Shown: piece after piece, positions 1 through 44,910 of the stretch
Numbering within the stretch: the stretch's first letter is position 1
Layout: every line of letters starts with the position of its first letter
NCBI GenBank assembly: GCA_012735505.1
Contig: JAAYHE010000062.1
Location: forward strand, 1 to 44,910
Origin: Bacillota bacterium
GTDB taxonomy: Bacteria; Bacillota; UBA994; UBA5500
Direction: 5' to 3'
Length of the DNA stretch: 44,910 nucleotides
Position numbers and translations under genes: made by a program
Notes under the pieces: generated by a model
Seen by the model: the letters and a program-made list of their open reading frames with translations, nothing else
Told to the model about the DNA's origin: nothing
Database searches by the model: none

Positions 1-485
1 CCACTGCTGAAGATGTAGTGATTATCGAAGAAGGCATCCTGAAAGCGTATATGCATAACAAACAAACAGCCCATCAGTTTGGGGTGAAGCCTACTGGTAA
101 CGCCCGCGCCTATCAATATATGGATGAACCGCTAATCCGCATGCGGAACACGGCTATTCTGCCGGGAACAAGCAAGCTTGCCGATATGATCGCTTCTATT
201 GAAGACGGCTACTACCTGATTAAGCCTGGCAACGGTCAGGCCGATACCACCAGCGAGTTCATGTTTGGCGTGGTGCTCGGTTATGAAATTAAAAACGGCA
301 AGCTAGGCCGGGCTATTAGGGATACGACCATTTCTGGCGTTGCATTCGACGTGTTGCAGAATGTAACCATGATTTCCGACGAGATGAAGTGGTCTTGCGC
401 TGGTATGTGTGGCAAGAAGCAGGCTATCCCCGTGGGGATGGGCGGCCCCGCCATCAAGACCAAGATCAATATAGGGGGTAGGTAG
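1..485 (+). CDS. tldD: TldD metalloprotease, C-terminal part (5' end outside window)
   Basis: The frame is open from base 3 to the first window base, so this is the 3' part of a longer gene. The 160 or so visible residues match the C-terminal domain of TldD: GILKAYMHNKQTA near the start, then GNARAY, the IRMRNT stretch, EFMFGVVLGYEI and a CAGMCGKKQAIPVGMGGP tail. TldD pairs with TldE to form a zinc protease that trims unfolded or modified peptides. The metal-binding HExxxH helix lies in the missing N-terminal half. The stop codon is one base before the tldE ATG, so the two are co-transcribed and probably translationally coupled. The CxxxC near the end looks like a lineage feature. Family assignment is confident; a cellular substrate cannot be read from sequence. 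Confidence 0.93.
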   Translation, partial: TAEDVVIIEEGILKAYMHNKQTAHQFGVKPTGNARAYQYMDEPLIRMRNTAILPGTSKLADMIASIEDGYYLIKPGNGQADTTSEFMFGVVLGYEIKNGKLGRAIRDTTISGVAFDVLQNVTMISDEMKWSCAGMCGKKQAIPVGMGGPAIKTKINIGGR

Positions 486-486
486 A

Positions 487-1776
487 ATGAAGGCTGCTCT
501 AGATTATTGCAAGCAGGCTCTGCTCCAGGCAGGAGTAGACAAGTTCCAGTGCACCCTGACTGAAAGCCAACAATATGAAATGAACCTCGAGGGCACCGAA
601 TTTACCCTCATCCGTACTCTCACAGACAACACCCTGGGCATTACGCTGATCAAGGATAACCGCAGAGGCAGTATTTCTATCAACCGGCTAGGGGAAAAGG
701 ATATCGACGAAGCCATCGAAACGGCTCTGGAGCTGCTCAACAGTTCGCAGCCAGACCCCGACTACGACATTGCGCCCCAACAAGACCCCCAACAATTTGT
801 GGCGGGCCCGCAAGAGCCCGATACCGAGCGCATGTATCAATTATTGAAAGAATATACGCAGCAAGTACCAGCTCTTTTCCCTGCCATTAAACTGATGGAG
901 ACGATTTTTGTTTACAATCATTCGGTGCAGCATTTCATAAACTCAAACGGGGTAGATTTCGTTACTACCCAGGGCGTCTATACCCTACAGTCTGTCTTCT
1001 CCTCCAAAGATGGAGAGAAGACCACATCTTTTAACTACAGCGGCTTTGCTCTCAAAGATCTGGAAGACTCCTTGTTAGAGCAGGCATCCTTGAAAGGATT
1101 GCTGCGCCAGTCGGTGGAACACCTAGAAGCCCGGCCGTTGACGGGCAAGTTTGTTGGTGATGTGATCATCACCCCCGATTGCTTAAATATGTTCATCCAA
1201 TATTATATGGGAACCTTCCTCGGAGATCGGGCCCTGATTGCCGGCACCAGCCCGCTGAAAGACAAGCTGGGTGAGCAGGTTGCTGCCAGCAAGCTAACCC
1301 TCTCGGCCCAGCCGGTTTCGCCCGACATGGCCGCTGGCTATTTTGTCACCGGCGACGGCTTTGCGGCTGAAAACGTCACCTATATTGAAAATGGTGTGCT
1401 TAAGAGCTTCTTACTCAGCCAGTATGGTTCCAAGAAAACCGGGCTAGAACGAGCCAAGAATTCTGGTGGCTGCTGGGTAATTGAACCGGGCGATAAGAGC
1501 CTAGATGAAATGATTGCCCAGGTGGAGCGCGGCATTTTGCTCGCCCGCTATTCGGGTAATAACCCCAGCCCCAACGGTGATTTTTCCGGCGTAGCTAAGA
1601 ACAGCTACTACATCGAAAACGGCAAGATTATGTACCCGGTCAACGAAACAATGGTCTCGGGTAATTTGGCAGAAGTATTCAAGAACATTAAAGACGTCTC
1701 TGCCGAACGCACCGATTTCGGTATGGCTCTGCTGCCCTATGTGCTCAGTAGTGGTGTGACTATTTCGGGCAAATAG
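487..1776 (+). CDS. tldE: TldE/PmbA-type metalloprotease subunit
   Basis: This is a complete 429-residue protein of the PmbA/TldD family, the usual length for TldE. The C-terminal half carries the family hallmarks GDGFAAENVTYIENGVLKSF and NPSPNGDFSGVAKNSYYIENG. The N-terminal half is the usual alpha/beta region with no HExxxH, as expected for the non-catalytic TldE partner. In known pairs TldE and TldD form a heterodimer and TldD carries the zinc. The ATG lies one base after the tldD stop, and the GGGGGTAGGTAG just upstream supplies a ribosome binding site inside the end of tldD. A strong hairpin terminator follows 20 bases after the stop. The protein is probably cytosolic, since no signal peptide is visible. 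Confidence 0.93.
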   Translation: MKAALDYCKQALLQAGVDKFQCTLTESQQYEMNLEGTEFTLIRTLTDNTLGITLIKDNRRGSISINRLGEKDIDEAIETALELLNSSQPDPDYDIAPQQDPQQFVAGPQEPDTERMYQLLKEYTQQVPALFPAIKLMETIFVYNHSVQHFINSNGVDFVTTQGVYTLQSVFSSKDGEKTTSFNYSGFALKDLEDSLLEQASLKGLLRQSVEHLEARPLTGKFVGDVIITPDCLNMFIQYYMGTFLGDRALIAGTSPLKDKLGEQVAASKLTLSAQPVSPDMAAGYFVTGDGFAAENVTYIENGVLKSFLLSQYGSKKTGLERAKNSGGCWVIEPGDKSLDEMIAQVERGILLARYSGNNPSPNGDFSGVAKNSYYIENGKIMYPVNETMVSGNLAEVFKNIKDVSAERTDFGMALLPYVLSSGVTISGK

Positions 1777-1795
1777 CTTATGCCTTAGAAAAAGA

Positions 1796-1830
1796 CCCTG
1801 GGCCTCCTTAGAAAGAGGCCCAGGGCTTTT
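1796..1830 (+). terminator. Rho-independent terminator after tldE (probably bidirectional)
   Basis: An 11-bp perfect stem, CCCTGGGCCTC (1796-1806) with GAGGCCCAGGG (1815-1825), has an 8-base loop and is followed by CTTTTGCTTT. On the minus strand the stem is followed by TCTTTTTC, so it can also stop the convergent gene that ends at 1834. Confidence 0.93.
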
Positions 1831-1833
1831 GCT

Positions 1834-2247
1834 TTAATTATTCCTTAGTAGTTTGGTTATAAAGGCAAAGGCGTAAGCTAAAGAGATGCTTAGGAAGGTA
1901 ATTGAACCATACCACAAGATTCGCGAAGCTTCTGAGAGCGATGCATAATCGAAGAAAGCCATTACGACTGTTGCGCAGACTCCAATACTTACGTAAGCAA
2001 AAAGATCAGCTACCTGATAAGACTTCTGGTCAGCAGCAAGGTTAGACCTATATATTCGCGTTAAAGCAAGCAACAACAATACCACAGCAGACAAAAGAAG
2101 TGAGGCAGCATTAATAAACCACATACCTGGGGTAAAACTTGAATGGCGGCTAGTAGTGCCCTCGCTAATTGAATAAGCAACGTAAGCCATCACCAAGAAG
2201 GCGCCTGCTAAAGGGGCAATTTTGTGCCACTTTAAGCCAGATTGCAT
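1834..2247 (-). CDS. Small four-helix membrane protein, unknown family
   Basis: About 137 residues with four hydrophobic segments: an N-terminal one after WHKIAPLAG, one after GMWFINAASLL, one around VSIGVCATVVMAFF and one at ITFLSISLAYAFAF. Between segments 2 and 3 is a polar loop (RIYRSNLAADQKSY). I do not recognise the family. A GTG at 2259 lies inside the ribosome binding site itself, so I prefer the ATG at 2247: GGGGAGGTG sits about nine bases upstream of it. The gene runs convergent to tldE and shares its terminator. It is more AT-rich than its neighbours and looks like an isolated single-gene unit. Function is unknown. Confidence 0.75.
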   Translation of the reverse strand: MQSGLKWHKIAPLAGAFLVMAYVAYSISEGTTSRHSSFTPGMWFINAASLLLSAVVLLLLALTRIYRSNLAADQKSYQVADLFAYVSIGVCATVVMAFFDYASLSEASRILWYGSITFLSISLAYAFAFITKLLRNN

Positions 2248-2392
2248 TCTGGGATTCACCTCCCCTGCAATTACTGTTTGTAAGCCTAAACAAGGTTACA
2301 AAAATACATTCCTGCGTCTTAACGAATCAAAGTTAACTTATATCTAAATATATTCTATGTTTATACGAATATAAAGGCAATGGTTTGCGTTC

Positions 2393-2436
2393 AAAGAAAA
2401 ACCCGGGGCCTCGTTTGCAAGGAGACCCCGGGTTTC
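2393..2436 (-). terminator. Rho-independent terminator after the C_GCAxxG_C_C gene
   Basis: The stem ACCCGGGG (2401-2408) pairs with CCCCGGGT (2426-2433), with a few extra pairs inside. On the minus strand it is followed by TTTTTCTTTG. On the plus strand a shorter TTTCTT follows, but no plus gene precedes it. Confidence 0.9.
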
Positions 2437-2443
2437 TTATGTT

Positions 2444-2893
2444 CTATATCGACTCTTCCTTTTCACGTAGGATTAGCCGAGCAACGCATTCGGCTACCTC
2501 ACCGGTCAGCGCAACGCACTGCTCCTTGTGGGCAGGCGTGCCGAGGGTTAAGTCTTTCGTCAGCACACGGCAACACAGGGATTTGTGGTTGTTGCGAAAT
2601 TCGTCATGCAGCTCTTTCGCTAGGGCCAGTGCTTTGTTTACACGCTCGTCTCGCGGCTGGGTTCTACCAAAAACCATGCCCAAGGCCATAACCCCGCCGG
2701 TAACCGCACCACAGGTGCAACCCGAGCGGCCAATGCCGATGGGAAAACCTGAGGCGAGAGCGATAACCGAATCATCGTAGTCTAAAACGAAGGCATCTTT
2801 AATGGTCTTGACCACAGCCTCGGAACAATAGAAGTCGCCGTCGCGATAGTATTTTTCTGCGGTAGCCCGCACCTCGGCCAAATCAATATGCAA
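2444..2893 (-). CDS. C_GCAxxG_C_C family redox-active protein
   Basis: A 149-residue soluble protein with the spaced cysteines that define this family: Cys23 in DFYCSEAV, then GCTCGAVTGG in a glycine-rich loop, then CC in SLCCRVLT, and two late cysteines in EQCVALTGEVAECV. The family is common in anaerobes and is thought to bind a metal cluster or act in thiol redox; its biochemistry is poorly known. The start is a TTG with an AGGGGG ribosome binding site eight bases upstream; no better ATG exists near the N-terminus. A TATAAT-like box on the minus strand lies at 2930-2935 with a weak -35. The gene stands alone and ends in its own terminator. Confidence 0.85.
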   Translation of the reverse strand: MHIDLAEVRATAEKYYRDGDFYCSEAVVKTIKDAFVLDYDDSVIALASGFPIGIGRSGCTCGAVTGGVMALGMVFGRTQPRDERVNKALALAKELHDEFRNNHKSLCCRVLTKDLTLGTPAHKEQCVALTGEVAECVARLILREKEESI

Positions 2894-3002
2894 AAATAGT
2901 ACCCCCTAACTACTGTCTAATTACCCTACATTATATGATGCATTAGCTAGGTTTATTGTAAGACATGGTTAGGGTAACTGCAACCCAACGCCAGGGTATT
3001 CC

Positions 3003-3270
3003 TCCCCTAAAGATATCGTATAACTGCTGGAGAAAGTAGCCCTGGCCACTGCGGGCCCCTTACGATATCGCAACATGTCACGCGAATGCATGCAATCGCA
3101 GAGGGAGTAGCAAACATTCCGCAAGTAGGCCTGGGGTTACTGCGTAGGCCCGTGGGAGCCTGCTCCAGGGCCCTAGCATTTGCCCCAGGCCGATAAAGTA
3201 TATAGTGTATGGCGACGCACAAGGGCGTCATGAAAAAAAGCCCCCCGGTTGGGCGGATGAGATCACGCCC
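3003..3270. repeat. Mosaic palindromic intergenic repeat, locus A
   Basis: This gene-free stretch (2894-3294) is built of modules also found near 22.6 and 29.8 kb. Bases 3011-3069 form one module bounded by the perfect inverted pair GATATCGTA (3012-3020) and TACGATATC (3061-3069). Bases 3071-3110 form a second module, CAACATGTCACGCG followed by ATGCAATCGCAGAGGGAGTAG-like sequence; it matches 22941-22980 with five differences in 40, all transitions. Bases 3128-3191 form a nested hairpin, GGCCTGGGG with CCCCAGGCC. Bases 3223-3270 are the shared terminator module. A short open frame across this region on the minus strand has no ribosome binding site and follows the palindromes, so I do not call it a gene. 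Confidence 0.8.
3223..3270 (-). terminator. Terminator module (M4, copy A) downstream of pepA
   Basis: Read on the minus strand it starts GGGCGTGATC and ends in seven T and CATGACGCCC, with a GCCC/GGGC hairpin just before the T-run. The outer GGGCGT/ACGCCC arms and the CATGA next to the T-run are identical in the copies at 22710-22762 and 29844-29895. It lies 24 bases after the pepA stop codon. Confidence 0.8.
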
Positions 3271-3294
3271 GTCTGGGAGACTGTTAGCTTGCTC

Positions 3295-4788
3295 CTATTC
3301 GGCCAGGTTTTCGGCCAGCTGGATCAGGGTGCGGGTTGCGAAGCCGGTACCGCCTTTGACGCTGTAGCCTTTGCTGTTATCGGTGCGGGCCATGGCTGCG
3401 ATGTCCAGATGGGCCCAGGCGGCTTCCTTGATAAACTCGCTGATGATCAGGCCACCGGTGATAGCGCCGCCACCGCGGGCACCGCCGTTGCGCAGATCGG
3501 CCACATCGCTCTTGTACGTTTCGCGATAGAGGTCATGCACCGGCAAGCGCCAGAAGCGTTCGCCAGTCTGGCTGCCGGCTGCAATGACAGCCTCAGCTAG
3601 CTCGTCGTTGGTAGAAACAAGACCAGCATAAACGTCGCCCAAAGCTACGCCACAGGCTCCGGTAAGGGTGGCTACGTCGACAATCTTGCTAGCACCTTTC
3701 GATTCGGCATAAGCCACGGCGTCGGCCAAGATTAAACGGCCCTCGGCATCGGTGCTACCAATCTCAATGGTTTGACCGGTCATAGCCTGCAGCACATCGC
3801 TAGGCTTGAGAGCCGTGCCCGAAGGCAAGTTTTCGGTGCAAGGTACGACGCCTAGCACGTTAATCTTAGGCTTAAGTTGGGCAATAGCCTTCATAGCGCC
3901 CAGAACAGCGGCGCCGCCAGCCATGTCGGTCTTCATATTGGGCATACCGGCGCTGGCCTTAAGGGAAATACCGCCACTATCGAAAGTGATGCCCTTGCCT
4001 ACTAAGGCTAGCGTTTCCCCACCCGGGTTGCCTTCATAACGGAGGGTGATTAGCTTGGGCGGTTGGGCACTGCCTTGAGCCACACCTAACAGGCATCCCA
4101 TACCGAGGCGTTCCATATCTTCTTTTTCTAAAACCTCGAGCTCGAGCCCGGTCTCTTGGGCAACTTGTTCGGCTACGGCCGCCATATGGGTTGGTGTCAT
4201 GAGATTGGCAGGCGTATTGACCAGCTCGCGAGCCAAATTGGCTGCCTGAGCCATGATCTGGCCGCGCTTTACTCCCCGTTCGACGGCAGCTATTTTTTCG
4301 GGCTTATGTTCGACTACCAGCAGCTCGACAAATTTATCCTCATCTTTGGCATTAGGCTTTTTGCCCTTGTATTTGTAGGCAGCTAGCAAGGAGCCTTCTA
4401 CCGTCGCCTGGGCACAGGCTACGGGGCACAGCCCACCGATGCCGGCTCCGTGCACGATAGTCGCTATTTGCCGTGTTCTGCCCCTAGCAGCAACTTTGTA
4501 GGCCGCTCCAGCTACTTGCCGCACTCGCTCTAGATCAAATTTGTCGGCTTCGCCGAGGCCGACCACAATAACCTTGCCTACAGCCAAATTGGCCGGATAA
4601 AGCACTACCGTCTCCAGCAGTTTGCCGGAAAACTCGCCGTTCTCAATCAGGCGGCTGATCTGGCCATCTAGAGCTTGATCGACGGCGCCGGTAGCTCCAG
4701 CAGGTTTAGTCACCCCTTGGAAAAGGTTGACTATCCAGGCGTCGGCCTGGGTTTGGAGTAGATCCTGTTGCACCACTTGTACTCGCAT
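3295..4788 (-). CDS. pepA: Leucyl aminopeptidase (M17 family)
   Basis: A 497-residue cytosolic aminopeptidase that removes N-terminal residues from peptides using two metal ions; the family forms hexamers. The N-terminal macro-like domain runs to about residue 170 and the catalytic domain follows. Visible metal and active-site motifs are GKGITFDSGGISLK, KTDMAGGAAVLGAM and STDAEGRLILADA. The last motif is normally NTDAEGR; here Asn is replaced by Ser while the Asp, Glu and Arg needed for catalysis remain. The ATG has AGGAGG eight bases upstream. The next minus-strand gene upstream ends 70 bases away, so pepA may be read through from the ABC exporter. A repeat-type terminator follows. Confidence 0.95.
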   Translation of the reverse strand: MRVQVVQQDLLQTQADAWIVNLFQGVTKPAGATGAVDQALDGQISRLIENGEFSGKLLETVVLYPANLAVGKVIVVGLGEADKFDLERVRQVAGAAYKVAARGRTRQIATIVHGAGIGGLCPVACAQATVEGSLLAAYKYKGKKPNAKDEDKFVELLVVEHKPEKIAAVERGVKRGQIMAQAANLARELVNTPANLMTPTHMAAVAEQVAQETGLELEVLEKEDMERLGMGCLLGVAQGSAQPPKLITLRYEGNPGGETLALVGKGITFDSGGISLKASAGMPNMKTDMAGGAAVLGAMKAIAQLKPKINVLGVVPCTENLPSGTALKPSDVLQAMTGQTIEIGSTDAEGRLILADAVAYAESKGASKIVDVATLTGACGVALGDVYAGLVSTNDELAEAVIAAGSQTGERFWRLPVHDLYRETYKSDVADLRNGGARGGGAITGGLIISEFIKEAAWAHLDIAAMARTDNSKGYSVKGGTGFATRTLIQLAENLAE

Positions 4789-4858
4789 TATCTAAACCTC
4801 CTTGCGGTTTTCTTCCTTCTCCACTTCTCTAAAGGTAGGCAATTCTCCTTTTCCATAA

Positions 4859-7800
4859 TTATTCAACTGCCTTCATAGACTCAGCCATTTTGATTTGCTT
4901 CAGCTGGCGCGACATGACTAAGCACACCAAGCCGGAAAAGAGCAGCGTCAGTAAAGCCGCCCATAGATAGCTGAGGGGCGCAATGTTTTGTCCTAACATC
5001 AGGTCTTTAGACTCGGCCTGCCGAACGACAAAGGTGTGCAGTAGTCTTCCTAGGGGTAAGCCCACCAAGGCACCAATGACGCTGAGGATGGCCGTCTCTC
5101 GAAAGATGTAACCAGCTACCTCGCTGTGGTGGAAACCGAGTACTCGTAGGGTCGCCAACTCTTGGCGTCGCTCAGCAATGTTGATGTTGATCAGGTTATA
5201 AAGCACGATCACAGCTAAGGCTCCGGCGGCGACAATAATGACTACAACCAAGAAGTCGATCGACTCGATCAGCTGGTCGAAAGAATGCTTAGCCTGGGTT
5301 AAGAATTCGGCCCGGGTGACGGCTGGCAGCTCGAGCAGTTGGCTCAGCCAGTCGTCTTGGCTAGCCGCGTCTAAGGGAGCAGTCTTGGCCAGAATCGTAT
5401 TGACCTTAGCTGCTTCGCCAAAGGCTGCCTGATAGGCCGAGGGGTGGAGATAGACATAACTGCCCACATAGTTTTCACTGACAGCAGCGATAGTGAGCTC
5501 CACACTGACACCATCCGAGTCTTCGAGCTTGAGTTTATCTCCCGATTGCAGGCCTAGGGCGCGGGCTAGCGTTTCACTGACGACCACCGGATGAGTGGCC
5601 AAGTCTAAACTGGCACCGCTCGGCCGCTCGCGTAAGGTAATGAACCGGGGTAGGTCAGCGGCTGTTTGTGGCACATACATGGTAACCGAAGCATCGGTCT
5701 CACCCTGATAGACAGTAGCCCGGTCAAAATAGAGCTCTGTGTAGTCTAGCACTTGTTGTTCTTGGCTGAGCCAAGATTCTAATGCAGGGGCCAACAGCTC
5801 GGTTTCTTGACAGTCAATAGCCAGGTCGTACTGCAGCAGCTCACCAAACTGGATGTGGGGCAAGCCGCCTATCGAATCCTGTAGTCCAAAGCCGGTAACC
5901 AGCAGGGCAGTACAACCGGCCACGCCTACCACAGTCATATAGAAATGCTTTTTGTAACGGAAAAGGTTACGTGCCGTTGCCTTATGACTGAAGGTCAGCC
6001 GCGACCACAAGGGCTTAACCCTCTCTAGTAGAATACGCTTACCGGCTTTGGGCGGCCGCGGCCGCATCAGCATAGCCGGCTTTTCCTTTAAGGTTCGGTT
6101 GCAGACATAGATGGTGACCAGCATGGTCAGCAAGAAGGCCAACAGGGCGGCCACAATAGCAAAGGGCCAACGGAAGGGCGTATGAAGGGTGGGCAGCCGG
6201 TACATGGTAGCAAACACCTGCCAAATAACAGCTGGTATATAACGAAAACCAACCACCAGACCCGCGATGCTGCCGGCCAAGCTGGCTAGCCCACAGTAGC
6301 CGATGTATTTTTCCATGATGGCCCACTTGCCATAGCCTAGGGCCTTCATAATGCCGATCTGGGTCCGCTCCTCCTCTATCATACGTGTCATGGTGGCTAA
6401 AGAGACCAGGGCCGCCACCAGCATGAAGAAGACGGGGAAAACGGTGGCAATAGCCTGCACCTTTTCCGTATTCATGGTAAAGCTGACGTAGCTAACGTTG
6501 GCGTTGCGATCGAGCACATACCAGCTGGGCATTTCTAAGTCGTCTAGCTCTTGCGCCGCTGCCTCTATTTCAGCTTTCGCCTCTGCCAACTCCTGCTCAG
6601 CTTCTGCCCGGGCTTGCCAGTAGTCGGCCTCGCCGGTAGCCAGCTGGCGCAGGCCGGCTTGGTAATCGCTCTCCCCCTGCTCCAAGTCGAGGGCGGCTTG
6701 GGCTAACTCGGCTTCAGCTTGCGCCACTTCTTGTGCCAGGGTGGTTTTGGCGGCCTCCAGTGCTGCCATGCCAGCCCCATATTGCTGCCAACCCAGGTCA
6801 AGTTCCTGCCGCAGGGCGGCTGCCTGCTCCGGGCCAAGGAGGCCGGCTTCTAGGGCGGCTGCCAATGCTTGCTCGCCTTGCTCCAGTTCCTGCCGGGCCT
6901 GGGCCAAGTCTTGTTCATGCTGGGCCAGCTCGGCCTCGGCCTGGGCCTTTTCTTGGGCCAAAGTGGTGCGCGCTGCAACCAGGTCGGCATGGCCCTGATC
7001 TAACTCGGCCCTGGCTTGTGCCAACTCTCGCCGTGCATCTAAAATTTCTTGCCAGGCTTTAGCCAGCTGGCTGGCCGCTTCCTGTTCAGCGTCGGCCAGT
7101 TCTGCCCGCGCTTTGTCTAGTTCAGCTTGCCCCTCGCTATAGATCTGGCTGTAGCGTAGCTGCGACCTCTCTTCTCCTACTTGTTCTAGTTCGGCCACCA
7201 AGGCCTCGATGTGTTCCTCGTAGGCGTCATCGAAGGTCATTAGTTCTGCAACTTCATGGCAAGTAAGATAGACGTCGGTATAGAATTCCAGATCAAAACA
7301 GCTGTCGGCTATGTAGATGACAGTCTCCAAGCGCCCTTTACCAGCGCTACTCGGTTCCCGCTCATTGGCAAAGTAGAATGGGTTGGCCACTACACCCACC
7401 ACCGTGAATTCGGCGGTGGTAAAAAGCTCATCTTCGCCTTCCTCGTTAACAATAGTCAGGGTAGAACCTAGTTCCAACTGTTGCAAAAAGCTATTCCCCT
7501 GCTCCACCAAGCACTCATCAAGGGTTTGGGGGAGACGCCCCGCGACCAACTGCCAGCGGTTCACCGCCAAGGGCTCCTCGCCCTGTAACTGGGCCTGGGG
7601 CAGGCCATAGACCCTGGCCGTCAGGCGGCCGTTATCGGCGGTGGCTACCAGGCTGTCGATAACTTTAGCCGGCAGCAAGTTAGCTACCGAGGGTAGAGCG
7701 GCTAGGCTGGCTATATCATCGTTGGTCAATCCCATAGTAGCCTTAATAAACACGTCGGCTACCTGCTGCTGGTCGTAATAGCTGTCTAGCGACAGGCGCA

Positions 7801-7942
7801 TATCAGGTGTGGTAGACCAGAGGCCCGCCAAAAAGCCAACCCCTAGAGCGACGATGCCGAAGATAGCAAAAAAACGTCCAAAACTCTGGCGGATAGAACG
7901 CAGTATGCTCTTTAAATAGGCCCTACTCACCCTACCACTCAA
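4859..7942 (-). CDS. ABC exporter permease, FtsX/MacB-like with long coiled coil
   Basis: A 1027-residue membrane protein. One helix near residues 24-44 is followed by an extracytoplasmic MacB-type domain, then a coiled coil at about 245-467 rich in AELAQA-type repeats. The first FtsX core (three helices, about 490-625) has the signature EEERTQIGIMKALGYGKW. A single helix follows near 665-685, then a second periplasmic-type domain, and the second FtsX core (about 890-1027) has AERRQELATLRVLGF. The two FtsX cores in one chain suit a permease working with a single ATPase type. It overlaps the ATPase gene by 11 bases. Proteins of this shape usually transmit ATP-driven motion to the outside or export peptides or lipids; the substrate is unknown here. 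Confidence 0.92.
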   Translation of the reverse strand: MSGRVSRAYLKSILRSIRQSFGRFFAIFGIVALGVGFLAGLWSTTPDMRLSLDSYYDQQQVADVFIKATMGLTNDDIASLAALPSVANLLPAKVIDSLVATADNGRLTARVYGLPQAQLQGEEPLAVNRWQLVAGRLPQTLDECLVEQGNSFLQQLELGSTLTIVNEEGEDELFTTAEFTVVGVVANPFYFANEREPSSAGKGRLETVIYIADSCFDLEFYTDVYLTCHEVAELMTFDDAYEEHIEALVAELEQVGEERSQLRYSQIYSEGQAELDKARAELADAEQEAASQLAKAWQEILDARRELAQARAELDQGHADLVAARTTLAQEKAQAEAELAQHEQDLAQARQELEQGEQALAAALEAGLLGPEQAAALRQELDLGWQQYGAGMAALEAAKTTLAQEVAQAEAELAQAALDLEQGESDYQAGLRQLATGEADYWQARAEAEQELAEAKAEIEAAAQELDDLEMPSWYVLDRNANVSYVSFTMNTEKVQAIATVFPVFFMLVAALVSLATMTRMIEEERTQIGIMKALGYGKWAIMEKYIGYCGLASLAGSIAGLVVGFRYIPAVIWQVFATMYRLPTLHTPFRWPFAIVAALLAFLLTMLVTIYVCNRTLKEKPAMLMRPRPPKAGKRILLERVKPLWSRLTFSHKATARNLFRYKKHFYMTVVGVAGCTALLVTGFGLQDSIGGLPHIQFGELLQYDLAIDCQETELLAPALESWLSQEQQVLDYTELYFDRATVYQGETDASVTMYVPQTAADLPRFITLRERPSGASLDLATHPVVVSETLARALGLQSGDKLKLEDSDGVSVELTIAAVSENYVGSYVYLHPSAYQAAFGEAAKVNTILAKTAPLDAASQDDWLSQLLELPAVTRAEFLTQAKHSFDQLIESIDFLVVVIIVAAGALAVIVLYNLININIAERRQELATLRVLGFHHSEVAGYIFRETAILSVIGALVGLPLGRLLHTFVVRQAESKDLMLGQNIAPLSYLWAALLTLLFSGLVCLVMSRQLKQIKMAESMKAVE

Positions 7943-8636
7943 TCCTTTCTACCGGCAGCGGCTTGGCATTTTGCTCCACCCTGGCTACTCTGCCACTGCG
8001 CAGATGAATCACCCGGTCGGCCATCTGGGTGATGGCTTGATTGTGGGTAATCACGATCACCGTTTTGCCTGTCTGCCGGCAGCTGTCTTGCAAAAGTTGC
8101 AAGACATTCTTACCTGTCTCGTAGTCTAGGGCACCCGTCGGCTCGTCGCAGAGCAGAATTTTGGGGTTCTTAGCCAAGGCGCGGGCAATGGCCACCCGCT
8201 GCTGCTCTCCGCCCGAGAGCTGGGCCGGGAAGTTATGCATGCGATCGGCTAAACCAACTGCGTCCAACACTTCCTTCGGATCGAGGGGGTCATGACAAAT
8301 TTCCGAAGCCAACTCTACATTTTCTAGCGCCGTCAGGTTCGGCACCAGGTTATAAAACTGAGAGACGAAACCGACCTCATGGCGGCGGTAGTCGGTCAAC
8401 TGCTTTTCGTTGAGCTTGCTAACCTCACAGTCGTCGAGTCGAATGAGGCCGCTGTCACAAGCGTCCATACCTCCCAACATATTCAAAATCGTCGTCTTAC
8501 CGGCACCACTAGGGCCGACCATGACGCAGAACTCGCCTCTATCAATGGTAAAACTCACCTGATCAGCGGCTTTGATCAGTTGCTCACCCATCCGATAATA
8601 TTTGGAGACGTCTTCGAATACGACAAAATCCTTCAT
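7932..8636 (-). CDS. ABC exporter ATP-binding protein (MacB/LolD type)
   Basis: A 234-residue ATPase of the MacB/LolD group. Walker A is GPSGAGKTT (41-49), a Q-loop lies in [10 protein letters not shown], the signature is LSGGEQQR (140-147), Walker B is ILLCDEP (160-166) and the H-loop is VIVITHN. It is the energy subunit for the permease encoded just downstream with an 11-base overlap. The ATG has GCAAGGAGCAAAG upstream. A good minus-strand promoter lies at 8686-8715, so the transporter pair has its own transcript, possibly continuing into pepA. Confidence 0.95.
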
Positions 8637-8685
8637 GCTCTTTGCTCCTTGCTTGATAGTTCACATGGCAACTATTCTTATTATG

Positions 8686-8715
8686 ATTATGAGCCTCTGC
8701 TCACAAGCCTGTCAA
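8686..8715 (-). promoter_or_regulatory. Sigma-A-type promoter for the ABC exporter
   Basis: On the minus strand TTGACA (8715-8710) is followed by an 18-base spacer and CATAAT (8691-8686). The ATPase start lies about 50 bases downstream. Confidence 0.65.
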
Positions 8716-8745
8716 GTGCATAAACAGTTTTAATATGAAGACATG

Positions 8746-8774
8746 TTGTTTAACCTATAAAGCAATCATATAAT
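8746..8774 (+). promoter_or_regulatory. Sigma-A-type promoter for the leader-DUF3343-desulfurase unit
   Basis: TTGTTT (8746-8751), a 17-base spacer and a perfect TATAAT (8769-8774). It is divergent from the exporter promoter and leaves a leader of roughly 75 bases before the 30-residue cistron. A weaker second option, TTGAAG near 8808, lies closer to the gene. Confidence 0.7.
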
Positions 8775-8857
8775 GGGTATGACATGGTGAATGAAGCACG
8801 CGGTATGATTGAAGTTAAGTAGAAACCCAAGATTATAGGCAAGGAGGTTAGAGCTTA

Positions 8858-8950
8858 ATGCACAACACAAGCAGCCCTCTGCAGCATAGGCTCAAATTAA
8901 TGGGCCTAATGCTAGCAAGTGGCAGATTAGCATTAAGCTTTAAAGGATGA
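8858..8950 (+). CDS. 30-residue leader peptide coupled to the DUF3343 gene
   Basis: A short open frame starts with ATG at 8858, with a strong AAGGAGG ten bases before it. It encodes 30 residues, MHNTSSPLQHRLKLMGLML and then ASGRLALSFKG, rich in leucine and with no cysteine. Its TGA stop overlaps the next gene's ATG as ATGA (8947-8950). The downstream gene has no properly spaced ribosome binding site, since AAAGG directly abuts its ATG. Translation of the downstream gene is therefore expected to depend on ribosomes ending here. A hairpin (8907-8935) lies inside the last third of the frame. I see no family match; the peptide may matter only through its translation. Confidence rests on the ribosome binding site and the overlap. 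Confidence 0.6.
   Translation: MHNTSSPLQHRLKLMGLMLASGRLALSFKG
8907..8935 (+). promoter_or_regulatory. Hairpin just upstream of the DUF3343 start
   Basis: A perfect 8-bp stem, TAATGCTA (8907-8914) with TAGCATTA (8928-8935), has a 13-base loop. It ends 11 bases before the DUF3343 ATG and would be opened by ribosomes translating the leader cistron. Confidence 0.5.
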
Positions 8951-9189
8951 CAACTAAACCAGAGCTATATGTAATTACCTTTCACTCGACCTATTGGGCA
9001 TTTGAAGCCGAAACAGTATTGCAAGAGCACGGTTTCCAATGCCGTTTGCGGCCGGTGCCCCGGGAGTTTAGTTCCTCTTGTGGCATCTGCGCCGAAGTAT
9101 TAGCTGAAGATATGGAAGAAATTTTGGCCATCCTGCAAGAGCAGGGACTGGAACACGACGCTACTTATGGACCATTGAAAGGAAGATAA
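8947..9189 (+). CDS. DUF3343 putative Se/S carrier-like protein
   Basis: An 80-residue protein of the DUF3343 family. It has the usual opening (ELYVITFHSTYWAFEAETVL), a beta-alpha-beta ferredoxin-like size and the family motif PREFSSSCGIC, with two cysteines at about residues 45 and 48. The family is proposed to carry sulfur or selenium on the conserved cysteine, partly because its genes lie beside cysteine-desulfurase-like and selenium genes. That fits here: the desulfurase-like gene begins two bases after this stop. The start ATG overlaps the leader cistron stop as ATGA. The carrier role is inference from family and neighbours. Confidence 0.85.
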   Translation: MTTKPELYVITFHSTYWAFEAETVLQEHGFQCRLRPVPREFSSSCGICAEVLAEDMEEILAILQEQGLEHDATYGPLKGR

Positions 9190-9191
9190 AA

Positions 9192-10328
9192 TTGAAACAA
9201 CTATATCTTGATCATGCTGCCACATCTTGGCCTAAACCAGAAGCGGTTAAAACCGCTATGCTGCGGGCCTTAGAGCAGTCGGGCAACCCCGGCCGCTCGG
9301 GCCATCGCCTGTCGCTGGATGCAGCCCGCTTCATTCACAAAGCGCGCCATACGGTGAGCAAGTTCTTTAATGCTACTAGCTCCACACAAATTGTCTTTAC
9401 TTTAAATGCAACCGATGCCCTCAATATGGCTATTAAGGGCCTAGTCAAAGCAGGTGATCATGTTATCACCACCTGCCTCGAACATAATTCGGTTCTGCGG
9501 CCGCTGTTTGCTCTGCAAAAGGCCGGGCAGATCGAGCTCACAGTCTTGGAGCTACAAGACGGCACAGTACAGCCGGAACAATTTGCCCAAGCCATGCAGC
9601 CTCACACAGCCCTAGTCGCCATGACCCACGCCTCCAACGTGACCGGGGCTGTTATCGATGTAGCCACCGTCAGTCAAATTTGCCAAGAGCGAGGTGTGAA
9701 ACTGCTAGTAGACGCCTCGCAGACGGCCGGAGTGCTGCCTATCGATGTGCAAGCCCTCGACCTGGCAGTTATGGCCTGCAGTGGGCACAAGAGCCTGCTC
9801 GGCCCCCAAGGAACCGGTGTGCTCTATGTGCGACCCGATATCGAGCTTGCTTTCTGGCGAGAAGGCGGTACCGGCAGTATTTCTCACGAAGTGTACCAGC
9901 CGGCCTTTATGCCCGACCGCATGGAAGCCGGCACACCTAACACCATCGGCATTGCCGGGCTGGGCGCAGGCGTCGAGTTTCTGCAGCAAGTAGGGCTAGA
10001 AACGATTAGCCAAGGCGAAAAAGCCCTAGCTGCACGCTTGCGTCAAGGTCTACGCCAAATTAAAGGCTTAACCGTCTATGGGCCAGAAAGCGGCGTAGGT
10101 GTAGTATCGGTTAACTTAGAGGGCTTCGATTCGGCCGAACTGTCGGTACGGCTCGAACGCGACTATGGCATTCTAACCCGCCCTGGCCTCCATTGTGCCC
10201 CGTTAGCCCATCAGGCCATCGGCACCTATCCCCACGGCACAACCCGCATTAGCGTCGGCTATTCCACTACCGAAGACGAGGTAGATGCGGTAATCGAGGC
10301 CTTAAGCGAGTTGGCAAAGGCAAAATAA
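9192..10328 (+). CDS. Cysteine desulfurase-like aminotransferase class V (PLP)
   Basis: A 378-residue PLP enzyme of the NifS/SufS fold, close to the subgroup of desulfurase-related proteins found beside DUF3343. It opens with the desulfurase signature YLDHAATSWPKP. The PLP-binding lysine is in SGHKSLLGPQGTG, with the upstream Asp in LLVDASQTAG. A possible sulfur-accepting cysteine lies in RPGLHCAPLAH, followed by TTRISVGYSTTEDEV. The TTG start has a GGAAG five to six bases upstream, and the gene starts two bases after the DUF3343 stop. It likely removes sulfur or selenium from cysteine or selenocysteine and passes it to the small partner; the substrate and acceptor are not proven. A long hairpin follows the stop. 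Confidence 0.9.
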   Translation: MKQLYLDHAATSWPKPEAVKTAMLRALEQSGNPGRSGHRLSLDAARFIHKARHTVSKFFNATSSTQIVFTLNATDALNMAIKGLVKAGDHVITTCLEHNSVLRPLFALQKAGQIELTVLELQDGTVQPEQFAQAMQPHTALVAMTHASNVTGAVIDVATVSQICQERGVKLLVDASQTAGVLPIDVQALDLAVMACSGHKSLLGPQGTGVLYVRPDIELAFWREGGTGSISHEVYQPAFMPDRMEAGTPNTIGIAGLGAGVEFLQQVGLETISQGEKALAARLRQGLRQIKGLTVYGPESGVGVVSVNLEGFDSAELSVRLERDYGILTRPGLHCAPLAHQAIGTYPHGTTRISVGYSTTEDEVDAVIEALSELAKAK

Positions 10329-10334
10329 CGAATA

Positions 10335-10383
10335 AGGGGACGGCTCTATTCGCTTACGACGATAGCGAATACAGCCGTCCCCT
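10335..10383. terminator. Long palindrome between convergent genes (REP-like or terminator)
   Basis: The left arm AGGGGACGGCTCTATTCGCT pairs with AGCGAATACAGCCGTCCCCT at the right end with one mismatch, giving a 20-bp stem and a 9-base loop. It sits between the stop codons of two convergent genes and has no long T-run. The GGGGACGG start resembles REP palindromes linked to RAYT transposases in other Firmicutes, a comparison made from memory. It would terminate or stabilise transcripts from both sides. Confidence 0.7.
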
Positions 10384-10387
10384 AAAT

Positions 10388-10678
10388 TTATGCAGAACAA
10401 TAAAGCTCCTTCAGCAACTCGATAACTGCCTCTACCCGTTTATCGCTGATAAAATAGGTAACCCACTGCCCACTCCTGGTGGACTCTACAATGCGGTGGG
10501 CCTTCAAGAGGGCCAAATGTTGTGACAGAGCCGGCTGGCTGATGGCGCCTATTTTTTCACAGAGTTGACTGACCGCTAGTGGCCCTTCCATGAGAGTACA
10601 CAAAATGAGCAAGCGGTTTTCATTAGCCAAAACCTTAAGTAGCTCAGCTAGCTGCTTGGCTTGGGCTTCTAACTTCAT
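10388..10678 (-). CDS. ArsR-family transcriptional regulator
   Basis: A winged-helix regulator of about 96 residues. It opens with the ArsR-type LAELLKVLANENRLLILCTL; the recognition helix is in SQPALSQHLALLKAH and the wing is SGQWVTYFIS. The usual metal-binding ELCVCDL box at the alpha-3 helix is replaced by SQLCEKIG with one cysteine, and a second cysteine sits at the C-terminus (LYCSA), so a redox or thiol signal is possible. An ATG at 10687 lies inside the ribosome binding site, so the ATG at 10678 is preferred, with GGAAGG about nine bases upstream. The start lies inside the 3' end of the membrane-protein gene. It probably controls its own operon. Confidence 0.9.
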   Translation of the reverse strand: MKLEAQAKQLAELLKVLANENRLLILCTLMEGPLAVSQLCEKIGAISQPALSQHLALLKAHRIVESTRSGQWVTYFISDKRVEAVIELLKELYCSA

Positions 10679-11258
10679 AGACAGCATCCTTCCCGTGTTT
10701 TAGCTTACAGATGGTGTGCGTCATGGTACCCATGGGACAGTAAACACACCAAGAGCGGGGCTTGAACAAGGCCATGGTGATCAGGGCCAAGATGGTTGAG
10801 GTCAGCATAAGGCTGTAAAAACCAAAGGCAAATTGGGCCACCCAAGGAGCCACCAGCGAAGTGTTGGCCCAATGCCAAGGCAGCTTGAAGGTCCACAACA
10901 GGGTAACTACTTCCCGCAAGCTCTTGGCACCGGCGAATACCAGATAGGTGGTAAATAACATGTTAGAAAACATGGCCAGAAAGAACAGGAGAAATCCATA
11001 ACGGAACCAGCTAGACCTCAGCCAGGCGGGGATGTCTTTATTACGCGATAGTCCCAGTTTGCCTCCCAGCAGCTGCAGCAACTGTCCGCGCCCGCAGTAG
11101 GTGTTGCAATAGCCTTTAGTGCCCTGGATTGCAGCAATCAGGAGGGGCACCAAGAAACAAATCAGGCCTAGCCAGGCAAAAAGGATGTTAATAAAACCCA
11201 GGACGAGATACAAGGCCGATGCTACCCATAAATAATCATGCCACCGTTTCGCTTTCAT
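10644..11258 (-). CDS. Polytopic membrane protein with two CxxxC/CxxC cluster-like motifs
   Basis: A 204-residue membrane protein with about five hydrophobic helices. Two cysteine pairs flank the helix bundle: GYCNTYCGRGQ near residue 50 and WCVYCPMGTMTH near residue 172. Paired motifs of this form occur in NapH/NosR/CcoG-like proteins and their relatives (Fer4_5-type), where they bind iron-sulfur clusters or carry electrons across the membrane. Here the four-cysteine sets are short, so a cluster is likely but not certain. The gene overlaps the upstream ferredoxin gene by 23 bases and the downstream ArsR gene by about 35, indicating tight co-expression. The neighbouring ferredoxin is the obvious electron partner. 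Confidence 0.8.
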   Translation of the reverse strand: MKAKRWHDYLWVASALYLVLGFINILFAWLGLICFLVPLLIAAIQGTKGYCNTYCGRGQLLQLLGGKLGLSRNKDIPAWLRSSWFRYGFLLFFLAMFSNMLFTTYLVFAGAKSLREVVTLLWTFKLPWHWANTSLVAPWVAQFAFGFYSLMLTSTILALITMALFKPRSWCVYCPMGTMTHTICKLKHGKDAVYEVRSPSQAAS

Positions 11259-11472
11259 TAGCCTCCACCCCCTTCTCTCGCCTGCTAATAGTGATCACCG
11301 ACGCCGGACAAGCGAGGCTGCACTTGCCACAACCCACGCACTTGCTCGCGTCTACCTGAGCAATGATTCCCTTAATAATTGTGATGGCACCTAAGGGACA
11401 AGCCTGAATACAGGTGCCACAGGCCACACAGTCGGGACCCACTACGGCTAACCTCTTGCTTTTCTTCAACAT
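11236..11472 (-). CDS. 2[4Fe-4S] ferredoxin
   Basis: A 78-residue ferredoxin with two complete CxxCxxCxxxCP sets: DCVACGTCIQACP and KCVGCGKCSLACP, separated by about 20 residues. It has a positively charged N-terminus (LKKSKRLAVVG) and an acidic tail. It is the first gene of a three-gene operon with a cluster-bearing membrane protein and an ArsR regulator, and likely transfers electrons to or from the membrane protein. The ATG has AGGGGTGG upstream. A promoter and a dyad that could be the ArsR operator lie at 11489-11542. Confidence 0.95.
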   Translation of the reverse strand: MLKKSKRLAVVGPDCVACGTCIQACPLGAITIIKGIIAQVDASKCVGCGKCSLACPASVITISRREKGVEANESETVA

Positions 11473-11488
11473 TTGCCACCCCTATTCG

Positions 11489-11502
11489 GATATTTAGATA
11501 TC
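11489..11502 (-). promoter_or_regulatory. Candidate ArsR operator dyad
   Basis: The near-palindrome GATATTTAGATATC lies just downstream of the promoter -10 and about 16 bases before the ferredoxin start. Size and position suit an autoregulatory ArsR site. This is inference; no footprint exists. Confidence 0.45.
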
Positions 11503-11512
11503 AGCATATCCT

Positions 11513-11542
11513 AATATACAAGGTAGACAAGCTCGTTGTCAA
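11513..11542 (-). promoter_or_regulatory. Promoter of the ferredoxin-membrane protein-ArsR operon
   Basis: On the minus strand a perfect TTGACA (11542-11537), an 18-base spacer and TATATT (11518-11513). Confidence 0.75.
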
Positions 11543-11544
11543 GC

Positions 11545-11580
11545 AAAAAACAGGGGTGAACCTTGTATCTCACCCCTGTT
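11545..11580 (-). terminator. Terminator of the YhaO/YhaN-like operon
   Basis: The stem ACAGGGGTGA (11550-11559) pairs with TCACCCCTGT (11570-11579). On the minus strand it is followed by TTTTTTGC. It directly borders the promoter of the ferredoxin operon. Confidence 0.88.
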
Positions 11581-11608
11581 AGTTATTTAGATAGGTCTAA
11601 CTCGAAAG

Positions 11609-14269
11609 TCAGTTGACCCAATCAGCAAATGATTGGGTGTGGGTCAGGAGCCAGACTTGCCGCCCTTCGGCCACTGTAGTAGTCAGGGTCTGGCGGATAC
11701 GCTCTAGGCGCTCGCTGTCGCAGTTGACAAAGGGATCGTCGAGAATCAGTGGCAGTCGCACGGCTTCTGCCAGCAAGTCGGCAATAGCCAAGCGCAAGCT
11801 CAAATAAAGCTGGTCTTGTGCCCCCTGGCTTAATTGGACCGGGTGAATTGTCTGCCCGGCTTCCCCCCGCAAGGAAACGGCAAAATCGGCATCGAGTTCG
11901 ACTTTACGTTCGGCTTGACCAGTAATACTGCCAAAGTAATGGCTAGCTTGCTCTGCCAAGCGCTCGCGATGGGTAGCCGCATATTCTACCCGGGCTGCTT
12001 CTAGCTCGCGATAGGCTAAGCCTAATGCCTCCACTTCTAGCTGGAGGCGTTTTTCTTCTTGGCGCAATTCCTGCAAGCGGTTTTCTGCCACGGCAATATT
12101 GATCGGTTCTTGCCCCTCCAGCTGGGCTTGGCGTCGTAACAGATTTTGTTCCTCGCCTTGCAGTGCCTCAATTTGGCGCCGTAACCCTGCCACTTCAGCC
12201 TCTAATTGCCTATACCAGCTATGCAACTCGTCGGGCTGCTGGCTGGTATCGATGGGCGGCAAGCCAGGATTTTCGTCGATCAAAGTCTGCCAAGCTAGGC
12301 GGATGGTAGCTAGGTCATTGCCCACTTGTAGAGCCAAGCGCTCTAAGTCTGCCAAATCGGTTACCTGGTGAGCGTGCCAAATTCCTGCCTGCTCCTGCGC
12401 CAGCCCATCCAGTTGCCGCTGTAGCTGTTGATAAGCTGCGTAACGTTGCCGCAGGTCCTTCCAGCTGGTAACCCCTTCCCCCTGCTCTGCCAATAGTAAT
12501 TTAGCCTGTTCTAGCTGCTCCCGCAAAGCTTTTATTTGCCGGTTGGTGCTTGTTAGCTGTTCTTCCACCCGCTTGCGGGCACTCGCCTCGGTTTCTTGCA
12601 GTTCCCCCATATTATCTAGCCAACCTGCTTGTGTTGCTTCTGCTTTGGCCAAGCGGCTACTACTTTCAGCCAGCGCTTCGGCTGTCGGCCGGGTGTGGGC
12701 ACATTGCACCAGCCGTTCTAGCAACTGCTTCGCCTGTTCCAACTCTGCTGGTTCGAGGGTAGCTAAAGTGCCTAAAACAGGATCTTGTACTGGGGCTGGC
12801 TCCCCTCGCCCTTGTAACAACCAGGGCAAGCCCCATCCTAGGGCCAGCAAGGCTAAACTAACTCCCCAGCCAACTGCACCGGCCTGCCGCCCCCAGCCGA
12901 GGTAGCTGACGATGGCTAGTAAGACGCCTAAGAAACGGCTAGCCCAGGCAACGGTTCTTTGCCGCTTGCTAGCGGCTTGACGCCGGCTGCTGGCACCGCC
13001 AGTCTGGATATAGGATTCCACTGCTCTGAGCAGAGTAGCTGGTTCTACTGTCAGGGCCCCAAAACGCTGCTCGTAATCTGCCTGTGCTTCCTCATAGGCG
13101 GCTGCCCCGGCAATCAGGGCGTCATGTTGGGCCCGAGCTTGCCTAAGAGCTGCGGCCAGCTCCTGCGTGCGAGCCTGCCGCTCAGCTAGTTTCTTAGCTT
13201 GCTCCTTTTCTAGTTGCTCCAATTCTTGCTTTAGTCTCTCCTGCTCCTGTTGCAGCCGCTCTAACTCTCGCTCCTGCTCCACCAAACGCTCGAGGCGGGC
13301 ACCCCAGTCGTGGCCTGCAGCCTCGAAGACAGCATAATCCGCCAATTGCTGCCGCAAGCTCTCGCCTTCACGTTCGAGATCGCGTGCCCGGCGTAAAGAT
13401 TTTTCCACCCGTGCTTGCTGCTGGAAAGCACGGTCATATCGCTCTTGCTGGGTGCGCCATCTAGTCCAGGCCTGCAAGACGCCTGCTTTCGTTTCCAGCT
13501 CTTTCTCAACTTGCTCATGTTCTCGCCTCAGCTCAACTAAGCGAGCCTGCACCTCTTGCAATTCGGCAACGCTCGTCTGCCCCGCAGTTATTTGCCACTC
13601 TAGATATACTATTTCCGCCTGTATTTCCTCCAGCTGCCGATCTTTGTTGCCACCGCGAGACCTACCCAAGGGCCTGCCGTAATGCCGGGTAATTTCTCTC
13701 AGCTGGTTTTCTAAGCGCCCCGCCACATCCGCAGCCCTGCCTCCGCCTGCACCCGCCAATAGTCCTTGCACAGCCGCGTCAAGATCGTTGGGGCTCGGCA
13801 GAGGTTGGGTTAAGCAAAAGGTAGATAAAAACAGATCTAAAGAAGCAACCCCAAATAACTCTTGTAACATCTGGCGATAACCCAGAAAAGGGCGAGAGGC
13901 GTTAGGATTATCTACGCCCGAAGCTTTCTCTATCTCTGCCCATTGCCCATTCTTCTGTTGGCGCAAGGTGACTTTGTGGGTGGCAAAGTCGCGGGTCAGA
14001 TGATATTCCTGCTGGTCTACAGCAAAATATAGCTCGCCATCAAACCGGGGTGGGTCGTCCCAGTTACGATAACGGGCCTGACCAAACTTGGTGGGATCGC
14101 TACTTGCTGGTAAGCCAAAGATAATGGCTGCCAGCCCCGCCACCAAAGTCGATTTACCGCTTTCGTTAGGGAGTACTAAGAGGCTGTTGGTATGGAGATC
14201 AATAGCAAATTCATCGTGGAAGCAACCGAAACCTCGGAGAATGAGACGTCGCCAGTAAACGGTAGCCAT
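11609..14269 (-). CDS. SbcC/Rad50-like ATPase (YhaN type)
   Basis: An 886-residue SMC-like ATPase. The N-terminal Walker A is LPNESGKSTLVAG at about residues 33-45. Long coiled-coil arms cover about 190-430 and 520-780. The C-terminal half holds the signature-like LSQGAQDQLYLSLRLA and Walker B LPLILDDPF, followed by a His-loop in WLLTHTQ. Between the arms, about residues 435-490, are two hydrophobic segments where Rad50 has its zinc hook; no CxxC hook is present. B. subtilis YhaN is of this type. The gene starts directly after the stop of the nuclease gene (TAAATG), so the two subunits are coupled. The complex probably processes DNA ends; the hydrophobic hinge suggests membrane contact. Confidence 0.88.
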   Translation of the reverse strand: MATVYWRRLILRGFGCFHDEFAIDLHTNSLLVLPNESGKSTLVAGLAAIIFGLPASSDPTKFGQARYRNWDDPPRFDGELYFAVDQQEYHLTRDFATHKVTLRQQKNGQWAEIEKASGVDNPNASRPFLGYRQMLQELFGVASLDLFLSTFCLTQPLPSPNDLDAAVQGLLAGAGGGRAADVAGRLENQLREITRHYGRPLGRSRGGNKDRQLEEIQAEIVYLEWQITAGQTSVAELQEVQARLVELRREHEQVEKELETKAGVLQAWTRWRTQQERYDRAFQQQARVEKSLRRARDLEREGESLRQQLADYAVFEAAGHDWGARLERLVEQERELERLQQEQERLKQELEQLEKEQAKKLAERQARTQELAAALRQARAQHDALIAGAAAYEEAQADYEQRFGALTVEPATLLRAVESYIQTGGASSRRQAASKRQRTVAWASRFLGVLLAIVSYLGWGRQAGAVGWGVSLALLALGWGLPWLLQGRGEPAPVQDPVLGTLATLEPAELEQAKQLLERLVQCAHTRPTAEALAESSSRLAKAEATQAGWLDNMGELQETEASARKRVEEQLTSTNRQIKALREQLEQAKLLLAEQGEGVTSWKDLRQRYAAYQQLQRQLDGLAQEQAGIWHAHQVTDLADLERLALQVGNDLATIRLAWQTLIDENPGLPPIDTSQQPDELHSWYRQLEAEVAGLRRQIEALQGEEQNLLRRQAQLEGQEPINIAVAENRLQELRQEEKRLQLEVEALGLAYRELEAARVEYAATHRERLAEQASHYFGSITGQAERKVELDADFAVSLRGEAGQTIHPVQLSQGAQDQLYLSLRLAIADLLAEAVRLPLILDDPFVNCDSERLERIRQTLTTTVAEGRQVWLLTHTQSFADWVN

Positions 14270-15394
14270 TTATTCACCCCCCTGCAAAAAGGCCGCCATG
14301 CCCCGCCGCAAAGCAAGTTCTATTACTTCCCGCTCGCTGGCGTCGTTTGCAGTCTGCAGCTGCTCTTGCAAACGCCTGACAAAATGTCCGCGCACTGTCT
14401 TTTCCTTGGCCCAGCTTTCCAAGAGGCCGTCGGCTAAATGGAGCGACGTATCCACCACCTCTAGGTGATAAAAATGCCGCTCCAACCGGCTCGCGATCGT
14501 CTTTGGCTCTAGCAGAAAACCAGCCGCACCAGTTAGCTCTACTCGCAGCAGCAGGTTAGGATCGGCCAGTTCTTCGATGGCTGCTATTACTGCCTCCTGG
14601 CTATCCCAACGCCCAACATCCAGCTCGACCACCCGGTGGTCAACCTCCTCCCAGGGCAGCAGCTCAACCCTGGCTGCGCCCGACTGTAAAGTGACCAAGG
14701 TGAGCTGACCACAGCCGATATCACTAAAACCCTTGCTCCTGATAGCGCCGGCATAGGCCATAGTGGTGCCGCCCACCTGTAACTGCTGGGGACGATGGAA
14801 ATGACCTAAGGCGACATAATCGTAACCGGCCCCCGCTAGCAGTTTGCTAGATAGGGGTAGCCCCCGCTCGTCGGTCTCCCAGTCGAGGGAGCCATGAAAG
14901 GCTGCCAAATGTATGCCTTCGCCTGCCACCCGCGGGTAGGGTTGTAAGTAACCATTAATTTTAGTAAGCCCGCCGGTATAGGCCAGGCTGTAGAAGTATA
15001 CCGGCTGCCCCTTGATGGTAAGTTCCAGGGGCGCCTCGGGCATGGGGTTGGTGACCAAGATACCGGGCCATTCCTCACGATGGCGCTGGAAAACCGAGTC
15101 GTGGTAGGTAATTTCATCGTGATTGCCAGGAACGGTGATCACCGTCAGGCCAGCCCTCTCCCAGGCCGTCAATTCGGCTATAGTTTTTTGGACAAGGCTC
15201 TCTTGGGGCCGATGTGTCTCAAAGAGGTCGCCCACGATCAGCACCAGATCTAGGTCTTGTTTATGGCCTATTATCCAAGCTGTCAGTTGCTCTAGTAGCT
15301 GATCACGCTTGCTAGCATACTCGGCACTCTTTCTATCCAGCCAGCGTGCCGTCCAGCCTAAATGTAAGTCGGCCAAGTGTAAACATCTGAGCAA
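14270..15394 (-). CDS. SbcD/Mre11-like metallophosphoesterase nuclease (YhaO type)
   Basis: A calcineurin-like phosphoesterase of 374 residues. All metal-binding motifs are visible in order: HLADLHLG, VGDLFE, PGNHDE, AFHGSL and ALGHFHRP. It is the nuclease partner of the ATPase encoded next. An ATG at 15451 adds 19 residues, but I prefer the TTG at 15394: AAAGGAGG sits seven bases upstream of it, and the motif HLADLHLG then begins where the family usually begins. The expected role is 3'-5' exonuclease or endonuclease activity on DNA ends in repair. Confidence 0.9.
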   Translation of the reverse strand: MLRCLHLADLHLGWTARWLDRKSAEYASKRDQLLEQLTAWIIGHKQDLDLVLIVGDLFETHRPQESLVQKTIAELTAWERAGLTVITVPGNHDEITYHDSVFQRHREEWPGILVTNPMPEAPLELTIKGQPVYFYSLAYTGGLTKINGYLQPYPRVAGEGIHLAAFHGSLDWETDERGLPLSSKLLAGAGYDYVALGHFHRPQQLQVGGTTMAYAGAIRSKGFSDIGCGQLTLVTLQSGAARVELLPWEEVDHRVVELDVGRWDSQEAVIAAIEELADPNLLLRVELTGAAGFLLEPKTIASRLERHFYHLEVVDTSLHLADGLLESWAKEKTVRGHFVRRLQEQLQTANDASEREVIELALRRGMAAFLQGGE

Positions 15395-15581
15395 ACAATC
15401 GCCTCCTTTTCTCCCTTTTCTCGTACATATGTTTCTGCAACTCTCTTGCATATTGGACTCGCAAATGCCGATTTCCTGCTTAATAACTAGGAATTTAAGC
15501 TACCACTAGGTAAGGCATAAACCTCCAGCAAGGCTCCGCTTTGCTAGAATTTACTCTTAGACCCAAACTAGGTATTGCCTG

Positions 15582-15587
15582 TATAAT
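15582..15587 (+). promoter_or_regulatory. -10 box upstream of the NlpC/P60-like gene
   Basis: A perfect TATAAT lies 32 bases before the ATG. The -35 is weak (TAGACC at an 18-base spacing or TTAGAC at 19). Confidence 0.4.
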
Positions 15588-15619
15588 TTAGATAGCAGAA
15601 TACATAGGAGACTAGATAG

Positions 15620-16660
15620 ATGCCAAAAGATAGACTTAAGTTGGTTAGAGCTCATGCTCCACCCTTGTTATTACTGCTGGTATTGGGACTAGGTTTGCTG
15701 GGGGGTGGCTTGTATGGCTGGAAGTTACGGCATGAGGCAGCCATAGACAAGGCCTCGCCGGCAGCACCACTGCCTCCAGCCGCAGCAGAGCCTGCCGCTG
15801 AGGGCACTGCCTCCGAACTAGTCGCCGAGGAAGGGCCTGCACCTGCTACTGATGCCCAACCCGTACCGCCCGGCGAACAAACTCAGAAGCAGAACCAGGC
15901 ACCGCCAGCCCAGTCAGAGCCGAAGCCAGCAACAGCGCCCCAGACAGATCCTAGCGCACAGCGAGGGGCCACGGCCGGACGCGGCGAATCTGAAAATACG
16001 GCGGCCCAGGCTAGCGCCCGGCAGCAAGACCTGAATACATATGTACTAGACGTTATCAAGACTTATGGTGGCGGCCACTACCCCTATCTCTTAGACACCA
16101 ACTACGCGAGCTACAACGGAGTTACAACTAATCTCTATTACCAGGGGCAACTCTTGGCTAAGGCCCACCCTAGTGGCAACCGGGCCAGCCATTGCGTCGG
16201 CATCACTTTTGAAGTCTTTCTCCGAGCTATACAGGCCCGCAATCGAGCCGCCGGGCTAGCTGACTCTAGTTTTAACGGCATGTCGTACGACGACATGTAC
16301 GACTTCTTACTCACCTGGTATGTAGCCAAGGGGCCCAAACAGCAGTGCAACCTAGCGGTAGCTATAGAAAAATATGGCCTGGGTCACCGCCTGCACGATT
16401 GGAAAGCAGCCAAAGCTGGTGACTTTATCGATTTCTCCCGCACCAACGGCACCGGCCATGCCGCTATCTTTATCAACTGGATTCGACGAGACGGGGAGAT
16501 TATCGGCTTACGCTACTGGTCGAGCCAAGAGTCTACCGGTGGCATTGCCTATCAGGAGGAATATTTTAACCTGCCTAGCCCCAGCGGACGACCCTATGGC
16601 AGCATACGCCAAGATAAGGTCTACCTGGCCCGCGTAGGCCCAATTGACAAGTATAGATAG
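15620..16660 (+). CDS. Membrane-anchored protein with predicted NlpC/P60-like cysteine hydrolase domain
   Basis: A 346-residue protein with a single hydrophobic anchor at about 15-34 (LLLLLVLGLGLLGGGLYGW), so the rest is outside the cell. Residues 45-135 are a low-complexity Pro/Ala/Gln/Glu linker, like wall-spanning linkers. From about 138 a globular domain follows. It has a cysteine at 192 in ASHCVGITFEVF at the start of a helix, and a histidine at 280 in GTGHAAIFINW, preceded by AGDFIDFS. That order and spacing fit an NlpC/P60 or CHAP-like papain-fold amidase. The third polar residue could be in RYWSSQ. I infer cell-wall hydrolysis but cannot exclude a different papain-fold activity. The ATG has AGGAGA upstream, and a strong terminator follows. 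Confidence 0.65.
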   Translation: MPKDRLKLVRAHAPPLLLLLVLGLGLLGGGLYGWKLRHEAAIDKASPAAPLPPAAAEPAAEGTASELVAEEGPAPATDAQPVPPGEQTQKQNQAPPAQSEPKPATAPQTDPSAQRGATAGRGESENTAAQASARQQDLNTYVLDVIKTYGGGHYPYLLDTNYASYNGVTTNLYYQGQLLAKAHPSGNRASHCVGITFEVFLRAIQARNRAAGLADSSFNGMSYDDMYDFLLTWYVAKGPKQQCNLAVAIEKYGLGHRLHDWKAAKAGDFIDFSRTNGTGHAAIFINWIRRDGEIIGLRYWSSQESTGGIAYQEEYFNLPSPSGRPYGSIRQDKVYLARVGPIDKYR

Positions 16661-16670
16661 CCTTAAACAC

Positions 16671-16709
16671 AAAGATAGAACCCAGAATTGCTCGGGTTCT
16701 ATCTTTTTT
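16671..16709 (+). terminator. Bidirectional rho-independent terminator
   Basis: The stem AAAGATAGAACCC (16671-16683) pairs with GGGTTCTATCTTT (16694-16706), followed by more T. It serves the plus gene ending at 16660. On the minus strand TCTTTGTGTTT follows, so it can also stop the AbgB-like gene ending at 16745. Confidence 0.93.
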
Positions 16710-16744
16710 GCTTGGAGTTTGCTATTAAAACTCTTGCCTCAGGG

Positions 16745-18166
16745 TTAGTGTTTCAGAGTTGTGAGCGGCGGCTCTTGCCCTGCAGGCAAGGGACATACAT
16801 AAGGTGTACCCTCGGTGTCGGCGGCAAAAGCAGCTTTAGCCCGTTCTACTAATTCGCTATCGGTGAGGAAGCGCAGCGAAGCCAGGGCAAACACTTTGGC
16901 TGCCACCAACATACCCTTGTGGCCGATACTCATGCCAGAGCTGGCGCAGAACTGCCAAGAGTGGCCGGGGGTACCGATGACACTGCACGCCACATTGAAC
17001 TGGGCATTAGGAACTACCCAGCTGACATCGCCGACGTCGGTAGAGCCAGCGCTGACTCGGGTCTTATCGTTGCTAAAGACAATCACATCGTTCAGGTATT
17101 TACCCTTGAGGTCAACACCGTAGCGTTGCTTAAAGCTGCTTACCGTCTTTTCGTAGTGCCCAGGCTCGTAGCTAGCTACCATTTTCTTAGCAAATTCCTG
17201 GTCGGCCTCATCCCAGGCGGGAGCACCTACTTCCTGCATGCACTCGTGCAAGACTTCCGCGATAACGTCGTTCTGCAGGGTGTTATAGCAACCGGTGAGG
17301 AAGGTGATATCAAAGCTGGTCTCGGTCATCAGGGCAGCACCTTCGGCCACCTTCTTCAGGCGGGCATATACTTCTTCTACCTGCTCACTGCGCGGCGCCC
17401 GCACATAATACCAGACCTTGGCATGGCCGGGCACGACGTTGGGTTCTCCTCCACCGTCGGTAATCACATAGTGGATGCGCACGTCGGTAGGCACGTGTTC
17501 GCGCAGGTAGTTGGCACCTACGTTCATCAACTCCACCGCATCGAGGGCGCTACGGCCGTTTTCCGGGTCAGCAGCAGCGTGGGAAGTGCGGCCATAGAAG
17601 TTAAAGATAACCGAGTTCATCGCCTGCGAGCTATCGGCTGTGACAGCGTTGTAGGAGAAGGGATGCCAAGCGATAGAAATATCTACGTCGTCAAATAGGC
17701 CGTCACGCACCATGTATACTTTACCAGCCAAAAGTTCTTCTGCCGGGCAGCCATAATAGCGCACAGTGCCTGGCAAACCTTGCTTTTCCATAGCTTCTTT
17801 CACGGCAACAGCTCCGCCCACAGCGGCAACGCCTAGCAGGTTGTGGCCGCAACCGTGGCCGGCAGCGCCAGCCTCTAATTCTTCTTTCTCATAGTGGGCT
17901 TTCTGCGACAGCCCTGGCAGGGCGTCGTATTCGCCGATCAGGCCGATAACCGGATGCCCGCTGCCATAGCTAGCCACAAAAGCAGTCGGCATACCAGCCA
18001 CGCCTTTCTCTATAGTAAAGCCATGTTTCTCTAAGAAGGCGATTTGGGCATCGGCCGACCTAGATTCTTTAAAGCCAACCTCAGCAAATTCCCAGATGGC
18101 GTCACTTAGTTTAGTTAGTTCGGCAGCATTTTCTTCAATCCAGTTGAGAACGGTCTCTTTTGCCAC
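16745..18166 (-). CDS. M20 amidohydrolase, AbgB-like
   Basis: A 473-residue di-metal amidohydrolase of the M20 family, AbgB subgroup (p-aminobenzoyl-glutamate hydrolase subunit B and relatives). Motifs in order: LSDAIWEFAEVGFKE, GEYDALPGLSQ, AAGHGCGHNLLG, GCPAEELLAGK with the Glu pair, and GRTSHAAADPENGRSALDAVEL in the dimerisation lid. E. coli AbgB works with AbgA; here the nearest AbgA-like gene is 25 kb away. The GTG start has AAGGAGG about nine bases upstream. It is the last gene of a probable operon with a glycerate kinase, another M20 hydrolase and two EamA transporters. The likely substrate is an amide-linked amino acid or dipeptide. Confidence 0.9.
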   Translation of the reverse strand: MAKETVLNWIEENAAELTKLSDAIWEFAEVGFKESRSADAQIAFLEKHGFTIEKGVAGMPTAFVASYGSGHPVIGLIGEYDALPGLSQKAHYEKEELEAGAAGHGCGHNLLGVAAVGGAVAVKEAMEKQGLPGTVRYYGCPAEELLAGKVYMVRDGLFDDVDISIAWHPFSYNAVTADSSQAMNSVIFNFYGRTSHAAADPENGRSALDAVELMNVGANYLREHVPTDVRIHYVITDGGGEPNVVPGHAKVWYYVRAPRSEQVEEVYARLKKVAEGAALMTETSFDITFLTGCYNTLQNDVIAEVLHECMQEVGAPAWDEADQEFAKKMVASYEPGHYEKTVSSFKQRYGVDLKGKYLNDVIVFSNDKTRVSAGSTDVGDVSWVVPNAQFNVACSVIGTPGHSWQFCASSGMSIGHKGMLVAAKVFALASLRFLTDSELVERAKAAFAADTEGTPYVCPLPAGQEPPLTTLKH

Positions 18167-18225
18167 GATAAACTACCTCCTTCTATGGAATAAGTGCTAT
18201 TACTCTTTCGCTATCTCCTGCTACG

Positions 18226-19374
18226 CTAATTTTTTTCCTTACCCAGGATACGACAGTAAAAGCGCATAGCCCGATAGGCAGCAGCGGCCAACAGGCTATC
18301 AGCAGAGGCCATGGCACTAGCCAGATCTTGTGGCTCGGCTAAGATGGGCCAGATGCCGTCGATTCCCTGCTCAAATACAGCCTCGTAGCCCTCTCCTAAA
18401 GACCCTACCAACGCGATCACCTGGCAGCCATGGGCACGAGCGCGCTGGGCCAGACCGACTGGAGCCTTGCCCTGGGCTGTCTGTCCATCCAGGCGCCCTT
18501 CACCTGTAAACACTAGCTGCGCCCCAGCCAGCTGCTTGTCTATATGCAAAGCATCTAACACTACATCGATGCCCGAGCGGATAACTCCTCCTGCATAGGC
18601 AACCAGGGCGGCTCCTAGCCCACCGGCAGCTCCGCCACCAGGCAAATCTTCTACATGCACCCCTGTAACAGCAGCCGTTAGCTGCGCTAGTTTCTGCAAC
18701 CCTAGAGCCAAGGTCTCCACCATTGCTGGTGTAGCCCCTTTCTGGGGCCCAAATACCGGGGCTGCCCCTGCGGGACCACACACAGGGTTAGTCACGTCAG
18801 AGGCGATGGTGATACGGCAAGCACGCAAGCGTTGATCTAAGTCGGTTAGGTCGACGGCCGCGAGCCGGGGTAAACTAGCCCCTAGCGGCGGCAACAACTC
18901 TTGCTGGGCATCAAAAAACTTTGCCCCCAGGGCGGCTAACATCCCCAAGCCGCCATCGACAGTAGCGCTGCCTCCGAGGGTGATGATCAGCTCGTCGCAA
19001 CCTAAATCTAAACAGGCCCGGATAAGCTCGCCAGTGCCGTAGCTGCTGGTGCGCAAGGGGTTGCGCTGCGCCGGCGGCAGCAAGAGTAGGCCCGAGGCCT
19101 GTGCCATCTCGACTATGCCTATGCGCCCGCCTTCAATGAGGCCGATCTGGGCAGCTACAGGCTGACCTAAGGGGTCCTGCACTAAGTATGTACGATATTC
19201 GCCACCCCTGGCATGCACCAAGACGTCTAAGGTGCCCTCGCCGCCGTCGGCAATCGGGATGGTTTCTACTATGCAAGCGGGACAAGCCCGCTTCACCCCG
19301 CAGGCTATTGCCTCCGCCGCCTCCATGGCCGATAGGCTGCCCTTGAAGGAATCAGGCGCTGCAACGACACGCAT
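18226..19374 (-). CDS. glxK: Glycerate 2-kinase (GlxK/GarK family)
   Basis: A 382-residue kinase of the glycerate kinase family, which phosphorylates D-glycerate with ATP to 2-phosphoglycerate. Visible motifs: APDSFKGSLSA at the N-terminus, PIADGGEGTLD, EMAQASGL, SYGTGELI, LGGSATVDGGLGMLAALGA and GEGRLDGQT near the C-terminus. Full family length. An ATG at 19404 would add ten residues. I prefer the ATG at 19374, which has AGGGAGGG eight bases upstream and gives MRVVAAPDSFKGS, the normal family start. It lies between two M20 hydrolases on the same strand. Its role there (serine or glyoxylate-derived glycerate use) is only inferred. Confidence 0.92.
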   Translation of the reverse strand: MRVVAAPDSFKGSLSAMEAAEAIACGVKRACPACIVETIPIADGGEGTLDVLVHARGGEYRTYLVQDPLGQPVAAQIGLIEGGRIGIVEMAQASGLLLLPPAQRNPLRTSSYGTGELIRACLDLGCDELIITLGGSATVDGGLGMLAALGAKFFDAQQELLPPLGASLPRLAAVDLTDLDQRLRACRITIASDVTNPVCGPAGAAPVFGPQKGATPAMVETLALGLQKLAQLTAAVTGVHVEDLPGGGAAGGLGAALVAYAGGVIRSGIDVVLDALHIDKQLAGAQLVFTGEGRLDGQTAQGKAPVGLAQRARAHGCQVIALVGSLGEGYEAVFEQGIDGIWPILAEPQDLASAMASADSLLAAAAYRAMRFYCRILGKEKN

Positions 19375-19399
19375 TTGCTTACCCTCCCTTGTTGCTAGA

Positions 19400-19434
19400 A
19401 ACAAAAGGACGGGGCTGGTTGGCAGCCTCCGTCC
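19400..19434 (-). terminator. Hairpin between M20 hydrolase and glycerate kinase genes
   Basis: The stem GGACGG-GGCTG (from 19407) pairs with CAGCC-TCCGTCC (to 19434) with one bulge. On the minus strand CTTTTGTTTC follows. It may be a partial terminator inside the operon. Confidence 0.7.
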
Positions 19435-19467
19435 TCAGCTTCTTTTGGCTCGCCCAGCTCTGTTTTG

Positions 19468-20643
19468 CTACTGTTTTAAGAAATCTAGGGTAGCCTCGGC
19501 TAGTACAGCCATACCAATGGGAATGGCGTCTTCGTCGAAGTTATAGTGGGGGTGGTGGCCTGGATAGATGCAATCTTTTTCGGGATTGGCTGCACCTAGA
19601 CGCAGGAAGATGCCAGGCGCTTTTTCAGCAAAGTAACTAAAGTCTTCCCCGCCCATAGACGGGACGCTAAAGCGCACCACATTTTCTTCCCCTAGCAGGC
19701 GCTTGGCAGCTGCCTCAGCCAAGTCGGCCATGGCCGGATCATTCACCACGGATGGATACCCATGATCATAATCAAAGTCATAAGAGCAGCGGAAAGTTTC
19801 GCAAATACCCTTAATAATGCGCTCGATCCGCTCTGGCATAGTCGCCCGCACTTCAGGATCAAGGGTGCGCACGGTACCGGTCAGGGTCACTTCGTGGGCG
19901 ATAACGTTGCTCCGATAGCCACCGTTGATGGTGCCGATAGTTACTACCACCGAGCCTAGAGGGTCGATCTCTCTGCTAGCTATGGTCTGCAGGGCTACGA
20001 TCAAATGGCCAGCCGCTACGATAGGGTCGATCGAGCTATGGGGATGGGCCCCGTGGCCGCCTTTTCCGTGCAGTGTAATGCTGATGGAGTCGGTACCAGC
20101 GCTGCTCACCCCGGCCATGAGGCCGATTTTGCCCGTAGACAGGTTGGTGCCCAAGTGCAGCCCCATGACGGCATCTACCTTAGGATTTTCCATCACGCCA
20201 GCCTCGACCATCGGCAGAGCCCCGCCCGGGCCTTCCTCGGCAGGCTGGAAGAAGAACTTGACGTTGCCAGCGATTTCGTCTTTCATTTCCGCTAGCAACT
20301 TGGCTACCCCCATGAGGATGGCCGTATGCCCATCGTGCCCACAAGCATGCATTTTGCCGGGGTAGATAGAAGCATAGGGAACATCGTTTTGCTGGGGAAT
20401 GGAGAGGGCGTCCATATCAGCACGAAGCGCCATAGTTTTACCAGGCTTGCTCCCCCGCAAGAGGCCGACTACCCCTGTTCCTACTACGCGGGTAACCTCG
20501 AGGCCGAGGCTAGTCAAGAAATCGGCGACAATGCCCGACGTGCGTACTTCTTCCATACCCAATTCGGGATGCTGGTGGAAGTCGCGTCGATAGGCAATGA
20601 ATTCGTCTTTAAGCTCATGCGCTCTTTCCCATAATTTGCTCAT
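19468..20643 (-). CDS. M20 amidohydrolase (N-acyl-amino acid / hippurate hydrolase-like)
   Basis: A 391-residue M20D enzyme. It has RRDFHQHPELGMEE at the N-terminus, MHACGHDGHTAILMG with the metal ligands, QPAEEGPGGA with the catalytic Glu pair, GKGGHGAHPHSSIDP in the lid domain and SMGGEDFSYFAEKAPG near the end. Relatives release amino acids from N-acetyl, N-benzoyl or other acyl conjugates. The ATG has AAGGAGG about eight bases upstream. It lies 90 bases after the second EamA transporter gene on the same strand. Confidence 0.93.
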   Translation of the reverse strand: MSKLWERAHELKDEFIAYRRDFHQHPELGMEEVRTSGIVADFLTSLGLEVTRVVGTGVVGLLRGSKPGKTMALRADMDALSIPQQNDVPYASIYPGKMHACGHDGHTAILMGVAKLLAEMKDEIAGNVKFFFQPAEEGPGGALPMVEAGVMENPKVDAVMGLHLGTNLSTGKIGLMAGVSSAGTDSISITLHGKGGHGAHPHSSIDPIVAAGHLIVALQTIASREIDPLGSVVVTIGTINGGYRSNVIAHEVTLTGTVRTLDPEVRATMPERIERIIKGICETFRCSYDFDYDHGYPSVVNDPAMADLAEAAAKRLLGEENVVRFSVPSMGGEDFSYFAEKAPGIFLRLGAANPEKDCIYPGHHPHYNFDEDAIPIGMAVLAEATLDFLKQ

Positions 20644-20733
20644 CTGCTGTTCCTCCTTATTGCAATCACTCTGTTTGAGTTCGGCGAAAACACGCCTTCT
20701 CCTGCCCAGCTAAAGTAATTGGAACAAGCTACC

Positions 20734-21570
20734 TTAGAAAAAACTGACTAAAGCAAAAGCGCAAACCGACAGGGCTATGCCTATCCAACTACTAAGAGAA
20801 AGGCGCTCGCTAAAAAATAGTCTGCCGCCGATAGCACGCATAGCCACGGCCGAGGTCGACAGAGCAGCCACTAACCCCGCCGGGCCGCCGGCCAAAGCGT
20901 GGGCAAAAAAAATCATGCCGAGGGCAGAAACAGCACCATCGGCAGCGCCTAAATAGAAAGGACGGGTAAAACGCCGCTGGCGGCGACGGAGGAACCATAA
21001 GGAAGTAAAGACAAAGCTAAAGAGATAAGACCAGACCAACCCCGAAATGCCGTCGCCCTGCAAAACGGTAGCTTTATCTAGCACCAAGGTTTCACCGCTA
21101 GAACCTAAGGCACCGAGAAAGGCGAGCCCGAACCAAACCCAGGTCGCTGTTTCCGTCTTTTCTTCCTTTTTATATTGCACCAAGATCATGCCTAGTGTAG
21201 CGATGCCAACTGCCACCCATTGCCAAAAGTTGAGCCGCTCGCCAAAGATAAATAAGGCCAATAACGGAGTCACTAAAGAATGGCTACCTGCAACGGCAGC
21301 CACCTTGCCCATGGGCCCGCTCCGTATAGCTAGCAAGATGGCCACACAGTTGAGCATAGACAAAAGCGACATAGCTAGCCCGCTCAGGACTAGGGGCCAG
21401 CTGGGGACAGATATAGCCCGCCCCTGTTTGACGAGCAACACCAAGAAGCCGGCTAGGAAAGTGCCGGGCAGCAGCTTATCGGTGGGTGTATCCTCCCCCA
21501 TAGCAATCTTGTTAAACATGCTAGAAGCAGCGAACAGAGCCGACGCTAAAAAGGTACTTAAAATCCACAA
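20734..21570 (-). CDS. EamA/DMT-family transporter, second of a tandem pair
   Basis: A 278-residue protein with ten hydrophobic helices and the internal two-fold EamA repeat. Landmarks shared with the upstream paralogue are AGSHSLVTPLLALFIFGE, GSSGETL at the start of the second half and the C-terminal GLVAALSTSAVAMRAIGG. The start is a TTG (TTGTGG) with AGGGGGTGG seven bases upstream. DMT proteins export amino acids or metabolites, or import them; the direction cannot be told here. The gene begins 67 bases after its paralogue stops, so a heteromeric or duplicated function is possible. Confidence 0.9.
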   Translation of the reverse strand: MWILSTFLASALFAASSMFNKIAMGEDTPTDKLLPGTFLAGFLVLLVKQGRAISVPSWPLVLSGLAMSLLSMLNCVAILLAIRSGPMGKVAAVAGSHSLVTPLLALFIFGERLNFWQWVAVGIATLGMILVQYKKEEKTETATWVWFGLAFLGALGSSGETLVLDKATVLQGDGISGLVWSYLFSFVFTSLWFLRRRQRRFTRPFYLGAADGAVSALGMIFFAHALAGGPAGLVAALSTSAVAMRAIGGRLFFSERLSLSSWIGIALSVCAFALVSFF

Positions 21571-21637
21571 ACAAATACCACCCCCTGCGTCTTACCTTGC
21601 CCCGCAGTGAGGGTGGTCATGAGATGCGAGCTATAAA

Positions 21638-22483
21638 TTATACTTGTACCAGCACAAAGGAGCAGATCAAGATAAAGAAGCCTAACCATTGGGAAGCCCG
21701 CGCCTGGTCGCCAAAAAAGACAACCCCGCCCAAGGCACGAAACAAAACGGCAGCCGTGGCCACTGTAGCCACCAGAGAGGCCGGGCCCAGCGATAAGGCA
21801 ATGCCAAAAGTGAGCATGCCCAGCCCGGTTAGGAAGCCGTCCATCAGCCCGAACAAGGAAGAAGCCAAGCGCAGGCGTACCAAATAAATAGCAACCAGCA
21901 AGTGGCAGACGAGGCTGCCGATGAAATACTCCCAGATGAGGGCATATTGGGCGCCCGCGCTCAAATTGGTGGCAAACTTGAGCCCCAAGGTTTCTCCGCT
22001 GGAGCCGATAGCTGCCAATAGGGCTAGCCAGAACCAGAGGCGGCTACCTTTGCTGCCATCAGTCTCGATTTTTGCCGGATTGATGCCGTGTACCAAGATT
22101 AGGCCTAGCAAAGATAACAAGATACCGAACCATTGATGGAGGGCTATTTTCTCGCCAAAGAGAAAGGTAGCAGCGATAGCTGTCAGCACACAATGGCTGC
22201 CAGCCACGATCGATACCAAACCGACACTGCCGCGGCGCAAGGCCATGAGCAAGGCAAAGGCGTTAAGCAAGGAAAAGACAGCTAAGCCGGCACCACTCAA
22301 AATATGTATGGGTTGCCAAAGCTCGGGCGTATTCCTTTGGCCCCACGCTACCACAATAAAGCCGGCAGTGTAGGTGGCTGGCAGTATTTCTAGCGTGCGA
22401 TATTCCCAATTAACAGCAAACTTATCTACCAAACTGGCAGCCGCCCAAAGCAGAGCGGAGAGCAGCGACATGAGGCCCCACAA
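21638..22483 (-). CDS. EamA/DMT-family transporter, first of a tandem pair
   Basis: A 281-residue protein with ten helices and the EamA two-fold repeat. It has AGSHCVLTAIAATFLFGE, GSSGETLGLKFA and GPASLVATVATAAVLFRALGG, matching the same places in the next gene, so the pair arose by duplication. The TTG start (TTGTGG) has GGAGGTG seven bases upstream, the same start form as the paralogue. It is the first gene of the unit that runs through the M20 hydrolases and glycerate kinase. The upstream 500 bases are the repeat block of locus B; no clear promoter was identified. Confidence 0.9.
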   Translation of the reverse strand: MWGLMSLLSALLWAAASLVDKFAVNWEYRTLEILPATYTAGFIVVAWGQRNTPELWQPIHILSGAGLAVFSLLNAFALLMALRRGSVGLVSIVAGSHCVLTAIAATFLFGEKIALHQWFGILLSLLGLILVHGINPAKIETDGSKGSRLWFWLALLAAIGSSGETLGLKFATNLSAGAQYALIWEYFIGSLVCHLLVAIYLVRLRLASSLFGLMDGFLTGLGMLTFGIALSLGPASLVATVATAAVLFRALGGVVFFGDQARASQWLGFFILICSFVLVQV

Positions 22484-22569
22484 AGGCTTTCACCTCCATG
22501 TCCTATTCCTATGCTGCTCTCCGTTAATACTTGTCTAATAGACTGATAATGAAGGTTCGTTTTGAAAGT

Positions 22570-22982
22570 GCGGGCGCACCTAGGAACAAATTGCCCCAAG
22601 CAATTTGTTCTGCGGGGCGCCCCTACAGATATCGCATAGCTGCTGGAGAAGGCAGTGCTGGCGCATCGCGGGCCCCCTACGAATATCCCACATCATTACG
22701 ATACGGTAAGGGCGTCATGAAAAATGAACAGCCTTTGGGGCTGGGCATTTTGAATCACGCCCGCCGGGAGGCCGTAGGCCGACCGGGAACGGGCCACACG
22801 CACAGAGGATAACCGCAACGCCAGCGGTTGACGGGTCGACGTAGGGACACGAAAATCGCATACGTTTTGTTAAGCGCAGGTCCTAGGCGCTCCATGACGG
22901 GCGCACCTTGGCCTCTTGCCTACGGCAAGGGCCTGCGGGGCAATATGTCACGCGAGTGTATGTAATCGCAGAAGGAGTAGTC
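22570..22982. repeat. Mosaic palindromic intergenic repeat, locus B
   Basis: The whole gap between two genes is repeat. Module M1 at 22572-22625 has GGGCGC...GCGCCC arms around a perfect GAACAAATTGC/GCAATTTGTTC hairpin. Module M2 at 22627-22688 matches 3011-3069 (GATATCG, GCTGCTGGAGAA, GCGGGCCCC, TACG). M4 at 22710-22762 is the terminator module. A second M1-like unit lies at 22900-22940, with GGGCGCACCT, a CTTGCC/GGCAAG hairpin, then TGCGGGGC. M3 at 22941-22980 matches 3071-3110. In locus A, M3 directly follows M2; here they are about 250 bases apart. The segment 22763-22899 holds further short hairpins but nothing coding. Confidence 0.82.
22710..22762 (-). terminator. Terminator module (M4, copy B) downstream of the rRNA methyltransferase gene
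   Basis: On the minus strand it starts GGGCGTGATTC, forms a CAGCC/GGCTG hairpin extended by AATG/CATT, then has TTTTT and CATGACGCCC. It lies 220 bases past the stop codon of the minus-strand gene. The flanks are identical to copies A and C. Confidence 0.72.
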
Positions 22983-24347
22983 TTATCGCCGCCATCTCAA
23001 ACCTTTGGGGTAGTGATTTTTCAGCACTCCTCGAGTCACCTTCCCCCAGCCTAGGGGGAAACCATCGACACAAACAATAGCCCAACCGTTGGGCAAATCG
23101 GTCGCTAAGGTTTGGCCAGATAAGTAGGAAATTACGTCAGGGTCGCTCGCCGCCAGATTATGACAACGCTGCACCTGCTCTGCCCTTAGACCCAACGCCA
23201 AGCTATGGTCGGGGATGAAACGCCCCTTGCGCACCTCACCCAAAGGCCAACCAGGGCGCAACAACCTCAGTCCATCGAGAACCGGGGTGGTGGGCATTAC
23301 TTGAAAGACTTTATTGCCAAAGCGCAGGTAGGGCCCTGGTGGCAGTTCGTATAGTACTTCGGCCGCAAAAGCTTGTAGTTCTTTATCAGCAGCCGTATAG
23401 ATTTTTGACTCTGTTTGGAGCAACTGGCTAGGCGCTTCTCCGTTGCCAGCCTTATATAAAAGAGCCAAAAAATGACCTTCCCCCTGCAGGCGATGGGGCC
23501 AAAGGCGTGCGGTCAGACGCACCGGATCGGCTTCATCGCTGGCGAGCCCTGGCTGCCAAGCCGGATGCAGATGGGCCGAGCCCACTTCTAGATCTGGAAA
23601 GCGAGCTAATAACCGTTCCACAGCAGCTTCATTTTCTTCTACCGCAAAGGTGCAGGTGGAATAGACCAAGCGGCCACCTGGTTTGAGCAAGGCATAAGCC
23701 GCCTCTAAAATTGCATCCTGCCGCGCTGCGCAGGCCATTACGTTAGCTTCGCTCCACTCGGCCCGGGCTTCGGCATCTTTGCGAAACATGCCTTCCCCCG
23801 AACAAGGCGCATCTACAACGACGCAATCAAACCATGCGCCGAAGTGGGCGGCCAGGGTGTCTGGCGCAGCCGAGGTAACAAGGGCCCGCTTAGTTCCCCA
23901 GCGCTCCAGGTTCTCCGCCAGAATTTTAGCCCGGCCGGGATGAATCTCGTTGGCCACCAAAAGGCCTTGCTCTTGCATTAAAGAGGCTAAATGGGTAGCC
24001 TTGCCGCCGGGGGCGGCACAGAGGTCTAAGACATTCTCGCCAGGCTGGGGAGCCGCTAGTTCGGCTACGGCCATGGCACTCGGGTCTTGCAGGTAATAGA
24101 GACCGGCAGCATGCCAGGGGTGTTTGCCCGGCTGGTCGGCAGCATCATAATAAAAGCCTGTAGGGCACCAGGGAATTGGCTGCAGCTGCCAAGGCGCCAA
24201 GCGGCGAAAATCAGCCACCGTTAGCTTTAAGGTGTTAACTCGCAGGCCATAACTACGTTCTTGCTCATAAGTGGCCATAAAGGCAGCAAAGTCGTCGCCG
24301 AGCAGCGACTGCATCCGCTGGACAAAGGCTTGTGGTAAATCTGACAC
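22983..24347 (-). CDS. rsmF: rRNA cytosine-C5 methyltransferase (RsmF/NOL1-NOP2-Sun type)
   Basis: A 454-residue SAM-dependent m5C RNA methyltransferase. The SAM-binding loop is LDLCAAPGGKATHLAS. Motif IV VVVDAPCSGEGMFRKD carries one catalytic cysteine, and motif VI VYSTCTFAVEENE carries the other. After about residue 290 a C-terminal extension with GRFIPDHSLALGL and a final LKNHYPKGLRWRR matches the RsmF C-terminal RNA-binding domain. An ATG at 24386 is possible, but AAAGGAGGG lies about 10 bases before a GTG at 24347, and the protein then starts MSDLPQAFVQRM as in the family. Likely target is 16S rRNA; the exact cytosine is not certain. The terminator module lies inside the repeat block downstream. 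Confidence 0.9.
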   Translation of the reverse strand: MSDLPQAFVQRMQSLLGDDFAAFMATYEQERSYGLRVNTLKLTVADFRRLAPWQLQPIPWCPTGFYYDAADQPGKHPWHAAGLYYLQDPSAMAVAELAAPQPGENVLDLCAAPGGKATHLASLMQEQGLLVANEIHPGRAKILAENLERWGTKRALVTSAAPDTLAAHFGAWFDCVVVDAPCSGEGMFRKDAEARAEWSEANVMACAARQDAILEAAYALLKPGGRLVYSTCTFAVEENEAAVERLLARFPDLEVGSAHLHPAWQPGLASDEADPVRLTARLWPHRLQGEGHFLALLYKAGNGEAPSQLLQTESKIYTAADKELQAFAAEVLYELPPGPYLRFGNKVFQVMPTTPVLDGLRLLRPGWPLGEVRKGRFIPDHSLALGLRAEQVQRCHNLAASDPDVISYLSGQTLATDLPNGWAIVCVDGFPLGWGKVTRGVLKNHYPKGLRWRR

Positions 24348-24497
24348 GCTGGTTCTTCCCTCCTTTGCTGGGCTGATCTCGTGCAATCAAATCTACGGTC
24401 TTTCTTATATTCTTACCGACTAGTAGTGTATCGCTATTTTAGCCGCCAATCGGGGAGAATAATGCCAAGGCAATAATTTCGGCAGGAGGAATAAAGA

Positions 24498-24857
24498 ATG
24501 AATACGGAGCATACAAGAACTTTGGTCCTCAAATCATTGTTGATCGGCATCCCTGCACTAGTCATCCTTAGCACCATCGGTGGCCTCACTTTTGTAGAAG
24601 CGTTAATCAGCACGATCACGTTAACTCTGGCAGCCTATTTGCTGGGCGATATGTATATCCTGCTCCAGTATGGGAACACCACCGCTACTATTGCTGACGC
24701 TATTTTGGCGGCTGTAACCCTCATGCTTTTCAGGGCTTTCGGTTACCCGATCACTACCATAGGCATGGTTTACACAATCGTCCTCCTCGCTGCCCTAGAG
24801 GGCTTCATTTATCACCCTTACCTGTTGCGGGAAATCGGAATCGACACTAGGGTGTAA
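24498..24857 (+). CDS. DUF2512 (YndM-like) membrane protein
   Basis: A 119-residue protein with four closely spaced hydrophobic helices, matching the DUF2512 family of Bacillota. Landmarks are LLIGIPALVILSTIGGL, LTLAAYLLGDMYILL, the inner TIADAILAAVTLMLF and TIGMVYTIVLLAALEGFIYHPYL. The ATG has GCAGGAGGAA about eight bases upstream. It stands alone, divergent from the methyltransferase gene, and ends in a terminator. Function unknown. Confidence 0.85.
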   Translation: MNTEHTRTLVLKSLLIGIPALVILSTIGGLTFVEALISTITLTLAAYLLGDMYILLQYGNTTATIADAILAAVTLMLFRAFGYPITTIGMVYTIVLLAALEGFIYHPYLLREIGIDTRV

Positions 24858-24886
24858 GGCACCCGGCGGGGAGCGACTGTAATACA

Positions 24887-24920
24887 AAAAGGGGTTGTTC
24901 TTGCGAACAACCCCTTCACT
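24887..24920 (+). terminator. Bidirectional terminator between DUF2512 and GNAT genes
   Basis: The stem AGGGGTTGTTC (24890-24900) pairs with GAACAACCCCT (24905-24915) with a TTGC loop. On the minus strand TTTTTGTATT follows. The plus side has only TTCACTT, so it serves the GNAT gene best. Confidence 0.9.
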
Positions 24921-24927
24921 TGTGCGA

Positions 24928-25407
24928 TTACTGCTTAGTTAACTCTACGAAAGGTAGGGTTTCACCAAACAGGGGCAGTTGGAGCTCGCGGCGCTGAACA
25001 AAGCCGTGCTTTTGATAAAAGTTCAGGGCAGGCTGATTGTCTTTCTCCACTATCGCCCACAGGCACTGACCGCTGAGCGCTTGACTCAGTTCTGCCAGTA
25101 AATGGGCACCAATTCCTTGCCGCTGGTATGAGGGCAAAATATAGATACGGGTCACTTCATAGCCCGAACAAGGATGGGGCAAGGCCTGGGCAAAGCCGAC
25201 AATGCACCCCTCTAACTCGGCCACGAGCAGAATCGTCTTGTCGTTGTTCAGACTACTGGCCAGGCTTTCTTCACTATAAAACTCGGCAAGGATGTTGGCC
25301 CGAGTATCTGGCCGCATGGTTCTTTCATATGTGGTATGCCAAGTGATATGTGCCACTTGCTGAATATCTAAAATGTCTTCATGTGTGGCTTTGCGGATTT
25401 TCATCAC
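24928..25407 (-). CDS. GNAT-family N-acetyltransferase
   Basis: A 159-residue acetyltransferase of the GNAT fold. It opens with IRKATHEDILDIQQVA, has the strand-4 motif GCIVGFAQAL, the acetyl-CoA pyrophosphate loop YQRQGIGAHLLAEL and a C-terminal NQPALNFYQKHGFVQRRE. The substrate is not predictable. The GTG at 25407 has GGAGG eight bases upstream; an ATG follows immediately as codon two and may be the real start. It has its own terminator shared with DUF2512. Confidence 0.9.
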   Translation of the reverse strand: MMKIRKATHEDILDIQQVAHITWHTTYERTMRPDTRANILAEFYSEESLASSLNNDKTILLVAELEGCIVGFAQALPHPCSGYEVTRIYILPSYQRQGIGAHLLAELSQALSGQCLWAIVEKDNQPALNFYQKHGFVQRRELQLPLFGETLPFVELTKQ

Positions 25408-25577
25408 AACTTAAGCCTCCTAAATATATAGACCAAAACCAGCCGCAACGCCAAAAGCGTTGCTAGGGGGAGTTCTTAGGGAGTGTTTCCGTTTAGAATT
25501 GTTCTTCGCCAAAATCCTATCTCCTGCCTTGGTTACAATATTTATATAAAGCAAGCCACACACGCCGATAAATATAT

Positions 25578-25607
25578 TTCCCCGGGTAGCCAGTCGGCCC
25601 CGGGGAG
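25578..25607 (-). terminator. GC-rich hairpin after the beta-lactamase-like gene
   Basis: CCCCGGG (25580-25586) pairs with CCCGGGG (25599-25605). On the minus strand an AT-rich AAATATATTTAT follows rather than a clean T-run. A second small perfect hairpin, GCAACGC/GCGTTGC, lies at 25445-25463. Nothing else is seen in the 25408-25619 gap. Confidence 0.5.
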
Positions 25608-25619
25608 TCGTCTTTTTCT

Positions 25620-26942
25620 TTATTCTGCTGCTCGCTGTAGCATGCGCAAGCCGCTGAAGACGGCCCAAGCCGGCTCTTCCTCGCGGAAGAAGAATTTGAT
25701 TACGCGCTCTACGTTAGTAGTAAAGACAGCCGTTGCGGGGCTACTCATGCGGGCCGGGTACTGTTCCCCAGCCGTCTCTACATATAGTTGCCCATCTTCT
25801 ACAAAGACACGCAGTCGGCCGCCTTCGGCAGAACGATAAGTGCCGACAATGCGCTCTTTGTCTGCCTGGGAAGCCTCGTATTCGGGCTCGACGCTGCGCG
25901 GCAGATCTAGCGGTAAGCCGAGGGCTGTGTTGACAGCCGCCAACCAGAGCGACTTGGCTGGCGCTCCCGACGTATTGGTCAGCACAGCGACAACTAGCCC
26001 CTGTTCTGGCACGAAGCCGAAATTCGAAGCCACACCAGGTTGGCTGCCGCCATGCTCTACCAGGGTATTACCAGCATGGTCGTAGGTTACAGTCAGCCCA
26101 AAGCCATACCAGGTCTTGCGGCCGTACTGGTAAACAGGTGTCTGCATGTGCTCAAGACCCTGGCGGCTGACAATAACCCTGTCACCCCTCTTGCCGCCGT
26201 TAACAAAAATCTCGCCATACTTCATTAAGTCGGTGACACAAGAACGCACTCCGCCACCCACCTCAAAGTTGCCGAGGGCTGGCCAAGGCCGCTCTTCAAA
26301 TTCACCGGTCTGCTTGTTATAGATATAAGGAACGGTTACATCTTTAAAGCGAGTTAGTTCTTCGATGCTGTAAGTTGAGCGGTACATCTCCAGGGCATCT
26401 AGAATGTTGCTGGTCATGTATTTGCGATAGATACGCCCGGTCAGGCGCTCGATAATGGCCCCGAGTAGCAAGAAGGTGTCGTTACAATAAGATAAATATT
26501 CGCCAGGCTGCCCCAGAAGCTCGTACTCCTGCTGGGCGAGGAATTCGAGGTGTTCTTCAAAGGTAGTAATATCTTGCCGCCGCCGCATAGGGGGCATGCC
26601 AGTAGTATGCGATAACAGATGTTTTATCTTAACACTATTTATATCTTCTACGCCATGCAGTTGAAACTCGGGTAAATATTTGACGACAGGATCGTCGACG
26701 CTCAGCAAACCTGCATCCACCAGTTGCATGATGGCTACAGCCGTAAAGGACTTGCTGACCGAAGCGATGCCAAAAATGGTGTCGGGTGTAACTGGCTGCT
26801 GCTTTGCCAGATGGCGGTAGCCAAAGCCTTGCTGAAATAGAATTTTGCCGTTTTGCGATACAGAGATAGCTGCCCCGGCGATATGGTCCCGCTCCATTAC
26901 TTCTTCCACATACCGAGCATAATCTTGCCAAGCATGAGTCAT
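25620..26942 (-). CDS. Serine hydrolase, class C beta-lactamase-like (PBP4*/EstB type)
   Basis: A 440-residue protein with the beta-lactamase class C fold. The SxxK motif is SVSK (61-64), the YxN-type motif is YCN (152-154) and the KTG-equivalent is HGG in VEHGGSQPG. The first 340 or so residues are the catalytic domain; the C-terminal hundred are a beta-rich lipocalin-like extension seen in related esterases and D-aminopeptidases. There is no signal peptide, so it is predicted cytosolic. Such proteins are usually esterases or D-amino-acid peptidases rather than antibiotic-degrading enzymes. The ATG has AGGAGGAAC upstream. It follows the M14 peptidase on the same strand after a terminator. 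Confidence 0.9.
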   Translation of the reverse strand: MTHAWQDYARYVEEVMERDHIAGAAISVSQNGKILFQQGFGYRHLAKQQPVTPDTIFGIASVSKSFTAVAIMQLVDAGLLSVDDPVVKYLPEFQLHGVEDINSVKIKHLLSHTTGMPPMRRRQDITTFEEHLEFLAQQEYELLGQPGEYLSYCNDTFLLLGAIIERLTGRIYRKYMTSNILDALEMYRSTYSIEELTRFKDVTVPYIYNKQTGEFEERPWPALGNFEVGGGVRSCVTDLMKYGEIFVNGGKRGDRVIVSRQGLEHMQTPVYQYGRKTWYGFGLTVTYDHAGNTLVEHGGSQPGVASNFGFVPEQGLVVAVLTNTSGAPAKSLWLAAVNTALGLPLDLPRSVEPEYEASQADKERIVGTYRSAEGGRLRVFVEDGQLYVETAGEQYPARMSSPATAVFTTNVERVIKFFFREEEPAWAVFSGLRMLQRAAE

Positions 26943-26970
26943 TGTAGTTCCTCCTCCCGCATCTGACCGC

Positions 26971-27007
26971 CCAAAACAAAGCCTCCCTCCCCAAGGGAGA
27001 GGGAGAG
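26971..27007 (-). terminator. Terminator after the M14 peptidase gene
   Basis: CTCCCTCCC pairs with GGGAGAGGGAG with a small bulge. On the minus strand GCTTTGTTTTGGG follows. Confidence 0.75.
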
Positions 27008-27029
27008 CTGAGTCGGGCTGGTCAAGATC

Positions 27030-29567
27030 TTATTGTAGGCAGTTGAAAAGCAGTTTGAAGGTGCCGTGCATTTGGCCGCGATGTTGCGGGGCGAAACCAA
27101 ACAGCACTACTTCGCCCTGACCATATTTGGCTACTAGCATAGCCGCCTTGCCAGCGAGACGCTTTTCGCCCACCAGTAAACCGCTCTGCAGAATATCCTT
27201 TTCAGGATATCTGGCGATCACCTGGTAGTTTTCTGCACGGAAAGTATCAGTAACCTGCAACACAGGGCTATTCCAGTTGAAAATCAGAGCATCTTCTGGC
27301 ATGCCGTAACCGAACGGATGGTCAGTAGCCACCTGGACATGTAAAGTAGATCCACCGGTGGAATATTCGGTTGCAGGCAGGCCATCTACTACGTTAGTCA
27401 CATTCAGCTTGAAGGTGTTGATAGCGAAGTCGCAAGAACGATTGAGAGCTATTAACCGCCCGCCTGCTTCTACAAAGGCGCGCAGAGCTTCCACGCCCTC
27501 CTTGCCGATGCCGCCGCGATACTGGGGTGGCACCGTATCGCCAAACCGACGTGCGAACATAGCCGCCCGCGGGTTCCTGCTCGGCGCGTTGATATCTACG
27601 ATCAACTGCTCCCAATCGCTCGGGAAGATTAAGACGTCAAAGCGGTCGATAAGGTCGCCAGCTTTAATATCATCGTTCATGACAGTAATGTAGGGCTGCT
27701 CAAAGCGCTCGAAAACCAGGCGAGTCCAGCCTTCGTCGGCATTGCCACCATAGTAGCGTTGGTAAAGGCCGACGCGGAGAGGCCGCAGCGCACGTTTTTG
27801 CCCCTCATAGGCAGCCTTCAGACCGAAGAAGTTGACACCCAACTCGGTGGCAATCTCTTTTAGCTCGGCAGCAGCTGCAGCTTCGACATAGAAGGCGCCA
27901 GGAGCCAGCGTATAACCAGCAGCCACATTTACTTCTTCATCTAACCGCCATACAGGAATCTCTTTTTGTAGGAGGCGATTAGCTACCCGATAGCTATCGT
28001 TGAGGCAGGCGTCAAAAACGTAGCCATATTGGTCTACTGGGCAAACTTGACCTGCTGGCGGCTCGAGCTCAGTGATGACGGCGAATTCACCCGCAAGCTG
28101 TCTATTAGCCGGGAATACCTTGACGCCCATATATTCCGCCACGGTGTCGGTAGCTGTGTCAAAAGCCCTAACCGACCCGTCGGGATTCTCGGTCCAAGGG
28201 TTGCTAGGATAGAGGGTGCGACCTAGTAGCTGTTTGATCACCCCGTATTTGGGCTGGGCCAAGAAAACCACATAGGTTCCCTCGGGATAGGTGCAGGCAC
28301 CTAGCTTAAAGGGAGCTTTTGCCTGGTGTACCTCGATGCCCTGATTGAGCAGAACTTGTACTAACTTGCGAGCAGTGAGAGGATCATGCTGGTCGGGGGC
28401 GATGATGTAGGCTTGCTCCTTGCTGGCTGCGCCACGCTCGGTTTGGCGCTTAGCTTTCAGGTAGCTGTTCCAAAGCACCGTGTCTTTGTTGCGGGCAGCT
28501 ACATCTAAGAGAGCCCAGGCAGCTACCTTCTGCTGTTCGACTATGTCGCGCAACCGCCACCAACCACCCGGCCAGGGATGAGGGAAGTTAGTCTGCTCGG
28601 CATACTCGGGCATAGTCTTGCCAGCACCACGCAACTGGCTCGGTTCTATGTAGAGAGGTGTAGCTAGTTTAGCACTGGCCGACTCGGTCAGCATACCGGC
28701 GATGTTATGGTGATTGGTGATCCAATGATAACCGAAGTGACCCCAACCCGGGAACTGGGCCCCGTTGAGAATGCCAGTCAGGCCGGCTTCTTCCAGCTTG
28801 TAGGCCATATGGGAACCATACCAAGCCAGCTCGCGCCAGATAAGGGGATCGGCGTCAGGACGAATCGGCTCGCTATAAGGTGCAACATAGAGGCGAGCGC
28901 CATAACTGCCCATGTGATGATGGTCTTGGAAGGCCTGAGGGCGCCATTCGTGGAACAAGAGCTGCCCCATGTAGTAGGATTCGATGAGGTTTTGCATAAA
29001 GGCATCGCGATTGTTATCGTGCCCCGCGTATTTGTGATAGAGCCAGGGCATGCTGCAGCCTTCATATTCGGTGCCTACCCATTCGTTATACCAATCGGTA
29101 ACCATTAGCTGCCCATCGGGGTTGAAACAGGGCACGGCGAGATAGATAACGTTATCTAAGATGCGCAAGGTGGCTTCATCGTTACCAGTCAAGAGGTCGT
29201 AGGCGAGTTCGGGTGCCATCTGGGTGCCACCAATTTCGCTAGCATGCAGGCTCATGCTCTGCAAAATAACAGCTTTGCCGCGCTTTACCAGCTCTTTGAC
29301 GGCGGCCTCTGTCAGGCCCCGCGGGTCGGTTATCTGCAAGTTGATCTGGCGTAGTTCTTCCAAGTTGGCTAGATTTTCAGGTGAGGAAATGATGGTCAAT
29401 AAGAAAGGATTGCCTTCAGTAGAAGGTCCGAGGTCAACTACTTGGATGCGATCAGACTCTTTGGCCAATGTGTAGAAATACTCGACAATTTTGTCCCAGC
29501 GGGCTATCTTACGGTCCGCTCCCAACTGATGCCCAAAGAAAGTTTCTGGCGACGTGATGTGACTCAC
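27030..29567 (-). CDS. M14 zinc carboxypeptidase family protein
   Basis: A large M14 metallopeptidase of about 845 residues. The zinc motif is LHASEIGG (His and Glu near residues 105-108). Further landmarks are LAVPCFNPDGQ, GHDNNRDAFMQN, an FHEW...QDHHHMGSYGAR region and ESASAKLATPL. Residues beyond 450 form extra domains with a glutamine-amidotransferase-like shape (LIFPSDWEQL, VEAGGRLIALNRS). No signal peptide is evident. Three starts are open: ATG at 29657, ATG at 29618 with GAAGGGG upstream, and GTG at 29567 with AAAGGGGTG upstream. I choose the last because relatives begin just before ITSPETFFG. Substrate unknown; probably peptides. Confidence 0.88.
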   Translation of the reverse strand: MSHITSPETFFGHQLGADRKIARWDKIVEYFYTLAKESDRIQVVDLGPSTEGNPFLLTIISSPENLANLEELRQINLQITDPRGLTEAAVKELVKRGKAVILQSMSLHASEIGGTQMAPELAYDLLTGNDEATLRILDNVIYLAVPCFNPDGQLMVTDWYNEWVGTEYEGCSMPWLYHKYAGHDNNRDAFMQNLIESYYMGQLLFHEWRPQAFQDHHHMGSYGARLYVAPYSEPIRPDADPLIWRELAWYGSHMAYKLEEAGLTGILNGAQFPGWGHFGYHWITNHHNIAGMLTESASAKLATPLYIEPSQLRGAGKTMPEYAEQTNFPHPWPGGWWRLRDIVEQQKVAAWALLDVAARNKDTVLWNSYLKAKRQTERGAASKEQAYIIAPDQHDPLTARKLVQVLLNQGIEVHQAKAPFKLGACTYPEGTYVVFLAQPKYGVIKQLLGRTLYPSNPWTENPDGSVRAFDTATDTVAEYMGVKVFPANRQLAGEFAVITELEPPAGQVCPVDQYGYVFDACLNDSYRVANRLLQKEIPVWRLDEEVNVAAGYTLAPGAFYVEAAAAAELKEIATELGVNFFGLKAAYEGQKRALRPLRVGLYQRYYGGNADEGWTRLVFERFEQPYITVMNDDIKAGDLIDRFDVLIFPSDWEQLIVDINAPSRNPRAAMFARRFGDTVPPQYRGGIGKEGVEALRAFVEAGGRLIALNRSCDFAINTFKLNVTNVVDGLPATEYSTGGSTLHVQVATDHPFGYGMPEDALIFNWNSPVLQVTDTFRAENYQVIARYPEKDILQSGLLVGEKRLAGKAAMLVAKYGQGEVVLFGFAPQHRGQMHGTFKLLFNCLQ

Positions 29568-29689
29568 TAATCTATACACCCCTTTCTTATCATGCCGGAA
29601 AGGGTAGCGCATGCACATGAGTATACCCCTTCCATATTTCAATAATTCGCCTACCAAAAGACTTATTCCTGCCCCCAGCTAAGATTAAT

Positions 29690-29905
29690 GCCAGTCATGC
29701 GCGCATGCCAACGAAAACTGTCGCAGTCATGCTCGCGCGGGCGCGCCTTGGACAAAATTGCCGCGGCAATTTTCTCCGCGGGGCGCCCCTACGCTATCCC
29801 AAAATGTGCGGCAAAACACCCAGAACATTGGGCTATATCGGTAGGGCGTCATGAAAAATGGACAGCCCCCCGGCTGTCCATTTAGAATCACGCCTGCCAC
29901 CATCG
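29690..29905. repeat. Mosaic palindromic intergenic repeat, locus C
   Basis: Module M1 at 29739-29791 has GGGCGCGCC and GGGGCGCCCCTAC arms around an AAAATTGCC/GGCAATTTT hairpin. A shortened M2 remnant (ACGCTATCCC) follows, then the terminator module M4 at 29844-29895. M1 here differs from locus B in both stem strands in a way that keeps pairing. The start (29690-29738) holds short GCGCATG/CATGC-type inverted repeats. No gene is seen between 29568 and 29907. Confidence 0.78.
29844..29895 (-). terminator. Terminator module (M4, copy C) after the 4Fe-4S protein gene
   Basis: The best-formed copy. On the minus strand AAATGGACAGCC, loop GGGG and GGCTGTCCATTT form a perfect 12-bp stem ending in TTTTTC, inside GGGCGTGATTC-like and CATGACGCCC flanks. 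It lies 13 bases after the stop codon. Confidence 0.88.
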
Positions 29906-29907
29906 CA

Positions 29908-30624
29908 TTAGCTTCTTGTGTCGCCCTGGACACCAACAACCAGTGTAAATACAGGAATATCGTTGCGACCTGCTAAACTCAGGGCGGCTTCTACTAGTCT
30001 AACCAAACCATAGCAGCAGGGTACTTCCATGCGGGCTACGGTAACGGTGTTAATATCATTTTCTTTAAAGATGGTAGCCAGCTTTTCTACATAAGGCGAG
30101 ACGTCATCCAGTTTCGGACAAGCAACCATTACCGTCTTGCCGCGTAGCAGCTTACGATGAAAGTCGGGATAAGCAAACGGTACGCAGTCGGCCGTGATCA
30201 ACAAGTCGGCATCCTGAAGGAAGGGTGCACTCGCTGGCACTAGAGCCAATTGCACCGGCCACTGGCTCAGTTCTGAACGCTGGGGCTGATGGGTGCTTGG
30301 CTCGGGCTGGGCCTCACGGTTAAAAGTAAATGCCCGACTGCCGGGGCAGCCGCCATGGTTAACCGGCTGGCTAGGAGCTTGCATCTTGGCCAAATGTTCC
30401 TCAACTGCCTGCATATCAAAAGCTTCCGCTTCCCGTTCGATCAACCTTATCGCATCTTGGGGACAATGGCCCAAACAATCGCCTAAGCCATCGCAAAGCT
30501 TATCGGCTACCAAACGCGCCTTGCCATCGATAATCTGAATGGCACCTTCAGCGCAATTAGGAATACATAAACCGCAACCATCACATTTAGACTCGTCGAT
30601 ATGAACAATAGTACGTTTTTTCAT
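29908..30624 (-). CDS. 4Fe-4S protein with C-terminal cysteine-rich domain
   Basis: A 238-residue iron-sulfur protein. The first cluster motif is complete: KCDGCGLCIPNCAEGAI. The second, LCDGLGDCLGHCPQDAI, has Leu where the second Cys should be; I recall this as a family trait, and it suggests a [3Fe-4S] or altered cluster. After a linker (NHGGCPGSRAF) a domain follows with LITADCVPFAYPDFH, VMVACPKLDD and VPCCYGLVRLVEAAL, whose cysteines may bind another metal or cluster. Relatives are widespread in anaerobes without assigned function; an electron-transfer or sensing role is likely. The ATG at 30624 follows a TTG at 30627; GGAGGAGAGG lies just upstream. Confidence 0.88.
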   Translation of the reverse strand: MKKRTIVHIDESKCDGCGLCIPNCAEGAIQIIDGKARLVADKLCDGLGDCLGHCPQDAIRLIEREAEAFDMQAVEEHLAKMQAPSQPVNHGGCPGSRAFTFNREAQPEPSTHQPQRSELSQWPVQLALVPASAPFLQDADLLITADCVPFAYPDFHRKLLRGKTVMVACPKLDDVSPYVEKLATIFKENDINTVTVARMEVPCCYGLVRLVEAALSLAGRNDIPVFTLVVGVQGDTRS

Positions 30625-30756
30625 CAATACCTCTCCTCCAAGTTAATGCTCAGCCTTATTTTAGCAAGGAAAAGAGGATTAATCTGTGATATACATCATA
30701 TATTTAACCAAGTTAAACGCAACCCTCGGCGCTTTCAACGTTCAAGGTAGGCAAAA

Positions 30757-30787
30757 AAAACTGCGACCCGGATGGAATCGCAGTTTT
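30757..30787 (-). terminator. Terminator after the DUF378 gene
   Basis: AAAACTGCGA (30757-30766) pairs with TCGCAGTTTT (30778-30787). On the minus strand further T follows (TTTTTTTTGCC). It begins six bases after the DUF378 stop. Confidence 0.92.
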
Positions 30788-30792
30788 GTTCC

Positions 30793-30999
30793 CTATTTGT
30801 TACCTCTGAGTTCCCTACTGTCTCGAAAGAGAAATGTTAGCGACCACAATCCGGCCAGGCCAACCAGGGAATAGACGATGCGACTTAGTACCGCGTTTGG
30901 ACCGCCAAACAAGCTTGCGACCAAATCAAAACCAAAGAAGCCTATCAAACCCCAGTTGAGGGCTCCGATGATTACCAATGTTAGTGCTACAGTATCCAT
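30793..30999 (-). CDS. DUF378 small membrane protein
   Basis: A 68-residue protein with two hydrophobic helices, clearly DUF378: VALTLVIIGALNWGLIGFFG, then DLVASLFGG, and IVYSLVGLAGLWSL. An ATG at 31032 would add a charged 11-residue N-terminus. I prefer the ATG at 30999 with AAAGGAG eight bases upstream, which gives the normal family start MDTVALTL. Function unknown. It lies among other small stress-type or metal-binding proteins, each with its own terminator. Confidence 0.92.
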   Translation of the reverse strand: MDTVALTLVIIGALNWGLIGFFGFDLVASLFGGPNAVLSRIVYSLVGLAGLWSLTFLFRDSRELRGNK

Positions 31000-31072
31000 A
31001 GTCCCATCTCCTTTTGTCTGTAAGATTTCCAAAAAGAGCGGATTTAATGCAGAACTATTTCAGGAACGAGGG

Positions 31073-31122
31073 GCGAAAAATAAAAGGCGCGCCGCGCCAC
31101 GTTTACCAAAACGTGGCCGGCA
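31073..31122 (-). terminator. Terminator after the DUF1540 gene
   Basis: GCCACGTTT (31096-31104) pairs with AAACGTGGC (31109-31117), with GCCG/CGGC outside. On the minus strand CGCGCC and then TTTTATTTTTC follow. Confidence 0.75.
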
Positions 31123-31134
31123 CACAGGGTACTT

Positions 31135-31413
31135 CTACTTCGTGCGGTTGCTACCACCAAAGTTAGATTGGCTCTTAGTTGCTCCGTCTACATCAATCTT
31201 ACTGCTGCCAGAGTGGACAAAGGTCTTGCAGCAAGTCTGCATGCAGGAATCCACCTTAGTTTGAGGCAACGTGGTCGCCTGGATAGCATCGACCGAATCC
31301 GGTTGTTGGTGAGCAAGACTGTCTTCGGTAATGAGAATCTCGCTGGCAAAGCATTTGTTGCCTTCGCCATAATAATGGCAGTTGCTCACCGTGCAATGGA
31401 TGTGTTGTGCCAC
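31135..31413 (-). CDS. DUF1540 domain protein (small cysteine-rich)
   Basis: A 92-residue protein opening with a DUF1540 unit: HCTVSNCHYYGEGNKCFASEI, four spaced ligands (His and three Cys). A second cysteine cluster follows in DSCMQTCCKTFVHSG. These suggest a small metal-binding protein; the family is common in spore formers and uncharacterised. The GTG at 31413 with GGGAGG seven bases upstream is preferred; it gives MAQHIHCTVSNC. An upstream ATG at 31473 has no ribosome binding site. It is divergent from the zinc-ribbon gene 330 bases away. Confidence 0.87.
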   Translation of the reverse strand: MAQHIHCTVSNCHYYGEGNKCFASEILITEDSLAHQQPDSVDAIQATTLPQTKVDSCMQTCCKTFVHSGSSKIDVDGATKSQSNFGGSNRTK

Positions 31414-31596
31414 AAAAAGACCTCCCTCTGTTAATATGATGTTCTGTACACTGCCAGACATAGCAGCACACACTAGCTATAGTTTGCGCTTTCGCGCCAG
31501 CGATATGTGAGCAGGATCGAATGAAGCAGCAGTTAGCTACGAGCGCGCAAAATCAACAGTTTTCTATAAAATTTTAGCAGCGAATTGAAAAACTAG

Positions 31597-31624
31597 TTGT
31601 ATTCTGGGTCAGATGTGCTATACT
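31597..31624 (+). promoter_or_regulatory. Promoter of the zinc-ribbon protein gene
   Basis: TTGTAT (31597-31602), a 16-base spacer and TATACT (31619-31624). A 5' leader of about 115 bases follows before the ATG. The rest of the 31414-31747 gap holds no other gene; the leader matches no riboswitch I recognise. Confidence 0.55.
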
Positions 31625-31747
31625 ACTGGTAATCGTCTGTTTGGCTGAAGACAAGGTAACTAGACCCAATAGAGTCTTCTTTTATGACCTCCGTTCTCCA
31701 CGCCAGTTTAGACAAGACGAAAACAGTTGGGGAAGGAGGTTAAAACT

Positions 31748-32047
31748 ATGTATTCCGATAAGACTTTAACTTGTCGTGAATGTGGCAGCGAGTTCACCTT
31801 TACTGCTGGTGAGCAAGAGTTTTACGCTGCACGCGGTTTCCAAAACGAGCCAGGACGTTGTCCAGAATGCCGCGCTGCCCGTAAGGCCCAGAACCGTGGT
31901 AACGGTGGCATGCGCCAAGCGCGGGAAATGCACTCGGTCGTTTGCGCTGATTGTGGCAAAGAAACCCAGGTGCCTTTCCGGCCTAGCGGTGATCGCCCAG
32001 TCTATTGCCAAGACTGCTTCCAGGCTCGCCGCTCAACTCGCTGGTAG
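31748..32047 (+). CDS. Zinc-ribbon protein with two CxxC pairs sets
   Basis: A 99-residue protein with two zinc ribbons. The first is LTCRECGSEFTFT with GRCPECRAAR; the second is VVCADCGKETQVPF with VYCQDCFQARR. It matches the short zinc-ribbon/CxxC-CxxC proteins common in Clostridia. Basic residues between the ribbons (RKAQNRGNGGMRQAR) suggest nucleic-acid or ribosome contact, which is inference. An in-frame start at 31727 lies upstream, but the ATG at 31748 has GGAAGGAGG eight bases before it. The gene has its own promoter and a strong terminator. Confidence 0.9.
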   Translation: MYSDKTLTCRECGSEFTFTAGEQEFYAARGFQNEPGRCPECRAARKAQNRGNGGMRQAREMHSVVCADCGKETQVPFRPSGDRPVYCQDCFQARRSTRW

Positions 32048-32067
32048 TCCACTGACGTAAGTAGAAA

Positions 32068-32117
32068 GGGGCGTATCGCAACACGTTTTTGCTAACGTGC
32101 GCGATGCGCCCTTTTTG
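32068..32117 (+). terminator. Terminator after the zinc-ribbon gene
   Basis: GGGCGTATCGC pairs with GCGATGCGCCC (one G-U), around an inner CACGTT/AACGTG hairpin, followed by TTTTTG. Confidence 0.92.
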
Positions 32118-32215
32118 CGTCCACACTCTAACATGGTAACGCTGTTCTTTCCAACTCCTGAACTTTGAACGAAGGCTAGATGGAAAATACTCCCGCAGGA
32201 AAACACAGAAAAGTG

Positions 32216-32244
32216 TTGTATTTATTATCAATATAGCCTATAAG
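32216..32244 (+). promoter_or_regulatory. Promoter of the CuAO-N repeat protein gene
   Basis: TTGTAT (32216-32221), a 17-base spacer and TATAAG (32239-32244). The ribosome binding site begins seven bases later, so the leader is very short. Confidence 0.5.
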
Positions 32245-32266
32245 GCCCGAGAAGGAGGAGATATGG

Positions 32267-32887
32267 TTGTTCTGTAAAAAGAGGCATTTTGCCCTAATGA
32301 TTGCCGTTACCCTCATTTTAGGCACCTTTTCTGGTCTTGATAAGCTCGAGGCCATACCATTAGACGGTCGTCAATTTGAGCTACAGCTTGACCAATCTAG
32401 CTACCATGGGCAGGCAGTCAATGGTAAAATCCCAGTGGTAATAAGTGGTTCATTAATGAATATGCAGAGCAAGGCCCCTGCCACTTTAGAGCAATGTTTA
32501 CACGGAACGTTTACGATCCGTACTAACGAGAAAAAAGAAGTGGTACCAGACGCGATTACCGATGTAATCTGGCAGGGGAATAATTTCAAAATATATGCGT
32601 TGCTACCCCAGAATGAATATGAAATAGGTTGGAGCACAGGACGTGGCTGGATTTGGCATGTATTTGCGGTGAACCAGCCATTGTTATTAAGGTCTGTACC
32701 CGAATATATTCAGACAGATGGTCGATATATAGCCAGGTTCAGTGGTACAGTATATGACACTAATGGCAACGTGATTGTTCCTACTAAAGTTGGCGGAGAT
32801 AAATGGACCGCTCAGCTGACCATACACCCAGACAAATCCTTCACGGCAGAAATTGTTTTTTCCACTCGCCCCGAAAACGCTTTTTGA
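32267..32887 (+). CDS. Secreted repeat protein, N-terminal part (cut by in-frame TGA)
   Basis: The first 206 codons of what looks like a 732-codon frame. A signal peptide is clear: MFCKKRHFALMIAVTLILG with a likely cut after LEA. The rest is repeat unit 1: GTFTIRTNEKK, then DAITDVIWQGNNFKIYALL, and FSGTVYDTNGNVIVP. The same marks recur twice downstream. The TGA at 32885-32887 is in the same frame as the next 523 codons and lies in a TTTTT run. Start is TTG at 32267 with GGAGG eight bases upstream; an ATG at 32263 runs into a stop after four codons. It may be a pseudogene, a true short protein, or a sequencing artefact. Confidence 0.75.
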   Translation: MFCKKRHFALMIAVTLILGTFSGLDKLEAIPLDGRQFELQLDQSSYHGQAVNGKIPVVISGSLMNMQSKAPATLEQCLHGTFTIRTNEKKEVVPDAITDVIWQGNNFKIYALLPQNEYEIGWSTGRGWIWHVFAVNQPLLLRSVPEYIQTDGRYIARFSGTVYDTNGNVIVPTKVGGDKWTAQLTIHPDKSFTAEIVFSTRPENAF

Positions 32888-32893
32888 GTCTCT

Positions 32894-34462
32894 GTGGCAT
32901 GTCCAACAATTGGTTTCTTCCCCACCTTTTATTTGTCATTTCCTCCGCTACCTGTGAACAGCCAGTTGGAGATTACTTCGATCCGACCTAGTGGTGACTT
33001 GAGTGGTGGGAACCAAGTTGAAATCTGGGTAGAAGGTTATGTGCTTGATGATAACGGTGAACAGTTACCCCCAGAGGTGATTGCTAGTGGCTACTTTACA
33101 ATCAGCAATGGGCCACTGGCAGATATGACTCGCTTAACATTCACTGGCAATAAGTTTTCTTTCCCAATAAAATTCAGCATGACAAATAATAGCCTGATAC
33201 TCATGTGGAGGCATGAGCGATACAGCGCCGAATATACACTTACACCCCAGGTTGTATTTGCTGGTGAGCTGGAGCCGATTACATGGTCTATGACAAATCC
33301 TGTGACACTAATAAGGGGCACACTCTATGATGCCGAAGGCAAAGTGATTATTCCCAGCAGACTATTAGCTGGCGGCGAAGCAAAGGGAGCAATAACTATA
33401 CATAGCGACAATTCCTTTTCCCTGCCTGTAATCCCCAACAATAGGGGTCTTTATTCTTACTTTATTTTGGAGACAACCGACGGTGACACTGTGTTAGCTC
33501 GCGCTAGAAGTGAAGGATCCCGAATCAGCGGAAACATTTTATTGTTGAACTCTACAATAAAGGGGCCTTTGGAAAACGGTAAAGTCTACTGCAGCCTAAC
33601 GGGTTCTGCCAGACGGACCCCAGCCGCGGCCGGCGAATTATATATCCAAGAACCTGTGACAAGACGAGAAATCACTGATGCTATTCAAGGTGAAGTGAAT
33701 TTTAGAGAAGACTGGTTTAACGTCCAATTAGCATTAGAGCCAGGCACATACGAAGTTGTTTGGTTAGGTGACTTTGACTTAATGACAGCAACTTTTACTG
33801 TGGTTCCGGAGATGGAGGCAAGTTTTGTGCTTCCAAACACCGCACTTGATGACATGCAGGGTTTACCCCGTTTAATCGGCACAATTGTTGATACTGAAGG
33901 AAAACCAATAGTCGGGGACGCACTATTACAAGCCCGAGGAGACATAGCTGCTTGGATTATGTCCGTGAAGAATGGCACTATCGACCATCGCGTCCCCTCC
34001 CAGTTACCAGCTGGTGAATACGAGTTAACTTTGATCCATGATGGGTACAAAGCCAGACCAGTGTCTATTTCCATTGAGCGGAGAGCAGCCCCTGCGTATG
34101 TACGCTACACCATTGGACAAACCGCCTATGACGCTAATGGCGTCATTAAGCATCTAACCGCAGCTCCCATGCTATATCAATCACACACGGTTATTCCGGT
34201 ACGAGCATTAGACGCTATTGGCGTTGTTTCCAACTGGGATAACGATACTCGCACTGCAACTTTTGTTTTTGGCAGCAACAAAGTAGAGCTCGTTCTCAAC
34301 TCTCCTATTGCTAAGGTAAATGGCAAAGAGGTTACCATGCCCATTCCCGCCTTCTCAAGTAACGGTCGAACCATGGCACCTTTCCGATTCGTGGGTGAAA
34401 GTTTAGGACTTATGGTTCACTGGAATTGGGAAACCCAAGAAGTAACACTTACTGAACGCTAA
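32894..34462 (+). CDS. Repeat protein with C-terminal copper-amine-oxidase-N domain (rest of interrupted gene)
   Basis: The continuation in the same frame after the TGA at 32885. It begins with GTG at 32894 but has no ribosome binding site, so independent translation is doubtful. Repeat unit 2 has GYFTISNGPLADMTRLTF and IRGTLYDAEGKVIIP; unit 3 has GELYIQEPVTRREITDAIQG and LIGTIVDTEGKPIVG, each unit about 170 residues. These resemble carboxypeptidase-regulatory-like beta domains. The last 120 or so residues are a copper-amine-oxidase-like N-terminal domain: HTVIPVRALDAIGVVSNWD, KVNGKEVTMPIPAF and RTMAPFRFVGESLGLMVHW. Such proteins sit on the Clostridia cell surface. Function unknown. Confidence 0.78.
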   Translation: MACPTIGFFPTFYLSFPPLPVNSQLEITSIRPSGDLSGGNQVEIWVEGYVLDDNGEQLPPEVIASGYFTISNGPLADMTRLTFTGNKFSFPIKFSMTNNSLILMWRHERYSAEYTLTPQVVFAGELEPITWSMTNPVTLIRGTLYDAEGKVIIPSRLLAGGEAKGAITIHSDNSFSLPVIPNNRGLYSYFILETTDGDTVLARARSEGSRISGNILLLNSTIKGPLENGKVYCSLTGSARRTPAAAGELYIQEPVTRREITDAIQGEVNFREDWFNVQLALEPGTYEVVWLGDFDLMTATFTVVPEMEASFVLPNTALDDMQGLPRLIGTIVDTEGKPIVGDALLQARGDIAAWIMSVKNGTIDHRVPSQLPAGEYELTLIHDGYKARPVSISIERRAAPAYVRYTIGQTAYDANGVIKHLTAAPMLYQSHTVIPVRALDAIGVVSNWDNDTRTATFVFGSNKVELVLNSPIAKVNGKEVTMPIPAFSSNGRTMAPFRFVGESLGLMVHWNWETQEVTLTER

Positions 34463-34530
34463 TTGCTTCATGTAAAGCGAACGTGGAGTGAGCCTAGATA
34501 TCATCGCACCACGTAAGCGGACATGAGAAC

Positions 34531-34556
34531 AGGGCGGTTACTAGCCGCCCTTTTTG
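34531..34556 (+). terminator. Terminator between convergent surface-protein genes
   Basis: AGGGCGG (34531-34537) pairs with CCGCCCT (34545-34551), followed by TTTTTG. An additional CGTGG/CCACG inverted repeat lies just upstream. Confidence 0.9.
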
Positions 34557-34607
34557 TGTCCTCGTAAAGAGCCGAGTTAGGAACGCCCCCTGTGCCGTGC
34601 TGATGAC

Positions 34608-36017
34608 CTACAGCTGGGCAAACACTACGTGGTCGAGGGCCAAGTTGGCGTTCTCGGAACTGCGCATAGTGAACAGCACCTTAGCTGCTGCTGCGCCTGC
34701 TGGTGCGGGATCGGTAATGGCTGCATAGACTAGCCAGGTAGATGCGTTTGCAACCGAATGATCGCCACGGGCGACAAGAGCCAGCCCTGGTCCAATTTCC
34801 CTGCCAGTCCTATCTAACCATAGGACTTTAGCTAATAGGACAGCCTCTCCGAATTCAGCCAGCCTGGCAACCTTGAGGGCAAAGCTAAGCAGGTAGCAGC
34901 GACCAGCAGCCCGATTGAGGGGAATCTGCTGCTCCAAAAATGCACCGCTTGCCGGCATACTAGCGACCCAGTTGCCCTCGTAAGCGGACAAGGTATTTGT
35001 GGTAGTAGTGCTATCGAATTCCCAGTCGTTAAGATCATTTTCAAAGCTCGGGTTTTGCACCAGGTTAGGCGTGAGGATTCTGGAAAAGAGCACTTGGTCA
35101 ACCCTATAATCGAACACCCCCGCTCCTTGCGTTTCAAAGCTAATGCGGGCCCAGACAGCCCCTCCCGGTGCTGGGCTGGTTACAGCCAAATAGGTGAGGC
35201 AGGCGCTGCGACCTAGAAGCGACTCTTCGGGAACAAGGAACTGCAAACCTTGCGAGATAATGTTGCTGTCTCGGTCCAGCCACTGCACTCGTACTGTCGT
35301 TTCGACGGCAGCCGTCTCGGTCAGGCTGAGGGCAAAACTGAGCAAATAGGATGATCCCAGTGGCTGGTTACCGATATAGACTTCCTGCGACAATAACCCA
35401 TCACCCTCGCCCCGAGCATGGCCACCGCCTACAAGAGGTAAATCGTAATCCGCTACAAAGTCGGACGCGTTCCACTCGGTCAAACCACTCTCAAAGCCGT
35501 AGTTTTGTACCAAATTGATGGACCGAACCGGAGCCAAGATTATCTGGTCAATCTCGATAAAGCTGTTCTCATCTCCTTCGAGTTTGCTGAACTGCAGCCT
35601 AGCAAAGGCAGCATTTGCGGGTGGCCGATCGGTTATTTCAAAGAAGGTGATTTTGGCGTTGAACTCGCCAGTCAATGTATCTGCACCAATATACATATGA
35701 CGCCCTACTCCAATGGCTCGGAGGTGCCGATCTAACCAGATGACTTCAACTATCAGGTCGGCCGCTTCCAGAGAAGCAAACAGGTTGAAGCTAAGAAGGA
35801 GCGGCCGGCCGCTCACACCCGCTAACGCCACATCCTTCCATATACTGGATGACGATGAGTGCATGCGGATAGCTTGGTTACCTGCGAAAGGCAGACCAGT
35901 AGCAAGGCCAAGGGAGCCTGAAAAATTCCATTGATCGAAGCCAGCCTCGAAGCGAGGATTTTGGACAAGGTTCGCGCAAACGGGCACTCGCCGTATCCTT
36001 CGTCTTCTTCTACGCAC
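34608..36017 (-). CDS. Arg-tagged protein with three jelly-roll-like repeats
   Basis: A 469-residue protein starting MRRRRRRIRRVPVC and followed by three repeats of about 150 residues. Each starts with the same phrase: NLVQNPRFEAGFDQW (from about 16), NLVQNYGFESGLTEW (about 168) and NLVQNPSFENDLNDW (about 318), and each ends with a VDQVLF-like strand. The pattern resembles carbohydrate-binding or NTTRR-F1-like beta-sandwich domains; a spore-coat or surface role is plausible but unproven. No signal peptide. The GTG at 36017 has AGGGGGG six bases upstream, supporting the Arg tag as real. The genes on both sides are convergent or broken. Repeat identity is moderate, so the duplication is old. 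Confidence 0.82.
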   Translation of the reverse strand: MRRRRRRIRRVPVCANLVQNPRFEAGFDQWNFSGSLGLATGLPFAGNQAIRMHSSSSSIWKDVALAGVSGRPLLLSFNLFASLEAADLIVEVIWLDRHLRAIGVGRHMYIGADTLTGEFNAKITFFEITDRPPANAAFARLQFSKLEGDENSFIEIDQIILAPVRSINLVQNYGFESGLTEWNASDFVADYDLPLVGGGHARGEGDGLLSQEVYIGNQPLGSSYLLSFALSLTETAAVETTVRVQWLDRDSNIISQGLQFLVPEESLLGRSACLTYLAVTSPAPGGAVWARISFETQGAGVFDYRVDQVLFSRILTPNLVQNPSFENDLNDWEFDSTTTTNTLSAYEGNWVASMPASGAFLEQQIPLNRAAGRCYLLSFALKVARLAEFGEAVLLAKVLWLDRTGREIGPGLALVARGDHSVANASTWLVYAAITDPAPAGAAAAKVLFTMRSSENANLALDHVVFAQL

Positions 36018-36099
36018 TGAAAACCCCCCTTTCTGCTAAGAGTCCTGCGTTATAACAAAATATGCAGGACACAAAAGGGGGGTGTACACTCTGATATAC

Positions 36100-36355
36100 G
36101 ACTAAGCTATCTGAAGGTCTGTATAATAGCTTGGGCCCTATGGGCGAGATGATGTATTCAGAACCCTGCTGCACACATTGTTTTGCCAAGTCAACCATGA
36201 ACTCAGTGATAATATCAAACAATTCTTCCACAAAAGCGGGATCGGTAACTACCCGGGCTGCAATTTGATTAACCCCCATCATGGCTCCTGCTACGGTAAA
36301 GGGGCCAAAATAGCCACCGCCAAAGAGCTTGCCATCCAGGCCCAATGTAGTGTCC
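36100..36355 (-). pseudogene. Remnant of a URO-D/MtaA-family methyltransferase gene
   Basis: The minus-strand reading GGGYFGPFTVAGAMMGV, DPAFVEELFDIITEF and QQGSEYIIS matches the middle of uroporphyrinogen-decarboxylase-like proteins (GPFTLAG, DPE.V.ELL, AGAD motifs). Only about 80 residues of a roughly 340-residue family remain. Both ends are lost: beyond 36355 the homology stops, and after the IIS motif the frame no longer fits the family. The reading frame stays open to 36519, but that part is antisense to another remnant. I treat this as a gene fragment. Confidence 0.7.
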
Positions 36356-36546
36356 CTGCTAGCCCTAGTGGAAGTGGCTGAATTGCTGGGTTCCGCAACC
36401 AACCTTTTCCTTAACGTGGACGGCCATAAGTTGGTGGCTAAGGTGCCTGCCCAAGCGAAGGCCCGGCGGGGAGAAAGGGTTACCGCCTGGCTGAATATGA
36501 ACCAAGCCATTGGTTCCACAAGGATATAGGTTTAGCTATCAACTAA
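36350..36546 (+). pseudogene. Remnant of a MalK/UgpC-type ABC ATPase, TOBE domain, frameshifted
   Basis: On the plus strand VEVAELLGSATNLFLNVDG, KLVAKVPAQAKARRGERV and LNMNQA match the C-terminal TOBE region of sugar-ABC ATPases (DGHELVARVP, R.GE.V). After Ala at 36508 the frame reads IGSTRI and stops. Reading one base back gives HWFHKDIGLAIN and then a stop at 36544-36546, the family-like ending. So one base was lost near 36508. The Walker A, signature and Walker B parts are absent. A terminator follows at once, as it would after a real gene end. Confidence 0.72.
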
Positions 36547-36551
36547 ATTGT

Positions 36552-36596
36552 AAAAGCCGAAGGAATTGCATGAGCAGCTTCCTTCGGCTCTTTGTT
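36552..36596 (+). terminator. Terminator left after the MalK-like remnant
   Basis: AGCCGAAGGAA (36555-36565) pairs with TTCCTTCGGCT (36579-36589), followed by CTTTG. Confidence 0.88.
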
Positions 36597-36650
36597 ATGC
36601 ATTTCAGACCTTGCGAGCACCCCAGCTAAGCAAGGGCTTTCTTATGTTGT

Positions 36651-37073
36651 TTATGCGTCTAGGCTACCAGCCGTCGCTGCCAGGATAGAGGGTTCCTCCT
36701 CTTGCCTTTGTAGCAACGGCGTCAGCTGGAATTCGTAAAGCTCCCGTTCTTCGTTCCAAACACCAGCTGCCCTCTGTTTAATTATGCCTTGCGCAGCAGC
36801 CCAGTTGCCAATAGCAGTAGAACAAACTTGCCCACTATTCTTGTTGACGATGAGCTTAAAACTATCTTTGCGCTCAGCGATAGGTTTAATTAAGAGCACA
36901 TCGTCTTCTACCCCAATTTGCAGGAACTGTACTTCCTCTGCCACCAAATGTTTGGTGAAGGCAGCATTTAGTCTTACACCTTTAGGCCTATCGGTGAAGG
37001 TAATCCTAAAGGTTTTGTCTGCACCAGCGCTGCCTCTACCTCTTGCGGCTTGTTTAAACCACATTATGGACAC
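36651..37073 (-). CDS. Hypothetical protein, unknown family
   Basis: A 141-residue protein with a basic start (MWFKQAARGRG) and an acidic, alpha/beta-looking body: KTFRITFTDRPKGVRLNAAF, VEDDVLLIKPIAERKDSFKL and GVWNEERELYEFQLTPLL. I recognise no family. An ATG at 37106 adds 11 residues, but the GTG at 37073 has GGGGTGAT seven bases upstream, so I prefer it; an ATG three codons later is a weaker option. It is on the minus strand after the M28 peptidase, with about 90 bases between. Soluble and cytosolic by appearance. Confidence 0.65.
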   Translation of the reverse strand: MSIMWFKQAARGRGSAGADKTFRITFTDRPKGVRLNAAFTKHLVAEEVQFLQIGVEDDVLLIKPIAERKDSFKLIVNKNSGQVCSTAIGNWAAAQGIIKQRAAGVWNEERELYEFQLTPLLQRQEEEPSILAATAGSLDA

Positions 37074-37163
37074 ATTATCACCCCATGTTTTACAGATTAT
37101 TTTCATCTGTAGTATTGGGATGTTTTCTAATGTTTATACCTGCCTTGCAAGAGATTCGGCATA

Positions 37164-38417
37164 TTACTTGGATGTATCTTTGCCTCTACGCGCTTCAAGA
37201 TATTTTTGCAGGCTCTTCTTAACGTTATCGGGCAACTCCCTGGCAACTGGAAAAACTGTTGCGTTAACCGTTTTTTCAGAGAACAGCCAAACAAATGATG
37301 CTAACTCTTCTAAGCGTGCAGGGCTTATATATTCAAGTTGGTCATGGCGGTTATGAATAGGAGCGCCAAAGCGACAGAAATTAATCCCCGGTATTCCTTT
37401 TTCGGCAAAAGGAATAGCATCGCTGGAATAAACGTCGTGACGAATTCCCATTTCGAGACCTTCTTGTTTTGCTAGGATCTCGACATAGCCTTTCAAAGCG
37501 TCAGGGGCCATGACAAAGGTGACATTTTGCCCTAAGTAACCTCCGGCAACATCAACGTTAATAACAAACTTGATAGAATCTAGCTCTGCTTCATGTTGTT
37601 TCACATAGGCAAAGCTACCTAGCAGACCTAGTTCTTCACTACCAAACCAACAAAAACGAACGGTGCGCAGAGGTGGTTGCTGGGCAAACTGCCGTGCGAG
37701 CTCCATGAGGATTACGCTACCAGCCCCATTATCGTTGGCTCCGGCGCTATAGGGAACACTGTCATAATGGGCAGCAAATACGACCACTTCTTCCGGATAA
37801 CGGGTGCCTTTGATTTCAGCGATGACGTTACGCGAATCGACCTCGCACTCATCTTGCTGCAAGGTGAGGCGCACCTTGCTCGCCCCTTTTTGCACCATTT
37901 CTAAGGCGTCGGCAGCACGAATAGACACACCCGGAATTTTGCCGTGCTTAAAATATGGCTCGCGGATGCTCCGCCGTGGCAGATCTTCCCGCTCCCACAG
38001 CCGACCGCCGATACTGATAAAGCCTGCCACCTGGGCTTTGGCTAATTTCTCGTATTTTTCTAGAGGCAGACCTTCATTTATTAAGACTATCTTGCCAGCC
38101 GTGCCTAGCAGGTTGACTTCGCCCGCACCCTCGGCGTAGACCAGGTCGGCCACCAAACCTTCGGCGTCGGTGTTCCCGGTCAGGCCGTAGCCGGCCACCT
38201 CGTATTCTGCCTGATAAGGCTCCAAGACCTCCAACTTAGCCACTTGTATGGTGCTGGTTGGAATTGGGAATATCTCGATGTGACCCTGCAAACCGAAACT
38301 AGCTAACTCGTCTAATAAAGTTTGCGCTGCTTGCGCTTCCTCTGGGCTGCCGCCGAGGCGCTCATAGGCGATACGCTCTAGCAGTGCATAAGCCCTCTTG
38401 CCGCAAATTTTACCCAT
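37164..38417 (-). CDS. M28 family metallopeptidase with inserted PA domain
   Basis: A 417-residue aminopeptidase-type protein. The zinc ligands are in AAHYDSVPYSAGANDNGAG (His, Asp), FGSEELGLLGS (Glu pair), the Asp in FVINVDVAGG and a final His in GAPIHNRHDQLEY. Residues of about 110-200 form a PA-like insert (GKIVLINEG) before the catalytic part. The start at 38417 has GAGGAGG six bases upstream and gives MGKICGKRAYALLERIAY; an ATG at 38483 has no site. No signal peptide, so cytosolic. It probably removes N-terminal residues from peptides, fitting the peptidase-rich surroundings. It lies after the AbgB-like gene with a terminator and a structured hairpin between. Confidence 0.9.
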   Translation of the reverse strand: MGKICGKRAYALLERIAYERLGGSPEEAQAAQTLLDELASFGLQGHIEIFPIPTSTIQVAKLEVLEPYQAEYEVAGYGLTGNTDAEGLVADLVYAEGAGEVNLLGTAGKIVLINEGLPLEKYEKLAKAQVAGFISIGGRLWEREDLPRRSIREPYFKHGKIPGVSIRAADALEMVQKGASKVRLTLQQDECEVDSRNVIAEIKGTRYPEEVVVFAAHYDSVPYSAGANDNGAGSVILMELARQFAQQPPLRTVRFCWFGSEELGLLGSFAYVKQHEAELDSIKFVINVDVAGGYLGQNVTFVMAPDALKGYVEILAKQEGLEMGIRHDVYSSDAIPFAEKGIPGINFCRFGAPIHNRHDQLEYISPARLEELASFVWLFSEKTVNATVFPVARELPDNVKKSLQKYLEARRGKDTSK

Positions 38418-38551
38418 TATTGCCCTCCTCGCTTTTATTTTTCTTCCCAGACTAATTCGCCTTGCCCCAACTATTTCCTGCATGTTGCCAGCATGATTTT
38501 GCTGCCTAAAGCCGCCACTAAGGGTGAGGTAGGATGGGTGTTGCTATGGCA

Positions 38552-38588
38552 TAAAAAAGAGCCCCTCAGGAATTTTCCCTAGGGGGCA
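38552..38588 (-). terminator. Terminator downstream of the second AbgB-like gene
   Basis: On the minus strand GCCCCCTAGGG and CCTGAGGGGC form a stem with an AAAATT loop, followed by TCTTTTTT. Confidence 0.85.
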
Positions 38589-38611
38589 AGTATTGTTATT
38601 TCAACTGTAAA

Positions 38612-38665
38612 GTTAACAGGGGGCACCTCAGTTTTTGAAAACGTGGTGCGCTACGCCCTGTTAAC
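38612..38665 (-). terminator. Nested hairpin directly after the AbgB-like stop
   Basis: GTTAACAGGG (38612-38621) pairs with CCCTGTTAAC (to 38665). Inside are CACC/GGTG and GTTTT/AAAAC. It begins within two bases of the stop codon and sits before the T-rich terminator at 38552, so it may protect the 3' end. Confidence 0.6.
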
Positions 38666-38666
38666 A

Positions 38667-40127
38667 TTATTTTACTTTGCTAGGCTGTACACCCTCGGGA
38701 ATAGGACAGCGATAGGGCTCACCACCTAAGCGCTCCTGCAACTCTTGCTTGGCCGCAGCCAGGAGCTCGGGCTGCTGCAAGATATCCAAGCCGGTGCCAG
38801 CCATAGCTTTAGCAGCCAGCAACATACCTTTATGGGCCCAACTAGATTTTCCTTGGGCTACCATCTGCCAGCTATGCCCCGGTGTGCCTAAAGCATAGCA
38901 AGCGACGTTACATTGCACTGTCGGCGCCAGCCACGACACGTCGGCCACGTCGGTCGAGGACATCTTCGGCTGGTCGGACGTCTGGTGGGGCAACACTCCC
39001 GCATGTAAGACCTGCCCCTCCAACTGCTCGGCTAACCGACGCCCTTCGCGGCTACCAAAACTCTTGAGGAAGGCTTTTTGCTCCTTAGCCGATTCGGCCT
39101 GGTCTAGGGTAGCGCGAATGGCACGAGCGTAAACTTCTTCCTCTGGAGTGGGAGTTAAGGGCGGCAAGGCCTCTAAGTTGGCCTGCATTAATTTTTCTAG
39201 AGTTTCATTAGGAATCAGGTTAGAACAGGCTTTGTCGACCTGGATCTCTACCTGCGTCTGCGTCATCAAGGCTGCCCCGCGGGCAATATCGTTCACCCAC
39301 TCGAACATCTCCCGCACTTGGCTATTCTGTGGCGCCCGGATAAGGTACAGCACCTCAGCTACCGGCTGCACCACGTTAGGACTCTTGCCCCCTGTTTCGA
39401 TCACTGCATAATGAACCCGGGCTTCAGGAATTACATGCTCGCGCATGTAGTTGACGCCTACGTTCATCAGTTCAACCGCATCTAAAGCACTGCGCCCGAG
39501 GTGGGGAGAAGCCGCTGCATGGGACGAGCGGCCGATAAAACGATAATATACTTGGATGTTGGCTAAGGATGAGCCCGAGCGAGTCATAGTCATGGTGCTG
39601 GTATGCCAAGTAATGGCGGCATCCAAGCCGGCAAAAACGCCCTCCCGCGCCATGAAGGCCTTGCCCGATCCGCCTTCTTCACCAGGACAACCATAGTATT
39701 TGACGGTGCCGGGTAGATTCTCTTCCTTTAAATATTGGGCTAATGCTGCCGCTGCTGCTAAAGAACCAACTCCCAGCAAGTGATGCCCACAGCCGTGTCC
39801 AGCCGCACCTGGCTGCAGCGGGCGCCTCTCCGCTATTCCTGCCTCTTGGCTAAGGCCAGATAGAGCATCGTATTCGCCAAGGAAGCCGATTACTGGCGAG
39901 CCAGAGCCGGCCGTGCCTACAAAAGCAAAGGGTACGCCGCCTACCTCGCGCTCTACGCTAAAACCTGCCCCTTCCAGCGCTCGGCAAAGCAGCGCGGCCG
40001 ATTTTTCTTCCTCAAAACGTGTTTCGGCGAATTCCCAAATTTGATCGCTCAGTGCCGCATACTCTTCTTTCTTTGCCTCGATTAGCTCGTACAAGCGTTT
40101 CTTACTATTCAATATCATGGCCCCCAT
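38667..40127 (-). CDS. M20 amidohydrolase, AbgB-like (second copy)
   Basis: A 486-residue paralogue of the protein at 16745-18166: ALSDQIWEFAETRFEE, GEYDALSGLSQ, AAGHGCGHHLLG, GCPGEEGGSGKAF and GRSSHAAASPHLGRSALDAVEL. Metal ligands and the Glu pair are kept. Three in-frame starts are near; the ATG at 40127 has no clear ribosome binding site and the ATG at 40118 has GGGGG only two bases upstream, so the true start is unsure. It follows the NitT/TauT importer operon on the same strand, after a terminator, which hints that the imported compound is a substrate. Confidence 0.9.
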   Translation of the reverse strand: MGAMILNSKKRLYELIEAKKEEYAALSDQIWEFAETRFEEEKSAALLCRALEGAGFSVEREVGGVPFAFVGTAGSGSPVIGFLGEYDALSGLSQEAGIAERRPLQPGAAGHGCGHHLLGVGSLAAAAALAQYLKEENLPGTVKYYGCPGEEGGSGKAFMAREGVFAGLDAAITWHTSTMTMTRSGSSLANIQVYYRFIGRSSHAAASPHLGRSALDAVELMNVGVNYMREHVIPEARVHYAVIETGGKSPNVVQPVAEVLYLIRAPQNSQVREMFEWVNDIARGAALMTQTQVEIQVDKACSNLIPNETLEKLMQANLEALPPLTPTPEEEVYARAIRATLDQAESAKEQKAFLKSFGSREGRRLAEQLEGQVLHAGVLPHQTSDQPKMSSTDVADVSWLAPTVQCNVACYALGTPGHSWQMVAQGKSSWAHKGMLLAAKAMAGTGLDILQQPELLAAAKQELQERLGGEPYRCPIPEGVQPSKVK

Positions 40128-40242
40128 AAGATTTATTTGCTTCTTACATAAATTTCGCTATGGCGTTTGCCGTTTCCTGCCCTCCCGTCTCACAATCTCA
40201 TATATATGAAAGAAGCAGGCAGCACAGACCCTGAACAATGGC

Positions 40243-40293
40243 AAAAGGCCGCGCAATCTGTGCCAGCACAAGCTGGGCAGGATTGGCGGCCTT
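40243..40293 (-). terminator. Terminator of the NitT/TauT-type ABC operon
   Basis: AAGGCCGC (40245-40252) pairs with GCGGCCTT (40286-40293), continued by CAATC/GATTG and an inner CCAGC/GCTGG. On the minus strand TTTTGCC follows. Confidence 0.75.
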
Positions 40294-40307
40294 ACCATCT
40301 ATGCACC

Positions 40308-41075
40308 CTACCTTTCGTAAGCCAGCTCCATGAGCAGGTGCATTAACTCGTCGACTAATCTACCGAATTCGCTGTCGCTACTGCGACGAGGATAAGGTAT
40401 ATCCACTGGAAAATCTGCAATAATGCGCCCTGGTCGGGCACTCATTACCACAATCCGGGTGGCCAGATAGACGGCTTCTTCCACACTGTGAGTGACAAAC
40501 AGTACCGTTTTCTTATCCTTCAACCATAACGAGAGCAATTCTTGCTGCATCTGACGCCGGGTAAAGGCATCGAGGGCCCCGAAAGGTTCATCCATATATA
40601 GAATACGGGGGTCGGTAGCTAAAGCACGGGCGATAGCAGCTCGCTGTTGCATGCCTCCCGACAATTCATAGGGGGCGGCATGCAGAAAGTCGCCCAGGCC
40701 CACCTTCTCCACCATTTCAGTAGCGATACGTATCCTCTCCTCTTTCGGAACACGCCTCAACTCGAGCCCGAAAGCGACGTTCTCCAGCACGCTGCGCCAG
40801 GGCAGCAGAGAATAGTCTTGCAAGACCATGCTTGCCTCCGGTCGCGGCCCTACCACTTCTTCTCCCAGCACCGAGACTTTGCCTGAGCTGGCAGGCGTTA
40901 GACCGGCTAGCATGCGCAAGACAGTCGACTTACCCGAACCGCTAGGCCCTAACAAGCAAACGAACTCGGATTCCTGGATCGAGAGGTCGACCTTGTCGAC
41001 TGCCAACACTTCGTGGCCGTTTTCGGAGTAAAAGATTTTGCTAACCCCATCTAGTCTGATAATCTCTTGTTCCAT
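40308..41075 (-). CDS. NitT/TauT-type ABC importer ATP-binding protein
   Basis: A 255-residue ATPase of the SsuB/TauB group: Walker A GPSGSGKST (43-51), Q-loop VLQDYSLLPW, signature LSGGMQQR (138-145), Walker B ILYMDEPFGALDAFTR and H-loop FVTHSVEEA. A longer frame opens at 41174, but the ATG at 41075 has AGGGGTGA upstream and gives MEQEIIRLDGVSK. It starts ten bases after the permease stop. It supplies ATP for the import of the ligand bound by the lipoprotein encoded upstream. Confidence 0.95.
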   Translation of the reverse strand: MEQEIIRLDGVSKIFYSENGHEVLAVDKVDLSIQESEFVCLLGPSGSGKSTVLRMLAGLTPASSGKVSVLGEEVVGPRPEASMVLQDYSLLPWRSVLENVAFGLELRRVPKEERIRIATEMVEKVGLGDFLHAAPYELSGGMQQRAAIARALATDPRILYMDEPFGALDAFTRRQMQQELLSLWLKDKKTVLFVTHSVEEAVYLATRIVVMSARPGRIIADFPVDIPYPRRSSDSEFGRLVDELMHLLMELAYER

Positions 41076-41085
41076 TAGCTCACCC

Positions 41086-41955
41086 CTAGCGCCCCAAACT
41101 TTGCCAGCTGAATTTCTTATCCTCGATCCAGCGGAAAATGAAGTCGAGCAGCGCCCCGATAGCGCTGATGGCAATCATGCCGGCCATGACGATGTCGGTG
41201 CGCGAGTAGGATTGCGCATGGGAAATGAGATAACCCAGGCCAGCTATACTACCGGGCAGCATTTCGGCTGCTACTAAGCTACCCCAGGCTGCTCCCATGC
41301 CCCCGCGGAGCCCGGTCACAATACTCGGCAAGGCAGCCGGTAACATTACCTTCCGCACCAGGTCGCCCTGGCTAGCGCCTAAGGTCAGGGCCGAGTCGAG
41401 CAAGGTGCGACGCACATTGCGCACGCCGAACATGGTGTTGATCAAGATCGGGAAGAAAGAGGAAATGAAGATAATGAACAGCATGGAAACACGAATGTTG
41501 CTCAGATATACCCAGCCTGCGCCGCCGCGGATGCCAAAAAAGGTTGCCAAACTAGCTGTACCAAACCAGGCTAGAATCAAGGGCACCCAAGCCAAGGGAG
41601 GGATGGGGCGCAACATGGACAGCACGCCCTGTAAGGCAACGCGCACGTGAACCGAATAGCCCATGAGTATGCCTACCGGAATGGCGATCAGGGCAGCTAG
41701 ACCATAGCCTAACAAGACCCGCACCAGACTGACTTGCGCATTATGTACCATTGAGCCTAGGCGTAACAAGTCTTGGAAAGGATTAAGTAAAACCTTTAGC
41801 ACAGCATTTAGGGTAGGCAAAATAAGAAAATTGTCTAGGCGGAGGGCAACTATCTGCCAAACCACAAAAAGCATTAACGGTGCCACCAGAGGACGTAAGA
41901 CAAGCCAACGCTTAAGCGTAAACCGCTTCTTGGGCTCCTTTCCTACTGAAGACAA
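41086..41955 (-). CDS. NitT/TauT-type ABC importer permease
   Basis: A 289-residue permease with about six helices and the BPD_transp_1 domain; the EAA-like loop lies in DSALTLGASQGDLVRKVMLPAALPSI. Landmarks include LRPIPPLAWVPLILAWFG and GLRGGMGAAWGSLVAAEM. A long frame opens at 42057, but its first 34 residues overlap a strong hairpin. The TTG at 41955 with GGAGGAGG nine bases upstream gives MSSVGKEPKKRFTLKRW, the better start. It is co-transcribed with the binding protein and ATPase. Confidence 0.93.
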   Translation of the reverse strand: MSSVGKEPKKRFTLKRWLVLRPLVAPLMLFVVWQIVALRLDNFLILPTLNAVLKVLLNPFQDLLRLGSMVHNAQVSLVRVLLGYGLAALIAIPVGILMGYSVHVRVALQGVLSMLRPIPPLAWVPLILAWFGTASLATFFGIRGGAGWVYLSNIRVSMLFIIFISSFFPILINTMFGVRNVRRTLLDSALTLGASQGDLVRKVMLPAALPSIVTGLRGGMGAAWGSLVAAEMLPGSIAGLGYLISHAQSYSRTDIVMAGMIAISAIGALLDFIFRWIEDKKFSWQSLGR

Positions 41956-42010
41956 TTGGTGATTCCTCCTCCACAATCTAACACTGACGATGTCAAGGCT
42001 TGTTAAGGTA

Positions 42011-42049
42011 AGAGCCACAGTCGCGAGCAATGCTCCCGACAATGGCTCT
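42011..42049 (-). promoter_or_regulatory. Intercistronic hairpin between binding-protein and permease genes
   Basis: AGAGCCA (42011-42017) pairs with TGGCTCT (42043-42049), with GTCG/CGAC and GAGC/GCTC inside. No T-run follows on the minus strand. It lies in a 132-base spacer and could slow 3' decay of the binding-protein transcript, raising its level over the permease. Confidence 0.6.
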
Positions 42050-42087
42050 CCCTCCAACTAGCTTTTAAAAGGCTTTAGTTTTAGTTT

Positions 42088-43191
42088 CTATTTACCTAAG
42101 ACTTTGTCGATGAAGCTAAAGTTAAAGAGCTGATCGATCGCATCTTCGAATTTAACATCCCTGAAATCCTCGTTGACCTTATCGGTAGCCTGCAAGGCCT
42201 CGAAGATAATAGCTTCACCGTTAATGAATTTCTCGTTATTCTCGGTGGTGTATTTTACCGTATTGATCTCTGCAGCTTCCTTAGGAACGCCTGCCCAGTC
42301 GACCATAACGTCTACCAACTTATCCATGTTTTCCATGGTATAGGCAGCGGCATCGGTCATGACTTGGACTACAGCCTCCACGATGTCGGGATGTTCAGCA
42401 ATCATCTCGGCCGAAGTAGACAGTACACAGCAAGGGAAGTCATCCCACTGGCCTTTGGGTGGCATGTCTTTCATGTCGAGCACTACCTTGCCAACGCCGG
42501 TAGTGACTGCAATTTCCGGGTTGGGCGAAGGACCTACCCAGACGTCCACTTGTTTACTGTTCATAGCCGGGACTAGGTTCTTAGTGTCTTTTAGGTCGAC
42601 TAGGAGAATGTCTGCATCCTTGTTATTGGGATCGCCGGTGGTGGTGAGACCGGCCATTTGCACTGCTTTTTCAAACAGAATTATGGGAGCGCTGGTTGGC
42701 GAATGATAGCCAACTTTAACAGGCTCGGAACTCTGTTTGACAACAGCCTGGAATTCTTCCCAGTTATCTGCCGGAAACTCCTCGAGAGCAACAACTGCAA
42801 TACCACCCGTATGTATTGGACAAAGCCCCTTCATGGTCGCGCCCTTGTCAACTGCAGCCATTAAAGCAGCAGAAGACCCGGTGGCAAAGTCGATATGCCC
42901 TTGCGACATTAACTGCATAGCTTGGTTGCCACCCGTAACTGTGACTAGTTCAAAATCAGCAACTGGTTTTCCATCGACGTGGAGCCGATAGAGCTGGCGA
43001 TCTGCGATTTCTTCCAAATATGCCTTGTCGGAAATCGCCTTGCCTGCCTTTGCAGCCATCATAAAGGCTCCTTCGTGACTACTGAATCCGTAACCGAACT
43101 TGTAGACTGGCAGTTCTTCTTGGCTGCAACCTACTGCCAGCGCCGCTACTAAGAGCAGCATAACCACAGGAACAACAAATCGCTTTTGCAT
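42088..43191 (-). CDS. NitT/TauT-type ABC substrate-binding lipoprotein
   Basis: A 367-residue binding protein. It has a lipoprotein signal: MQKRFVVPVVMLLLVAALA then the lipobox VGC with Cys22. The mature part is the NMT1/TauA-like two-lobe fold: FGYGFSSHEGAFMMAAKAGKA, TGGNQAMQLMSQGHIDFA, VGYHSPTSAPIILFEKAV and VWVGPSPNPEIAV. The ligand is not obvious; nitrate and taurine are only family names. The gap to AGGAGG is 12 bases, rather long. It heads the operon and has a hairpin after it. An AbgA-like hydrolase lies upstream and an AbgB-like one downstream, so an amide-linked small metabolite is a possible ligand. Confidence 0.93.
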   Translation of the reverse strand: MQKRFVVPVVMLLLVAALAVGCSQEELPVYKFGYGFSSHEGAFMMAAKAGKAISDKAYLEEIADRQLYRLHVDGKPVADFELVTVTGGNQAMQLMSQGHIDFATGSSAALMAAVDKGATMKGLCPIHTGGIAVVALEEFPADNWEEFQAVVKQSSEPVKVGYHSPTSAPIILFEKAVQMAGLTTTGDPNNKDADILLVDLKDTKNLVPAMNSKQVDVWVGPSPNPEIAVTTGVGKVVLDMKDMPPKGQWDDFPCCVLSTSAEMIAEHPDIVEAVVQVMTDAAAYTMENMDKLVDVMVDWAGVPKEAAEINTVKYTTENNEKFINGEAIIFEALQATDKVNEDFRDVKFEDAIDQLFNFSFIDKVLGK

Positions 43192-43250
43192 GGTCTAATG
43201 GTGCCTCCTTTTTTTGCTCCCCAATAGGGGGCTTTGTTACCACTTGCTAT

Positions 43251-43275
43251 TATATATCACTCTTGACGATATATA
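43251..43275 (-). promoter_or_regulatory. Inverted repeat upstream of the importer operon
   Basis: TATATATC (43251-43258) and GATATATA (43268-43275) are separated by nine bases. On the minus strand a TATAAT-like box (GATATATAATAGC) falls in the left arm, so a bound regulator could block a promoter. No good -35 was found. A small GCTCCCC/GGGGGC hairpin lies closer to the gene at 43216-43233. Confidence 0.4.
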
Positions 43276-43341
43276 GTATTAAACTTATTTATATAGGTAT
43301 GAACGCAATGCTATCAATATTACCAACATTCGTCTTGCGAG

Positions 43342-43395
43342 CAAAAAAAATAGTGTGCCACCCACCGTTTACTAGATAAACGATGGGCAGCACAC
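43342..43395 (-). terminator. Terminator after the AbgA-like gene
   Basis: GTGTGC and CGTTTA segments (43353-43371) pair with TAAACG and GCACAC (to 43395) with a few mismatches. On the minus strand TATTTTTTTTGC follows. Confidence 0.9.
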
Positions 43396-43419
43396 CCTGT
43401 ATATTGCTAGCTATTGATC

Positions 43420-44727
43420 TTATCGGTTTTGCATAATGTCTAGGGCTGAGGCAACAAAGAGTTTGACCGCACCCCGCATAGCACGCTCGTCGAAATCAAA
43501 TTCGGCAGTATGGTGGCCGGCGCCGTTAATATCTGCCCCGATGCTGATAAAGGTAGCCTGGCCGCCATTGGCTTGCACCCGGGCCATCATGTAGGTGTAG
43601 TCTTCACTGCCCCCGCCACCAGACAGGCCAGGATGTACGTGGGTAAAATCGCTAATTCGCTGGGCGATCCTTCTGGTTCGGTCAGCCAACTCGATATCGC
43701 TCTTGCCGCTGATGGCTCCACCCATAGCCCGCACTTCTAGAGTGCAACCGTGCATAGCAGCCGCGTTTTCTAAGATACGCACAGCATAGTTGTACATATG
43801 TTGTTCGAGCTCGCTGGTATAACCGCGGGTCTCGATAGCTAGGTGGGCCTGTGCCGGTATAACGTTGCGCCCGGTGCCCGCCTGCAGGCGGCCAACGTTA
43901 ATGCGGGTAGCACCTTGACTATGGCGCGGAATGGCATATAGATTTATTGCTGCCGTAGCTGCAGCTAAGAGAGCATTATGCCCGCCTTCTGGCTTGCCAC
44001 CCGCATGGGCCGGTGCCCCAGTAATGAAGGCGTCGAATTTGGAAGTGGCCAAGAAGCTGCCGCGCCCTCCGGCTACCGATCCGGTAGGTGAACCGCTACC
44101 GAGATGGGCAGCAAACATATACTGCACGTCGTCGAGTATCCCCGAACCGACTACAGCCTTGGCTCCACGCACGCCTTCTTCCGCTGGCTGAAACACCAGT
44201 TTCACGGTGCCTCGCAGCTGGTCTTTCAGTTCGACTAAGGCGGCAGCTACACCGAGGCCGATGCTGGCGTGTCCGTCGTGCCCGCAAGAGTGCATGGCTT
44301 CCGGATTGACTGAAGCAAAACCTTCACGCACTGGCCGATGCTCTGGCGACTGGGATTCGGTCATATCTACTGCATCGATATCGAAACGCATGCCGATAAC
44401 GGGGCCCTCCCCGCAGCGTAGAATGCCAACAACGCCAGTAAAACCGCCGCGCAAAGCTGGCAAAAACTCAGGATCGGCGCCTTGCTCGCGAGCCCGTTGG
44501 TAATGCTTTTCTAATGTGGCCTCATCGGGTACGCCCATCCGGTCAGCTTCTCGCACCACATCCCGGCCGAGTTTAACTTCAAAGCCGAGGTCGTGCAGCT
44601 TGCGGGCAATTAGCGAAGCTGTGCGAAACTCGGTCCAGCCGCTCTCGGCATACTTATGAAAATCCCGCCTCTGCTCGATCAATTGGGGTTCAAGGGCATC
44701 AACAATCTGTTCAATGCGTGTAATCAT
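43420..44727 (-). CDS. abgA: M20 amidohydrolase, AbgA-like
   Basis: A 435-residue M20 enzyme matching AbgA, the catalytic-type subunit of p-aminobenzoyl-glutamate hydrolase (E. coli AbgA has 436 residues). Motifs: RRDFHKYAESGWTEFRTA, RFDIDAVDMTES, MHSCGHDGHASIGLG, QPAEEGVRGAKAV, GAPAHAGGKPEGGHNAL and SGGGGSEDYTYM. The insert with the 25 residues after GRDVVREADRMG is typical of AbgA. In E. coli it works with AbgB and importer AbgT; here two AbgB-like genes and an ABC importer lie within 28 kb. The ATG has AAAGGATG upstream. The symbol reflects family; the substrate is unproven. Confidence 0.9.
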   Translation of the reverse strand: MITRIEQIVDALEPQLIEQRRDFHKYAESGWTEFRTASLIARKLHDLGFEVKLGRDVVREADRMGVPDEATLEKHYQRAREQGADPEFLPALRGGFTGVVGILRCGEGPVIGMRFDIDAVDMTESQSPEHRPVREGFASVNPEAMHSCGHDGHASIGLGVAAALVELKDQLRGTVKLVFQPAEEGVRGAKAVVGSGILDDVQYMFAAHLGSGSPTGSVAGGRGSFLATSKFDAFITGAPAHAGGKPEGGHNALLAAATAAINLYAIPRHSQGATRINVGRLQAGTGRNVIPAQAHLAIETRGYTSELEQHMYNYAVRILENAAAMHGCTLEVRAMGGAISGKSDIELADRTRRIAQRISDFTHVHPGLSGGGGSEDYTYMMARVQANGGQATFISIGADINGAGHHTAEFDFDERAMRGAVKLFVASALDIMQNR

Positions 44728-44763
44728 GTTCTACATCCTTTCTTTCGTATTCATGCGCCGGCT

Positions 44764-44910
44764 CTATTGGCTCTTGGCCAAGACCGCGTCAATCGAGTTG
44801 GCCAACGCAGCAATGAAACTGTCTAAGTTGGTGTCAGGCGATAAAGCCATGAGCCGTACCGAATGATCTTCATGCATTTCGTTATGGACTGTGCCAGGAT
44901 AAACTGCCCA
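44764..44910 (-). CDS. C-terminal end of an unidentified protein (5' end outside window)
   Basis: A 48-residue C-terminal piece on the minus strand in an open frame to the window edge: WAVYPGTVHNEMHEDHSVRL, then MALSPDTNLDSFIAALANSIDAVLAKSQ, with stop TAG at 44764-44766. The amphipathic final helix resembles the end of a PLP enzyme, but too little remains to name it. It ends 37 bases before the AbgA-like start on the same strand, so it is probably the upstream gene of that unit. Confidence 0.6.
   Translation of the reverse strand, partial: WAVYPGTVHNEMHEDHSVRLMALSPDTNLDSFIAALANSIDAVLAKSQ

Follow-up and report, generated by a model that had tools for sequence, protein, structure and literature searches.

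The closest described counterpart of the locus analyzed here is the yedE/SirA-like/DUF3343/Sec lyase cluster; in Slackia heliotrinireducens, the yedE, SirA-like, and DUF3343 genes are neighbors by locus number (Table 1 in Genome Biol Evol 2015, PMC5322559). Two further kinds of system bear on its interpretation. Some short upstream open reading frames (ORFs) deliver ribosomes to the gene to which they are coupled (reviewed in PMC12548453), and termination-reinitiation takes place at ATGA overlaps (PMC6728339); the latter source and PMC10666635 both describe coupling between genes that overlap or lie very close together. In leader-peptide attenuators, as in the stretch of DNA considered below, a structural gene is preceded by a short frame that has a good ribosome site of its own.

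The window, by which we mean the whole 44,910-nucleotide stretch that was analyzed, contains a DUF3343 gene that an earlier note proposed to encode a sulfur or selenium carrier and to be controlled by a 30-codon leader cistron. The carrier assignment is supported by a match of the product to PF11823 at 79.5 bits, against a curated cut-off of 25. The 30-codon frame, the AAGGAGG sequence 10 nt 5' of its ATG, and the ATGA in which its stop overlaps the DUF3343 start (positions 8947 to 8950) are all exact in the sequence. The product of this ORF, MHNTSSPLQHRLKLMGLMLASGRLALSFKG (30 amino acids), has no Pfam match, and the CPxP stretch is gone. As set out below, the ORF is the relic of a TusA/SirA-like gene, not a member of that family, and the supposed leader cistron is this gene relic rather than an evolved leader peptide.

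Features of the tusA-DUF3343 region, in coordinates of the window
Feature	Position	Strand	Remarks
TTTAATAT box 5' of promoter	8729..8736	+	Common to yedE promoters of G001, G002, and own contig C8; four loci
Promoter-like TTGTTT-17 nt-TATAAT	8746..8774	+	Core and spacing as 5' of yedE in G001, G002, and own C8
yedE 3'-end relic, GKEVRA-stop	8838..8858	+	Stop TAA overlaps tusA start codon
Shine-Dalgarno AAGGAGG	8841..8847	+	Of the former tusA gene
30-codon ORF (leader of the earlier note)	8858..8950	+	tusA relic; old start, shifted frame, ending in ATGA
tusA 3'-end relic	8890..8943	+	Old frame, AQINGPNASKWQISIKL-stop
8-bp stem of the earlier note	8907..8935	+	5' arm in decayed tusA, 3' arm in former ISIK codons
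DUF3343 (Se_S_carrier, PF11823) gene	8947..9189	+	80 amino acids
Cysteine desulfurase family gene (TIGR01977)	9192..10328	+	Operon partner

The closest relatives of the DUF3343 protein (83%, 73%, and 73% identical) come from three genomes, G001, G002, and G003, that belong to the same family as the window but not to the same genus. At the position of the short ORF, all three carry a complete 72-codon TusA/SirA-like gene (G001 and G003 being near-duplicates at this locus), and these genes match PF01206 at 44.9 to 46.2 bits (cut-off, 28.6). Conservation of the 30-codon frame, looked for at the family level, is therefore absent, the full gene standing there in 3/3 relatives. The ATGA overlap is likewise missing, DUF3343 instead starting three bases past the tusA stop (TAGAGGATG, TAGATAATG). 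The gene order in the relatives is yedE, encoding a YedE-type membrane protein and putative selenium transporter, then a single-domain tusA-like gene, DUF3343, and cysteine desulfurase, a row like that of the cluster described in PMC5322559; the window differs from that cluster in retaining only pieces of yedE and the tusA-like gene, whose intact versions form a pair on a different contig. A second DUF3343 paralogue, of 90 amino acids and 40% identical, was also observed (L002 1450-1722, G000:C40); it overlaps a mechanosensitive-channel-like gene in a gene row with an rpsF-like gene at its end, and it is present in 3/3 relatives as well (L006 to L008).

The window is collinear with G002 over positions 3299 to 8785 and 8915 to 10303, and between these blocks G002 has approximately 1.3 kb, comprising yedE and most of tusA, against 130 bp in the window. 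In a search of 8.9 kb, a profile of the intact region matched positions 8827 to 8867 (E 3e-6) and 8889 to 8942 (nhmmer, E 9e-6), in order and adjoining DUF3343. The first match includes the segment from 8837 to 8862 (the yedE end, the Shine-Dalgarno sequence, and TAATGCA), which is identical at 24/26 bases to the intact copy that the same genome carries on contig C8 and at 23/26 to G002. The second holds a diverged copy of the last approximately 17 tusA codons, reading in the old frame AQINGPNASKWQISIKL-stop in the window, PQIKETSAGEWEISIKL-stop in G002, and AQINETAGGEWEISVKL-stop in G001. The middle of the relic (8868 to 8916), taken alone, gave a tusA alignment not above shuffles, and a yedE relic sought upstream of 8838 was not significant against shuffles. 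The remnants share their start signals and 3' end with the tusA-like genes of the relatives, and because the start signals of the ORF are those of a homologous gene, they are beyond chance. As is characteristic of a pseudogene, the window holds collinear pieces of a gene that is intact at the syntenic place in the relatives, and these pieces have suffered deletion and a broken frame; the case for descent of the ORF from tusA is strong.

From the start codon to the old tusA stop, the distance has fallen from 219 to 86 nt, and with 133 bp net missing the old start now reads a different frame. Frame 0 from this start ends at the TGA at 8948, within the ATGA overlap; frame +1 ends at 8907, and frame +2 runs to the old tusA stop, the TAA at 8941. 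Since a new frame reaching the ATGA is roughly a one-in-three outcome, the overlap does not by itself prove selection. An Rfam search of positions 8600 to 9300 found nothing near the gathering score, and a search of viral contigs found no relative.

The intact yedE-tusA pair on contig C8 encodes a YedE protein that matches TIGR04112 (seleno_YedE) at 470 bits and a TusA protein 82% identical to that of G002, near the 83% of DUF3343 and in line with vertical descent in this family. The arrangement TTTAATAT...TTGTnT-17 nt-TATAAT is common to the window, C8, and the operons of G001 and G002; because window and C8 share this promoter, the pair was probably copied to C8 together with its promoter and the original then deleted, an order of events that we infer. 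A separate observation concerns the box itself, which lies 9 to 16 nt before TTGTnT-17-TATAAT in the window (8729 to 8774), in L048 (about 6620 to 6690), and upstream of yedE in G001 and G002, and which could be a candidate operator or UP-like element. That the missing pair is an assembly artifact, the contig having merged two yedE-tusA copies and lost the pair at this site, might be suggested by the division of the genome into 87 contigs, another of which carries yedE-tusA. A collapse would not, however, create the point changes and in-frame stop of the relic, and the relic tail is closer to G002 (23/27 identical) than to the C8 copy (18/27), so that we give such an error hardly any credence. 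Loss of the selenium trait was considered as a cause of decay and rejected: the genome, like its relatives, has tRNA-Sec and a selD gene with an in-frame TGA, and it retains the intact yedE-tusA pair. It uses selenium, and trait loss thus offers no explanation. As a side observation, selD has one in-frame TGA in 4/4 genomes (G000 to G003; loci L028 to L031), so SelD itself is probably a selenoprotein.

The earlier note further proposed that a hairpin within the ORF is opened by ribosomes translating the leader, and a dedicated leader-peptide element of this kind, in which translation of the 30 codons switches DUF3343 on, would account for the strong Shine-Dalgarno sequence, the ATGA overlap, and the perfect 8-bp stem. 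The stem is indeed present, its arms (8907 to 8914 and 8928 to 8935) being perfect reverse complements, but a perfect stem of at least 8 bp also occurs in 56/1,000 dinucleotide shuffles of the ORF (5.6%) and in 23 of the 482 93-nt tiles across the window (4.8%). The folding energy does not stand out (z -0.45 for 8900 to 8952 and z -1.38 for 8858 to 8965), and in the longer fold (8858 to 8965) the stem is unformed, its 5' arm pairing upstream (8883 to 8893 with 8902 to 8913). That arm is missing from the relatives, and the stem leaves the DUF3343 start uncovered. No terminator was found after it, and the hairpin is neither conserved in the relatives nor above shuffles in energy. From leader-peptide attenuators the window differs in that it showed no terminator, no conserved alternative hairpins, and no conserved peptide. 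On fold energies, competing pairing, and shuffle frequency we reject the hairpin as a control element; it requires no functional explanation. The frame occurs in none of the three relatives, which have the full gene in its place, and it arose when an internal deletion shifted the reading frame; a dedicated leader that acts through a hairpin is very improbable.

In the window, the ribosome site of DUF3343 itself is poor (AAAGG touching the ATG), and the DUF3343 genes of the relatives have little or no Shine-Dalgarno sequence of their own; the stop/start arrangement of a coupled pair is present both in the window, as ATGA, and in the relatives, as the three-base gap. The class includes two other families (L072 in G012 and L073 in G004) in which a tusA-like gene likewise stands directly 5' of a divergent DUF3343 gene, the stop and the start being in contact or almost in contact. 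The three-base gap, the weak or absent Shine-Dalgarno sequence, and the close spacing in L072 and L073 make it likely, as judged from sequence, that DUF3343 was ancestrally translated by ribosomes coming from tusA. The note's contention that DUF3343 needs ribosomes from the leader thus stands in part: given the poor site and the close upstream stop in the relatives, delivery from upstream is likely, whereas the source is a gene remnant. Under the opposing account, DUF3343 relies on the weak site in front of it, and the short ORF is transient debris without a function; the frame is not conserved, the deletion may be recent, and a frame reaching the DUF3343 start is a likely accident. We regard this as unlikely, although a good deal less so than hairpin control, because the poor site of DUF3343 and the closely spaced tusA stop recur in the relatives and because AAGGAGG and the ATG have been kept, with 23 to 24 of 26 bases identical.

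Overall, we consider it highly probable that the supposed leader is what remains of a tusA/SirA-like gene from a selenium operon whose yedE-tusA pair now lies on C8; the relic probably still feeds DUF3343. The ancestral operon would have been yedE-tusA-DUF3343-cysteine desulfurase; the yedE-tusA pair would have come, together with its promoter core, to the second site on C8, and the original would then have been deleted, leaving behind the promoter core, the yedE stop/tusA start overlap, the tusA Shine-Dalgarno sequence, and approximately 17 diverged 3' tusA codons out of frame. Ribosomes would load at the old tusA site, translate 30 codons, stop at the ATGA, and restart on DUF3343, as they probably did earlier from full-length tusA. 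The relic, the synteny, and the intact second copy are observed; the copy-then-delete route and the continued role as an on-ramp we infer, and continued delivery of ribosomes is a plausible and parsimonious reading. Like the ribosome-delivering ORFs of PMC12548453 and PMC6728339, the relic combines good start signals and a short frame with a stop that overlaps the start codon of a gene whose own site is poor; unlike them, it descends by deletion from a normal coupled gene, and its translation is predicted.

It is possible, but rather doubtful, that selection now keeps the start signals and the last approximately 27 nt of the dead gene as an on-ramp for DUF3343, an upstream ORF born by decay. 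The two relic ends show 85 to 88% identity to G002, whereas fourfold sites in the desulfurase gene show 41%. This difference fits selection, but it fits a recent deletion just as well, because these bases were formerly constrained by the TusA protein. When G002 and G001 are compared, an excess of conserved silent sites in the tail of tusA (5/6 against 20/49, p 0.06) is suggestive only.

In summary, an apparent leader-peptide regulator is corrected to a gene remnant. An operon of coupled genes can be stripped of its upstream gene and still retain the ribosome entry site on which the downstream gene may depend, and gene decay is thus a possible route for the origin of short upstream ORFs. For this uncultured family of the Bacillota, the locus documents a selenium operon split into yedE-tusA and DUF3343-desulfurase parts.
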